A stretch of 64,000 nt of DNA from Kofleriaceae bacterium (GTDB lineage Bacteria > Myxococcota_A > Polyangia > Haliangiales > Haliangiaceae), in assembly GCA_018058095.1 (NCBI GenBank), contig JAGPCO010000016.1, positions 1 through 64,000 on the forward strand. The letters are read 5' to 3'. Below, piece by piece: positions 1 to 64,000 of this stretch. The notes beneath the pieces were generated by a model. That model saw only the letters and a program-made list of their open reading frames with translations. It was not told the DNA's origin and did no database searches. Numbering within the stretch: position 1 is the stretch's first letter; each line of letters starts with the position of its first letter. Made by a program: the position numbers and the translations under genes.

Positions 1-452
1 TCATCGTCGAGGCCGACGATGACATCGCGCTGTCGCGCGGCATGAAGGGCCTGGCGATCCGGCTGGCCCGCGGCTGGAACAAGGCCTTCGCCCGGCGCGG
101 CCGGGTCTTCGCCGACCGCTACCACGCCCGCCCGGTCACCTCACCGACGCAGATGCGCAACACCCTGCGCTACGTCCTGTTCAACCACGTGAGTCACTCC
201 GTCCGGGATTGGCAGGCGAATCGCGGCCAGCTGCGCCAGCGCCTGCGCTTCTTCGAGCCCGACCGCTGGTCGTCAGGGCACCCGACGAAGTCGGGTGTCT
301 GGGTCATCGACGGGTCGCCGCCTCCCGCGGGCTCCCCGTTGAGCGCTCCGAAGACCTGGCTCGCGCGTGAGGGCTGGCTCCGCGCTGGCGGGCCGATCGA
401 CCCGGCCGAGCTGCTGGACCGACGGCCTCCACGCCCTCCACGCGCGCGATGA
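1..452 (+). CDS. REP-associated tyrosine transposase (Y1/HUH), C-terminal part
   Basis: The gene is cut by the left edge: the frame is open from base 3 and stops at 450-452. The visible 150 residues are the C-terminal part of an IS200-like single-strand transposase of the RAYT type. The pattern RGRVFADRYHARPV followed by LRYVLFNHV is typical of this family, and the Tyr at codon 171-173 fits the catalytic tyrosine. The HUH metal-binding histidines would lie upstream of the window. RAYTs are usually single-copy housekept genes that act on REP palindromes rather than mobile insertion sequences. The last 50 residues are Pro/Arg-rich and not conserved. The family call is fairly sure; activity cannot be judged from a fragment. 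Confidence 0.8.
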   Translation, partial: IVEADDDIALSRGMKGLAIRLARGWNKAFARRGRVFADRYHARPVTSPTQMRNTLRYVLFNHVSHSVRDWQANRGQLRQRLRFFEPDRWSSGHPTKSGVWVIDGSPPPAGSPLSAPKTWLAREGWLRAGGPIDPAELLDRRPPRPPRAR

Positions 453-521
453 CGGTGCCCCGCCGCGAAGAGGCCTGAGCGAGTCCGGCCGTCGCGGCGC
501 CCAGAATACGGGGTCGGACTC

Positions 522-1640
522 CTAGCAGCCGCAGCCCTGGTCGTCCGACGCCATCATCTCGGGCGGGGTCTCGGCGAAGCGCAGCGTGCCGCCTGGGCCT
601 TCGAACCACAGGGCCGGCTCGATCGCCGCCGCGCTGTCGTGCAGGAGGCGCAAGGTCGGCGCACCCGCGCCAGCGTCGACCTGCCACAGCACGAACTGCG
701 CGGCCGCCCAGTCACCGCAGTGGCCGTCGATGTGGACCCGGGCGCTGACCAGGGTGCGGTCGCCCAGCTCGTACACGTCGAAGGCGCGGGCCGCGTCGTG
801 GTCCCAGCGCGGCCGCTCGTCGTAGCGCCGGTACTCGACGAAGGCGGCGGCGTGCTCGCGCGAGGTGGCGAGGCCGGGCAGCGCCGCCTCCATGAGCGCC
901 ACCTGCGCCGGCGACGCCGACCGCATCGGCCGCGCCCGCGGGGCCGCCTGTGGGGCGGCGGCGGCATCGGACGCCGTCGGGTCGAAGCCGAGCTCGGCGC
1001 CGAGGCAGCGCGCGCTGGCCAGCAGCGCCAGCGAGCGCGCCCCTGCGTACTGCTCGACCAGGCTCCACAGCTCACCACGGCTCTGGCCTGCCGGATCGTT
1101 GGCCGAGACCAGCAGCTCGCCCAGGTTGACTACCCGCGCCACCCGGTCGACGCAGGCCTGGCCGCTCGGCAGGTACACGGTCACCTCGCGCCCGATCCAG
1201 GCCCGGGCCGGATCGTCGGCCGCCAGCTCGCGCTCGAGGCGCAGGACCTCGCCGCGCTCGAGCACGTGGATCGCGCCAGTCGCGCTCGTGTTGTCGAGCA
1301 CCAGCGCCGGCCGCCCGCGGTGGGCGATGACCCGCCGGATCCACGCCGGCTGGTCGAGCGCCCAGCCGTCGTCGACCGCGGCCTCGTCGGCGACGACCAC
1401 GTCACCCGTGTCGGCGCCAGCGTCATCGATCGATGCGGCGGTGGCCAGCTCGGCCTGCGCGGCCAGCTCGGCGTGCGTGGCCAGCTCGGCCAGCTCGGCC
1501 GCGGTGGGCGCGTCGACCGGGGCCGGCTCGCCGCCGCCGCAGGCCAGGCTGGCCAGCGCGCCGACCAGCAGCGGGGCCAGGGCGAAGGAGATCGACGTGG
1601 AGCGGCGGCGCGGCGGAGTCAGGCTGACAGGGTGCGACAT
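522..1640 (-). CDS. Lipoprotein of unknown function
   Basis: A 372-residue protein that I do not recognise. The ATG at 1640 is chosen over an in-frame start 126 bases upstream because AGGAGG (1645-1650) lies five bases before it and the protein then opens with a good lipoprotein signal: an Arg-rich n-region, a hydrophobic stretch and the lipobox SLAC with Cys34. Residues 48-72 are an Ala/Glu/Leu repeat (units like AELA) encoded by repeated GCCAGCTCGGC DNA. The rest looks globular and contains several scattered cysteines, ending in CGC. It should be anchored in the inner or outer membrane facing the periplasm or outside. It is convergent with the transposase fragment and lies downstream of the TPR genes on the same strand, 162 bases away. 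Confidence 0.75.
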   Translation of the reverse strand: MSHPVSLTPPRRRSTSISFALAPLLVGALASLACGGGEPAPVDAPTAAELAELATHAELAAQAELATAASIDDAGADTGDVVVADEAAVDDGWALDQPAWIRRVIAHRGRPALVLDNTSATGAIHVLERGEVLRLERELAADDPARAWIGREVTVYLPSGQACVDRVARVVNLGELLVSANDPAGQSRGELWSLVEQYAGARSLALLASARCLGAELGFDPTASDAAAAPQAAPRARPMRSASPAQVALMEAALPGLATSREHAAAFVEYRRYDERPRWDHDAARAFDVYELGDRTLVSARVHIDGHCGDWAAAQFVLWQVDAGAGAPTLRLLHDSAAAIEPALWFEGPGGTLRFAETPPEMMASDDQGCGC

Positions 1641-1644
1641 GGTG

Positions 1645-1650
1645 CCTCCT
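1645..1650 (-). promoter_or_regulatory. Ribosome binding site deciding the start at 1640
   Basis: A perfect AGGAGG on the minus strand, five bases before the ATG at 1640. It argues against the longer in-frame start at 1766. Confidence 0.7.
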
Positions 1651-1802
1651 GCCCTCTCACGTTGCAGGGGTCGGGCCAGCACCCGGCCCGCGCCAACCGC
1701 CAGGAAGCGCAGGCCGTTCGCGCCGCCCGGGGCCACGCGTGGCCAGCCAGACACGGGCCCCGACACAGGCCTCCGAGCCAGTCGGCTCCGGTCGCTCGAC
1801 GC

Positions 1803-4800
1803 TCAGGCAGGGTCGCCGGCCACGCCACCCGCCGCGGCGACCTCGCGCAGCCGGGACCGGAACGGCAGGAGCACGCCGGGCATCCGCTGCTCGAGCTCGG
1901 CCAGGCCACGCTCGAGGCCAGCGACGTCGCCGGTCAGCGCCGCCAGCAGCAGGTCGTCGTCGCCGTCGTGCGGATCGTCGGGCGCGGTCGGCTCGTTGCC
2001 GGCGGCGGCGCGCGCGAACTGCAGCGCACCCGCCAGGTCGCCGGCGGCCAGCAGCGCGAGCGCGCGGCTCTGCTGCGACACGTGGCAGTACGGCGCGGCG
2101 TCGACCGCGCGCTCGGACTGCGCCAGCGCGTCATCGACGCGACCGACCTTGGCGTACAGGATGCCGAGCCGCTCGGGGCCCTGGTGCTCCCACGGCCGCG
2201 CCGCCGCGAAGGCCTCGCCGCAGGCGATCGCCTCGTCGACGCGCCCCTGTCGCGTCAGCGCCTCGATCCACGCGGTGAAGGCACCGTTGTGGCGCGGGTC
2301 GAGCGCGAACGCACGTTCGGCCGCGGCGTCGGCCAGCGCGAAGCGTCGGCCCGAGGTGTAGGCGTCGGCCAGCTCGGCCCACGCCCCGGCCTGGTCGGGC
2401 ATGGTCACCGCCAGCGCCTCGAGCGCGCCGCCGTCACCGAGCCGCGCGCGCAGGCCGGCGGCGATGAGCTGCCACTCCAGCCGATCCTCGGGGTCGACCC
2501 GCGCCACCTGGGTATCGGCCGCCCGCGCCGCCAGCGGTCGATCGATGCTGCGGTAGGCGTAGTACACGTCGAACGCCAGGTGCGGCGGCACGCCGTCGGC
2601 GCAGCGTGCCCGCACCCACGCCAGGGCGTCGCCGGCCCGCCCGGCCAGGCGGTGCGCGCTCATCCACGCGTCCTCGGCCGCCTCCAGCTCGTCGGGTGGA
2701 ACCTCGGGATCGGCCGCCAGCGCGGCCAGGTCGAGCTGCTGCGCCAGCGCGAAGGCCCGCTGGTAGCGGTCGGCCCGGCAGTGCCGATTGATCAACATCG
2801 CCAGCCCGGCCGGCCGCGACGGCGCCGCCTGAAGCGCGCGCGCCAGCGCCCGGTCGGCCTCGATGGTGCGGCCGAGCGCGGCCAGCGCCGCCGACTCGGC
2901 GTCGTGGACGTCGGGTTGCTCGGCCTCGAGCACCGGCGCCAGCACGGCCAGCGCCGCCGCCGGATCGGCCCCGACCAGGCGCCAGGCCAGGCGGACCCGC
3001 ACGAACGCGGCGTCGGGCGCCAGCTCGACCAGCTCGGTCAGGAGCGCGCGCGCCTCGTCCTCGGCCACGCCGGAGTCGTCGAGCAGCCGGGCCAGCCGCC
3101 ATACCGCGGTCGGCTCGCGCGGCGACTCCTCGTACATCCTGCGCGCCAGGGCGATGGCGTGGCCGCGCTGGAAGCCGCCCTCGAGCGCGTCGACCGCGGC
3201 GCGCACGAAGTCGTCGTCGGCGTGGTGCTCCTCGGCCAGGGCGCGCAGCTGCGCCGCCGCCGCCTCACCGGTGGCCTGCGCGGCCAGCACGTCGAACAGG
3301 GGGCTGACCAGCCGGGCCCGGTCGCCGTGCACGGCGCCGACCGCGCCGCGCAGCAGGTCGGCGGCCTCGGCGGTGCGACCGTGCCGGCGCAGCAGCCCGG
3401 CCAGCGCCAGGTAACCGGCCGCGTCGCCCGGCGCGCGGCTGACCACGGCGCGGCGGTCGCGCTCGGCCCCGGCCAGGTCGCCGGCCTGCTCGCGCACGTC
3501 GGCCAGCGCCGCCAGGGAAGACAGCCGCTGTGGATCGAGGCTGGTGGCGCGCTCGAGCGCGGCGATCGCCGCCGTCAGGTCGCCGCCGCGCCGGGCCAGC
3601 TCGCCGGCGACCGCGTGGTTGAAGGGGTTGTCGGGGTTGCCGGCGATCGCCACCGCCGAGAAGTGGCGCGCGCGCCGCAGCAGCTCGGGCAGCGGGCGGG
3701 GCGGCCACGTCCGCAGCTGACGCGGCGGCATCGACGCTGCGCGCGCCGGCGCGCTGTCGCCCTCGCCGTCGCTCTCGCCGTCGTCCTCGGCCTCGGCCTC
3801 GTCGGCGTCCGTCGCCGCCGCCTCGCCGCCGCGATCACGCGCCGGCGCCGGCTCCTCGATCGCGCGCAGGTAGACCGCGGCCAGGTTCTCGGCGGCGCGC
3901 GCGCAGTCCGGGCCCTCGGCCAGCGCCGCGCGCAGGTAGCGCTCGGCCCGGGTCAGGTCGCCCACCAGCCAGCACGCCTCGCCCATGAGCTGCAGGTTGT
4001 GCTCGTCGTGTGGATCGGCGCCGCTGGCGGCCATCGCCTCGACGAAGGCCTCGTCGTACAGGCCCCGCTCGAGCAGCGAGCGCGCGTGCAGCTGGTGGAC
4101 CCACTCCTCGCCGCCGAACCGCAGGCGCAGGAACATCAGGTCGCGCAGCACGTCGTCGCCGCGCCCGGAGGTGCGGCGCGTCAGGTCGGCCAGCGCGTGG
4201 TGGCGCCGGTGCAGGGCCAGCCGGAAGCTGGGCGCCTGCTCGAGCGCCTGGTCACACAGCCGTACGATCTCGGCCGGCGACAGCTCCTCGAGCTGCTCGG
4301 CCTCGCCCCCGACCGCGCGCGGGCGGCGCCGGCTGCACTCGTCGACCAGGCGCAGGTGGGCGCGCTCGACCAGGCCGGCCTGGTCACATCCAGCGCGGCG
4401 GCCCTCGGCCTGTGCCGGCGGGCCGAGCACGACGACGGCGCCGTTGCCGAACATGACGCCAGCGGCCTCGGTGAAGGTGAACGCCTTGACCACCGGCTGG
4501 TGCCGCATCGGGTCCTGCACCACGAACACCCCGAGCGCGTCGTCGTAGCCGGTGATGACCGCGACGTGGGAGCTGGTCGAGTACTCCTCCTGGACGATGA
4601 CCGGGCAGCCGAGGTCGATGGCGGCGCGGATGCGTTCGGCGGTGGCCTCGAACCGGCGCGCCTCGACCCCGAGCCCGGCCAGGTGGCGCACGATCTCGTA
4701 CATCGGCGTGCCGTGCCCGCGCTTGACCACGGCGGCGATCGAGTCCTGGTCGGCGCTGTATTCGAAGTAGCGCAGCACCAGCTCGAGCACGGCCGGGCCG

Positions 4801-5705
4801 CAGTAGTTCCACTTCTGGGCGGTGGTCGGGAACGCCGTCAGCTCGTACCGGCGCGCGCTGGCCGGCGCGGCCTCGAGCGTGGTCATGCGCTCGCGGGCGT
4901 AGCGCCCCTCGCCGCTGTCGGGGGCGGCCTGCCAGGCCGCGCGCATGGCGGCCATGGCCCCGGCCCGGTCGCCGCTGGCGGCCAGGGCCAGGCCGAGCGA
5001 GATGCGATCGGACTGGGCCAGGTCACCGTCGGGCCGGCCTTCGAGCAAGCGCCGCCAGGCCGCGACCTCGGCCGGCCGGTCGCCGACCGCGGCGGCGATG
5101 GCGGCGCGGGTCCGCTGCGCCGCGCCCCAGTGCCGTGAGCTCGCCGGCACCTGCGCCAGCGTCGCCTCGGCCTCGCCGAAGCTGGCCATGACGTACAGGA
5201 GCGAACCCAGCCCGTGCCGGGCCGCGCCGTGGTCCGGCACCAGCGCCAGCGCGGCCAGGTAGGCGTCACGCGCGCCTGGCCGGTCGTCCTCGATCAGGGC
5301 GGCCCCGGCCTGGGCCACGTGTAGCCCCGCGGTCGGCCCGACCCGACGCAGGCCGGCGGCGACCGCCTCGCGCGCCAGCGCCGGCAGCCGCTTGCGACAC
5401 CACGCCGCCGCCCGCAGCTCGTGCCACAACCCGCCGAGGCCCGCGTCGTGGGCGGCCGCGTCGAGCGTGGCCAGCTCGAGCAGGACCTCGTCGGCCGAGG
5501 CCGCGCCCGGATCGTCGGCCGCGCCGGCCGGGCGGCCGCCGCCGCGCGCCAGGTCGAGCCGCGCCGCCGCCAGGTGCAGCGCCGGCGAGGGGTGGTCGCG
5601 CAGCGCCGCCGCGGCCAGGGCCCGGGCCTGGAGCCAGCGCTCGTGGCACACCGCGGCGTCGATCGCGACCAGGGCGGCGTGGGGGGTGGGGATGGCCGTC
5701 GTCAT
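1803..5705 (-). CDS. TPR protein with an intact C39-type cysteine peptidase domain
   Basis: A 1300-residue protein made of many Ala/Leu-rich TPR-like helical repeats around a central papain-like C39 domain (about residues 285-430). The domain shows the family signature: Gln before NYCGPA, with Cys302 (codon 4800-4802) as nucleophile, then SHVAVITGYD with His380, and QDPM with Asp398. So the Cys-His-Asp triad is complete. C39 enzymes cleave leader peptides at double-glycine sites, or act as stand-alone peptidases; TPRs usually bind protein partners. No signal peptide is visible, so a cytoplasmic place is likely. The ATG at 5705 is chosen because GAGGA lies just upstream and the longer frame runs into the preceding gene. 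It starts 10 bases after the stop of its paralogue (5716-8697), so both are probably one operon. Substrate unknown. Confidence 0.8.
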   Translation of the reverse strand: MTTAIPTPHAALVAIDAAVCHERWLQARALAAAALRDHPSPALHLAAARLDLARGGGRPAGAADDPGAASADEVLLELATLDAAAHDAGLGGLWHELRAAAWCRKRLPALAREAVAAGLRRVGPTAGLHVAQAGAALIEDDRPGARDAYLAALALVPDHGAARHGLGSLLYVMASFGEAEATLAQVPASSRHWGAAQRTRAAIAAAVGDRPAEVAAWRRLLEGRPDGDLAQSDRISLGLALAASGDRAGAMAAMRAAWQAAPDSGEGRYARERMTTLEAAPASARRYELTAFPTTAQKWNYCGPAVLELVLRYFEYSADQDSIAAVVKRGHGTPMYEIVRHLAGLGVEARRFEATAERIRAAIDLGCPVIVQEEYSTSSHVAVITGYDDALGVFVVQDPMRHQPVVKAFTFTEAAGVMFGNGAVVVLGPPAQAEGRRAGCDQAGLVERAHLRLVDECSRRRPRAVGGEAEQLEELSPAEIVRLCDQALEQAPSFRLALHRRHHALADLTRRTSGRGDDVLRDLMFLRLRFGGEEWVHQLHARSLLERGLYDEAFVEAMAASGADPHDEHNLQLMGEACWLVGDLTRAERYLRAALAEGPDCARAAENLAAVYLRAIEEPAPARDRGGEAAATDADEAEAEDDGESDGEGDSAPARAASMPPRQLRTWPPRPLPELLRRARHFSAVAIAGNPDNPFNHAVAGELARRGGDLTAAIAALERATSLDPQRLSSLAALADVREQAGDLAGAERDRRAVVSRAPGDAAGYLALAGLLRRHGRTAEAADLLRGAVGAVHGDRARLVSPLFDVLAAQATGEAAAAQLRALAEEHHADDDFVRAAVDALEGGFQRGHAIALARRMYEESPREPTAVWRLARLLDDSGVAEDEARALLTELVELAPDAAFVRVRLAWRLVGADPAAALAVLAPVLEAEQPDVHDAESAALAALGRTIEADRALARALQAAPSRPAGLAMLINRHCRADRYQRAFALAQQLDLAALAADPEVPPDELEAAEDAWMSAHRLAGRAGDALAWVRARCADGVPPHLAFDVYYAYRSIDRPLAARAADTQVARVDPEDRLEWQLIAAGLRARLGDGGALEALAVTMPDQAGAWAELADAYTSGRRFALADAAAERAFALDPRHNGAFTAWIEALTRQGRVDEAIACGEAFAAARPWEHQGPERLGILYAKVGRVDDALAQSERAVDAAPYCHVSQQSRALALLAAGDLAGALQFARAAAGNEPTAPDDPHDGDDDLLLAALTGDVAGLERGLAELEQRMPGVLLPFRSRLREVAAAGGVAGDPA

Positions 5706-5715
5706 GCGCAGGTCC

Positions 5716-8697
5716 TCACAGCTCGGGGTGGTCGATGGTGGACGCGCTGCCCGGCGCGAGCGTGGCCAGCGCGGCCAGGTCATCGGCGGCGGTGGCGGCG
5801 CCGACCGCGCGGGCGGCGCGGGCGCGCTGCCGGAGCGCGCCGAGGTGGTGCGGCGCCCGCGCCGCCAGGGTCGTCCGCGCTGCGTCGACGCCGACGCCCG
5901 CAGCGAGGGCGATCGGGATCCACGGATCGGCGAAGCGCTGCGAGTCGGCCTGGCAGCACGCCACCACCGAGGGGTACTCCTCCTCGACGCGGAAGTCGGC
6001 GCCGGCCTGCGCCGCCAGCTTGAGGAGCCACACGCCGACGAACGGATCGGACACGTCGGCGCCGTAGGCCGCCTCGACCAGCGTCAGCGCCTCGTCGGTG
6101 GCCCCGATCGCGGCCAGGGTCCGGGCGTGCTCGAGCCGGACGCTCAGCTCACCGGCCGCCAGCGCGACCGCGCCGAGCTCGCGCGCCGCCGTCATCAGCC
6201 CGGCCCGGCGCAGGAAGCCGAGCTGGTCGGGGATGGCCGACGCCACCTCGGGCAACCGCGCCCGCAGCTCGGCCGCGCCGTCGGCGCGACCGGTGGCGGC
6301 CAGCGCCCGCGCCATCAGATCCCAGCCCAGGGCCGGCACCGCGTCCGCCACCGGCGCCACCGTCCGCAGCGCCTCGTCCGGCGCGGTCGCCAGCTGGTGC
6401 CAGCCGAGCAGGATCCGGACCCACGGGAAGTGCTCGGCCAGGGCCAGCGCCGCCCCGAGCGCCTGCCCCAGCGGCGCGGCCACCGCGGCGGCGTCGGGGC
6501 TGCCGGCCAGGATCTGGGCCAGCGAGTACGGCGCGTTGGCGTCGTGCGGGTAGCGCTCGCACAGGCGCGTGAGCGCGGCCACGCTGGCGGCGCGGTGGCC
6601 GGCGAAGCCGAGGCCGCGGGCGATGCGGATGAGCGGGTCGGATTGCCCGGCCAGGCGGTGCTCGAGGCTGCGCAGGGCCGGATCCAGCTCGTCGGCCGAC
6701 AGCACCGTCGCCAGCACCTCGACCATGTTGTCGAGCAGCTCACCCGACGGCACGCACCGCTGCAGCGCGCCGTCGATCGCCGCCAGCGCCAGGTCGCGAT
6801 CGCCGACCATGAGCGCGCCGTCGATCATCACGCTCCAGGCCGACGGCGCCGACGGGTACCGATCGACGAGGCGGCGCTCGGCCAGCCCCTGCAGCGCCGC
6901 GAACTCACCGGCCCAGAGGTGGTGACGCCAGCGCCGCATGGTCTGGCCGCGCTCGAGCACGTCACCGAGGCAGGCGCGCTCGAGCAGCGCCGCCGCCGCC
7001 GCCTGCTCGCCGCGGCGCTCGGCCAGGGTCGCCTGCCGCGTCAGCACGTCGATCGCGTCGGGGCGGCGCGCCGCCGCCAGATCGAGCGCGGCCTGGGCGG
7101 CGTCGAGGTCGCCGCTGGCCAGCTCCTCGTCGGCCAGCCAGGCCCAGGCCTCGCCCTGGCCCGGATCGAGGCGGAGCGCGCGGCGCAGGCCGTGGCGCGC
7201 GCCACGCAGGCCACCGACCTCGCGCGCGCCGCGGACCTGGCCCAGGTGGTTGCGTGGGTCGTCGCCGTCGATGCGGCTGGCGTCGGCCCAGGCCACCAGC
7301 GCCTCGGGCCAGCGCCGCCACAGCTCGAGCGCCTCGGCGTACAGCTGGCGCGGCCATTCGGCGTCGGGGAACCGCTCACGGGTCTCGGCGACCCAGCGCT
7401 CGAGCAGGAGATCGTCGTCGTCGAGCCGGCCGAGCCGGCCGAGCGCGAGCAGGGCCTCGCCCAGCCGCCGGTGGCCGAGCGGCAGCTCGGGCGCGACGGC
7501 GATGGCCCGGCGCGCCAGCTGGGCGACGTGGGCGTGGGGCACCTCGGGATCGGCCGGGTCGAAGTGGGCGCGGTCGACCAGCTCGAGCCGCGGGTCATCG
7601 GCCAGGCCGCAGGCGGCGAGCGCCTGCCGGGCGACGGCTCCGTCCCCGGGCAGGACGAGGAGGGCGCCGCCGCCGCACAACGCGGCGGCCTGGGCCCAGC
7701 TCGCCCACGGCCGCAGCCGCGCCCCGACGCGATCGCTTGGCCCGGACGTCGGCGCCGCGCCGGCCGGGGCCGACCAGGTCCCGATCAGGCGGGCGACCGG
7801 GTCGTAGCCGGTGACGACGGCGAAGCCGACGCCGGTGGCGGTCTCCTCCTCGACCACCACCACGACCCCGGGCACGGCCAGGGCCAGCGCCAGCCTGGCC
7901 TCGTCGAGCACGACCCGGACCGAGGCCACGCCAGCCTCGGCCAGGCCGGCGCGCAGGTGCGACGCGGTGGTGGTGACCAGGGTGGGCAGCGACCGCCCGA
8001 GCCCGGCGGCCAGCGCCGTCCCCAGGGCTCCTGCCGCCGCCGCAGCGACGGTGGTGCCGACCTGCCAGCGGGCCCGCCGGGGCCCGGCGTCGGCGCCGTC
8101 GGTGCCGACGTCGATGGCGTCGAGCGCAGCCCGGGCGGCGGCGCGCACCGGCCCGGGCGCGGCGGTGTCGTCCCGGACCACCTGCAGGCCGGCGCGCGCG
8201 CCGCCCAGGTCCTCGACCAGCCAGGCGTCGAGGGCTGCGGCCAGCGTGGCCAGGCCGCGCTCGTCGCTGGCGCCGAGCAGCTCGCGGGCGGACGCGCTGG
8301 CGGCGGCGGCGCCGGTGAGGTCGCCGGCCGCGCGCAGGGCCTGGGCCTGGGCCAGGGCGGCCTGCCCGCTCGGATACGTGCCGCCGTCGCGGCCGGCGTC
8401 GGCGTCAGCGCCGAGCTCGTCGGCCAGGCTGGCGAACCCAGCGCCGCGCAGGGCGCGGGCCGCCTGCGCCGCCAGCGCCCCCGCATGTGGGGTGGCGGCG
8501 GCGCGGTGGGTTCGCGCCGCCACCAGCAGGTCGACCACCGGGCCGCGACCGCGGCTGGCCAGCGCCGCCTCCCATCGTCGCCGCTCCAGCACGTCGAGGC
8601 CGCTGGACGGCTCGGCCAGCGCCTCGGCCAGGCGGCCGTGTTGCCCGGCGTCGAAGTACTCCTGCAGCAGATCGGGACCACGCTCGGTCGAGGTCAT
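5716..8697 (-). CDS. TPR protein with a degenerate C39-like domain (paralogue of the next gene)
   Basis: A 993-residue TPR-like protein whose architecture follows the neighbouring 1300-residue gene: helical repeats, a central C39-like fold (about residues 190-340), then more repeats. The fold is recognisable from VVVVVEEETATG and AVVTGYD, which align with IVQEEYSTS and AVITGYD of the neighbour. The catalytic residues are gone: the NYCGPA motif is replaced by Ala/Gly-rich sequence, the His before AVVTGYD is Gly, and the QDP Asp is Ser. It is therefore probably not a peptidase and may be a regulatory or scaffold partner. It is the first gene of the pair. The ATG at 8697 is 40 bases from the divergent TerB-like gene. 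Confidence 0.75.
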   Translation of the reverse strand: MTSTERGPDLLQEYFDAGQHGRLAEALAEPSSGLDVLERRRWEAALASRGRGPVVDLLVAARTHRAAATPHAGALAAQAARALRGAGFASLADELGADADAGRDGGTYPSGQAALAQAQALRAAGDLTGAAAASASARELLGASDERGLATLAAALDAWLVEDLGGARAGLQVVRDDTAAPGPVRAAARAALDAIDVGTDGADAGPRRARWQVGTTVAAAAAGALGTALAAGLGRSLPTLVTTTASHLRAGLAEAGVASVRVVLDEARLALALAVPGVVVVVEEETATGVGFAVVTGYDPVARLIGTWSAPAGAAPTSGPSDRVGARLRPWASWAQAAALCGGGALLVLPGDGAVARQALAACGLADDPRLELVDRAHFDPADPEVPHAHVAQLARRAIAVAPELPLGHRRLGEALLALGRLGRLDDDDLLLERWVAETRERFPDAEWPRQLYAEALELWRRWPEALVAWADASRIDGDDPRNHLGQVRGAREVGGLRGARHGLRRALRLDPGQGEAWAWLADEELASGDLDAAQAALDLAAARRPDAIDVLTRQATLAERRGEQAAAAALLERACLGDVLERGQTMRRWRHHLWAGEFAALQGLAERRLVDRYPSAPSAWSVMIDGALMVGDRDLALAAIDGALQRCVPSGELLDNMVEVLATVLSADELDPALRSLEHRLAGQSDPLIRIARGLGFAGHRAASVAALTRLCERYPHDANAPYSLAQILAGSPDAAAVAAPLGQALGAALALAEHFPWVRILLGWHQLATAPDEALRTVAPVADAVPALGWDLMARALAATGRADGAAELRARLPEVASAIPDQLGFLRRAGLMTAARELGAVALAAGELSVRLEHARTLAAIGATDEALTLVEAAYGADVSDPFVGVWLLKLAAQAGADFRVEEEYPSVVACCQADSQRFADPWIPIALAAGVGVDAARTTLAARAPHHLGALRQRARAARAVGAATAADDLAALATLAPGSASTIDHPEL

Positions 8698-8725
8698 CGC
8701 CCCCGAGTGTAGAGGAATCTGCTGC

Positions 8726-8731
8726 TAGACT
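8726..8731 (+). promoter_or_regulatory. Putative -10 box (leaderless) for the TerB-like gene
   Basis: TGC-TAGACT resembles an extended -10 element (TGnTAnnnT). Its last T is six bases before the GTG start at 8738, so the transcript would begin at or very near the start codon. No good -35 is visible. Confidence 0.5.
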
Positions 8732-8737
8732 GCAGGC

Positions 8738-9064
8738 GTGAACCCCAGCGTCGCCAAGTGCCTCCTCCTGTCCAAGGTCCTCGTCGCCGACGGCATGATG
8801 ACCGACGACGAGCGCGGGTTCCTCGAAGGCGTGATGACCAACCTCGGCCTGTCCGCCGACGAGCGGCGCCAGGTCGTCGAGCTCGACGGATGGGACCAGG
8901 CCGAGCCCATCGTCGCCGCGCTGTCGCTCGAGGAGCGCCACGGCCTGGTCGATCTGCTGGTCGACGCCGCCGCCGCCGATGGCCGGCTCAGCGTGTACGA
9001 GCTGACCGCGGTCAAGAAGCTGAGCGCCGCCCTCGGCCTGGCCGGCGCCGCCGCCCGGGCCTGA
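8738..9064 (+). CDS. TerB-like helical protein
   Basis: A 108-residue protein starting with GTG at 8738, with no Shine-Dalgarno sequence but a -10-like box six bases upstream. The helical pattern matches the TerB/DjlA-N fold: an N-terminal part with LSKVLVADGMMTDDERGFL (acidic, of the 'aDg.vs..E...l' kind) and a second repeat with DAAAADGRLSVYEL. TerB-like domains are small all-helical modules first described in tellurite resistance; in most bacteria they act as accessory, possibly metal-sensing or membrane-associated domains. No signal peptide or membrane segment. It is divergent from the C39-TPR pair and convergent with the small lipoprotein gene eight bases downstream. The family is fairly certain; the role is unknown. 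Confidence 0.7.
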   Translation: MNPSVAKCLLLSKVLVADGMMTDDERGFLEGVMTNLGLSADERRQVVELDGWDQAEPIVAALSLEERHGLVDLLVDAAAADGRLSVYELTAVKKLSAALGLAGAAARA

Positions 9065-9072
9065 CGGGAGGA

Positions 9073-9339
9073 CTAGTTGTTGCTGATGCCGGCCTGGGCC
9101 GAGGCCACGCACAGCGCGACCTCCATGGTCAGGTTGATGCCCTCCTTGTCGAGGTCGGTCTCCTTGACCCCGTCGAGCAGCGACATCATCTTCTTCTCGA
9201 CCTTGTCGCCGCACCGCTTGTCCCGGCACGCGCAGGCCTCGGACTTGAGCTTGGCCAGGTCATCGGTCGAGACCTTCTTGCTGCAGGCGGCCGTGCTGAG
9301 GCCAAGGGCGAGGATGCAGAGGGCGGCGAGGGTCTTCAT
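9073..9339 (-). CDS. Small cysteine-containing lipoprotein
   Basis: An 88-residue protein with a classic lipoprotein signal ending in LGLSTAAC followed by SKK. The mature part of about 70 residues is Lys/Asp-rich, predicted helical, with ACACRDKRCGDK and one later Cys, so one or two disulphides are possible. The ATG at 9339 is chosen because it gives a normal signal peptide; a TTG 18 bases upstream would add MLNHRR. No homologue is recognised. It resembles other small 'Cys-x-Cys' lipoproteins of myxobacteria and the gene at 63643-63999. Convergent with the TerB-like gene. Confidence 0.65.
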   Translation of the reverse strand: MKTLAALCILALGLSTAACSKKVSTDDLAKLKSEACACRDKRCGDKVEKKMMSLLDGVKETDLDKEGINLTMEVALCVASAQAGISNN

Positions 9340-9504
9340 GCGGCGGTGATTCAGCAACCGGCGTGCCGGTGTTGAGCCCGCCTAACTGCTTGATGTCCGT
9401 GGGGGCAGATCCCGCCCGCCAGGGCCGTCTGGTGGTCGCACCCAGGTGCACCCAGGTGCACCGCGCCGGCCGCCGCCCGCGGGGCGCAGCACGGCGCCGC
9501 GCGG

Positions 9505-10853
<1,349 letters not shown>

Positions 10854-10857
<4 letters not shown>

Positions 10858-13565
10858 CGTGCCCCCGGCGCGCCGGCGGCGACGCGGTGCCCGGCCAGCC
10901 AGTCCTCGATGTACCGGCGCAGGCCATCCTGGTTGGCGCCGGCCGGTCCGCCGACGACCTCGCTGGTGGCGTCGGCCAGCGCCTCGCGCCCGACCGCGAC
11001 GGCGACGGTGCGCTCGCCGAGCGCCCACAGCACCTCGGCCAGCGACGCCCGCGCCTCGGCCTGCCAGACCCGGCCGACCTGGGCCTTGGTGAACACCGCC
11101 AGCGCCCGCTCGAGCGGTCCGCGGGCCTCGGCCGGACGCCCGGTCTCGAACAGCGATTGCCCCAGGACGGTGAGGGCCTGCGCCACGGTTTCGCTGGTCA
11201 CGCCCGCACGATCGTAGATCTCGATCGCCTCGCGCAAGTTGGGGAGCGCCTTGTCGTACAGGTCGAGGTCGCGCTGGATCTGGGCCTGGTTGGTCAAGAT
11301 CGCGGCCAGGTCGGTGTGTGACCCGAGCGCGGCGCGGGTCTTGTCGATCGCCCGCTGGTGGTGGGCCATCGCCGTGACGGAGTCGCCCCGGTAGTGGGCC
11401 AGGTTGCCCAGGGTGGTGGCCAGGCGAGCGATGTTGACGTGGTCTGGCCCGAGCGAGGCCAGCATCATGCGCTCGCACTCGGCCAGGGTGGCGGCGGCCT
11501 GGTCGAGCCGGCCCAGCGCCATCTGCACCACGCCGACGCCGTGCAGGGTGGCGGCCAGCTCCGGGTGATCGGCCGGGTAGACCGGCCGCTCGAGCGCGAG
11601 CGCGCGCTCGAGGTACGGCAGGGCCCGGGCCGACTGCGACGCCTGGTGCAGGGCCCAGCCGATCATGTACAGGCCGTTGGCCAGCTGGATCCGCCCGCGC
11701 CCACGCTGATCGTCGCGTTGCTCGAGCGCCGCGACCGCGCGCTCGAGCATCGGGATGGCGCCGACGACGTCGCCGCTGTTCATCGTCGCGATGCCGCGAT
11801 ACCGCTCGAGGTCGGCCCGGAAGTCGGTGAGGCCAGTGCGATCGACCACCGCCTCGGCGGCGGCCAGCACCCCGAGCGCCTCCCCCGGCTGACCAGCCGC
11901 GGTGCTGGCCGAGGCCTGGGTCAACAGGGCGCGGATGACCGCCCGGTCGTCAGCGCTCTTGCCAGCCGCCTTGGTCGCGCGCACCGCGTAGCCGTGGGCG
12001 CCATCGGGATCGCCGAGATCGAGCGCGAGCTCGGCCCGGGCGATGAGCGCCTCGGTCAGCGCGCCGAACACGGCCGGGCCGTCGGCGCGCGCCTCGAGCT
12101 GGGGCACCACGTCGTCGAGGATGGCCTGCGCCTGCGCCAGCCGGCCGCCGACCCGGTTGGCCTCGGCCTGCTGGACCCGGCCGATGAGCGGCGCCGCCTC
12201 GCGCGGCGCCGACGAGCCCAGGCTGGCGGCGCTGGCGCACTCCTCCGGACGTGGCAGGGACGACGCGGCCGCGACCGCGCGATCGACGACCTCGGCGTCG
12301 GCCGAGAACCACACGTCGAGCTGGGCCCGGGCCCGGGCCAGCTGGCCGTCGAGGCAGGCCATGCGCGCCTGCCGGTTGTCGCGCTCGACGGTACACGCGG
12401 CGCGACGGGCCAGGCGCCACGAGGCCGCCAGCTCGACCAGGGAACGATCGACGACGCGGATGGTCGGCTCGGCGTGGATGCGGCCGGTCCCGGCGAAGGC
12501 GCGCGCCAGCTGGCTGCGGATCGGATCGGACCACAGCCGATCGGCCAGGCTGGCGCCGGCCTGGCACGTGCGCAGGCCGAGATCGCGCTGGGCCCACATG
12601 GCACCACCGACGGTACCAACCGCTCCCAGCGTCACCGCCACGGCGGCGGCCGCCGCGATCCAGCGCCGGCGCGGCCGGATCGCCGCGGCCAGCACGTCGA
12701 GCAGCGGCCGCATCGACGGGAACCGCGCCTCCGGCTCGACCGCCAGGCCCCGCTGCAGGGCGGCCCGGACCCGGGCCGGGACGCGGGCGACGTCGAGGGC
12801 CGGCGTGCCGTGGGCCCTCGGCGCGTCGCCGTCGCGCTCGCCGGGCCGCGACCCGAGCAGCGCCTCGTGCAGGGCGACACAGAAGGAGTACTGGTCGGCC
12901 CGGGCGTCGACCGCCCCGCCGCGCCGCTGCTCCGGCGCCATGTACGCCGGCGTGCCGACCACGGCGCCCGCCATCGTCATGGTCGACACCAGCATCGAGC
13001 GATCGGCCGCCGACAGGTCATCCCCCTCGCCGGCCAGCTTGGCGATGCCGAAGTCGGTCACGCGCGGGCGGTCGCTGCCGTCCATCAGCACGTTGCTCGG
13101 CTTGAAGTCGCGGTGGACCAGGCCGGCCGCGTGGGCCGCGGCCAGGCCCTCCCCGGCCTGGCGGAACACCTCGAGCACGCGCCGCCACGGCCGGGCAGTG
13201 CCGAGCCAGTCGCCCAGGGTGCCACCGTCGAGCTTCTCCATCACCAGGTAGACCTGGCGATCGATCGTGCCGACCTCGTACACGGTGGCGACGTTGGGGT
13301 GGGTCAGCCGGGCCATGGCCTGGGCCTCGCGCACCAGGCGGCGGCCGGCCGCCGATCCGGCGGCGCGGTCACGCACGACCTTGATGGCCACCGCGCGGTC
13401 GAGATCGGGGTCGTAGCCCTCGACCACCGTGCCCATCCCGCCCTGCCCGAGCACCGCGCGCACCACGAAGTGGCCGATGGTGGCGCCGACCACCGGCACC
13501 GCCAGCGACGACGGCGTCCCCGCCGCCGGCAGCGAGTGGTCGGTCGCGTCCCACGTCCGATCCAT
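10854..13565 (-). CDS. Ser/Thr protein kinase with TPR sensor region
   Basis: A 903-residue Hanks-type kinase. The kinase domain (about residues 28-295) has the Gly loop GQGGMG, catalytic [14 protein letters not shown] and [10 protein letters not shown], so it should be active. A single membrane segment follows near residue 310, then a large TPR-rich region to the C-terminus (repeats such as [12 protein letters not shown]). This layout is widespread in Myxococcota. The gene start at 13565 has GGAGG seven bases upstream and a possible -10 TACGTT. It overlaps the sigma54 activator by four bases and is divergent from the lipoprotein at 13614, with only 48 bases between the two starts. It most likely phosphorylates the FHA activator or a protein that the activator reads. 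Confidence 0.92.
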
Positions 13566-13602
13566 GCACCTCCAACGTACACGATGCGGCCCGGGCCCGG
13601 GC

Positions 13603-13608
13603 TACCAT
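13603..13608 (+). promoter_or_regulatory. Putative -10 box (leaderless) for the lipoprotein at 13614
   Basis: TACCAT ends five bases before the ATG at 13614. No Shine-Dalgarno is present, which fits a leaderless transcript. The opposite kinase promoter (TACGTT, 13574-13579 on the minus strand) lies only about 30 bases away. Confidence 0.5.
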
Positions 13609-13613
13609 GGCGC

Positions 13614-14663
13614 ATGCGCCGGCCCGCCTTGGCGACGAGTCTCTACCTGGGCCTGGCCGTCGGCGCGGCGCTGGCGCCCGGATGCGGCGACAACCTCGAG
13701 CCCTTCACGGTCGAGGCGCTCGGCGTGCCGCCGCTGGTGAGCTACGCGCTGACCTTCACCCCGCAGGCGGGCCCGGTCGTGTGGGGCCAGGACGGGGACG
13801 GGGTCGACCACTTCCTCGTGGCCGAGGCCGGGGGTTGGGCCGAGCGCTGGCCGGCCGCCGCCGCCGCCCTCGGCGCCGCGGCGTGCCGCAGCCTGACCAC
13901 GTTCGGGCGCGACGACGACGGGGCGCCGCTGGCGCTCGGCTGCGGCCCCGACCGCACCGGCCTGTACCGCGTCGACGACGCCGGCCTGACCCAGATCGGC
14001 CCCGACCTGCCGACCGCGAGCCCGTTCTTGCCGCTGCGCGACGACGCCGGGGGCGCCCCTGGTGGGGCCTACTACGTCGCCGACGAGTTCGCCCCCGACC
14101 TGTGGCGGCTCGGCCCCGGCGCGCTCAACTGGGCCAGGGTCGCCCGCTCCGCGCCGACCAGCTGGGCCCTCCGGGTCGGGCCCGACGGCATGCTGTACGA
14201 GATCACCGGCGCCGGGATCCGTCGCGTCGACAGGCAAGGGCTGGCCGAGGTGGTGTGGACCTGCCCGCTCGCGGTCGATCGGTGCCCGACCGCCCTGGTC
14301 GGGTTCGCCGGCGGCGCCGGCGCGGAGGTCGAGCTGTTCGTGAGTGATGGCCTCGCGGTGTGGGAGATCCGCGCCGACGGCAGCCGGCCGCCGCGGGTGA
14401 TGTTCGTCGGCCCGGGGCCCGACGTGGGCCAGCTGCACGCGGTCAGCCGCGAGCACGTGCTGTACCTGGCCGGCCCGGCCGGCCTCGACGCGTTCCAGCT
14501 CGATCCGGGACCCGACGCGAGCGGCGCCGACGCCGCCGGGGCGTCGACTGTCGCGCCCACGCACCTGGCCGACTTCGAGGCGGTGCTGCTGCGGCTGGGC
14601 CCCGACGGCGCGCTGTACGCCCGCGACGCTGACGGCGGCCTGTTCGTCGTGCGCGCGCGCTGA
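13614..14663 (+). CDS. Lipoprotein, probable beta-propeller-like
   Basis: A 349-residue protein with a lipoprotein signal ending ALAPGC followed by GDN. The mature part repeats short blocks such as LRVGPDGMLYEITGAGI, LFVSDGLAVWEI and LRLGPDGALYARDADGG. This pattern (xLxxGPDGxLY) is typical of NHL/YVTN-like beta-propellers, although I cannot assign a named family. The ATG at 13614 is preferred: the signal peptide begins there and a -10-like TACCAT lies five bases before. It is likely exposed on the periplasmic or outer face of the envelope. Divergent from the kinase gene, so it could share its control region. Function unknown. Confidence 0.7.
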   Translation: MRRPALATSLYLGLAVGAALAPGCGDNLEPFTVEALGVPPLVSYALTFTPQAGPVVWGQDGDGVDHFLVAEAGGWAERWPAAAAALGAAACRSLTTFGRDDDGAPLALGCGPDRTGLYRVDDAGLTQIGPDLPTASPFLPLRDDAGGAPGGAYYVADEFAPDLWRLGPGALNWARVARSAPTSWALRVGPDGMLYEITGAGIRRVDRQGLAEVVWTCPLAVDRCPTALVGFAGGAGAEVELFVSDGLAVWEIRADGSRPPRVMFVGPGPDVGQLHAVSREHVLYLAGPAGLDAFQLDPGPDASGADAAGASTVAPTHLADFEAVLLRLGPDGALYARDADGGLFVVRAR

Positions 14664-14778
14664 GGCTGCCCCTTCCGGCGCCGCTGCGCAGCGCGCCAGC
14701 CACCTCGGCGTACATGTCGCCACCGGGGCCGTGCGGAAAGTCCTCGTCGGCCCGCGGGCGAGGGGTCACGATCGGGTG

Positions 14779-16737
14779 GTGACTCCCTCGCGCCAGGCTG
14801 GGCTGCTGTTCGCCGCCGTCGCCGCTTGTGGCGGCCCGGGCCCCGGCACCGGACCAGCGCGAGCGCCGGTGGCGACCACCGTAGGCGCCGCCGCCCAGGC
14901 CAGCGCGCCGGCGCCGCAGCGCGACGACGTCGGACCGCCGCCGTGCGCCGACCGCGTGCTGGTCGTCGTCGACGGTGCCGAGCGCGACTGGATGTGCCCG
15001 GACGCCGCCCGACAGCGCGGGTTGACCGTGGTCGAGCTCGGCGCCAGCTGGACCCCGCGCCTGTTTGCGCCCGGGGCCGACGGCCAGGCCCCGGCCTACC
15101 GCGCCGCCTACCTGGCCATCGCCGACGGCCGCGCCCGAGACGGTGATCCGCTGACCGGGGCCGACGCGCTGGTCGAGCTGTACGGCGTGGTGCCGTCGCT
15201 GCCGACGGTGCAACGCCGCCTCGCCGACGAAGCGCGCCACGCTTGCCACGCGGCGATCGACACCAGCCCGCTGGCGGCGGTGCGGACGGCCTGGTCCCAG
15301 GACCACGGCCCGGCCCTGCGCGCGGCGGCGGCGCGCCAGCGTGGGCTGGCCCAGGCGCTCGCCGCCGAGGTTCGGCGGCGCGGGCTGAGCGACGTCGCCG
15401 CCCTGGCCGCGGCGACGCCGGCCGAGCTCGCCACCCTGCCCCCGGCCACGCGCGCGCGCCTGACCCGCTGGCAGGCCCTGGCCGCGCAGGACGCGGCGCT
15501 GCGCGCGGCCCAGGCCCGCCTGGCCTGCGAGGGTTACTACGGCGCGCGGCCCGAGCGCGGCGCGTTCAGCTGGCGCACCGGCGACGCCCTCGAGCTGTTC
15601 CAGCGCCGCAACTTCCTCATGCCGACCGAGCGCCTCGACGCCGACACCCGGGCCGCGCTGCAGCTCGACAGCCGCGAGCTCGACCTGCGCCTGGCCCTGC
15701 GCGTGCTGCGCGAGCGCGTGGTCGACGCCACCGGGCTGGTCGAGGATGGCACCGCCGGCGCCGGGCCGGTGCCCGTGCTCGGCCGCACGCTCGACCCGGC
15801 GCCGATGTGGAACGCGCGCGGGCACGCGCCGCTGCCCGACGCCGCGCCCGACCTGGTCGGCGCCGCCACCGACGCCGCGGCGCGCGCGCTCGGCTGGACC
15901 GAGCCCGAGCGCGTGCGCGCCTTCCTCGACCGCCACCCGGGCGGCGTCCGCGTCGCCCTGCCGCTGCCGCCGGCGCCGGCCTACCACGGCCGGCACATGG
16001 CGCTGTCGGTCGAACTCGATCGCGGCGACGTCTGGTACGACACCACGCCCATCCCGCGCCGGGCCAGCCGGCGCCCGGCCCTCATCCTGTACGTCGACGA
16101 CGGCGGGCGGCGGCGGCCGCTCGTGCGCTGGCCGTCGACCATCGGCGGCTGGGCCGACCAGCGCACCGCCGCCGGCGGCGTGGTGCGGCGGTGGAAGGAG
16201 TCCGACGTCGGCGCCCGGGTCTGGCGCGACCTGTACGCCGGCCCGACCTGGAACCCGCCGCCGACCACGCCCGATCGTGATCTGGTCGTCAACACGTACA
16301 ACGGCTACTGGCGCCTCAAGTCGGAGATCTTCGGGCCCGGTCCGCGCTCGGCCTACGGCATGACCATGCTGGTCCACCACCTGGTCCGGACCAGCCGGGG
16401 CAAGACGTACTTCGACGACAACGGCATCCGCACCCACGGCTCGGCCAGCGTGACCTCGATCGCCGGCGGCACCAGCCATGGCTGCCACCGCCTGTTCAAC
16501 CACCTCGCGGTCCGCCTGTCGGGCTTCCTGCTGGCGCACCGCGACCACGCGGCTCGCGGCGAGCAGGCGGTCGCCTACCGCCGCACCGTGCGCAGCCACG
16601 GCCGGTTCGCCGCCCGGGTCGACACCCGCGGCTTTCTGTACGAGCTGACCCCGCCGGTGCCGGTCGAGGTCACGCGCGGCCGCATCCGCTCGGCCCGCAA
16701 GGTGCCGCCGAAGAACAGCGCGCCGGCCTCGGAGTGA
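14779..16737 (+). CDS. L,D-transpeptidase (YkuD-like) lipoprotein
   Basis: A 652-residue protein. The C-terminal part holds the YkuD-type signature IRTHG, 15 residues on TSHGCHRL, with Cys569 (codon 16483-16485) as the expected nucleophile, so it probably forms 3-3 cross-links in peptidoglycan or attaches proteins to it. The preceding 350 residues have a helical, peptidoglycan-binding-like repeat region (ALELFQRRNFLMPTERLD resembles a PG_binding_1 unit). With the GTG at 14779 the protein opens with a short lipoprotein signal ending AAVAAC. A GTG at 14731 is also in frame but would put 16 charged residues before the signal. CACGAT, six bases upstream of 14779, could be a leaderless -10. It is much longer than simple YkuD enzymes (about 150-300 residues). 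Confidence 0.72.
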   Translation: MTPSRQAGLLFAAVAACGGPGPGTGPARAPVATTVGAAAQASAPAPQRDDVGPPPCADRVLVVVDGAERDWMCPDAARQRGLTVVELGASWTPRLFAPGADGQAPAYRAAYLAIADGRARDGDPLTGADALVELYGVVPSLPTVQRRLADEARHACHAAIDTSPLAAVRTAWSQDHGPALRAAAARQRGLAQALAAEVRRRGLSDVAALAAATPAELATLPPATRARLTRWQALAAQDAALRAAQARLACEGYYGARPERGAFSWRTGDALELFQRRNFLMPTERLDADTRAALQLDSRELDLRLALRVLRERVVDATGLVEDGTAGAGPVPVLGRTLDPAPMWNARGHAPLPDAAPDLVGAATDAAARALGWTEPERVRAFLDRHPGGVRVALPLPPAPAYHGRHMALSVELDRGDVWYDTTPIPRRASRRPALILYVDDGGRRRPLVRWPSTIGGWADQRTAAGGVVRRWKESDVGARVWRDLYAGPTWNPPPTTPDRDLVVNTYNGYWRLKSEIFGPGPRSAYGMTMLVHHLVRTSRGKTYFDDNGIRTHGSASVTSIAGGTSHGCHRLFNHLAVRLSGFLLAHRDHAARGEQAVAYRRTVRSHGRFAARVDTRGFLYELTPPVPVEVTRGRIRSARKVPPKNSAPASE

Positions 16738-16764
16738 CGGCGCGCCCGGCCGGCCGCGCCCACG

Positions 16765-17673
16765 TCACCGATACGGCGCCGCGCTGTCGGCGCTGATGGC
16801 CGCGCGCACCACCTCGACCGCGGCGCGCAGCCGCCCGGGCTCGAGCTCGAGGTGAGGCCACGCCAGCTGGGCCGCGCCGGGCGCCCACGCCAGCTCGGCC
16901 GGTCCGGACGACGCGAGCGCGTGCAGCACGTGCGCGCTGACCCACGGCAGGCGCGCCGCCTCCAGCTGGTGGGCGCCGCGCAGGCGCGCTCGCGGCGCAT
17001 GTAGCGTGCCGCCGGTGATGACCGTGCGCGCCACCCCACGCACGTGCTCGACCTCGATCAGGATGTCGTCCGGGCCGACCCGCACCGCCAGCCGACCGGG
17101 CACGGGCGCCGCGCCTGGCACCGCGACGAAGGCCGCCAGCGCGCCGAGGTCATCGCCGGCCAGCGCCGCGACCAGCTCGACCGCGGCCTCGAGGTCGCTC
17201 GGGTTGTCGACGACGCGGGCCATGAGGACCTCGACCTCCTGCCCGTTCGAGGTCAAGCGCGTCGCCGCCACCTGGGACCACCAGCGGGCCAGGGCCGGCG
17301 TCCAGCGCGCGACCAGCCAGCTCGGGCGATCGGCCCAGGCCGGGGTCGTCGCCGGGCCGAGCGCGACCGGCTGCAGGCCACGGCGTGGCAAGCCGACCGA
17401 GTAGCGCGGGTGCGGCCGGACCGCGGCCCGGGCCCAGACCCGGGTGGTGCGCCGGCGTGCCCCCAGCTCGGCCATGACCTTGGCCTCGATCTCGAGCGGG
17501 CCACGCCGGACCACGAAGCCGCGCTCGGGTGAACTGGCCGGCGTGGCGCCGAGCCGGTGCGCCGCCAGCTGCCAGGCCTCGGCGTGCTCGCGCCGGCGCT
17601 GGCGCCCCATCCACGCCCCGGCGCCGATCACCAGCACGTAGCCGGCGACGACCAGGACTCCGATGGGATCCAT
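16765..17673 (-). CDS. Membrane-anchored protein of unknown function
   Basis: A 302-residue protein with one N-terminal membrane segment (about residues 3-22, IGVLVVAGYVLVIGAGAWMG) followed by RQRRR, so the body is expected in the cytoplasm. The remainder is soluble-looking, with a Trp-rich central part (WADRPSWLVARWTPALARWW) and beta-strand-like blocks. I recognise no domain. The ATG at 17673 has AGGGG four bases upstream. It lies 37 bases downstream of the four-helix membrane protein gene on the same strand and may be co-transcribed with it. Convergent with the L,D-transpeptidase gene. Confidence 0.65.
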   Translation of the reverse strand: MDPIGVLVVAGYVLVIGAGAWMGRQRRREHAEAWQLAAHRLGATPASSPERGFVVRRGPLEIEAKVMAELGARRRTTRVWARAAVRPHPRYSVGLPRRGLQPVALGPATTPAWADRPSWLVARWTPALARWWSQVAATRLTSNGQEVEVLMARVVDNPSDLEAAVELVAALAGDDLGALAAFVAVPGAAPVPGRLAVRVGPDDILIEVEHVRGVARTVITGGTLHAPRARLRGAHQLEAARLPWVSAHVLHALASSGPAELAWAPGAAQLAWPHLELEPGRLRAAVEVVRAAISADSAAPYR

Positions 17674-17710
17674 GGGCCCCTGCCGGCGGGCCCGGGCGCC
17701 CGCCGTGGGT

Positions 17711-18154
17711 TCACATCGCGCGGGTGATGACGCCCAGCTTGATCAGCAGCATCAGCGCGGCGGTGCCGAGGGCGACGACACCGAGCAGCACCGACAGGGG
17801 CGCCAGCTTCTGGTGCATCTCCATCGCCTTCTGCTCGGCCGGGGACTGGCCCGGGATCCACTTGGCGATCTGCGGCATGCCGAGGAAGAAGCCGAGCAGG
17901 ATCTCGGTGACCATCGCGATGATGAAGATGGCGCCGAACAGCGGCCAGAACTTGAGGATGGCCGACAGATCACCGAGGTTGACGATCAGCCCGAGCACGC
18001 CGAACACCAGCAGGCCGACGCCGATGAAGCCCTGGAACGGCAGCAGGTTGTCGAGCATCGCCTTGGCCTCGGGCTTCTTGGCGATGATGAGGCCGGAGAT
18101 GGCGATGATGCCGCCGGCGAGGAGGAGCAGGATGTGCAGATAGAAGTTCGCCAT
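17711..18154 (-). CDS. Small four-helix membrane protein
   Basis: A 147-residue integral membrane protein with four clear hydrophobic segments (about residues 4-22, 42-62, 70-92 and 118-142). Between helices 3 and 4 is a hydrophilic loop, GQSPAEQKAMEMHQK. Short charged linkers and no cleavable signal. The ATG at 18154 follows AGGGGA five bases upstream. G+C is somewhat lower here than in the neighbours, as is common for membrane genes. No family recognised. It precedes the gene at 16765-17673 on the same strand; the pair may form a small envelope operon. Confidence 0.75.
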   Translation of the reverse strand: MANFYLHILLLLAGGIIAISGLIIAKKPEAKAMLDNLLPFQGFIGVGLLVFGVLGLIVNLGDLSAILKFWPLFGAIFIIAMVTEILLGFFLGMPQIAKWIPGQSPAEQKAMEMHQKLAPLSVLLGVVALGTAALMLLIKLGVITRAM

Positions 18155-18290
18155 GGGTCCCCTGTGGGCTCGCGTGGGTGCGAGCGCGAGGCGACGGTAC
18201 AGCGGAGCGATCGGGGTTTCAACACACCCCGGCCCGGCGCCGGCGCCCCGCGATCCCGCGCGGCCCCGGCCGGGTCGACGCCGCACCGGC

Positions 18291-19994
18291 TCAGTACGCG
18301 TCGACCAGCGCCAGGTTGATGCTCGGGCGTCGGGCCCCGCCGGCGCGCGCGACCTCGGCCCAGGTGGTGAGCTGGGTCCGCCGGTACGCCACCACCTCGT
18401 CGGCCAGCCCGGCCTCGGCGTGGGCCAGCGCGCGCTCCGCCTGGCCGACCCGGAGCTGGGCCCAGGTCGCGAGCAGGCGCAGCGACGGATCGCGCGGCGC
18501 CAGCGCCACCGCCAGCTCGAGCGCGCCGGCGAAGGCGCGGTCGTCGCCCGCCTCGTGCGCGCGCGCGGCCTGGTGCAGCGCCACCGTCGCGCCGTCATGC
18601 GGCTCGGCCCAGTCGGTCAGCTCGCGCACGACGAAGCCGCCGGTGCCCGGCCCGACCTCGGGTCGCCCCAGCTCCCACGAACCAGCCGGCCCGTCCCAGT
18701 CCCAGCTCACCTCGAGCCATCGCCCCTCGCAGGTCGGCGCGGCGTCGACGCCCAGGTACAGCCGGCGCGCCCCCGGCTCGACCACGCAGGCGTGGACGTT
18801 GCTGGCCTGAGCGACGATGGCGCCGGCGTGCCGGACCCGGTCGGGATCGTCGGGGTCCCGGCGATCACCCAGCATCCGCGCCAGGTCACGCGCGCTGGCG
18901 CCGCCGCCGGCCTCGGCCGCCTCGGCCAGGGCGTGCAGCCGCCGCTCGCGCTGGTCGGAGTGCAGCGCCCACGCCGGCGACGCCGCGATCTCGCCGCCCT
19001 GCATGGCCGGGTGGCGATACCGGTTGGCGCAGGTCAGGTGGTGCTGGCCAGGCGCCGGGTCGACGCGCTCGACCCGGGCGCCGTTGACCTCGAACACGCA
19101 GCCGCGCTGCTCGGCCGCGCTGGCGACGGCGATGCCCCAGGTCGAGGACACCGGCCGGGCCCGGACGATGCGCTCGGCCTCGGCCAGCGAGGTGGCGTGT
19201 TGCCCCAGCTCGTGGACCAGGTCGACGATGGCCGCGCCGCCCCAGCGCACGTCGCGGTGGAACCGGGTGTGCGGGGCGATGACCAGGCCGGCCTGGTTGA
19301 ACACCGTCACCACCGGGGCGTCGACGCCGCGGGTGGTGACGAAGCCGTAGGCCTGGCCGTGGCGGGGCCGGCACAGCACCAGCGCCGGCGCCGCGTCCCA
19401 CACGCCGACGCCGAAGAAGTCGAAGTTGCGCGCGAACCGCACGGCCCCGCCCTCGCTGCCCGGGCCCCAGGTCATCACCGTCGAGCAGGCCGGCTGGGCC
19501 CCGCGCAGGGCCATGGTCGCCAGCGGCGCAGCCGCGCCGGGCGCGAGGCGAGCGAACGGGCCGAGCGCGAGCCGGGCCGCGGTGGCGATGAGGTTCTGCG
19601 TCACGTCCATCACCGCCACGCTGGCGGCGATGCGAGCGCTGACCTCGGCGCTGTCGCCGGCGGCGGCGGCGTAGGCGGCGGTGCGCGCCCGCGCCGGGGC
19701 CGGTCGCTCGGCGCCGAGGCGCGACGCCCACAGCCGGGCCGCGGCGCCCAGGCCGAGGCGGCCGAGCGCCCCGGCCACCCCGCCGACGTCGCCGAGCAGG
19801 ACCCGGCTCGGCATGGCCGGGTAATAGGCCAGGGCTGGCTCAGCCCCGGCGGTCCGGGCGAGCACGCCGTGCTGCTGCCCCATCTCGGCTGGATCGCCGG
19901 CCAGCCGGGCCAGCAGGAGCGGGCGCGGGCCGATCGGCCCGGGCGCGGGCGGCGACGACGACGACGGGCGACGGGGCGAGGCGAGGTGGGTCAT
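18291..19994 (-). CDS. C45 family autoproteolytic acyltransferase/hydrolase
   Basis: A 567-residue protein of the Ntn-hydrolase fold related to acyl-CoA:6-aminopenicillanate acyltransferase. The catalytic stretch ACSTVMTWG places a Cys at the predicted autocleavage point (about residue 167); it is followed by RFARNFDFFG, the RNxDF substrate motif of the family, and NQAGLV. Such enzymes cleave themselves N-terminal to the Cys and then hydrolyse or transfer acyl groups on amides. The C-terminal 150 residues add TPR-like helices. The ATG at 19994 has GGAGGA upstream (forward 20000-20005), so the start is well supported even though it lies inside the 3' end of the tetR gene (155-base overlap). 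Probably co-transcribed with and controlled by that regulator. Substrate unknown. Confidence 0.78.
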   Translation of the reverse strand: MTHLASPRRPSSSSPPAPGPIGPRPLLLARLAGDPAEMGQQHGVLARTAGAEPALAYYPAMPSRVLLGDVGGVAGALGRLGLGAAARLWASRLGAERPAPARARTAAYAAAAGDSAEVSARIAASVAVMDVTQNLIATAARLALGPFARLAPGAAAPLATMALRGAQPACSTVMTWGPGSEGGAVRFARNFDFFGVGVWDAAPALVLCRPRHGQAYGFVTTRGVDAPVVTVFNQAGLVIAPHTRFHRDVRWGGAAIVDLVHELGQHATSLAEAERIVRARPVSSTWGIAVASAAEQRGCVFEVNGARVERVDPAPGQHHLTCANRYRHPAMQGGEIAASPAWALHSDQRERRLHALAEAAEAGGGASARDLARMLGDRRDPDDPDRVRHAGAIVAQASNVHACVVEPGARRLYLGVDAAPTCEGRWLEVSWDWDGPAGSWELGRPEVGPGTGGFVVRELTDWAEPHDGATVALHQAARAHEAGDDRAFAGALELAVALAPRDPSLRLLATWAQLRVGQAERALAHAEAGLADEVVAYRRTQLTTWAEVARAGGARRPSINLALVDAY

Positions 19995-20619
19995 GACGTC
20001 CTCCGGGGGTTGCGGCCAGGGCGGGATCGGTGACGCGTAGCGGCTCGATCACCCGGGCCATGAGCTCGTCGATCGCGTGCTGCGGCACGCCGACGCCGAT
20101 CACCTTCTGCACCAGCGCGCCGTCGAGCACGGCCAGGCACAGGTCGACGATGCGCTCGGGCTCGCACGGCCCGACCTGGCCGCGCCCGCGCGCCGCCGTG
20201 AGCTCGGCGATGATCTGGGCCCGCACCGCACGCACGACGTCGCGCTCGCGCGCCAGCACCCGCTCCAGATCGTGACCGCCGACCGCCCACAGCTGGAACA
20301 GCAGGCCGATCAGCTCGGGCCGGGCCTTGTGGTACCCCAGCACCGCGTCGATGACCGCGCGCAGGCGGTCGAGCGGGTGCGGGCCCGCGCCGGCGACCGC
20401 CGCGCCGACGTGGTCGGCCAGGGCGCGGTAGGTGTGGTCGAGCACGTCCTCGAAGATCGCGCCGACGTCCTTGAAGTAGAAATACAGGGTCGGCCGCTTG
20501 ATGCCGAGCGCCTCGGCCAGCTCCTTCATCGACGTGCGGTGCACGCCGCGCGCGCGCAGCACCTCGAACGCGCGGGCGGCCAGGCGGTGGCGCTTGTCGT
20601 GATCGGGCGGGCGCGACAT
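19840..20619 (-). CDS. TetR family transcriptional regulator
   Basis: A 259-residue repressor-type regulator. The N-terminal helix-turn-helix (about residues 10-55) reads SMKELAEALGIKRPTLYFYF, a textbook TetR recognition region. Residues 60-200 form the helical ligand-binding part. The last 50 residues are Ala/Arg/Pro-rich; they are encoded in the 155 bases that overlap the C45 gene in another frame and may be a non-structured by-product of the overlap. The start ATG at 20619 lies two bases from a double inverted repeat that covers its own promoter, so it very likely represses itself and the downstream C45 gene. The inducer cannot be read from sequence. Confidence 0.9.
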   Translation of the reverse strand: MSRPPDHDKRHRLAARAFEVLRARGVHRTSMKELAEALGIKRPTLYFYFKDVGAIFEDVLDHTYRALADHVGAAVAGAGPHPLDRLRAVIDAVLGYHKARPELIGLLFQLWAVGGHDLERVLARERDVVRAVRAQIIAELTAARGRGQVGPCEPERIVDLCLAVLDGALVQKVIGVGVPQHAIDELMARVIEPLRVTDPALAATPGGRHDPPRLAPSPVVVVAARARADRPAPAPAGPAGRRSSRDGAAARRARPDRRG

Positions 20620-20620
20620 C

Positions 20621-20659
20621 TGACAGAGTGTCAGGATATACAGACCTGACACTCTGTCA
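20621..20659. promoter_or_regulatory. Double TetR operator over the tetR promoter
   Basis: Two 13-base dyads, TGACAGAGTGTCA (20621-20633) and TGACACTCTGTCA (20647-20659), each a TGACAnnnTGTCA palindrome and together an inverted repeat, with centres 26 bases apart. On the minus strand the outer dyad contains -35 TTGACA (20655-20660) and the inner one covers -10 TATCCT (20633-20638), spacer 16. Binding of the adjacent TetR here would block its own transcription. Two dimers, one per dyad, are the likely arrangement. Confidence 0.82.
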
Positions 20660-20714
20660 AGCTCGAACCGATGCCAGCCGCCGCCCGGCGGGCGCGGCCC
20701 GGGCCGGGGTCGTG

Positions 20715-20720
20715 TAACGT
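20715..20720 (+). promoter_or_regulatory. Possible -10 box before the gene at 20731
   Basis: TAACGT ends ten bases before the ATG at 20731, in the divergent region with tetR. No clear -35. Weak. Confidence 0.3.
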
Positions 20721-20730
20721 CGGCGCGCTG

Positions 20731-21315
20731 ATGTCCCAGGCCGCGCGCAACGGCGACGACGTGGTGATGAGCGCCGAGCAGGCGCGCGTCGACCTGCCGC
20801 TGATGCGGACCGCCGACGCGTGTGTCGGGGCGGTGGCCGCGTACCTGATGCGCCGCATCGCCTTCCGGGCCGGCGCCTACGCCCCCGGCATCCAGGACCG
20901 TATGTTCCACGACCTGTCGACGGCGCGGGCCGGGGCCAGCCTGGCCGTGACCCAGCGCTGGCTCGAGGGCAACCTGGGCGCCCTGCACCAGCAGGGCTAC
21001 CGCCTGTTCGTGCGCTGGTGCGCCGAGCCGACCGAGCTGGTGACGAGCTGGGTCAACGCCGGTCGCGGCCACCGCGGCGCCCTGCTGGCGACGTCGTTGC
21101 ACCGCCTGCACCCCGACGCCCCGGTCCGGGTCGCGGTCGACCACGCGGTCGGCCTGATCATCGAGCGGCGCGGCGACGACGACCGCCTGGTGCAGGTCGA
21201 CGCCTGGCCCGGCCCCGGGCCCGGTCGCGCCGACGGCGTGCCGGCCGAGCTCGACGCGGCCCGGCGCGAGGCCCGGTACCACGCGCTCATCTTCTACTGG
21301 GTCGGCTGGTCGTGA
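20731..21315 (+). CDS. Conserved-looking protein of unknown function
   Basis: A 194-residue soluble protein with no signal peptide. It has helical N-terminal sequence, a middle WLEGNLGALHQQGYRLFVRW, and a C-terminal block AVDHAVGLII...VQVDAWPG. A His followed by a strand and then an Asp recalls the second half of papain-like folds, but there is no convincing nucleophile, so I make no functional claim. The ATG at 20731 is the first good start after the divergent promoter region. The gene lies 34 bases before the MoxR gene on the same strand and may be the first gene of the MoxR-DUF58-BatA operon. Confidence 0.65.
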   Translation: MSQAARNGDDVVMSAEQARVDLPLMRTADACVGAVAAYLMRRIAFRAGAYAPGIQDRMFHDLSTARAGASLAVTQRWLEGNLGALHQQGYRLFVRWCAEPTELVTSWVNAGRGHRGALLATSLHRLHPDAPVRVAVDHAVGLIIERRGDDDRLVQVDAWPGPGPGRADGVPAELDAARREARYHALIFYWVGWS

Positions 21316-21349
21316 CCACCGACGCCGCGTGCTAGCGTTGCCGCTGGCA

Positions 21350-23387
<2,038 letters not shown>

Positions 23388-23391
<4 letters not shown>

Positions 23392-25481
23392 CCTTCGCCG
23401 CGCCGTGGATGCTGCTCGGCCTGGCCGCGGTGCTGGTGCCGATCGTCATCCACCTCATCGGCCGACAGCGGGCCAAGGTGGTGCGCTTCGCCGCGCTCGA
23501 CTTCCTGATCGCCACCAAGCGCCGGACCGCGCGCCGCCTGCAGCTGCGCGAGCGCCTGCTGCTGCTGGCCCGGATCGTCGCCTGCCTGGCCCTGGTGCTG
23601 GCGGTGGCCAAGCCGCTGGCCAGCTGCCGCCGTGGTGGCCCGGCCGTGCTGCGCGGCCCGCAGGCGGCGGTGCTGGTCGTCGATGATTCGTACGTCGGCG
23701 GCTACCAGCTCGACGGTCGCACCCTGCTGGCGCGTGCCGTGGCCGAGGCCCAGCGCATCCTGATCCAGCTCGGGCCCGAGGCCGAGGTCGCGGTGGTGCG
23801 CGCGTCGGAGGGCGCCGAGCTGCCGGCCGAGCTCAGCCGCGACCACCTGCGCCTGCGCGACCGCCTGTCCGATCTGCGCCCGAGCGCGACCCCGCCCGAC
23901 ACCAGCCGGGCCCTGGCCCGCGCCGCCCAGCTGCTGGCCGGGTCGTCGCACCGGACCCGCACCGTGTACCTGATCTCGCCGCTGACCCGCGCCGGGTTCC
24001 GCGCCGCCGAGCCGCCGTGGGGCGAGGCCGGCCCGGCCCTGGTGGTGGTCGACCTGCGCGGCGAGCGCGCGCTGCCCAACCGGGCCATCGTCCGCGCCAG
24101 CTCCGAGCCCGAGGGGGCGGTCGGCAGCCGTGGCATCGCCGTCACCGCCGAGATCGCCAACTTCGGACCCGATCCGGCCAAGGAGCTCGAGGTGGTGCTC
24201 CGGGTCGAGGGCCGCGCGGTGGCCCGTGGCCTGGTCGACCTCGGCCCGGGCGAGCGCCGCAGCAAGCGGTTTCTCGCCACCTTGCCCGAGGGGCGACGGG
24301 CCGCCACCGTCGAGGTGGAGATCGCCGATCGCGGCCTGGGCCTCGACGACCGCCGCCGCGTCCGCGCCGTGCTGCGCGAGCAGATCCACGTCCTGCTCGT
24401 CGACGGCGACGCCCGCACCACCCGCCACGACGACGAGCTGTTCTACCTGCACGCGGCGCTGCGGCCGGGTGATCGCAACGACGCCGGCACCGACGTCGAG
24501 TCGATGACCCCGGAGGACCTCGGCAAGAGCGAGCTCGACGCCTACGACGTCATCGTCCTGGCCAACGTGCCGGCGCTGCCGGCCGAGCAGGTGGCGCGGC
24601 TGGCGGCGTGGGTCCGCAGCGGCGGCGGCCTGTGGATCACCGCCGGCGATCAGCTCGACGCGGCCGCGTACGAGGCGACCATGCTGCCGCTGCTGCCGCA
24701 GGGCGTGAAGGACCCGATCGACACCGGCTGGGGCGCGACCGCGGCCGACCGCGCCAGTCGCGCGCTCGGCCTGGTCAAGTGGGAGACCGAGCACCCGATC
24801 TTCGCCCCGTTCTCGGTCGACGCGCCCGGCCTGGCCCAGGCCCGCTTCAGCAAGATCGTCCTGCTCGGCACCCAGGCCGCCGCCGGCGAGCGCAAGGTGC
24901 TGGCCCGGTTCACCAACGGCGCCGCCGCCCTGGTCGAGGCCGCGCTCGGCGCCGGCCGGATCCTGCTGTGGACCTCGACCATCGACCGCGACTGGAACGA
25001 CCTGGCCATCCACCCGGGATACCTGCCGCTGGTGCAGGGCGCGATCCTGCACCTGGCCCGGCGCGACGGTGGCGGCGCCGCCGCCGACCACCTGGTCGGG
25101 CGCAGCGTGGTGCTGCCGATCGGCGACGCCACCCGCATCGAGGTGCGGGCCCCCGATGGCGGACGCACCGTGTTCACCGGCGAGCGCCTGGCCGGGCGCC
25201 GCAACGTCCGCTTCGGCGCGACCGAGCAGCCCGGCATCTACGAGGTCACGACGACGGTCGGCCAGGGCACGCCGACCCGGCGCGACGAGCTGGCGTTCGC
25301 CATCAACCCCGATCCACGCGCGGCCGACCTCAGCGCGATCGCCGCCGCCGACCTGCCGGTGTCGGGGCGAGGTGGCGGCAAGGGCGGGCGCCAACCGGCG
25401 CAGCGGGTCGAGCTGTGGCACGGCCTGGCCGCGGCGCTGCTCGTGCTGCTGCTGCTCGAGGCGCTGCTGGTGCAGCGCTGA
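23388..25481 (+). CDS. BatA-domain membrane protein with a degenerate VWA region
   Basis: A 697-residue protein. The N-terminus (residues 1-85) is the BatA/aerotolerance module: a membrane segment, [20 protein letters not shown], then a second segment. The following VWA-like region begins [14 protein letters not shown], where the expected DxSxS metal site is not kept. A GATase-like domain (with LLVDGD and [20 protein letters not shown]) occupies about residues 340-560. One C-terminal membrane helix closes the protein. Such proteins accompany MoxR and DUF58 in many Bacteroidota and Myxococcota and are exposed to the periplasm. Coupled to the DUF58 gene by ATGA overlap. Confidence 0.85.
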
Positions 25482-25511
25482 CACGCTCGGGCGCTGACCC
25501 GCGCGTGCGGC

Positions 25512-26966
25512 TCAGGCCGGCTGGCAGGTGAGCGACGAGGTGTCGTCACACATGTCGATCTGGCGCTCCAGCACGATGACGTGGACGAGTTCGCGGTGCG
25601 TGCCGTCGGCATCGTCGATCACGACCACCAGGACGGGACGGAACGGGCCGGCGCCAGAGGCCAGGACCTGCAGGCCCAGGTCGTCACAGGGCCGCGTGAC
25701 CGGCCCCTGCCCCAGCAGCGCCGGCATGCCCATGGTCAGGTCGACCAGCTGGAGGTCCCATCCGGGCGACCCATCATGGCGAAGCTCGGCGGTACAGGTG
25801 GAGCCCGGTTGGATCATGACCGGAGCCAGCGCGGGCACGAGCCCGGTGAAGCTGGTGGCACAGGCATCACCCAGCCCGGCGGATTGGCCTTCGAACCGGC
25901 AGGACAGGGTCGCCGTGTCGCTCGGCGGCAGGCAGGCCAGCGGGGTTTCGCACGCCACCGGGTCGAAACACACCGTCTGGCCCGGGGCGTTGTCGAGCGG
26001 GCGGCAGCTCGGGCCGAACACGCCGTCATCGACGTCGTCACACAGGCCGATCTCGGGCAGGCTGGCGGCGGAGCAGGTGCCGCTAGGCGGTGAGGCCCGA
26101 CACACCGGCCGATCCGTCAGTGACAGGTCGGTGGCCAGGTCGCAGTCGTTGTCGGGCACGCCGTCGCACTTCTCCGGTTGGCCCGGGCGACGCATCGGTT
26201 CGCCGTCGTCGCAGTCGCACGGGCGGGTGTTGCCCTGTCCACACGCCACGCAGCGGCCCTGCTCATCGATGTAGCCGGCCGGATAGAAGCCGTCGGCATC
26301 CCCGTCGACCGGCACGCCCTCGTCGTCGCGGGTGTCGGGGTCGCCCTGGCCCGGGTCGGAGCAGGCGCCGTCGACCGGCGCGGTCGAGTCGCAGTCTGGG
26401 TCCCCGGCCCGGACCATGCGGCGGACGTCGTCGGCCGCGGTCTGCCACTTCAGGCAGCGGTGGGTCGGCAGGCCGGCGCTGTCGGGTCGGGCGCCCCACA
26501 CCGCGGCGTGGACGTCGCCCGAGTCCGGCGCCGGCAGGCCCTGCACCACCTCGCGCATGATCACGTCGTAGCGGCGCAGCTCGCCGGGGGCGAACGTGAC
26601 CTCGACCGCGCCGACCGCGAACAGCGGCGGGGCATCGAGCAGGTCGCCCTCGGCCGCGACCGCCACCGTGAAGGTGGTCGACATGGCCAGCTCGGGCCGG
26701 AGGCGGATGGTGAAGCCGTCGAGGTCGGCCGGCACCAGCGCCGACGGCAGGACGTCGCCGTCGAGCGGGTCGGGATCGAACTCGCGCACCAGCCCACCGC
26801 GCAGGCCAGGCACCGGCTCGCGACCCAGGAACAGCTCGAGCGCGGTGGTGGAGCGTGCGGCCACCGCGTCGTCCTCGACCACCAGCCGCAGCAGCACCCC
26901 CTCGTCAGGATCTCCACAGGCGGACGCCCACAGCGCCAGGCCAAGGCCGAGCCAGCATGCCCTCAT
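25512..26966 (-). CDS. Lipoprotein with MopE-type metal-binding motif
   Basis: A 484-residue protein with a lipoprotein signal ending ALWASAC. An N-terminal beta-rich part (about residues 20-150) is followed by a Cys/Asp-rich segment with DGDADGFYPAGY and CDCDDGEPMRRPGQPEKCDG...DNDCD, which matches the short MopE-like metal-binding repeat found in copper-regulated surface proteins and many myxobacterial lipoproteins. At least 20 cysteines suggest an extracytoplasmic place. The ATG at 26966 is chosen: TACGAT lies six bases upstream and the signal peptide starts there. Convergent with the BatA-like gene. Confidence 0.78.
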   Translation of the reverse strand: MRACWLGLGLALWASACGDPDEGVLLRLVVEDDAVAARSTTALELFLGREPVPGLRGGLVREFDPDPLDGDVLPSALVPADLDGFTIRLRPELAMSTTFTVAVAAEGDLLDAPPLFAVGAVEVTFAPGELRRYDVIMREVVQGLPAPDSGDVHAAVWGARPDSAGLPTHRCLKWQTAADDVRRMVRAGDPDCDSTAPVDGACSDPGQGDPDTRDDEGVPVDGDADGFYPAGYIDEQGRCVACGQGNTRPCDCDDGEPMRRPGQPEKCDGVPDNDCDLATDLSLTDRPVCRASPPSGTCSAASLPEIGLCDDVDDGVFGPSCRPLDNAPGQTVCFDPVACETPLACLPPSDTATLSCRFEGQSAGLGDACATSFTGLVPALAPVMIQPGSTCTAELRHDGSPGWDLQLVDLTMGMPALLGQGPVTRPCDDLGLQVLASGAGPFRPVLVVVIDDADGTHRELVHVIVLERQIDMCDDTSSLTCQPA

Positions 26967-26972
26967 CGTCCC

Positions 26973-26978
26973 ATCGTA
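26973..26978 (-). promoter_or_regulatory. Putative -10 box (leaderless) for the lipoprotein at 26966
   Basis: TACGAT on the minus strand, six bases before the ATG at 26966. No Shine-Dalgarno sequence in the six-base gap. Confidence 0.5.
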
Positions 26979-27037
26979 CCTGGGTTCCGGTCGGCGCAGC
27001 GTGACGACCTGCACGGCGCCAGGGATTCAGCGCCGCG

Positions 27038-27976
27038 TCACGGCGCCGGCCAGGCCACCGCCTCGGCCACCAGCTCGAGCCGGTTGGCCGAGCCCTGCGC
27101 CGCGTACACCACGACGGTGCGCGACTCCGGGTAGGTCAAGGCGATGACCAGCTCGTGCCGACCATCGAGGTCGACGTCGATCACCCCGAGCACGTCGGCC
27201 CGGACCTGGTAACGCGGATCGGGCGCCGTCGCGCGTTCGGCGCTCGGGTTGAGGGCCAGCCCGTACCACGAGAAGCGCGCGGCGCAGGCCGGCGCCACCA
27301 CCGGCGCGGCCGACAGCTCCTCGGCCGGCTCGCGCGCGCCGTCGAGCAGGTCGGCCAGCGCGAAGGTCTCGGTGGTGCCGTCGCCGTCGAGGTCGACCGC
27401 GAGCAGGTCGCCGGCGACACACAGGCCGCCGACCCGCAGCTCGGGCTCGTCGGCGTCGGCGCCGAGGCGCGCCAGCGCCAGGCCACAGCCGCGGGTGGCC
27501 TGGTTGCAGGCCGGATCCTCGGCCACGCTGCCGGCGCGCTCGAAGCTGCAGGGCGATCCGCCCACCAGCGACCCGGCGGCCACGTCCTGCGGCAGCCCGG
27601 CGTCGGCGGCGCCGGCGACCGAGAACCCGGCCACCCGCCGGCCCTGGAAGCTGAGGACCGAGAACACTCCGAGCTGGCCGCGGGTGAGGGCCTCACCCAC
27701 GGCGGCGGGATCTCCGGTCCAGGTCAGGCCCCGCACCACCAGCGGCGCGACCGCGGCCCGGCCCGCGGCTGCGGTCGGACACATCTCCCCGATCACCACG
27801 CCCTGCCGGGCCGGCGTGACCGCCCGGGCCGGCGTGGTCGGGCGCGCCGGCGTCGGCTCGTCGAGCGAGCCGTCCGTCCGCACCGCCGGCCCACACGCCG
27901 CCGCGGTCAGGCCGAGCGGCCACGCCGCGAACACGAGCCAGGCAACAGTTTGCCGCGCCGGGGCGTCGAAGGGCAT
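27038..27976 (-). CDS. Lipoprotein of unknown function (FG-GAP-like ending)
   Basis: A 312-residue protein with a lipoprotein signal ending GLTAAAC. A Pro/Thr/Arg linker follows, then a globular part with four or more cysteines. Two stretches, LLAVDLDGDGTTETFALADLLDG and GVIDVDLDGRHELVIALTYPES, look like FG-GAP/integrin-type calcium-binding strands (DxDGDG and DLDG), suggesting a partial beta-propeller. The ATG at 27976 has TACCGT seven bases upstream; a GTG nine bases earlier is an alternative. It is divergent from the porin gene. Role unknown. Confidence 0.7.
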   Translation of the reverse strand: MPFDAPARQTVAWLVFAAWPLGLTAAACGPAVRTDGSLDEPTPARPTTPARAVTPARQGVVIGEMCPTAAAGRAAVAPLVVRGLTWTGDPAAVGEALTRGQLGVFSVLSFQGRRVAGFSVAGAADAGLPQDVAAGSLVGGSPCSFERAGSVAEDPACNQATRGCGLALARLGADADEPELRVGGLCVAGDLLAVDLDGDGTTETFALADLLDGAREPAEELSAAPVVAPACAARFSWYGLALNPSAERATAPDPRYQVRADVLGVIDVDLDGRHELVIALTYPESRTVVVYAAQGSANRLELVAEAVAWPAP

Positions 27977-27983
27977 CGACAGC

Positions 27984-27989
27984 ACGGTA
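27984..27989 (-). promoter_or_regulatory. Putative -10 box (leaderless) for the lipoprotein at 27976
   Basis: TACCGT on the minus strand, seven bases before the ATG at 27976, with no ribosome binding site between. Confidence 0.45.
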
Positions 27990-28052
27990 GCGCACGGTGT
28001 CCCCCCCGCCAAAAAACCCGCGAATCGACGTGCAGTTAGCCCGCGCGGCAAA

Positions 28053-28081
28053 TTGACGGACCCGCGATGGGTGCTTATAGT
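28053..28081 (+). promoter_or_regulatory. Housekeeping-type promoter of the porin gene
   Basis: TTGACG (28053-28058) and TATAGT (28076-28081) with a 17-base spacer, one of the two best sigma70-like promoters in the window. It would start transcription near 28088 and give a leader of about 65 bases before the ATG at 28155. The surrounding DNA is unusually AT-rich for this genome. Confidence 0.78.
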
Positions 28082-28154
28082 CCGGCCGCCGTGTTGACGA
28101 ATTGTCCCATGTTGTCGCGGCCTTATCTCGCTTCTGGTGTATCTGGAGTTGCCC

Positions 28155-29948
28155 ATGCGTAGCCTCGGTCCCTCGCTCCTGGCCCTCGGCCTCGCCACCG
28201 CGTCCATGCTGCCCAGCGAGGCCGCGTTCGCGCAGGCCGGCCCGTCGCCATTCCCGACCGGCCCGGCCGGTGGCGGCGAGGACGCCAACAAGCCGGCCGG
28301 TGTGGCCGAGGAGGCGCCCAAGACGCCGGGCCTCCTGCCGACCACGCCGGTGCTGCCGGCGCCCAAGAGCCGCCGCAAGCAGTGGAAGCTGCTGGAGCTC
28401 GACGGCTACTTCCGGCTGCGCACCGACTGGTTCAAGAACTTCTCGCTCGGCTTCTCCGACGACGCCGACCTCGGCGGCGGCCCGTTCCCGCGCCCGCTGC
28501 GCTGCTCGGCCACCGCGGCCCAGGAGTGCGACGACGACGTGCAGGGCGCCAACATGCGCCTCGAGCTGCGGCCGACCTTCAACCTCGACGAGAGCACCTC
28601 GATCCACACCACCGTCGACATCCTCGACAACGTGGTGCTGGGCGGCACGCCCGAAGGCAGCGCGTTCGACGGCACCAGCACGCCGCCGCTGGGCGCGTTC
28701 GCCGACGGCCAGGACGCGCCGCTGGCCGGCAGCAATGGCGACCGGGACTCGATCTGGGTCCGCCACGCCTGGGCCGAGGTGGCGCTGCCGCTCGGCCTGC
28801 TCAAGTTCGGGCGCATGCCCAACCAGTGGGGCCTGGGCCTCATGGCCAACGGTGGCGGCGACGATCCCATCCACGGCACGTTCGATCACGACGCCGACTT
28901 CGGCGACGCGGTCGACCGGGTGTCGTTCTCGACGACCATCCCCGGCACCAGCCTGCGCGGCGGCATCGCCAGCGACTGGCCGGCGACCGACCTCATCTCC
29001 AACCAGACCGACCAGGCCGGCCGCGGCGGCCAGCCGTGGGACCTCGACGACAACGACGACGTCAAGCAGTGGGTGCTGACCATCACCCGGATGGACACGC
29101 CGACCGAGCTGGCCGACAAGATGGCGCGCGGCCTCGGCTTCAACTGGGGCATCTACTTCGCCTACCGGACCCAGAGCAGCGACTCGATCGCGGCCGAGCA
29201 CACCCAGGGCGCGGCGGCCGATCCCGACGACTACGTCGTGCGCGGCTACAAGAGCTACCTCGGCAACGGCTGGCTGCGCGCCGGCTGGGGCCCGTACCGG
29301 TTCGAGGCCGAGGCGGTCGGCGTGATCGGCTCGATCGACAGCCTCGACGACGCTGGCCTGACCGATCCGGTCGACATCCGCCAGCTCGGCGGGGTCGGTC
29401 GGTTCACGTTCGACGCCCTCGACGGCAAGCTCACCCTGGGCGCCGAGGTCGGCTACGCCTCGGGCGACCAGTGGGACGGCACGCCGCAGGGATCGATCCA
29501 CGTGTCCGACGCCAACCTGCTGGGCGGCCCGGGCGACACCACCCTGAGCCGGTTCGTGTTCGACCGCGACTACAAGGTCGACCTCATCCTGTTCCGCGAG
29601 CTGATGGGCGCGGTGTCCAACGCCACCTACGTCAAGCCGTCGCTCCGCTACGAGCTGTCGAAGGCGTTCGAGTTCAAGGTGTGGAACGTGACCTCGTTCG
29701 CCAACAAGCCGGTCGCCACCCCGGGCAACGGCGGCATGTGGGGCATCGAGTTCGACGCCGACCTCGGCTACCGCAGCGGCGGGTTCTTCGGCGGCCTGTC
29801 GTACGGCGTGTTGTTCCCGCTGTCGGGCATGAACCACCCGTCCGACAACACCGACGACGGCGGCGCCGGCTTTGGCTACGGCACCGGCAACCTGGGCGAC
29901 GCCGGCACGGCGCATACGATCCAGAGCCGCCTCGTCCTGAGCTTCTGA
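28155..29948 (+). CDS. Porin-like outer membrane beta-barrel protein
   Basis: A 597-residue protein with a cleavable signal peptide (MRSLGPSLLALGLATASM..., AFA-QA cleavage near residue 27), a Pro/Ala-rich linker, and from residue 80 on alternating amphipathic strands such as GYFRLRTDWF, MRLELRPTFNL and FGRMPNQWGLGL. It ends in SRLVLSF, a C-terminal beta-signal with terminal Phe for BAM insertion. It resembles the myxobacterial TIGR04551-type outer membrane proteins, but I am not certain of that family. The ATG at 28155 has TGGAG upstream; a start 18 bases earlier is unlikely. A strong promoter precedes it and a tandem array copying its last 35 bases follows it. Confidence 0.8.
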   Translation: MRSLGPSLLALGLATASMLPSEAAFAQAGPSPFPTGPAGGGEDANKPAGVAEEAPKTPGLLPTTPVLPAPKSRRKQWKLLELDGYFRLRTDWFKNFSLGFSDDADLGGGPFPRPLRCSATAAQECDDDVQGANMRLELRPTFNLDESTSIHTTVDILDNVVLGGTPEGSAFDGTSTPPLGAFADGQDAPLAGSNGDRDSIWVRHAWAEVALPLGLLKFGRMPNQWGLGLMANGGGDDPIHGTFDHDADFGDAVDRVSFSTTIPGTSLRGGIASDWPATDLISNQTDQAGRGGQPWDLDDNDDVKQWVLTITRMDTPTELADKMARGLGFNWGIYFAYRTQSSDSIAAEHTQGAAADPDDYVVRGYKSYLGNGWLRAGWGPYRFEAEAVGVIGSIDSLDDAGLTDPVDIRQLGGVGRFTFDALDGKLTLGAEVGYASGDQWDGTPQGSIHVSDANLLGGPGDTTLSRFVFDRDYKVDLILFRELMGAVSNATYVKPSLRYELSKAFEFKVWNVTSFANKPVATPGNGGMWGIEFDADLGYRSGGFFGGLSYGVLFPLSGMNHPSDNTDDGGAGFGYGTGNLGDAGTAHTIQSRLVLSF

Positions 29949-30640
29949 GGCGCCGGCACGGCGGGTGATCACACCGCATCCAGAGCCGCCTCGTCCTGAG
30001 CTTCTGAGTCTCGGCGCCGGCGCCGGCACGGCGGGTGATCACACCGCATCCAGAGCCGCCTCGTCCTGAGCTTCTGAGTCTCGGCGCCGGCGCCGGCACG
30101 GCGGGTGATCACACCGCATCCAGCGCCGCCTCGTCCTGAGCTTCTGAGTCTCGGCGCCGGCGCCGGCACCGCGGGTGATCACACCGCATCCAGCGCCGCC
30201 TCGTCCTGAGCTTCTGAGGCGCCGGCGCCGGCACCGCGGGTGATCACACCGCATCCAGCGCCGCCTCGTCCTGAGCTTCTGAGCCTCGGCGCCGGCGCCG
30301 GCACGGCGGGTGATCACACCGCATCCAGCGCCGCCTCGTCCTGAGCTTCTGAGGCGCCGGCGCCGGCACCGCGGGTGATCACACCGCATCCAGAGCCGCC
30401 TAGTCCTGAGCTTCTGAGGCGCCGGCGCCGGCACCGCGGGTGATCACACCGCATCCAGAGCCGCCTAGTCCTGAGCTTCTGAGCTCCCGTGCCTGCCCGT
30501 GCCCGCCCCCGTGCCCGCGCGCGCGGGCCGGCGCCGGCACCGCGATTGATCACACCGCATCCAGCGCGGCCTCGTCCTGAGCTTCTGAGCGCGCGGACCG
30601 GCGCCGGGTTGGTCCTGAACTTCTAGTCCAGAGCCGTCCC
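29949..30640. repeat. Tandem array of nine 65-70 bp units derived from the porin 3' end
   Basis: Nine units follow the porin stop codon directly. Each has GGCGCCGG-rich DNA, the palindrome GTGATCAC (TTGATCAC in unit 9), ACACCGCAT, then CCAGAGCCGCCTCGTCCTGA and GCTTCTGAG, the last part being a copy of the end of the porin gene including its stop codon. Palindromes start near 29965, 30035, 30105, 30175, 30240, 30310, 30375, 30440 and 30547: spacing 70 or 65 bases until a 40-base GC-rich insert precedes unit 9. Variation is small (CAGAGC or CAGCGC; TCGTCC or TAGTCC). A decayed tenth unit is at 30601-30640. No unique spacers, so not a CRISPR. Confidence 0.92.
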
Positions 30641-30899
30641 GCCGCTTCCGAGGGCGATGGCCCGGGCCGTGGGTCGTGGGCGTGGCCGTCGACGTGTTCG
30701 TGGCCGGTCCCGTGATCGTGGCCGCGCTCGTGATCGGGAACGCTCGCCGTGGCCGTGGTCGACACCGGAGCGACCGATCGACGCCGGGAACGCCGCGCGC
30801 GCCGACCGCATGCCGCAGGTGCGACCACTCGGTGCAAGCCGGGTACCTGGGGCGACGCCAGCCCGACGTCAGATGGCGCCTGTAGGGTCACGGCTCGAC
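30641..30899. other. GC-rich intergenic region before radA
   Basis: 259 bases without a convincing gene. Much of it is a low-complexity run of CGTGGCCG/CGTGATCG-like words (30655-30760). An open frame runs through it into radA but codes only Arg/Gly/Pro-rich sequence. A possible radA -10 (TAGGGT, 30883-30888) lies 11 bases before its ATG. Confidence 0.5.
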
Positions 30900-32270
30900 A
30901 TGGCCAAGGCCAAAGCAGAGCGGACCCGGTCCGTGTACCGGTGCGAGGCGTGTGGGCACCTCGAGGCGAAGTGGCTCGGTCGGTGTCCGGCCTGCCAGGA
31001 GTGGAGCTCGCTCATCGAGCAGCCGGGCGGTGGCGCCACCCGAACCAGCGGCGCCGCTGACGGTAACGCGCCGCAACCGGTGACCGAGGTGGCCGAGCTG
31101 TCGGCGCGCGACCGCATCACCTGCGGCATCGCCGAGTTCGATCGCGTCCTCGGCGGCGGCCTGGTCCCCGGCAGCCTGGTCCTGCTCGGCGGTGACCCGG
31201 GTGTCGGCAAGTCGACCCTCCTGACCCAGGCCTTGGGCGGGATCGCCCGCGCTGGCCGCCCGGTGCTGTACGCCTCGGGTGAGGAGTCGGTCGCGCAGAC
31301 CGCGCTGCGGGCCCGTCGGCTCGGCGCCGGCGACGCCCGGCTGCAGGTGGTGGCGGAGACCGACGTCGACAAGATCCTCGGCCACGCCCGCGCCCTGCGC
31401 CCGGCGGTGCTGGCCATCGACTCGATCCAGACGGTGTTCACCGCCGAGCTCGACGGCATCCCCGGGTCGGTCGGTCAGGTCCGCGAGTCGGCGGCGCGGA
31501 TCCAGGCCTTCACCAAGACCACGGGCATCCCGACCGTGCTGGTCGGCCACGTCACCAAGGACGGCGGCCTGGCCGGGCCCAAGACGCTCGAGCACCTGGT
31601 CGACGTCGTCTTGCAGTTCGAGGGTGATCGAGGCGGCCCGTACCGCCTGGTGCGCGCCCACAAGAACCGGTTCGGCTCGACCCAGGAGGTCGGGGTGTTC
31701 GAGATGCGCGGCGCCGGCCTGGCCGAGGTGGCCAACCCGTCGGCGTCGCTGCTGGCCGAGCGCCCGGTCGGCGCGCCCGGCTCCGTCGTCGTCGCGTCCA
31801 TCGACGGCCACCGCCCGCTGCTGGTCGAGGTCCAGGGCCTGGTCGCGCCGTGCGCGGGCGGGCCGGGCCGGCGCACCGCCGCCGGCGTCGATGGCAACCG
31901 GGTGTCGCTGCTGCTGGCGGTGCTGGCCCAGCGCGCCACCTGCGACGTGCTCGGCTACGACGTCTTCGTCAACGTCGCCGGGGGCCTGCACCTGTACGAG
32001 CCGGCGGTCGACCTCGGGGTGGCGCTGGCCATCGCCTCGAGCGCACGTGGCCGCGCCGTCGATGCCCATACCGTGGTGTTCGGCGAGATCGGCCTGGCCG
32101 GCGAGATCCGCGCCGTGCCGCAGGCCGAGGCCCGGCTGGCCGAGGCGCGCCGGCTCGGGTTCCAGCGCGCCATCCTGCCGGTGCAGAACCGGGCCCACCT
32201 CACCGCCGATCCCGGCCTCACGCTCATCGCCGTCGATCGCCTCAGCGCGGCCATCGACGCCATCGCCTGA
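30900..32270 (+). CDS. radA: DNA repair protein RadA (Sms)
   Basis: A 456-residue RadA. The N-terminal zinc finger is CEACGHLEAKWLGRCPAC (residues 15-32). The RecA-like ATPase core has Walker A GGDPGVGKST and the RadA-specific KNRFGS motif (HKNRFGSTQEVGVFEM). The C-terminal Lon-like domain contains DVFVNVAGGL and ends in a normal way. RadA is a DnaB-type helicase that extends recombination intermediates in repair and natural transformation. The ATG at 30900 is chosen because the conserved protein starts there; the upstream frame is low-complexity. It is preceded by the porin repeat array and followed by an inverted-repeat element. Confidence 0.96.
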   Translation: MAKAKAERTRSVYRCEACGHLEAKWLGRCPACQEWSSLIEQPGGGATRTSGAADGNAPQPVTEVAELSARDRITCGIAEFDRVLGGGLVPGSLVLLGGDPGVGKSTLLTQALGGIARAGRPVLYASGEESVAQTALRARRLGAGDARLQVVAETDVDKILGHARALRPAVLAIDSIQTVFTAELDGIPGSVGQVRESAARIQAFTKTTGIPTVLVGHVTKDGGLAGPKTLEHLVDVVLQFEGDRGGPYRLVRAHKNRFGSTQEVGVFEMRGAGLAEVANPSASLLAERPVGAPGSVVVASIDGHRPLLVEVQGLVAPCAGGPGRRTAAGVDGNRVSLLLAVLAQRATCDVLGYDVFVNVAGGLHLYEPAVDLGVALAIASSARGRAVDAHTVVFGEIGLAGEIRAVPQAEARLAEARRLGFQRAILPVQNRAHLTADPGLTLIAVDRLSAAIDAIA

Positions 32271-32386
32271 ACAGAATCGCATGGCCTGCGGATCACGAAC
32301 CTGAAGGTTCGTTGACGTCGACCTGGTCGGCGACGAGGTCATGGACCTTGAGCACGACCACGCTCGTGCGGGCAGCGGCGTCGACA

Positions 32387-32510
32387 GGACTAGCAGGCTG
32401 CTGAAGAACCCGTGCCGGCGGCTTCTGCCGACGGGACGGGCTCCGTGTTTTCAGCAGGCTGCGAGATCGAAAATGACTAGCAGGCTGCTTCTTCAGCAGC
32501 CTGCTAGTCC
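32387..32510. mobile_element. Small inverted-repeat element (MITE-like), copy 1
   Basis: 124 bases bounded by perfect 22-base inverted repeats: the left end (32387-32408) begins GGACTAGCAGGCTGCTGAAG and the right end (32489-32510) is its exact complement. It encodes nothing. A second copy, about nine bases in ten identical by eye and in opposite orientation, is at 58853-58971. Two related copies in 64 kb plus the terminal repeats point to a non-autonomous mobile element. The responsible transposase is not in the window, unless it is the RAYT at the left edge, which normally uses different substrates. Confidence 0.75.
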
Positions 32511-32614
32511 CCTGGAAACGGGATCGTTGGCAAAACTCACGACGGTTTTCGCCCACGAGATCGATCGCTTGCGTGACACGCCGACGCCGAGGAACCCCGG
32601 ATCCAGGGGACTAG
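32504..32614. repeat. Second inverted repeat next to the MITE-like element
   Basis: CTAGTCCCCTGGA (32504-32516) and TCCAGGGGACTAG (32602-32614) are perfect 13-base inverted repeats 85 bases apart. The left arm overlaps the right end of the preceding element. What follows, CTAGTAGGGCGCTGAGCAA, resembles the element end CTAGCAGGCTGCTGAAGAA (14 of 19 bases). It may be a decayed or composite second element. Confidence 0.5.
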
Positions 32615-32794
32615 TAGGGCGCTGAGCAACACCTCGCCGCGGCGGTTCTCGCACCGTGAGCCCGCGCCCGGGCCCCTGCCCGATCGCGCTGGCGTGGCCG
32701 AGGGGGTGACGCGAGCCGCGGTGGCGGTGCGATCGTCGCCGTCGCCCCGGCCGGCGCCAGGCCAGGTCGGCCACGGCGACCCCGGGCGACCTGC

Positions 32795-32800
32795 TACGAT
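32795..32800 (+). promoter_or_regulatory. Putative -10 box (leaderless) for the gene at 32807
   Basis: TGC-TACGAT, an extended -10 pattern, ends six bases before the ATG at 32807. No -35 and no ribosome binding site visible. Confidence 0.5.
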
Positions 32801-32806
32801 CGATCG

Positions 32807-33568
32807 ATGCGGATCAGCTGGCTCCGGGCCGAGGAGATCACCGCCGCCCGCGTCGCGCTTTCCGCCGCGGTGGCCGCGCGAGGATGGGACGCGCTGTTCC
32901 ACCCGGATTTCGCGGCGCCGCCGGCCCCGGCCGACCTCGGCCTGAGCGCCGAGGCCTGGGCCCGCCTGAGCGAACACGTGGCCCGAGCCGAGCGGGTCAG
33001 CGAGGTGGTGCGCGACCACGGCCTCGACGCCGCGCTGACCCGCTTTCGCGGATCTGGCGTGGCCATCGAGGCGGCCACGCTGGCGGCCGCGGCCCAGGTC
33101 GCCGACCAGCTCGAGCTGGCCCTGGTCACCGACGTCCTGGCCTGCACCATCGACGAGTACCTGTTCTACGCGCCGTTCCTCGAGCTGCTCATGTCCCTCG
33201 GGCGCGCCGACCTCGGCGCGGCCATCTCCGAGTTCGAGCGCTTCGTCGCGGCCTACCGGCAGGCGCCCAGCCGCGGCTCCGGCTGGCACGAGCGCGTCGG
33301 CGCCGTGCGAGACGGCCTGGCCGACGCCTACGTCACCGCCGGCCAGCTCGACGCGGCCGAGCGCCTGTTCGCCGAGCGCCACGGCGAGGACACCGGCGAC
33401 GTCGCCGTCGCGTTGTCGGCCAGCCGCGCGTTCCTCGCCGCCGGCGCGGTCGGCCACGCCGTGCGCTGGCTCGCGGTCGGCGCGACCCGGGCCGACCAGC
33501 TCGGGCGCCGTGAGTTTGCCAGCGCCCTGCGCCACAAGGAGGCGTCGCTGCGCAAGCGGCTGTCGTGA
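32807..33568 (+). CDS. Helical-repeat (TPR-like) protein of unknown function
   Basis: A 253-residue soluble protein, predicted almost entirely helical, with no signal peptide. The second half has TPR-like spacing (GLADAYVTAGQLDAAERLFAE; ALSASRAFLAAGAVGHAVRWL). I recognise no catalytic motif. The ATG at 32807 is supported by a -10-like TACGAT six bases upstream. It is convergent with the secreted TPR protein gene (33597-34559), 28 bases away. Confidence 0.7.
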   Translation: MRISWLRAEEITAARVALSAAVAARGWDALFHPDFAAPPAPADLGLSAEAWARLSEHVARAERVSEVVRDHGLDAALTRFRGSGVAIEAATLAAAAQVADQLELALVTDVLACTIDEYLFYAPFLELLMSLGRADLGAAISEFERFVAAYRQAPSRGSGWHERVGAVRDGLADAYVTAGQLDAAERLFAERHGEDTGDVAVALSASRAFLAAGAVGHAVRWLAVGATRADQLGRREFASALRHKEASLRKRLS

Positions 33569-33596
33569 CCCGACGCGGGCCGCCGCTGGCGCCGGA

Positions 33597-34559
33597 CTAC
33601 GGCTTCTTGCCGCCGCCGGACTTCTTGCCGCCGCCCGCCTTCTTGTCGCCGCCGGCCGGCGCCTTGACCTCACCACCCAGGCCGGTGATCTCGTCCTGCA
33701 CCCGCTTGGCGCCCTCGGCATCCTTGCCGGCGAGGAGATCGAGGTAGGTCTGAAACGCGGCGATGGCCTTGTCGTTGTCGTGGTTGAGCTTGTACATGAA
33801 GCCGAGGTCGTACCAGGCCTCGACGTAGTCGGGCCGCAGGCCGACCGCGCGCTCGTAGGCCGGGATGGCCCGCTCGGCCTCGTCCTTGCGACGGAACACG
33901 ACCCCGAGGTTGAAGTGGTAGTCCGACTCGTTGGGCGCCAGCGCGATCGCCTTCTCGAAGGCGGCGACGGCGTCGTCGAGCCGGTTGTCGGCGCGCAAGG
34001 CCACGCCGAGGTTGTTCCAGTACGGGTGCTCGTCGGGCGCCAGCTTGGTCGCCCATTGCAGGTGGGTCACCGCGCGCTTGACCTCACCCTTCTGCCGGCG
34101 AATCACCCCGAGGTTGGAGTGGATCTCGGCGTCCTTCGGCGTGAGCCGGCACGCCTTGTCGAGCGCGACCAGGGCGTCGTCGACCCGCTGGCTCATGTAG
34201 TAGGCCATGCCCAGGTTGCGCCACACCACGGCGTCCTTGGGCGTGAGCGCAGAGGCCTGCTCGTACGCCCCGATCGAGCGCGCCAGGTCCTTCTTCTGCT
34301 TGTACAGGTGGCCGAGCGTGGCCCAGGCCGCGGCGTGGCGCGCGTCGGCCGCGACCGCCTTCTCGAGGGCGGCGATCGCCTCGTCGGCCTTGCCCTGGTG
34401 CTTGTACGCCATGCCCTGCTTGTAGAAGGCGTTGGCGTCGTCGGCCTGGGCCGGGCTGGCCGCCAGCAGGAGCGACGCCAGCGCGGCGCCGGGCACGAGC
34501 CGGCGCAGCACCGACGAGACTGAGGAGAAACCGGGACGAGTCCAAAGCCGCTTTGTCAC
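33597..34559 (-). CDS. Secreted TPR protein
   Basis: A 320-residue protein with a signal peptide (cleavage near AQA-DD, about residue 37) and seven clear 34-residue TPR units, each with the A-W/Y-NLG pattern (AAWATLGHLYKQKKD, VVWRNLGMAYYMSQR, EIHSNLGVIRRQKGE, YWNNLGVALRADNR, DYHFNLGVVFRRKDE, AWYDLGFMYKLNHD). The tail is Gly/Lys-rich with GGGKK repeats, likely unstructured. The GTG at 34559 is preferred because GGAGG lies five bases upstream (34565-34569) and it gives a normal signal peptide. It should sit in the periplasm and scaffold other proteins. Its G+C is lower than most neighbours, consistent with high expression. Confidence 0.85.
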   Translation of the reverse strand: MTKRLWTRPGFSSVSSVLRRLVPGAALASLLLAASPAQADDANAFYKQGMAYKHQGKADEAIAALEKAVAADARHAAAWATLGHLYKQKKDLARSIGAYEQASALTPKDAVVWRNLGMAYYMSQRVDDALVALDKACRLTPKDAEIHSNLGVIRRQKGEVKRAVTHLQWATKLAPDEHPYWNNLGVALRADNRLDDAVAAFEKAIALAPNESDYHFNLGVVFRRKDEAERAIPAYERAVGLRPDYVEAWYDLGFMYKLNHDNDKAIAAFQTYLDLLAGKDAEGAKRVQDEITGLGGEVKAPAGGDKKAGGGKKSGGGKKP

Positions 34560-34680
34560 GCTGACCTCCGCGCCGGTAGCGTAGCAGAACGGACCCGGCC
34601 GCTGTGGCGCCGGGCCCGGCCCGCCGCCCGGGCGCGCCCAGGCCACGCTCGTGGCCGTCGATGGATCGGCCGGCTGATGC

Positions 34681-35772
34681 TCAGGCCGCCGGGGCGGCGC
34701 CGGCGTCCGCGGCCGCAGCCTCGCCAGCGGTGGCCGCCGCCGGGCTGACGTCACCCGCGGCCAGCTCGCCGAGTGCCTCGGACGAGGCCGCCATGTCGGT
34801 CGACAACTCGCCGAGCCGGGCCAGCAGCGGCTGGGTCGCCTCGGCGCCATGGGCGGCGTCGAGGCTGAGCACCGCGAGCTGGAACCGCTCGAGGGTGGCG
34901 ACGTGGTTGTGCAGGCGCGCGACCACCCGCTCCTGGCCCTGGTGCAGGCGCTGGTGCAGGCGGCGCTGCTCCTCGAGTGAGGCGCGGGCGGCCACGTACT
35001 GGGCCCGGGCCTCGGCGTCGGTCACCGTGGTGATGCGCTGGTCGAGGTCGGCCATCCGCTGGTCGAGGTCGGCCGCGCCGGCCGGCCGGCCGGTCGCGGC
35101 CCGAGCCGCGGTGTCGAGCACACGCAGCACGCCGTCGCGCAGCAGGGTGGTGTTGGTGTCGTCGTCGGCCAGCTTGGCCCGGGCCGCGGTCCACAGGCCG
35201 ACGCTGCGATCACACAACGCCCGCAGGTCCGGGTCGAGGCCGGCCGGCAGCGCGGCCAGCGCCGCCGCGATCGGCTCGGCCTGCCAGCGCAGGTGGCGCG
35301 GCACCACCGCCAGGCTGCCCGCAAAGGCCATGGCCGAGGCGCCCACACCGGCCGCCAGCGCGGCCGGCCAGGACGTCAGCTCGTGGGCGAAGCCCAGGCG
35401 CAGCCCGGCCCATCCGGCCAGCCCCACACCAACCGCGGCGAGCCCGAGGGCGACCGGTCGGTGCGCGCGGGCGCCGCTTGCCGCCGCGAAGGCCGCCAGG
35501 GCCGAGGCGGCCACCAGCGCCGGCCACGGCCCGACCGGCAGCAGCGCGGCGAACGCCGCCACCGCCAGGCCGGCCGCGACCAGCCGCAGCCCGAGCCGGC
35601 CGTGGACCAGGCCGACCCCGGCCGCGAGGCCGACCAGCCCTCCGACCAGCGGCGCCGGCGTGGCGGTAGGCAGCGGCAGGGCACCCGCGGCCAGGCCGGT
35701 GGCCAGACCGATGAGCGTGGCGCCGAGGGTGACCCGGTGAAAGTCCGCATGGTCGTCGAATCGGAGTGCCAT
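34681..35772 (-). CDS. Polytopic membrane protein with a coiled-coil C-terminus
   Basis: A 363-residue protein. Residues 15-155 contain about six hydrophobic Ala/Gly/Leu-rich segments. Residues 160-345 are soluble and helical with heptad-like Leu/Ala patterns, notably ADLDQRMADLDQRI and LEEQRRLHQRLHQGQERV, so a coiled coil is likely. The C-terminal 25 residues are Ala-rich. No family recognised. The ATG at 35772 has only GGCGGG upstream. It lies between two terminator-like or intergenic stretches and may be monocistronic. Confidence 0.68.
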   Translation of the reverse strand: MALRFDDHADFHRVTLGATLIGLATGLAAGALPLPTATPAPLVGGLVGLAAGVGLVHGRLGLRLVAAGLAVAAFAALLPVGPWPALVAASALAAFAAASGARAHRPVALGLAAVGVGLAGWAGLRLGFAHELTSWPAALAAGVGASAMAFAGSLAVVPRHLRWQAEPIAAALAALPAGLDPDLRALCDRSVGLWTAARAKLADDDTNTTLLRDGVLRVLDTAARAATGRPAGAADLDQRMADLDQRITTVTDAEARAQYVAARASLEEQRRLHQRLHQGQERVVARLHNHVATLERFQLAVLSLDAAHGAEATQPLLARLGELSTDMAASSEALGELAAGDVSPAAATAGEAAAADAGAAPAA

Positions 35773-35905
35773 CCCGCCACCAACGGACGAGCCCCCCGGC
35801 CCGATCTAACCGGCGCCCAAGCGTCACCAGGGCGAGCCCGGAGCGGATGGGCCCGGCCCGACCGCGCACCCCGTGCCCGGCTGGCCCGGCCGCCCGAAAA
35901 CGGCG

Positions 35906-35930
35906 AAAGCCTCGGGATTCCCGAGGCTTT
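35906..35930 (-). terminator. Intrinsic terminator after the Oar-like gene
   Basis: AAAGCCTCGGG, loop ATT, CCCGAGGCTTT: an 11-base perfect stem 44 bases after the stop codon at 35975. On the minus strand the stem is followed by TTTCGCCGTTTTC, a moderate U-tract. The stem also ends in TTTCTT on the plus strand, so it may work in both directions. Confidence 0.85.
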
Positions 35931-35974
35931 CTTGCACGCAGCGCCGGGCGGTGCCCGGTCACCTTGGGCCAGGA

Positions 35975-38900
35975 TCAGAAGGTCAGGCGAGCGCCCAGGC
36001 GCATCGACAGCGGGGCCTGCAGGGCCGAGGTCGAACCGAAGTTCGGGTTCTGGGTCGCCGTCGCGTTGTCGGTGACGCCCGAGTTCGGGTTGACCACCTT
36101 GGCGTGCAGCAGGTCGGTGGTGTCCCCACCGACGACCGGGTTCATCGAGTCGTAGGTGTAGATCTCGTCGGTGTCGGTCTCGCGCTGCGCGTTGAGCAGG
36201 TTGAAGATGTCGACGAAGGCCTCGACCGTGGTGGTCTTGCTGATCTTGTAGCCGTAGGCCGCCTTGAGATCGATCTGGTAGGTCGTCGGCGAGCGGCGGA
36301 ACGAGCCGCGCTCGAGGATGTACGACTCACCGTCGCCGTACAGCGGGTGACCGGCCAGGGTGTTGTGGGCGATGCCCGACTGCGCGCGCAGGCTGGTGCC
36401 CACGGTCAGGCCACCAGCGGCCTTGAGGTCGAACTGGTAGAAGCCGTCGAGCTTGAAGTTGTGCGGACGGTCGAGGCCCATGGCGCCGTAGCGGTTGGCC
36501 ATGAGGTCGGCCAGGTCGTACATCGAGGTCAGGTTGGGGTCGAGCTGGCCGGTCTCGGTCGAGTACAGGCCGGGGAAGTTCCCCTTGCTGCGCGAGTAGG
36601 TGTACGAGGCCTGCAGCAGCGAGCGCGAGCTCGGGCGCTGGTTGGCCGTGATCTGGATGGCGTTGTAGTCGCGCACCGGCTTGTCGAAGCCGCCGACGGC
36701 GTCGAGCTGGTCGGCCCGGCCCTCGGCCAGCACCCGCGCCGGGTCGTCCTCGGCCAGGCCGGCCACGCTGGCGCGCAGCTCGTTGGCCTCGGCCGAGTAG
36801 TCCTCGCCCGGGTTGGCGACGAAGTAGACGTGGGCGCCGTCGGTCGACAGGTCCTCGATCACCGTCGGGATGGACCGACGGATGAAGTTGGCGCCGAGCT
36901 TGAGGTCGCTCAGCAGCTCGTACTCACCACCGAGGATGAGCTCCTGGGTGTACTGGCCCTCGAGGCGCGGCGCCACGTAGGTGCTGGCGCCGCCGAGGAT
37001 ACCGACGTTGCTGACGCCACCAGCGGCGGTGCCGAGGTCGGTGCAGGCGTCGAGCAGCGCCTGCTGCATCGGCGCGCCGTGATCGACGTTGCAGGTGCCG
37101 GCGTTGGCGCCGCGGTTGAGGAACGAGCGGCGCGAGATCTCGCCGCCGAACGCGCGGACGTTGATGTCCATCGGCACGTTCTCGTAGAAGCGACCCCAGT
37201 GGCCGAACAGCTTGGCCCGGCCCTCCTGGGTCGGGTCGTAGATGACGCCGAGGCGCGGGGCGATCATGTTGGCGAGGCGGAACGCCTCGTCCGGGATCGG
37301 CTGGCCGGTGTCGGTGTCGATCGTGCCCTGGATGGCCTCGGCCTGGAACGCGATCTGCCGCTCCCAGCGCACGCCGGCGTTGAGGGTCAGGTTGGGCAGC
37401 ACCTGCCACGAGTCCTGCAGGTAGGCGGCGAAGCTCTGGTTGCTGGTGTTGGCGGTCAGCTCGTTGGCCAGCGAGCAGGTGCTGTCGAGCATGTCGTCGC
37501 CGTTGGCGTCGACGCCGCACGGGATGGTGCCGGCGGTGTCGTACTTGACGAACTCGTCGACCCGCCAGATGCCGCCGTTGGCGCCCGCGTTCGCGGTCGC
37601 CATGCGGTAGCGGCGGGCGTCACCGGTGTAGCGACGGGTGGTGTCGTAGGTCGACAGCTCGACGTCACCGCCGACCTTGAAGGTGTGGTAGCCGGCCAGC
37701 TTGACGCGCTGGGTGACGCCAAGCACCGCCGAGGTTCGGTTGTTGACGCGGCTCTCGAGGAAGCCGAGGCCCTGCGCCGTGTACAGGCTGATCGGGCACG
37801 GCTCGAAGTCGTCGTTCGGATCCGGGTCCATGCAGCCGGCGATGGTGCTCGCGCCCTCGAGATCGGCGAAGTCATACAGCGGCCGCTCGTAGTCGTACCG
37901 GATCTGGGTCGCGTCCTCGGCCGCGGAGTACGGGTTCTGGTCCTCCTTCTGGTTGTGATAACCAGCGACCAGGTCGACCTGGGTCTTGCCGTCGGCGAAC
38001 TTCGACGACCACTTCATGGCGAAGTCGAGGGCGCCGTCATCCACCTTGTAGCGCTGCGCGTTGGGCGCGCCGGTGACGCGGTACACGTCGTCGCTGCTGC
38101 GCGGGTTGCCGAAGGCCGAGACCTGCAGCTGGTGGTCCTGCGACAGGGCGTAGTTGAGCTTGGCGGTGAAGAAGTAGGTGTTGGCCTTGAACGGGATGCC
38201 CGAGCGGCTGACCTCCTCCTGCACGCTGAACCCGGTGTCCGGGTTGACGTCGGGCGCGCCGTCGCCATCGGCGTCGACCGCGCGGTTGACGATGCGGTCG
38301 ATGGTCTGGCTGGTGAACGACGGGTTGAACCCGACGTGGAACCACAGCTTGTCCTTGATGATCGGCCCGCCGAGCTCGGCGCCCACGTCGTAGGCGTAGT
38401 CGAGGTTGGTCTCGGTGTCGATGGCGTTGCCCTGGCGGTCGACGCGATCGGCCGCGGCCGCCAGGCCGGAGTTACGGAAGTAGCCGAACACCGTGCCGTG
38501 GAACTCGTTCGAGCCGCTCTTGGTCACCACGTTGACCACGCCACCGGTGGCGCGGCCGAACTCGGCGTTGTACCCGCCGGTGATGATCTCGGTCTCACCG
38601 ACGAACTCGTTGGGCAGGTTGGTCGACAGACCACCCACGCCGGTGTCGGTGGTGTTGAGACCCTCGACGATGTACACGTTCTCGGGCGAGGTCGAGCCGG
38701 CCAGCGAGACGCCATACTGGTCGCCCTGCGAGCCGGCGGCGGCGCCGAGCACACCACCAAAGGTACGACCGACCGGGATGTTGTTGGTGTAGTCCTTGGT
38801 GATGGTCGCGCCGGTCTTGGTCGAGCCCTGATCGACGATGGGCGCGTTGCCCTCGATGATGATGGTCTCGCCCTTGGCCGCGGCCGCGCCGGTGTCGACT

Positions 38901-39256
38901 GGCACGTTGACCACGGCCTGCTTGCCGAGCTGGATGAGCACGCCGCCGCGCTCGAACTTGGCGTCGTTGTAGTAGACCGTCACCAGGTAGGTGCCGGGCG
39001 GCAGGGTGTCGATGAAGTACGCACCCGACTCGTCGGTGATGACCACCTGCTCACCCTGCAGGGCGGGCGAGGTGGCGACGACGGTGGCGCCGATGAGCGG
39101 CTCACGGGTCGCCTTGTCGCGGACGATGCCGCGCAGACCACCGGCGGTGTTCGACTGCGCGAACGCCGGCGTGGGGTTGTAGGTGAGGGCGGCGCCGCCG
39201 AGGAGGCCCGCCGCGATGAGCATCTTGCCAATCATGTTGGAGCGAAGCTTGCGCAT
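35975..39256 (-). CDS. Oar-like TonB-dependent outer membrane receptor
   Basis: A 1093-residue protein. Signal peptide to about residue 34 (TPAFA-QS); carboxypeptidase regulatory-like beta-sandwich (about 37-115, GLRGIVRDKATREPLIGATV); a plug domain (about 130-260, with NVYIVEGLNTTDTGVGG and FGRATGGVVNVVTKSG); then a long beta-barrel ending RLGARLTF with terminal Phe. This is the Oar architecture of Myxococcus, used for uptake or export across the outer membrane with TonB energy. ATG at 39256 has AGGAGA eight bases upstream. It follows the Ig-like lipoprotein gene by 17 bases, so the two probably form an operon that ends at the terminator at 35906-35930. Substrate unknown. Confidence 0.9.
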   Translation of the reverse strand: MRKLRSNMIGKMLIAAGLLGGAALTYNPTPAFAQSNTAGGLRGIVRDKATREPLIGATVVATSPALQGEQVVITDESGAYFIDTLPPGTYLVTVYYNDAKFERGGVLIQLGKQAVVNVPVDTGAAAAKGETIIIEGNAPIVDQGSTKTGATITKDYTNNIPVGRTFGGVLGAAAGSQGDQYGVSLAGSTSPENVYIVEGLNTTDTGVGGLSTNLPNEFVGETEIITGGYNAEFGRATGGVVNVVTKSGSNEFHGTVFGYFRNSGLAAAADRVDRQGNAIDTETNLDYAYDVGAELGGPIIKDKLWFHVGFNPSFTSQTIDRIVNRAVDADGDGAPDVNPDTGFSVQEEVSRSGIPFKANTYFFTAKLNYALSQDHQLQVSAFGNPRSSDDVYRVTGAPNAQRYKVDDGALDFAMKWSSKFADGKTQVDLVAGYHNQKEDQNPYSAAEDATQIRYDYERPLYDFADLEGASTIAGCMDPDPNDDFEPCPISLYTAQGLGFLESRVNNRTSAVLGVTQRVKLAGYHTFKVGGDVELSTYDTTRRYTGDARRYRMATANAGANGGIWRVDEFVKYDTAGTIPCGVDANGDDMLDSTCSLANELTANTSNQSFAAYLQDSWQVLPNLTLNAGVRWERQIAFQAEAIQGTIDTDTGQPIPDEAFRLANMIAPRLGVIYDPTQEGRAKLFGHWGRFYENVPMDINVRAFGGEISRRSFLNRGANAGTCNVDHGAPMQQALLDACTDLGTAAGGVSNVGILGGASTYVAPRLEGQYTQELILGGEYELLSDLKLGANFIRRSIPTVIEDLSTDGAHVYFVANPGEDYSAEANELRASVAGLAEDDPARVLAEGRADQLDAVGGFDKPVRDYNAIQITANQRPSSRSLLQASYTYSRSKGNFPGLYSTETGQLDPNLTSMYDLADLMANRYGAMGLDRPHNFKLDGFYQFDLKAAGGLTVGTSLRAQSGIAHNTLAGHPLYGDGESYILERGSFRRSPTTYQIDLKAAYGYKISKTTTVEAFVDIFNLLNAQRETDTDEIYTYDSMNPVVGGDTTDLLHAKVVNPNSGVTDNATATQNPNFGSTSALQAPLSMRLGARLTF

Positions 39257-39273
39257 GTGGTTTCTCCTTGGGC

Positions 39274-40626
39274 TCAGTTCATCGGGGGCATGGGAACAGT
39301 GAACGTCAGGGTGAAGGCCGCCGGCATCGTGTAGGTGCTCGTACCGGGCGCGGCGTCTTCGAACACAGAACCGTTCGCGATCGTAATGGTGTAGTCGCCC
39401 GGCGCCCATTCAGCATCAGGGAGCGGGGCGGTGATTGTGAGCGAACTACCCTCGACAGCGATCTGAGCAGCGACGACAGCGTTGGCCGCGTCCCGCACCA
39501 CCACGTTTGCTTCAGGGGTGGCCGTAGCATCCAGGTCGGCGCAGAACTCTAGGCTCACAACACTTGTAGGAGTGAGTTCCTCCCCATCTGCCGTCTCGGA
39601 CCCAATGAAGGCGGGACCGAGGCAGAAGTTCAACTCAAACACGTCGGTGGTGGTCAGCGTTCCACCCGCAACGTCGGCGAATGTCGCACCTGCTGGGATG
39701 GAGAGCGTGTAGGCGTCCGGAGCCCAGGTTCCGGCATCAGCTGCGACCTCAATCACGGTGTCGGCGACCGTCAGCACGGTAGCCACCGTGCCACCAGCGC
39801 TGTCCACCACCGTGATGTCGCTTCCCGAAACCGAAGCCTCGTCGATGAGCGCGTTGAACAGCAGCACGAACTCAGAGTCCGAGTCGACTGGCACGGACAA
39901 GCCGTCAGGCTCCGGGTCGCTGCCTAGGAACGCCATCGGTGCGAACTCGAACATGAACGGACCGCGCTGGTCGGCCGGCACGACCACGCCGGTCTTGTCG
40001 ACCACGTTGTCGTTGATCGTGAGCTGGCACTGCGCGCCGGTGGCGATGTCGCCGGCGGCGAAGGTCACCACCAGGGACGGGCCGGGCGGCCAGGTCACGT
40101 TGTTGCCGTTGGGCACGTAGTAGCCGTCGTAAGCCACCGGGCTGCCACCACAGGTCACGCTGACCGGGTTGGTGGCGGCGATGGTCGCCGTGCAGGCGTC
40201 GTCCTCGGCGGTGCAGTCGTCGCCGTCCTCGTTGAAGAGCTGCTCGATGCTGGGATCGAGCAGCTCGTCGAACACCACCCGCACCTGCGGCGCGAGCGGG
40301 TCGGCGTTGGTCACGGCGGAGACAGGATCGTCGTCAGTGCCGATGCGGGGGCAGACCTGGACCACGGTCTGGTCCGGCAGGGTCACCATGGTCGGCGCCT
40401 TCTCGTCGCCGGCCCGGCACATGCTGGCCACCTCGAGGGGGATGCCACCGTCGGTGAAGATATCGGTCTGGACCATGAAGGCCAGCACGTCCGGCGGCCC
40501 GTCCGGGCGGAGATTGGTGGCGAGTTCCGGCTCACTGCACCCGGCGAGGGTGCCGACGCCGACGACCGTAGCTGCTGTCCACATCAGGGTGGACGCAAGC
40601 AGACCCTGCGCACGTTGGAAACGCAT
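39274..40626 (-). CDS. Lipoprotein with three Ig-like (Big_5-type) domains
   Basis: A 450-residue lipoprotein; the signal ends VGTLAGC. Three bacterial Ig-like units follow: about residues 70-215 (PQVRVVFDELLDPSIEQ), 225-330 (VDSDSEFVLLFNALIDEAS) and 335-450 (SVVSLEFCADLDATATPEAN), all with the 'f...lD...' pattern of SbsA/Big_5 domains. The ATG at 40626 has GGGAGG six bases upstream. It precedes the Oar-like receptor gene by 17 bases and may present a ligand to that receptor. The DNA from about 39960 to the end has clearly lower G+C (55-65% in three counted lines) than the first half (75% in one counted line), matching the domain border. Confidence 0.82.
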   Translation of the reverse strand: MRFQRAQGLLASTLMWTAATVVGVGTLAGCSEPELATNLRPDGPPDVLAFMVQTDIFTDGGIPLEVASMCRAGDEKAPTMVTLPDQTVVQVCPRIGTDDDPVSAVTNADPLAPQVRVVFDELLDPSIEQLFNEDGDDCTAEDDACTATIAATNPVSVTCGGSPVAYDGYYVPNGNNVTWPPGPSLVVTFAAGDIATGAQCQLTINDNVVDKTGVVVPADQRGPFMFEFAPMAFLGSDPEPDGLSVPVDSDSEFVLLFNALIDEASVSGSDITVVDSAGGTVATVLTVADTVIEVAADAGTWAPDAYTLSIPAGATFADVAGGTLTTTDVFELNFCLGPAFIGSETADGEELTPTSVVSLEFCADLDATATPEANVVVRDAANAVVAAQIAVEGSSLTITAPLPDAEWAPGDYTITIANGSVFEDAAPGTSTYTMPAAFTLTFTVPMPPMN

Positions 40627-40683
40627 TCGTAGCCTCCCACTTAAGTTGTCGACGGGCAGGCGCCGCGAAGTACCTGACTCGTC

Positions 40684-40699
40684 GCGGGAGTAATCCCGC
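40684..40699. promoter_or_regulatory. Hairpin in the leader of the Ig-like lipoprotein operon
   Basis: GCGGGA-GTAA-TCCCGC, a perfect six-base stem with a four-base loop, 58 bases upstream of the ATG at 40626 in an AT-richer leader. It could affect mRNA stability. No clear -10/-35 pair was found here. Confidence 0.4.
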
Positions 40700-40814
40700 A
40701 ATCTAAAGGGGAACGCAAGATCTCGCGTCGTGACTATTTGCCCAGATGTCACGGAAACTCTTACACGTTGAGGGCATGAGGTGATCCCGCTGACAGGCTG
40801 GATCCGGAACGAGC

Positions 40815-40844
40815 GACGGCGACACCCGGTGAGGTGTCGCCGTC
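40815..40844 (-). terminator. Hairpin after recA
   Basis: GACGGCGACACC, six-base loop, GGTGTCGCCGTC: a perfect 12-base stem 58 bases after the recA stop. There is no U-tract on the minus strand, so it is either a hairpin that needs Rho or mainly an RNA 3'-end stabiliser. Confidence 0.65.
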
Positions 40845-40902
40845 TCGCCGACTGTCGCACCGGCGCTGGCCAGCGTGAACCTATCGAAGTAACTATCGAA
40901 GC

Positions 40903-42180
<1,278 letters not shown>

Positions 42181-42247
42181 GACGGGATCTCCTGTGTGTC
42201 GGTTGCTGCGCCACCTGCACCCGGGCCAGGGCCCGGGCGGGGCCAGG

Positions 42248-43132
42248 TCACGACGCGAAGGGATCGTCGTGGCTGGGCCCTTGCCCCTTGGCCCAGCCGT
42301 CGTCGGTGTCGATCCGATCGAGTTCTCGATCGTAGGCGCCGAGGCGGGCGTGGGTGGTCGGGGTGGTGGTGGTGCTGATGCTGGGGCTGGTGCTCGTGGT
42401 GGTGGTGGTGCTGGTGGTGGTGGAGCTGGCTGTCCGGTGTGCGGACGTTTCTAGCCCCCCGCCCTGACGTCCAGGGCCGGTCTGGGCGTGCCCAAAGGCC
42501 GCGCGGTGGACCTTTCGGTACCCCGCCGATTTTCCCGAACCTGTTGTGTTTCCTGGAGATTCATACAGGGTGATCGCCTGGACCTCCAGTGTACTGAACA
42601 TTTGTGCGGACTGTCCAGATTCTGGTCGTTCGGACGTCACGGCCGGGGCCACCGGGTCGGCCACCAGGCTGCCGATGCCACGTGCCTCGGGCAGGCGACC
42701 CAGGGTGATGTGTGGTGAGAACGGGCGCGGCTCGGGCGCAAAGCCGAGCTCGACCAGCTCGAGCTCGGCCCGGGCCGCCAGCGCCAGCAGCGCCGCCCGC
42801 CCGGCCGCGGCCGGGCCGTCGGCATCGGCGACCCCGGCCCACAGCACCCGGGCGGCGTCGACCGACGGGAAGCCACCGAGCCCGCCGACCACCAGGCCAA
42901 ACGGGGTGGCCGCGGCGGCGATCCGGTCGATCGTGTCGATCACCGCCGGCAGCGCCTCGGCCCGGGTCCAGCCCAGGTACTTGAGGGTGAGGTGGAGATC
43001 GACGGTCACCATCCAGCGGACCTGGACGTGGTGGTTGGTGGCGCGCCGGGCCAGGCGATCGATCTCGGCGCCGAGCGCGGCGTGGGCAGCGCCGACCTCG
43101 ATCGCCACGAACAGCCGGCGCGGCGTGGTCAC
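42248..43132 (-). CDS. thpR: RNA 2',3'-cyclic phosphodiesterase ThpR (2'-5' RNA ligase family)
   Basis: A 294-residue protein of the 2H phosphoesterase family. The two catalytic motifs are HLTLKYLG and SPHITLGR. The conserved domain ends near residue 190; a further 100 residues follow, including a Thr/Ser-rich stretch ([12 protein letters not shown]) encoded by GGT-like triplets at 42350-42440 (plus strand). The usual family length is 180-200 residues. The region 42541-42600 has only 50% G+C. The GTG start at 43132 overlaps the cinA stop (GTGA, 43129-43132). cinA-thpR-recA is a known gene order; the enzyme opens 2',3'-cyclic phosphates, and its biological role is unclear. Confidence 0.9.
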
Positions 43133-44415
43133 ACGCCACCGCCCGCTGGCGCCATGGTGCCGGCGGCCTGCCGCACCAGGGTCAGGGCCCACCACGCCGC
43201 CAGCGTCCGCACCATGTCGCGCGCCCCGGGCCAGTGGATCCGCTGCGCGTTGACCTGCCCGGCCCGGGTCGCGGTCGCCAGCCACACCGTCCCGACCGGC
43301 TTGTCGGCGCTGCCGCCATCGGGCCCGGCGATGCCGCTGATCGCCACCGCCACGTCGACGTCGAACCGGTCCTGGGTCGCGCTGGCCATCGCCCGCACGC
43401 ACGCCTCGCTGACCGCGCCGTGGTCGGCCAGCAGCGCCGGGGAGATCCCGAGCTGCCGGGACTTCTCCTCGTTGCTGTAGACGATGGCGCCGCCGCGGAA
43501 GGCGCGCGACGCCCCGGGCCGGCGCGTCAGCAGCTCGCCGACCATGCCGCCGGTGCACGACTCGGCGCACGCCACGGTCAGGCCGGCGCCGAGCAGCTCG
43601 CCCACCACCACCTCCGGCAGGGCCGGCTCGTCGGTGCCGTACAGGAACTCGCCCAGCGCCGCGCGCAGCCGGCCGTCGATGACCTCGAGCCGGGCCCCCG
43701 CCGCTGCCAGCTCGCGATCGCGCACGACGATCTTGACCAGGGTCTCGGGGAACTTCACCTGGTAGTGGATGCTGGCGCCGGGCTGATCGTCGACGACGCC
43801 GGCGCAGGCCACCGCGATCTGCGACTCGCCGCGCCCGAACACCCGGTAGATGCGGCGGGCGATCCGCGGCGCCACCCCCTGCCCTTCGCGCAGCTCGACC
43901 AGCCGGGCCCGCACGCCGCCGTCGAAGATGCCGTGGATCTCGCGCGGCACGCCGGGCAGGCACAGCACCGGCACGGGGCGCCCGGTGGCGCCGGGCAGGT
44001 CGAGCTCGAAGCACGGCGCCAGCCCGACCGGGTTGCCGTGGACCCGGGCCGCCGCCGGCACCCGCAGCTGCCGGAGCAGGTTCGGCACCTGCGCGGCCCG
44101 GCCCGGGAAACGCGCCTCCAGCCGGAGCCGGCTCGGCTCGTCGACGACGACGCCCTGGCCGGCGGCCGCGGCCACCACGTCGACGGTCAGGTCGTCCTCG
44201 GTCGGGCCGAGGCCACCGGAGGTCAGGACCAGATCGGCCCGCCCGGCGGCCGCCCGCAGCGCCTGGGTCATGTCGGCCGCGTCATCGCGGCAGCTGGTCA
44301 TCCAGCGCACGGTCAGATCGAGGTCCCACAGCTGGGCCGCCAGCCACGAGGCGTTGGTGTTGACGATCTCGCCCCGGCACAGCTCGTCGCCGATGGTCAA
44401 GAGCTCCACGAACAC
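43129..44415 (-). CDS. cinA: CinA family protein (nicotinamide-nucleotide amidohydrolase)
   Basis: A 428-residue two-domain CinA. N-terminal MoCF/COG1058 domain (about residues 1-175: ELLTIGDELCRGEIVNTNAS, TSGGLGPTEDDLT, CLPGVPREI) and C-terminal CinA domain (about 265-420: VACAESCTGGMVGELLT, SNEEKSRQLGI, GIAGPDGGSADKPVGTVWLA), which deamidates nicotinamide mononucleotide. In several bacteria cinA is co-transcribed with recA during competence. GTG start at 44415; TAGAGT lies six bases upstream, so the operon may be leaderless. First gene of cinA-thpR-recA. Confidence 0.95.
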   Translation of the reverse strand: MFVELLTIGDELCRGEIVNTNASWLAAQLWDLDLTVRWMTSCRDDAADMTQALRAAAGRADLVLTSGGLGPTEDDLTVDVVAAAAGQGVVVDEPSRLRLEARFPGRAAQVPNLLRQLRVPAAARVHGNPVGLAPCFELDLPGATGRPVPVLCLPGVPREIHGIFDGGVRARLVELREGQGVAPRIARRIYRVFGRGESQIAVACAGVVDDQPGASIHYQVKFPETLVKIVVRDRELAAAGARLEVIDGRLRAALGEFLYGTDEPALPEVVVGELLGAGLTVACAESCTGGMVGELLTRRPGASRAFRGGAIVYSNEEKSRQLGISPALLADHGAVSEACVRAMASATQDRFDVDVAVAISGIAGPDGGSADKPVGTVWLATATRAGQVNAQRIHWPGARDMVRTLAAWWALTLVRQAAGTMAPAGGGV

Positions 44416-44421
44416 CGCGTG

Positions 44422-44427
44422 ACTCTA
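44422..44427 (-). promoter_or_regulatory. Putative -10 box (leaderless) for cinA-thpR-recA
   Basis: TAGAGT on the minus strand ends six bases before the GTG start of cinA at 44415. No -35 of TTGACA type at the expected distance. Confidence 0.5.
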
Positions 44428-44452
44428 TCGCCAAGGTCGTGGGGCCATGTGG

Positions 44453-44482
44453 TTGACGCGCCGCTTTTTCAGGCCCTATCAT
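44453..44482 (+). promoter_or_regulatory. Housekeeping-type promoter of the PP2C gene
   Basis: TTGACG (44453-44458) and TATCAT (44477-44482), spacer 18, start point expected near 44489, leader about 43 bases before the ATG at 44532. One of the two clear -35/-10 promoters in the window. Confidence 0.72.
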
Positions 44483-44531
44483 CACTTGCAGTGCAGCGGT
44501 TCGTCGTCTTGCCTTGGCCCGGGACCTCGCG

Positions 44532-45295
<764 letters not shown>

Positions 45296-45299
<4 letters not shown>

Positions 45300-45826
45300 C
45301 CGCCTCGACCGGGCGCGGCCGGCGCCTGGGCCTGGCGACGCTCACCGTGACCGCGCTGGTCACCGGGGCCACGGCGTGCCGCAAGCGGGCCAAGGAGATC
45401 GCCGGCATCGGGCCGTGGTCGGTCACCCGCACCACCCTGGCCAGCGCGACCGGGCGGTGCGAGCCGACCGACCTGCCCGACGGGCGCAAGGGCACCTGGT
45501 GTTACGGCCAGCAGCCGCTGCGCATCGCCGGCAGCCCGGCCGAGGTCGACCTGTACTTCGCCGGGGACGACCCCAAGGCCACGCCGATCGAGATCCAGCT
45601 CACCGTGCGCGGGTGCAAGGAGACCCCGACGTTCGACTGGCTGCGCCAGGTGTTCGGCCCGCCGGCCAGCACGACCGGGCCGTGGGCCTACTGGGACAAC
45701 GCCTACATCTTCCTGGCCGCAGGGATGCCGAGCGCGCCCGGCCGCTGCACGCTGCGCATCCTGCCGCGCCGCGAGCAGGCCGAGTTCGAACGCATCCGCG
45801 CCGGCCACACCACGCCGCCGGGCTAG
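45296..45826 (+). CDS. Lipoprotein of unknown function
   Basis: A 176-residue protein with a lipoprotein signal ending LVTGATAC followed by RKR. The mature part has four or more Cys ([36 protein letters not shown]) and beta-rich sequence. I recognise no family. The GTG start overlaps the PP2C stop codon, so the two genes are translationally coupled and presumably share the promoter at 44453-44482. Why an envelope lipoprotein should be tied to a cytoplasmic phosphatase is not clear. Confidence 0.72.
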
Positions 45827-46141
45827 GAGGACGCTGCCAAGCGCGGCGCAGCCGCGTTTGCAGCGACCTGCCCCGTGCCCGTGCCCGTGCCCGTGCCCGT
45901 GCCCGATCGCTCGGGCGGTGCCGGCCGCGATCGCCGGCACCTCGGCGGTCGATGCGTCGACATCTCAGACCGCCGCAAGGCCGTTGCCGCCAGCGTCCTG
46001 GCCCGCGCTCGAGTTGCTCGAGTGGCTCGTCGCCATGGCTGGCTCGTCCGGCCGGAGCCTGACCACCCAGTTTCGGGCACGGGCACGGGCAGGACGCTGC
46101 CAAGCGCGGCGGCGCGACTGTGTCGGGCCGCGCGCCGCGGC
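45827..46141. repeat. Gene-free region with direct and inverted repeats
   Basis: 315 bases. AGGACGCTGCCAAGCGCGGC plus G occurs twice (45828-45848 and 46091-46111). Between them, CCTGCCCCGTGCCCGTGCCC (45867-45886) and CGGGCACGGGCACGGGCAGG (46074-46093) are inverted repeats with one extra base; the left arm runs into five CCCGTG hexamers (45872-45901). The layout resembles the remains of a small insertion. No gene seen. Confidence 0.55.
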
Positions 46142-47173
46142 TCAGTTGCTGGCGGCGGCCCAGTCCGACGTGAACTGGCTGGCGATCGTCGGCGCGTCGG
46201 TCAGCATCACGCCGACCTCGCGGTTGCGGGTGAGCGACGTGGTCGACATGTTCTGCGAGCCGACCAGGTACACGCCGTCGGCGACGATGAGCTTGGCGTG
46301 GATGTCGAAGCTGCGCGCCAGCTTGACCTCGAGGCCGGCCGCGCGCAGCTCGGTCACCACCGGGGTGTTGTCGGGGTAGTCGCCCGGGTCGGCCAGGATG
46401 ACCCGGACGGCGACGCCGCGCTGGTGGGCGGCGATGACCGCGGCGCGCACCGTCGGCTCGGCCAGGTAGATGACCTCGAGATCGAGGGTGGCGCGCGCCC
46501 CCTCGACCAGGCCGGTGATGCGGGTGCGGGCGTTGGTCGGCGACACCACCAGGCGGGTGCAGGACAGGTCGGCCGCGGTGCCGCCCCAGTCGCCGTCGAA
46601 GATGGCGCGCAGGTCGGCCACGTCGTCCGGGTCGCGATCGATCACGCCGTAGTTGCGCTCGCTGTCGATCGAGGTGAAGGCGAAGTTGGCCGACATGATG
46701 ATCGCCTCGTCGCCGTCGATGACCAGGTACTTGGCGTGGGCGAACTCGTACAGGCTCGACACGTTGCGCGTCGGCACGCCGGCGGCCATCAGCGCGGCCC
46801 GGGTGTCGACGTTGCCGGCGTGCTCGGGATCGAGCAGGACCCGGACCGCCACCCCGCGCCGGTGCGCGGCGATGACCGCGTCGGCCAGCTGGTCGAGGGT
46901 GAACAGGTACATCATGATGTCGAGCGAGGTCGTGGCCGAGCCGATGGCGGCGAGCAGGCGGGCCTCGAGCCCGGTCGGCCCGACGAAGACCTCGGGCGCC
47001 TGGGCCCGGGCCCCGGTCGGCGAGCACGTCGGATCGCCGGCGGCGTCGGCGCCCCCGGGGCCGGCGTCGGCGCTGGCCCCTCCCCCGTCATCACCGGAGC
47101 AACCGCCGCCGACCAGGCCAGCGGCGAGGGCGAGGGCGACGAGGACGACACCAGGGGCGGAAGAGGCGCGCAC
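46142..47173 (-). CDS. Phospholipase D-like (HKD) lipoprotein
   Basis: A 343-residue protein with a lipoprotein signal ending LVGGGC followed by SGDDGGG. Two HKD motifs are intact: FAHAKYLVIDGDEAIIMSAN (about residue 145) and DIHAKLIVADGVYLVGSQN (about residue 295), the pair needed for one PLD active site. Members cleave phosphodiesters in lipids or nucleic acids (PLD, Nuc, cardiolipin synthase). The lipobox places it outside the cytoplasm, so secreted nuclease or phospholipase activity, useful to a predator, is plausible. GTG start at 47173; the nearby TAG sequence could be a -10. Divergent context: the Fur gene lies upstream on the same strand. Confidence 0.88.
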   Translation of the reverse strand: MRASSAPGVVLVALALAAGLVGGGCSGDDGGGASADAGPGGADAAGDPTCSPTGARAQAPEVFVGPTGLEARLLAAIGSATTSLDIMMYLFTLDQLADAVIAAHRRGVAVRVLLDPEHAGNVDTRAALMAAGVPTRNVSSLYEFAHAKYLVIDGDEAIIMSANFAFTSIDSERNYGVIDRDPDDVADLRAIFDGDWGGTAADLSCTRLVVSPTNARTRITGLVEGARATLDLEVIYLAEPTVRAAVIAAHQRGVAVRVILADPGDYPDNTPVVTELRAAGLEVKLARSFDIHAKLIVADGVYLVGSQNMSTTSLTRNREVGVMLTDAPTIASQFTSDWAAASN

Positions 47174-47239
47174 GGCGCGGACTATGCCGCAAGGCGCGCC
47201 GGCGCCGCCACGACAATCGCCGGCGACCGGCCCGCGTCG

Positions 47240-47764
47240 TCAGCGGCCCTTGCGGTCGTCGGCGCGGCTCGCGCCGCGCGCCTCGTTCGGGCAGCCGCCA
47301 CCTGGCACGCCGGAGGCCTTGGCGCACATGCCGTACAGCTCGTGGCGGTGGCGCAGCACGCGGAAGCCACCCAGGCGCTGGGCGATCCGCTCCTGCAGGC
47401 GCTCGATCTCCTCGTCCTCGAACTCGAGGATGAGGCCGCAGCTGGTGCAGATGAGGTGGTCGTGGTGGTCCCCGGTGACCTCGAACCGGGCCTGGCCGTC
47501 GCCGAACTGGCGCTCGAGGGCCAGCCCGCTGTCGACCAGCAGCTTGAGCGTCCGGTACACCGTGGCGTAGCCGACGCCGGGGGTGCGCCGCCGGACCTTG
47601 GCCAGCAGCTCGTCGATCGAGACGTGGTCCTTGGTCTTGAAGAACTGCTCGACGATGGCGTCGCGCTGCGCCGTCGTGTTGAGGCGCTTGTCGTCGAGGT
47701 AGGCCCGCCAGCGATCCTTGAGGGCGCGCAGATCCTCGGAACGGAACTCCTTGTCCGGCGCCAT
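47240..47764 (-). CDS. Fur family metal-responsive regulator
   Basis: A 174-residue Fur-type repressor. The winged helix (about residues 25-85) has [13 protein letters not shown] and [17 protein letters not shown]. The metal site shows [13 protein letters not shown] (His-rich plus the first CxxC). The second zinc pair is unusual: YGMCAKASG has one Cys and the next is only in PGGGC, so the structural zinc site may be incomplete or different. It could be Fur, Zur, or a PerR-like member. The ATG at 47764 is the obvious start; no strong promoter was seen. Confidence 0.9.
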
Positions 47765-47899
47765 GGACCATCAGTTCTTGCCCATGCCGCCGGACCCGTC
47801 AAGGGATGACCCGAGCCGATCGCCGGCCGCGCCCCGGCGACGCTGACCTGGATCCGCGCAACCCGACACGGGTCGATTGAGTTGGCGCGGGCGTCGCCC

Positions 47900-47905
47900 T
47901 ACTCT
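47900..47905 (+). promoter_or_regulatory. Putative -10 box (leaderless) for xseB
   Basis: TACTCT ends seven bases before the GTG at 47913, which itself fits the N-terminus of XseB. Confidence 0.45.
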
Positions 47906-47912
47906 CGGCTCC

Positions 47913-48151
47913 GTGCCTGACGAAGATCCCAGCGACCCCGGCTTCGATGGCGTGATGGCCCGCCTGCGCGACGTGGTGACCCAGCTCGAGACCGGGCAGC
48001 TCACGCTCGAGCAGGCGCTGGCCATCTACGAGGAGGGCGTGACCCTGGCCCGGCGTGGCCACGAGCTGCTCGATCGCGCCGAGCAGCGGGTCGAGGTGCT
48101 GGTCGCCGGCGACGATCGGCTGGCGCCGCTGGGCGCCGACCGCGAGGCGCC

Positions 48152-48155
<4 letters not shown>
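47913..48155 (+). CDS. xseB: Exodeoxyribonuclease VII small subunit
   Basis: An 80-residue XseB. The conserved helical pair reads [20 protein letters not shown] and [20 protein letters not shown], typical of the family. It binds XseA to degrade single-stranded DNA to short oligonucleotides. The GTG at 47913 is chosen over a start 36 bases upstream because the family N-terminus is short and TACTCT precedes it by seven bases. xseA is not in the window. The stop overlaps the GTG of ispA (GTGA, 48152-48155). Confidence 0.9.
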
Positions 48156-48994
<839 letters not shown>

Positions 48995-48996
48995 GC

Positions 48997-49767
48997 GTGG
49001 CCGGCCCGCCGGCGTGGGCCGCGCGCCTGCTGCTGGTCGTGCTGGTGGCGGCGTGTGCGCGGCCCCGGCCCGACGCCCCACGCGTGCTGGCCCGCGGCAG
49101 CCTGGCCTACGCCGCGGCCTGGGCCGACGACGGCACGCTGTGGACGGTCGAGCTGACCGAGCGGTTCGAGCTGGTCGCGCGCGGCGGCCCCGACCTGCGC
49201 GAGCGCGGGCGCATCGACGTCGGCGCCGCCACCGTCGACGTGCTGGCGCTGGCCAGCGCCGGCGACCACGTCTACCTCGGCCGGGCCGACGGCTGGATCG
49301 AGGATCGCGCCAGCGCGGACGGCGCGGTGCGGGCGCGCTGGCCGCAGGGCGCGGCGGTGACCGCGCTGGCGGTGATCGGGCCGTACCTGGTCGTGGCCGA
49401 CGCCAGCGACGCGGTGTGCGTCCGCCGACGCGCCGACGGCGCGCTGCTGCAGTGCCGGGCCGAGCTGCGGCGCGGACCCGGGGCGGTGGTGCTGGGGCGG
49501 TACGACCAGGCCACGGTCGAGCTCCGCCACGACCGGGACCGCCGCGCCCTGAGGGTGCCAGCGCTGACCGACGCCCCGACCGGGTCGGGTGACCCGGCGT
49601 CGCGCCTGCACGCACGCGCGGTGACCCTGGCGCGGCCCGGCGGCGGGTCGCGCACCTACCACTTCGCCGGCAAGGCGACCGCCGTCGTCGTCGGTCGCCG
49701 CGGCGTGGTGGCGACCGGGTGGATCCGCCGGCTCGACGACCCTTCGGTGGTGTGGTGGCCGCGGTGA
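48997..49767 (+). CDS. Lipoprotein, beta-propeller-like, unknown function
   Basis: A 256-residue protein with a lipoprotein signal ending LVVLVAAC. The mature part has repeated four-strand-like blocks (SLAYAAAWADDGTLWTVEL, TVDVLALASAGDHVYLGRA, AVTALAVIGPYLVVADASD, HFAGKATAVVVGRRGVVATG), similar to a small beta-propeller such as those in PQQ or WD families, but no named family fits. The GTG at 48997 lies two bases after the ispA stop, so it is probably in the xseB-ispA transcript. It has no obvious isoprenoid role. Confidence 0.65.
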   Translation: MAGPPAWAARLLLVVLVAACARPRPDAPRVLARGSLAYAAAWADDGTLWTVELTERFELVARGGPDLRERGRIDVGAATVDVLALASAGDHVYLGRADGWIEDRASADGAVRARWPQGAAVTALAVIGPYLVVADASDAVCVRRRADGALLQCRAELRRGPGAVVLGRYDQATVELRHDRDRRALRVPALTDAPTGSGDPASRLHARAVTLARPGGGSRTYHFAGKATAVVVGRRGVVATGWIRRLDDPSVVWWPR

Positions 49768-49807
49768 TCCGCGCCGATCCGAGGGCATGCGCGGTGAGGC
49801 GCGGTGT

Positions 49808-49813
49808 TACGAT
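49808..49813 (+). promoter_or_regulatory. Putative -10 box (leaderless) for the FHA-GGDEF gene
   Basis: TGT-TACGAT, an extended -10 pattern, ends six bases before the GTG at 49820. No -35, no ribosome binding site. Confidence 0.55.
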
Positions 49814-49819
49814 CGGGCC

Positions 49820-50728
49820 GTGGCCGAATGGGACGATGACACCGCCACCGACCAGGCCGACCTGCCGGCCGGCCCCGGCCTGGCCCGGCGCGACCGCGCC
49901 TACGTCGTCGTCGTCGCCGGCGCGGCGGTCGGCGCCATGTACAAGCTACCCGACCACCAGCCGGCCTTGCTCGGCCGCGGCAAGCGGTGTGACGTCAAGC
50001 TCGATGACGACGGCATCTCGCGCAGCCACGCCCGCATCCGCCACGACGGCGGCGCGCTGGTGGTCGAGGACCTCGGCAGCCGCAACGGCACCCAGGTCAA
50101 CGGCGCCCGGGTCGACGGCCCCACCCCGTTGCGCGACGGCGACAAGATCCAGCTCGGGCGCACGACCATCCTGCGCTTCACCTACCACGACGCCGTCGAC
50201 GAGTCGTTCCAGCGCCAGATGTACGAATCGTCGCTGCGCGACGGCCTGACCAAGCTGTTCAACAAGCGCTACTTCCTCGACCGCCTCGACGGCGAGCTCC
50301 GGTTCGCCCGCCGGCACCAGTCGGCGGTGTCGGTGCTGATGGTCGACGTCGATCACTTCAAGCAGGTCAACGACCAGCACGGTCATCTCGTGGGAGACCA
50401 GGTCCTGGCCCACGTCGCCGAGCTGGTGCAGGACGGGGTGCGCGACGAGGACGTGGTGGCGCGGTTCGGCGGCGAGGAGCTGGCCATCATCCTGCGCGCC
50501 ATCCCGCGCGCCGACGCCGTGCTGCTGGCCGAGCGCCTGCGCGGGTTGGTCGCCTCGGCCAGCATCCGGGTCGGCGACCGGCCGCTCGTCGTCACCATCT
50601 CGATCGGGGTGGCCAGCTTCCCGCTGTCGGCGCGTGGCCCGGTCGGCGACGCGACCGAGCTGATCGCCGCCGCCGACGAGGCGCTGTACCGCGCCAAGGC
50701 GGCCGGTCGCAACCGCGTCGCCGAGTAG
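49820..50728 (+). CDS. FHA-GGDEF diguanylate cyclase
   Basis: A 302-residue protein. FHA domain (about residues 30-115: LLGRGKRCDVKLDDDGISRSHARI, GSRNGTQVNG) followed by a complete GGDEF domain (about 135-300) with GGEEL in the active site and RDED five residues before it, the inhibitory I-site. So it should make c-di-GMP, be product-inhibited, and be steered by phosphothreonine proteins. Cytoplasmic. The GTG at 49820 gives the N-terminus MAEWDDDTATDQ and has TACGAT six bases upstream; the in-frame ATG at 49787 would overlap that box. It links the Ser/Thr kinase network to second-messenger control. Confidence 0.93.
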   Translation: MAEWDDDTATDQADLPAGPGLARRDRAYVVVVAGAAVGAMYKLPDHQPALLGRGKRCDVKLDDDGISRSHARIRHDGGALVVEDLGSRNGTQVNGARVDGPTPLRDGDKIQLGRTTILRFTYHDAVDESFQRQMYESSLRDGLTKLFNKRYFLDRLDGELRFARRHQSAVSVLMVDVDHFKQVNDQHGHLVGDQVLAHVAELVQDGVRDEDVVARFGGEELAIILRAIPRADAVLLAERLRGLVASASIRVGDRPLVVTISIGVASFPLSARGPVGDATELIAAADEALYRAKAAGRNRVAE

Positions 50729-50746
50729 GCCGCGCGCCGCGTCAGG

Positions 50747-53302
50747 TCACGGGCCAACGCGCAGGCGTACCGTCACGGTCGCGCCGGGCGCGCCGCGCGA
50801 GATCGTCAGGCTGCCGCCGCCGGCGAACTCCAGCACGCCGTCGCCGGTCACGGTGGCCGCGACCTCGTCGGGCCCGGGCACCAGGGGCACGGCCGCGCCG
50901 TTCCAGGTCGCGCCGGCCGGCGCCGCGGCCGGGCCACGCCCGCTCCAGCTCCAGCTCGCCGCCCCGGCCGGGCCGGCCTCGTCGTTCCAGCGGCCGACGT
51001 CGCCGGCCGGCTGGCCCGGCCACAGCCACACGTCGCGATCGGCCCCGACCTCGTCGCCGGTGCGCGCGGCCGGCCGGGCCGGCGCCGGCTCGGTCGAGTC
51101 GACGCCGTCGGGCCACAGCACCAGCAGCGTGCCCTCCGGGACCAGGGCCGGGATGGACTCGAGGCCCGCGTCGACGCGGACCTCCGCGCCATCGGCGCCG
51201 CCGTCGTGCGCCAGCGCCGAGCCGCGCAGCGGGAACCAGCGGCCGGCGCCGAGCGCGACGGTGCGGCTGGTGGCGCCGCGCTCGAGCACGGGCGCGACCA
51301 GCAGGCGGTCGCCGAGCAGGAACTGATCGATGGTGGTCCAGGCGCCCGGCGCGCGTGGGTGCTCGAGCCCGAGCGGGCGCACCAGCGGCAGGCCGTCGCG
51401 CTCGACCGCCCCGGCCAGGCCCCACTGGTACGGCACCAGCTGCATGTGCAGGCGCGACCAGGTCCGCAGGTGGGCGATCGACGTCGCGTCGGCCTCCCAC
51501 TGGTAGTTGTCGCGCGCGCTGCGGCCGTGGTGGGTCCGCATCACCGGCGACAGCGCCCCCAGCGTGACCCACCGGAACCACAGCTCGCGATCGGCCGGCA
51601 CGGTGTTCTGGCTCATGTAGCCGGCGACGTCGTGGCCGACGTAGGGGAACCCGGTCAGGCCCAACCCGAGCATCATCGGGATGACCGAGGCCTGGCCGTC
51701 GCCGGCCGAGAAGTCGGTCTGCTGATCGCCCATCCACACGATCGGGGCCAGCGGCTGCGAGCCGAGCCAGGCCGAGCGCACGAAGAACAGGCGGTCGACG
51801 CCGTCGCCCTGCGCCGCCAGCGCGTCGCGGTTGAGCCGGGCCCACTCGACCGGGTACCGGTTGTGGGCCAGCATCGGGTCGGCGCCCGAGGCCAGGCGGG
51901 CGTCGTGCGGCTGCCACTCGGCGAAGTCGGCCATCCAGCCGTCGGCGCCCTGGCCCATGTGCTCGCGCATGAGGCCCTGGGCCCAGCTCACCGCCGCCGG
52001 GTTGTCGAGGTCGAGCAGGGCCGAGTCGGCGAACTTCACGCCGAGGAACAAGTACGGGCTGCCGTCGGCCCGCATCACCACGTGCCCGGCCGCGGTGGCC
52101 TCGGGGTAGACGTCGGCCTGGCTGTCGACGAACGAGTTGTAGTAGGTCAGGAACTTGTAGCCGAGGCCGTGCAGGTCGTCGGCCAGCTGCTCGAAGCCCG
52201 GGTACAGCACGCGGTCGACCCGCCAGTCCTCGTCGAGCGAGTAGCCGGTCACCTCGTCGCGGCCGCCGCGGAAGTCCTCGGTCCAGATCGCCCCGACGGC
52301 GATGCCCTCGTCGCGCAGGCGGGTCGCGACCCGGCGCACGTTGGCCTCGCCATAGATGGCGTCGAGCCACGGCGCGAAGGTGACCCGAGGCGGTCGGGCC
52401 GGCTTGCCGGTCCAGGCCAGCATGTGGCCGAGCGCGTCGCGGGTGCGGGCCGGGGCGTCGGCGCCGGCGCCGACGAAGACCTGGAGGTCGAGCGCGTGGT
52501 CCCACACCTCGTAGCGGGTGACCTGATCGTCGTCGCTGCACAGGCTGAACACCGCGCGGGCGTCGGTCGCCACCGCGGTGGCCACGCCGCGGGTCGACAG
52601 CAGCATCGGCATCGGCGTGTGGGTCGAGTGGCGCCGGCCCGATAGGAACCAGATGCCCTCGTAGTTGTCGTCGGGCACGTCGGGCTTGCCGATGCCGTCC
52701 TCCTGCACCCACAGCGGCACGCGCTGGCCGCGGTGGTCGAGCGCCCACGACTGCCCGCCCAGGCCGACCAGGTGCTCGTCGGGTGTACACGGGCTGGCCA
52801 GCGCCATCCGGTTGCGGGCCGGCCCGCCGTCGAGCTGGATCCGCAGGTGGCGCGGAAAGCCGGCGGCGTCGGGATCGGGCCCCGACCGCGTCGCCGCCAC
52901 CCAGTCGAGCGAGCCGGTGCCGACGTCGACGCCGTCGGCCCGCAGCGTGAACGTCACACCGTCGGCGCCGGCCACCACGTCGGCCAGGGCGTCGATGGCC
53001 TGCCAGGTGTCGGTCTCGTCGCCGAAGCGGAAGCTGCCGGCGATCATCTGCACGGTGGCGACGCCGGCGCCGACCGCGCCGAAGCCGCTTGGCCCCCCGT
53101 CGGCGCCGGCCTGCGCGCCGCGGCCGGTCTGCCACACCACCTCGCCGTCGACGCTGACCACGATGGCCGGGGGCTCGGGGTAGACCGCCGCGCTGACCCG
53201 GCCCTGGCTGACCACCACCGGCGGCGGATCGTCACCACAGGCGGCCAGCGACGCGACGGTCCCCAGCGCGAGGAGGCGCGCGCAGATCTCGGGTCGTGCC
53301 AT
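50747..53302 (-). CDS. GH31 family glycosidase lipoprotein (sulfoquinovosidase-like)
   Basis: An 851-residue protein with a lipoprotein signal ending VASLAAC. N-terminal beta-sandwich, then the GH31 (alpha/beta)8 barrel: nucleophile Asp459 in GWMADFAEW and acid/base Asp526 in VWMGDQQTDF. The MADF(G/A)E form is typical of the sulfoquinovosidase/YihQ branch, but substrate residues are not certain, so alpha-glucosidase or a related activity remains possible. C-terminal beta domains follow. It should act outside the cytoplasm on surface or environmental glycans. Its ATG directly follows the kinase stop codon (TAG then ATG, 53305-53300), so they are co-transcribed. Confidence 0.87.
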   Translation of the reverse strand: MARPEICARLLALGTVASLAACGDDPPPVVVSQGRVSAAVYPEPPAIVVSVDGEVVWQTGRGAQAGADGGPSGFGAVGAGVATVQMIAGSFRFGDETDTWQAIDALADVVAGADGVTFTLRADGVDVGTGSLDWVAATRSGPDPDAAGFPRHLRIQLDGGPARNRMALASPCTPDEHLVGLGGQSWALDHRGQRVPLWVQEDGIGKPDVPDDNYEGIWFLSGRRHSTHTPMPMLLSTRGVATAVATDARAVFSLCSDDDQVTRYEVWDHALDLQVFVGAGADAPARTRDALGHMLAWTGKPARPPRVTFAPWLDAIYGEANVRRVATRLRDEGIAVGAIWTEDFRGGRDEVTGYSLDEDWRVDRVLYPGFEQLADDLHGLGYKFLTYYNSFVDSQADVYPEATAAGHVVMRADGSPYLFLGVKFADSALLDLDNPAAVSWAQGLMREHMGQGADGWMADFAEWQPHDARLASGADPMLAHNRYPVEWARLNRDALAAQGDGVDRLFFVRSAWLGSQPLAPIVWMGDQQTDFSAGDGQASVIPMMLGLGLTGFPYVGHDVAGYMSQNTVPADRELWFRWVTLGALSPVMRTHHGRSARDNYQWEADATSIAHLRTWSRLHMQLVPYQWGLAGAVERDGLPLVRPLGLEHPRAPGAWTTIDQFLLGDRLLVAPVLERGATSRTVALGAGRWFPLRGSALAHDGGADGAEVRVDAGLESIPALVPEGTLLVLWPDGVDSTEPAPARPAARTGDEVGADRDVWLWPGQPAGDVGRWNDEAGPAGAASWSWSGRGPAAAPAGATWNGAAVPLVPGPDEVAATVTGDGVLEFAGGGSLTISRGAPGATVTVRLRVGP

Positions 53303-55120
<1,818 letters not shown>

Positions 55121-55228
55121 GCCGCGCAAGGGTAGCACGGCGCCCGCACCCGCTCGCCGACGCGGCGTAGATCACGGAGCGGCCAGCAGGACCTTGCTCG
55201 CCACCAGCAACTCTGCTGCCCTACCCAG

Positions 55229-57172
55229 GTGAACCCGCTCACCCGCCTCGGCCTGTTGATCCCGCTGGCGCTCGGGGCCGCCGCTGGCTGTGGCGATGAC
55301 CCGGCCCCGCCGTGCGAGCAGGACCGCCTGCCGTTCCGGTCCGAGCTGCGCTGCTTCGACGAGTTCGCCGCCCAGGCGGCGCGGCCGCTCGACGCCGCCC
55401 TGCCCGGCGCGTTCACGGTCAAGACCATCGTCGATCGCGCCACCGCCGACTCGGTCACCTTCCAGGACACGGTGGCCTACCCCATCCACAGCCGCTTCGC
55501 GGTCGAACACCTCGGCTACCCGCCCGGCCAGCCGTTCGTGAACGAGTACTTCTCGCCGCAGCGCCGCCTCGTGCTGGGTTCGATCACCTACTACGAGGAG
55601 CCTGGCGTGTGGGCGTACGAGCTGGCGCCGTACGACAGCGCCTCGGCCGAGCTCATCGCCCACGGCTTCGAGGCGGTCCGGGCCAGCGCGCCGGTCGCCG
55701 CCGCGCTCCGCTTCCACCCGACCTCGATCGAGCAGGAGGCGCGCGCCGCCGCCCTGCCGGCCAGCGTCCCCATCATCACCACCGACGAGCTGTTCGCCGG
55801 CATCTCGTACCAGCCGCTCAACCTGGGCGAGACCTACGCCCAGGTCCGCATCCTCGCCGCCGCCGACCTGGCCACCACCTACGTCAGCCCGCGCGAGCTG
55901 GTCGTGCTCGACCGGGTGCCCAACGACATCGCGGTGGTGGCCGGGGTGGTGACCGAGGAGCTGCAGACCCCGCTGTCGCACGTCAACGTGCTGGCCCAGC
56001 AGCGACGGACGCCCAACATGGGCCTGCGCGGCGCCCGCGCCGCCTTCGCGCCCTACGCCGATCGCTGGGTCCGCCTGACCGTGTCGGCCTTCGGCTGGGA
56101 CGTGGCCGAGGTCAGCGCCGACGAGGCGGAGGCCTGGTGGCAGGCGCACCGCCCACCGCCGCTGCAGGTCACCCTGCCCGACTACTCGGTCACCACCATC
56201 CTCGACGTCGACGACGTCGGCCCAGGCGACGTCGCGCGCGTCGGCGGCAAGGCGGGCAACTACGGCCAGCTGCGCGACCTGGGGCCGCCCGTCCGCATCC
56301 GCGACGGCCTGGTCGTCCCGGTCGCGTACTATCGCGACTTCGTCGTCAGCGCCGGGCTCGACACCGAGATCACCAGCATGCTGGCCGACCCGGCGTTCCG
56401 CGCCGACGGCAACGTGCGGCGGGTCCGCCTCGGCCAGCTGCAGGACGCCTTCCGCGCCGCGCCCATCCCGCCGGCGACGCTGGCGGCGATCGAGGCCCGG
56501 CTCGAGGCCGAGTTCCCGGCGACGCGGCTCAAGTTCCGGTCGTCGACCAACGCCGAGGATCTCGACGGCTTCACCGGCGCCGGCCTGTACGATTCGCGCT
56601 CGGGCCAGGTCGGGGATCCGGCGCGCCCGGTCGCCGACGCCCTGCGGGCGGTGTGGGCCAGCCTGTGGAACGTGCGGGCGTTCGAGGAGCGGGCCTACCG
56701 CAGCATCGATCACCAGCAGGTGGCGATGGCGGTCCTGGTCCACCCGTCGTTCGACGACGAGCTCGCCAACGGGGTCGCCATCACCGCCAACATCTACGAC
56801 CCGGCCGCCGGGGGTGAGGACGCCTTCTACGTCAACGCCCAGCTCGGCGAGGCCAGCGTGGTGTCGCCCGACCCCGACATCACCGCCGACGTCCTGGTCT
56901 ATTACTTCTTCCACAACGGCCAACCGGCGACCTACTACGGCCACTCGTCGTACCTGGCGACGGGCTCGACCGTGCTGTCGCGGGCCGAGCTGTTCGACCT
57001 CGGCCAGAGCCTGCAGGCCATCCGCGACGGCTTCGCCAGCATCTACCAGCCGCCGCCCGGCTACGGCGCGCTGCCGATGGACGTCGAGTGGAAGCTCAGC
57101 CTGGTCGGGACCGAGCGCCAGATCTGGATCAAGCAAGCCCGCCCGTTCCCGGGGCGCGGCGGCGCGGAGTGA
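55229..57172 (+). CDS. PEP-synthase-like lipoprotein (phosphohistidine and ATP-binding domains)
   Basis: A 647-residue protein with a lipoprotein signal ending LGAAAGC followed by GDD (Cys21). Residues 210-280 resemble the PEP-utilising swivelling domain with the expected His in TPLSHVNVLAQQRRTPNM. Residues 340-640 match the pyruvate phosphate dikinase N-terminal/ATP-grasp domain: KAGNYGQL, FRSSTNAEDLDGFTGAGLYD, and the final EWKLSLVGTERQIWIKQARP. The order (His domain first) is reversed relative to PpsA. There is no PEP-binding barrel. An ATP-using domain outside the cytoplasm is odd. GTG start at 55229, 108 bases from the divergent kinase. Possibly co-transcribed with the next lipoprotein gene. 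Confidence 0.8.
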   Translation: MNPLTRLGLLIPLALGAAAGCGDDPAPPCEQDRLPFRSELRCFDEFAAQAARPLDAALPGAFTVKTIVDRATADSVTFQDTVAYPIHSRFAVEHLGYPPGQPFVNEYFSPQRRLVLGSITYYEEPGVWAYELAPYDSASAELIAHGFEAVRASAPVAAALRFHPTSIEQEARAAALPASVPIITTDELFAGISYQPLNLGETYAQVRILAAADLATTYVSPRELVVLDRVPNDIAVVAGVVTEELQTPLSHVNVLAQQRRTPNMGLRGARAAFAPYADRWVRLTVSAFGWDVAEVSADEAEAWWQAHRPPPLQVTLPDYSVTTILDVDDVGPGDVARVGGKAGNYGQLRDLGPPVRIRDGLVVPVAYYRDFVVSAGLDTEITSMLADPAFRADGNVRRVRLGQLQDAFRAAPIPPATLAAIEARLEAEFPATRLKFRSSTNAEDLDGFTGAGLYDSRSGQVGDPARPVADALRAVWASLWNVRAFEERAYRSIDHQQVAMAVLVHPSFDDELANGVAITANIYDPAAGGEDAFYVNAQLGEASVVSPDPDITADVLVYYFFHNGQPATYYGHSSYLATGSTVLSRAELFDLGQSLQAIRDGFASIYQPPPGYGALPMDVEWKLSLVGTERQIWIKQARPFPGRGGAE

Positions 57173-57179
57173 CGTGACC

Positions 57180-58139
57180 ATGTCGCCTTGCCCATGCCGC
57201 CTCCGCCACCTCGCCGGCCTCGGCCTGGCCGTGATCCTCGCCGGCTGCGGCGACGATGGCGCCCGCCCCATCGACGCGCCAGGGGTCGCGCCGATCGACG
57301 CCGGCCCCACGCCCGACGGCGACGGCGCGGCCCGGACCGGGCTGGGTGGCGTCGAGGTGATCGAGGCCTGGACCGTCACCGATCTCGGCGCCGGTCCGAC
57401 GCCGCAGCGCTGGGCCGACCTGCGCGCGCGCTTCTACCAGGACCACGAGCCGCGCTGGCACCACGAGGTGATGCAGGCCGGCGCGTGCCGCATGGTCAGC
57501 TACGCCGCCGCCAGCTGCGACCCGGCCTGCCTCGATGGGCGGTGCGTCGCGACCAACGTGTGTGAGCCCTACCCGGTCGAGATCTCGGCCGGGCGCCTGA
57601 CCGTGGCGGGCCTGGCCACCACCGTGGAGATCGATCCAGTCGACACCCTGTACGTCCTCGGCCAGCAGCTGCCGGCCGAGCTGTTCGCTGACGGCGCGAC
57701 CATCAGCGCCAGCGTGGCCGGCGCCGCGCTGCCGGCGCTCAGCCTGACCACGACCGGCGTGCCGACGCTGCAGCCGGCGCTGACCGGCGACGTGGTCGCG
57801 GCGGGCCGGGGCCAGGACCTGACCCTGACCTGGACCCCGAGCACGGACCCGAGCGCGCGGGTGCGCCTGACCTACAACGCCAACAACCGCGGCCACGGCG
57901 CGCCGTACGACGCCATCATCACCTGCGAGGTCGCCGACGCCGACGGCACCCTGACCGTGCCGGCGGCGATGATGGACACCTTCCCGGCCACCATGGCCTG
58001 GCGCATCTGCGCCGGGCGAGACTGCCCGCCCTCGACCCTGCGCCGGTTCCACCACGTCGCCACCCCGGCCCTGGCCGGCGAGGTCGGCCTGACCGTGGCC
58101 AGCGAGTACTACTTCTTCGTCGATCACCCCGGACCGTAG
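57180..58139 (+). CDS. Lipoprotein of unknown function
   Basis: A 319-residue protein with a lipoprotein signal ending VILAGC followed by GDDGAR. After a Pro/Asp linker it has Cys-containing segments (GACRMVSYAAASCDPACLDG, VCEPYPVEI) and a beta-rich C-terminal half (residues 150-310), perhaps an Ig-like fold. I recognise no family. The ATG at 57180 is chosen; a GTG six bases earlier is an alternative. It lies seven bases after the PEP-synthase-like gene, so the two are likely one operon and may act together at the envelope. Confidence 0.72.
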   Translation: MSPCPCRLRHLAGLGLAVILAGCGDDGARPIDAPGVAPIDAGPTPDGDGAARTGLGGVEVIEAWTVTDLGAGPTPQRWADLRARFYQDHEPRWHHEVMQAGACRMVSYAAASCDPACLDGRCVATNVCEPYPVEISAGRLTVAGLATTVEIDPVDTLYVLGQQLPAELFADGATISASVAGAALPALSLTTTGVPTLQPALTGDVVAAGRGQDLTLTWTPSTDPSARVRLTYNANNRGHGAPYDAIITCEVADADGTLTVPAAMMDTFPATMAWRICAGRDCPPSTLRRFHHVATPALAGEVGLTVASEYYFFVDHPGP

Positions 58140-58190
58140 CGGATCACGCCCCAGGCTCGACGATCATCGACCATCGGCGCTCGCCGATCC

Positions 58191-58245
58191 GACGCGACGC
58201 GACGCGACGCGACGCGACGCGACGCGACGCGACGCGACGCGACGC
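58191..58245. repeat. GACGC pentanucleotide repeat, 11 units
   Basis: Eleven exact tandem copies of GACGC. Pentamer repeats change number by slippage; it lies outside any intact gene, 51 bases after the stop of the lipoprotein at 57180-58139. Confidence 0.9.
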
Positions 58246-58272
58246 GGACGGACCGCACCTCGCGCTCACGTG

Positions 58273-58404
58273 TCATGGCGGCCCGGCCTTCGCCGCACCG
58301 AGGCGACGACGTCCCATCCCATCCCGGTTCGGCGGATCGATCTCCGTCACCACGCGGCGCATGATCGCCGCGTCGTCCACCACCAACACCCACCGGGCCA
58401 CCAC
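58273..58404 (-). pseudogene. Remnant of a response-regulator receiver domain
   Basis: A 43-codon frame opening MVARWVLVVDDAAIMRRVVT, which matches the first strand, acidic pair and first helix of CheY-like receivers (VLVVDD.AIMRR), then runs into unrelated sequence and stops. The phosphorylated Asp and the rest of the domain are missing. Either a decayed gene end or a chance piece left by a deletion. Confidence 0.5.
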
Positions 58405-58555
58405 GCTCGATCTCGTCTTCAAGCGGCAGGCCGAGCACCGGTGCGGGTGGTTCCAGCCGGTTGCGGGTGTGCGGCCGACCGAACACCGCCAGTCCTGACG
58501 GCGGGTGATGGATTTTCCCGTGTTGGATCAGCGGGTTATGCGCACATCTTGCGCG

Positions 58556-58813
58556 TCAGGGATCAGCCGGCGCGTCAGCACCAGCCAGCGCCCCATCGAC
58601 GGGTGGCGCCGCGTCGAACCGCGGCGCCGGCGCCGCGTCGATGAACGCCGGCACGACCGGGATGATCTTCTCGCGCGGCGGCTCGGGCTCGCCGTGGTAG
58701 GTGCACACCCCGAGGCCGACGTTGATGCCGCCGATGAGCAGCATGCCGCCCAGCACCGGCAACCAGTACTTGAGGTGCTTGCGCGAATACGGCCTCGCGC
58801 GGTCCTTGATCAC
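58556..58813 (-). CDS. Small single-pass membrane protein
   Basis: An 85-residue protein: a basic N-terminus (MIKDRARPYSRKHLKYW), one membrane segment (about residues 18-38, LPVLGGMLLIGGINVGLGV), then a Pro/Ala-rich tail with EPEPPREK and PAPRFDAAPP. GTG start at 58813. TAAGCA, six bases upstream, is a weak -10 candidate. Probably anchored with the tail in the periplasm. No family recognised. It is followed downstream (plus-strand sense) by the second MITE-like element. Confidence 0.6.
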   Translation of the reverse strand: MIKDRARPYSRKHLKYWLPVLGGMLLIGGINVGLGVCTYHGEPEPPREKIIPVVPAFIDAAPAPRFDAAPPVDGALAGADAPADP

Positions 58814-58852
58814 CCCCGCTGCTTACCGCATGAGTGGCGCGCTGTCAGCGCC

Positions 58853-58955
58853 GACCAGCAGGCTGCTGAAGAAGCAGCCCGCTGGTCACGTTTCGATCTC
58901 GCAGCCTGCTGGAAACACGGAGCCCGTCCCGTTGGCAGCCGCCGGCACGGGTTCT

Positions 58956-58971
<16 letters not shown>
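58853..58971. mobile_element. Small inverted-repeat element (MITE-like), copy 2
   Basis: 119 bases, inverted relative to copy 1 at 32387-32510. Ends: GACCAGCAGGCTGCTGAAGA (from 58853) and TTCTTCAGCAGCCTGGCAGC (58952-58971), imperfect inverted repeats. The interior shares GGGACGGGCTCCGTG and GCAGGCTGCGAGATCGAAA with copy 1. Its right end contains the stop codon of the pseudouridine synthase gene. Confidence 0.75.
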
Positions 58972-60236
<1,265 letters not shown>

Positions 60237-60258
60237 CCCGCCGTCGGCCGCGCCCGGT

Positions 60259-60264
60259 TATGAT
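60259..60264 (+). promoter_or_regulatory. Possible -10 box for the FHA-sigma54 activator
   Basis: TATGAT ends 11 bases before the ATG at 60276; GGAG (60265-60268) lies between them and may be the ribosome binding site. No clear -35. Confidence 0.4.
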
Positions 60265-60275
60265 GGAGCGCGCTC

Positions 60276-61802
<1,527 letters not shown>

Positions 61803-61835
61803 GCAGGCCCGGCGCGTCGTCGAGGCGGCGCCCGG

Positions 61836-62615
61836 TCAGGCCGCGGGCTCGTCGCTGCCCTCGTCGATGATCACGTCCTGCTCGAGCTGCGACGCCTCAT
61901 CCATGAGGCGGGCGCCCTCCATCAGGAGGTGGGTGGTCGACGAGCCCACCCGGTCCGGACCCTCGATGACGCACGAGATGAGCTCGAAGTCGCCAGCCGA
62001 CCAGGTCAACAAGAAGAAGACACACGCGGCGTCGACCGGGTCGGGCTGGCCGTCGAGCCGGGCGTGCACGACGCGGCCGTCGCGGACCAGGACCTGGGCC
62101 AGCGTGCCGTCGGGGGCACGCAAGGACAGCAGGCCCGTCTTGCGCTCCATCTCGATCAGCACCAGCAGCGAGCTGAGGCCGACCTGGGCCAGATCGCCGC
62201 GCAGGCTGGGTGCCCCGAGCTGCTCGCGGGTGTCCTCGACCATGGCGTGGGCCCGGCGCAGGGTCTTGGCCACGCGCAGGTCGAGCTCCTCGAACCGGAA
62301 CGGCTTGGTCACGTAGTCGTCGGCACCGAGCTTGAAGCCGCGGATGCGGTCGTCGTCCGACGACAGGGCGGTCAGGAAGATCACCGGCAGCATCGAGGTC
62401 TCGGGCCGGGCCCGCAGGTTGCGGACCAGCGTCCAGCCGTCCATGCGCGGCATCATCACGTCGGTGATCAATAGATCCGGGATGCGCTCGGCGGCCCGGG
62501 CCATGGCGTCCTCGCCATCGATGGCGGTTTCGACCGAGTAGCCGCTCTTCTCCAGCACGGTCGAGACCATGCGGAGAATCCAGGCGTCGTCGTCGGCGAC
62601 GAGGACGTGCGGCAT
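61836..62615 (-). CDS. Response regulator with DUF4388 (PatA-like) output
   Basis: A 259-residue protein. Receiver domain (residues 1-120) with ADDDAW, phosphorylation site Asp in ITDVMMPRMDG, Thr in FLTAL and Lys in YVTKPF. Residues 130-230 form a DUF4388 domain (LGAPSLRGDLAQVGLSSLLVLIEMERKTGLLSLR), widespread in myxobacteria and related to the PatA N-terminal domain; its action is unknown but probably involves protein contact rather than DNA. ATG at 62615. No sensor kinase in the window. Convergent with the sigma54 activator. Confidence 0.92.
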   Translation of the reverse strand: MPHVLVADDDAWILRMVSTVLEKSGYSVETAIDGEDAMARAAERIPDLLITDVMMPRMDGWTLVRNLRARPETSMLPVIFLTALSSDDDRIRGFKLGADDYVTKPFRFEELDLRVAKTLRRAHAMVEDTREQLGAPSLRGDLAQVGLSSLLVLIEMERKTGLLSLRAPDGTLAQVLVRDGRVVHARLDGQPDPVDAACVFFLLTWSAGDFELISCVIEGPDRVGSSTTHLLMEGARLMDEASQLEQDVIIDEGSDEPAA

Positions 62616-62665
62616 AGGCGTTCTGCGAGCTTAGCCGGGGGGTGGGGCGACGGTCAAACTACAGG

Positions 62666-63646
62666 CTACCGAGTCCGCGCTGGGCCTGGCCCCGGGCCGC
62701 CGCCAGGGGCCGCCACGGCCCCCTCCAGCTCGGCCGTCGACCACGCCCCGCCCTGGTACAGGTGCACCACGGCGCCGACGACGACCACCACCCGGTCGGG
62801 GTCGGCCGCGACGCCGCCGACGGCGGCCCCGGGCGGGATCGGGCTGTCCACGACCACCGGCGCCGCCACGTCGGTCAGCACCACCAGGCGGACCACGCGG
62901 CCGTCGTCGACCAGGACCAGGCCACGGCCGTCGCGGCTGGTCGCCGCCGCCACCACCGACCCCGGCGCCGGCAACGGACGGCGCGCCGGCGCCCGGCTGG
63001 CGGCGCCGACCGGCCGCATCAGCGCGACCAGGCCGGTCGGGGTCCAGGCCCAGGCCCGGCCGCCGACGATGGCCGAGGCCTGGCCGGACCCGATCTTGAC
63101 CAGGCGCTGGCCGCGCTGCTGGTACACACCACCGACGCCGGCCACCACCAGCTCGTTCTTGCGGCCGGACCACACCGCCCGCACCGCCTCCGGCGCGAAC
63201 GCCAGCCGCACCCACTTGCCGTCGCGGAAGCCGAACAGGTGACGGCCGATGGCCAGCGTGTTGGTCAGGCCCGACCCGGCCAGCAGCTTGCCGTTCTGCC
63301 CGACCCGGCTGCTGTGCCAGCTGGCGCCGTCGAAGCGGAACATCGGGGTCCGCGCCGGCAGGCCGAGCAACACGTCCCCACGCCAGGCTGCGCCGGCCAG
63401 GTCGGGCCCGACGCCGCCCGCTGCGACCCGACGCCAGCGCCCGCCACCGGCGGGGCGATACACCTGGCCGGCCCGGCCGACCAGCACCAGGCCGTCGCCG
63501 GCGTCGACCACCCCGACCAGGGGCGGGCCACTGGCGGCCGGCGGCGCCGGCGTGTCGGCGCCGGCCGGGCGAGGGGCCGCGGCGGCGGACAGCACGCAGG
63601 CCGCGGCGACCGCCGCGGCCCACCACCCCGGCCGCGCCCCGATCAC
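62666..63646 (-). CDS. Exported protein of unknown function, beta-propeller-like
   Basis: A 326-residue protein. With the GTG at 63646 it starts with a signal peptide (MIGARPGWWAAAVAAACVLS...) rich in Ala, cleaved near residue 30. The rest consists of beta-strand-like repeats with DG turns (VVDAGDGLVLVGRAGQVYRP, FRFDGASWHSSRV, GFRDGKWVRL, LVLVDDGRVVRLVVL), resembling a seven-bladed propeller. No catalytic motif seen. GTG overlaps the stop of the small lipoprotein gene (GTGA, 63643-63646), so the two are coupled. Confidence 0.7.
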   Translation of the reverse strand: MIGARPGWWAAAVAAACVLSAAAAPRPAGADTPAPPAASGPPLVGVVDAGDGLVLVGRAGQVYRPAGGGRWRRVAAGGVGPDLAGAAWRGDVLLGLPARTPMFRFDGASWHSSRVGQNGKLLAGSGLTNTLAIGRHLFGFRDGKWVRLAFAPEAVRAVWSGRKNELVVAGVGGVYQQRGQRLVKIGSGQASAIVGGRAWAWTPTGLVALMRPVGAASRAPARRPLPAPGSVVAAATSRDGRGLVLVDDGRVVRLVVLTDVAAPVVVDSPIPPGAAVGGVAADPDRVVVVVGAVVHLYQGGAWSTAELEGAVAAPGGGPGPGPARTR

Positions 63647-63999
63647 GAACCCGAGCCGCTGCCTGCCGCGGGCGCCGCGCTGCCCGCGCCGGCCGCCTCG
63701 TCGGGCTTGCCCCGGTAGAAGCCACACGCGCGCAGCTCGTCGAGGGTCTTGGCGCCGACGGCGCACTGCACCGACGACTTCTTCGAGTTGCCGCGGCAGC
63801 GGCGGATGGCGGCGGCCATGTTGTCGCCGCTGGTGACCTGGTCGGTGCCGATCAGCCGGCGCATGTTGGCGATGGCGTCCCGGCACTGGCTCTCGGTCGG
63901 CTTGTCGCAGCCGGCGGCGCTGGCCAGGGCCAGGCCGAGGCCGAGGCCACGCAGGACCGCGGCGCAGCGGGACGATGGACGGTGCGGGTTCATGGCCAT
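63643..63999 (-). CDS. Small lipoprotein, start uncertain at the window edge
   Basis: About 116 residues. Lipoprotein signal ending LALASAAGC followed by DKP. The mature part has Cys at roughly 39, 68, 79 and 92, possibly two disulphides, and an Ala/Gly/Ser-rich tail. The start may be ATG at 63993 or 63999; the upstream region lies outside the window, so a longer protein cannot be excluded. The gene is coupled to the propeller-like gene that follows. Confidence 0.6.
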   Translation of the reverse strand: MAMNPHRPSSRCAAVLRGLGLGLALASAAGCDKPTESQCRDAIANMRRLIGTDQVTSGDNMAAAIRRCRGNSKKSSVQCAVGAKTLDELRACGFYRGKPDEAAGAGSAAPAAGSGSGS

Positions 64000-64000
64000 A

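Follow-up and report, generated by a model that had tools for sequence, protein, structure and literature searches.

A tandem array upstream of radA in a Kofleriaceae bacterium repeats the 3′-end of an outer-membrane beta-barrel gene, stop codon included

The window analysed here, the whole 64,000-nt stretch of DNA, carries a tandem array in the spacer between a gene for an outer-membrane beta-barrel protein (28155–29948, + strand) and the DNA-repair gene radA/sms (30900–32270, + strand). The upstream gene, which ends with a TGA stop codon at 29948 and encodes 597–603 amino acids depending on the start, was assigned by NCBIfam to the TIGR04551 family of barrels with an AlgE-like fold (448.9 bits, cut-off 300), and the downstream gene was assigned to TIGR00416 (509.7 bits, cut-off 403). 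An AF2 model of the upstream protein, based on 23 sequences, was a beta-barrel with a mean pLDDT of 67.6, and its best solved matches in Foldseek were AlgE alginate exporters (E 3e-15; TM-score ~0.44 on the query and 0.59 on the target). The term porin, used for this gene in the original prediction, holds as a fold class on the predicted structure, while the function itself is putative. The two genes are separated by 951 nt, in which the gene caller found zero genes.

Nine head-to-tail units, each containing the last ~30 bases of the barrel gene including its stop codon, occupy positions 29949–30588 of the + strand and are followed by worn remnants up to ~30651. Unit 1 (29949–30007) is 59 nt long; units 2 (30008–30077), 3 (30078–30147), 4 (30148–30217) and 6 (30283–30352) are 70 nt long; units 5 (30218–30282), 7 (30353–30417) and 8 (30418–30482) are 65 nt long; and unit 9 (30483–30588), which is degenerate and carries a CCCGTG-rich stretch at 30484–30530, is 106 nt long. 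All units terminate in GAGCTTCTGA, at 30007, 30077, 30147, 30217, 30282, 30352, 30417, 30482 and 30588, respectively. The coordinates and the nine gene-end copies were thus correctly described in the original prediction, and the spacing of 65–70 that it gave applies to units 2–8 but not to the 59-nt first unit or the 106-nt ninth one with its low-complexity stretch. TRF reported 7.9 copies with 94% matches and a score of 886–931, which no other array reaches in the window or within the first 1.13 Mb sampled from the genome. Low-complexity runs of CGTGGC-like and CCCGTG type, similar to the stretch within unit 9, are also present in spacers at window positions 30681–30736 and 45872–45905. Elsewhere in the window, at 58190–58246, a perfect pentanucleotide CGACG is repeated 11.4 times ~50 nt past the end of a predicted gene (57180–58139), which is a possible length-variable site.

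The units are highly similar to each other. Across the last 59 nt, eight units differ at 0–3 positions and unit 9 differs at 3–5. The 8-nt palindrome GTGATCAC occurs in eight exact copies, one in each of units 1–8, at a roughly regular spacing alternating between 65 and 70, and is replaced by TTGATCAC in unit 9. Unit-to-unit similarity was greater for neighbours than for distant pairs (Spearman 0.45, permutation P 0.025), with unit 9 the most diverged. Beyond it, worn pieces of additional units, GGTCCTGAACTTCTAG and TCCAGAGCCGTCCCGCCGCTTCCGA, were recognized at 30604–30651 (+ strand) by alignment to the gene end, the first piece by eye; the remnant at 30627–30651 aligned with a score of 13, as high as only 1 of 505 control spacers, and the last remnant stops ~250 nt before the radA start. 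Neighbour similarity together with the most diverged units at the distal end fits local slippage or unequal exchange with decay at the far end. As none of the lengths 59, 65 and 70 is divisible by three, the frame changes with each unit and no continuous reading frame runs through the array; for this reason, and because the spacer has no called gene, a coding role of the array was rejected.

The source of the unit is the gene end itself. The last ~50 nt of the barrel gene (29897–29948, + strand), covering the last beta-strand and the stop codon, constitute the duplicated segment, and 30 nt of it are identical in units 1 and 2, so that the first repeat copy lies inside the open reading frame and includes its stop. 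The linker block of the unit had been considered absent from the gene end, which proved partly incorrect: CGGCGCCGGCACGGCG of the unit matches CGACGCCGGCACGGCG of the gene (29897–29912) at 15 of 16 positions, and the local alignment score of 14 was reached by 0 of 569 control windows of the barrel gene. It follows that ~50 nt of the gene end were duplicated and not just 30. This origin of the linker rests on the local match, since an anchored global alignment of linker and gene had a poor control, with 58 of 1706 windows being as good. Within the duplicated segment lies a small expansion containing GTGATCAC, and what is new in the unit is a short stretch around GGTGATCACACCGC, plus linker growth by GGCGCC and TCTC. 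These results support the proposal that part of the 3′-end of the gene was fused to adjacent sequence and then amplified. The last strand (residues 586–596), which ends in Phe, is encoded by the 30 nt that were copied, and relatives end in ..TAHTIQxRLVLxF; the copy within the gene is therefore constrained, unlike the downstream ones.

The unit is confined to one locus. A genome search for further units, as had been recommended, recovered this locus only, so the unit is not dispersed; a search with the unit in 318 genomes of the class returned gene ends and noise only, and pattern scans of genome and viral contig collections, as well as a plasmid search, gave zero exact unit matches. A MIRU- or REP-like dispersed element, for which many loci would be expected, was rejected on this basis, and a CRISPR array was rejected because the entire unit repeats and unique spacers are absent. 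Units above ~10 bp in head-to-tail copies at a single locus are what characterizes a bacterial minisatellite, and this is what was found. When the barrel-gene locus was compared among relatives, the array was not conserved. The barrel gene is at most 57–58% identical to its counterparts in other genomes of the genus. In several same-order relatives the radA zinc motif lies 78–131 nt after the barrel stop, compared with 1026 nt here, so that only tens of bases separate the two genes there; others have radA inverted relative to the barrel gene, the orientation being not conserved in the genus. A relative from another genus of the family (G018) carries, in its own barrel-gene/radA spacer, a 32-bp array unrelated to the present one, ~120–255 nt past the barrel stop.

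The same kind of event was found at other gene ends. Using TRF on sampled contigs with reading of the loci, plus a search for downstream copies of the last 24 nt of each gene, five further gene-boundary arrays were identified in 1.8 Mb of the genome, four of them copying the 3′-end and stop of a gene and the fifth a stop/start junction; the original treatment of the case as singular was therefore mistaken. The four comprise a 56-bp repeat in 2.7 copies (contig C14, 61250–61399) from a protein-kinase-like gene with a response-regulator-like C-terminal part, a 94-bp repeat in 2.2 copies (C27, 23121–23323), an 89-bp repeat in ~5 copies (C37, 2694–3212) from a minus-strand Fe-S oxidoreductase-like gene, and a 96-bp repeat in 2 copies (C40, 6191–6381). 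The fifth, of 95 bp in ~4 copies (C4, 16695–17075), includes the GTGA stop/start overlap of RlmE-like and TsaC-like genes. Gene-end arrays are also present in a relative (G019), where a 183-bp array of 4.7 copies (score 1430) begins at a gene end (C72, 4892–5741). In the genome under study, a 201-bp array of 4.3 copies (C36, 31844–32713; score 1467) with a period divisible by three lies inside a predicted gene and is likely a protein repeat.

The placement of arrays was then compared with chance over 1.82 Mb, ~24% of the genome, with 1434 genes from a home-made gene caller and 88% coding sequence, counting arrays with a period of 25 or more and a score of 100 or more; the counts are small. Forty-three arrays lie inside genes, 6 across a stop, 1 across a start and 9 in spacers, and all 43 intragenic arrays have a period divisible by three. 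Among the 15 stop-or-spacer arrays, 6 straddle a stop where random placement predicts 4.2 (P 0.21 for at least 6), which is no excess. Start-straddling is depleted: 1 of 16 arrays crosses a start, compared with 4.65 expected (P 0.03 for at most 1). The corresponding values in G019 were 4 of 8 against 2.3 for stops and 0 of 8 against 2.45 for starts, and 2 of the 13 arrays called intragenic there have periods not divisible by three. Such a distribution would be expected from duplications occurring at any position, with selection eliminating the ones that shift a frame or disturb a gene start; a duplication across the stop does no harm, as the gene is still terminated by the first copy.

Collectively, these results make it probable, at roughly 0.83, that the array is a selectively neutral minisatellite that originated from a tandem duplication straddling the stop codon and expanded by slippage or unequal exchange. 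A tandem duplication of ~50 bp that reached from within the barrel gene into the spacer would have straddled the stop codon and would have been tolerated, since the gene's own copy keeps its own stop and the protein is unchanged. Released from coding constraint, the additional copies would then have gained small expansions, namely GGTGAT with neighbouring bases in the unit and GGCGCC and TCTC in the linker, after which they may have multiplied through slippage or unequal exchange between neighbours, and those at the distal end would now be wearing out. The order of these steps, the slippage or exchange mechanism and the neutrality are what we infer from the sequence relationships. A point against neutrality is the strength of the array, which ranks first in the window and the 1.13 Mb sampled and whose nine copies are a high number. 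The strong conservation of the 30-nt gene part is explained by recent amplification, although constraint could explain it too.

An alternative with an outside chance is that the array length tunes the expression of radA, or uncouples radA from the barrel gene, in the manner of a spacer VNTR. The gap of 951 nt, much shorter in most same-order relatives, would agree with this, as would the rnc-fpg1 spacer of Mycobacterium tuberculosis, which contains ~280–360 bp of repeats compared with a few bp in most other mycobacteria and in which the repeat length correlates with fpg1 mRNA (PMC2734929). That locus, VNTR3239/ETR-F, shares with the present one a spacer enlarged to hundreds of bp directly before a DNA-repair gene; however, its composite direct repeats of 55 and 79 bp start 40 bp past the rnc stop and are not described as a gene-end copy (PMC2734929), and strain length variation and the correlation with expression were measured at the M. 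tuberculosis locus. Tuning of radA is further argued against by a sigma-70 scan, which found no promoter-like site in the region, by the variable orientation of radA within the genus, and by the position of the array, which starts at the barrel stop and ends with its last remnant well short of radA. A still slighter chance is given to a copy-number rheostat, in which the number of units would alter 3′ processing of the barrel-gene mRNA or radA expression and which the lineage would use at several genes; such a reading would concern a GC-rich myxobacterial lineage.

It is improbable that the array is an assembly artefact or has a wrong copy number, despite the draft state of the genome (227 contigs) and the assembly errors that tandem repeats are known to cause (PMC6868369). 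Distinct unit variants in an ordered pattern and irregular unit lengths are unlike the product of a chimeric join, and gene-end arrays also occur on other contigs and in a relative; the exact copy number is uncertain.

A structure in the 3′-UTR that stabilizes or terminates the barrel-gene mRNA, as originally suggested for the transcript 3′-end, is very improbable. The array does directly follow the stop, and each unit can form a short hairpin around GATC, but RNA folding of six units was no more stable than that of dinucleotide shuffles (z 0.22 to 1.11), so that no hairpin beyond chance was found; scans for terminators and sigma-70-like promoters returned zero within the array, and an Rfam search gave no family, its single match, to a microRNA family, being due to chance and well under the gathering score. 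The lack of conservation in relatives argues in the same direction. GCGCCGGCGCC, considered as a special post-stop element, was rejected, as it is common everywhere (0.20 per kb in spacers and 0.26 per kb in coding sequence). Variation of the C-terminus by recombination, another role once proposed, is not borne out either: the shared 30 nt are nearly identical, with the same stop and the same frame, and recombination would therefore only add or delete units and leave the C-terminus unchanged. Very improbable as well is an array of binding sites for a protein recognizing GTGATCAC. Although there are eight exact palindromes at roughly regular spacing, other spacers show no enrichment of the motif, with 3 occurrences compared with 2.1 expected; unit 9 has lost it, and the 65/70 spacing shows no helical phasing (R of 0.42 at 10.5 bp, compared with a mean of 0.37 and a 95% point of 0.70 in the random-spacing control).

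A close counterpart of the array is known from Borg elements, whose tandem repeats have their first unit within gene ends (PMC9879509). The arrays of both are head-to-tail, lie in spacers and start inside the end of an open reading frame, and, as in this genome, the unit lengths of Borg arrays within reading frames are always divisible by three, while most of the intergenic ones are not (PMC9879509). Borg repeats are perfect, A-enriched and carried by large linear archaeal extrachromosomal elements, whereas the present ones, which belong to a bacterial genome, are GC-rich and imperfect. MIRUs resemble the gene-boundary arrays in having units of 40–100 bp at gene junctions, and the C4 array at its GTGA overlap looks alike; however, MIRUs are dispersed over ~41 loci and appear mobile (PMC2734929, PMC12548453), unlike the single-locus unit described here. 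The present array is a further example of an already published kind, arrays starting in gene ends.

A nine-fold gene-end pattern can thus follow from random tandem duplication plus selection, under a survivorship model in which duplications within genes persist only if the frame is kept, those crossing a start are depleted and those crossing a stop are nearly free. The counts provide a base rate for judging gene-end repeats in GC-rich genomes, and the array itself is a candidate VNTR marker for the species.
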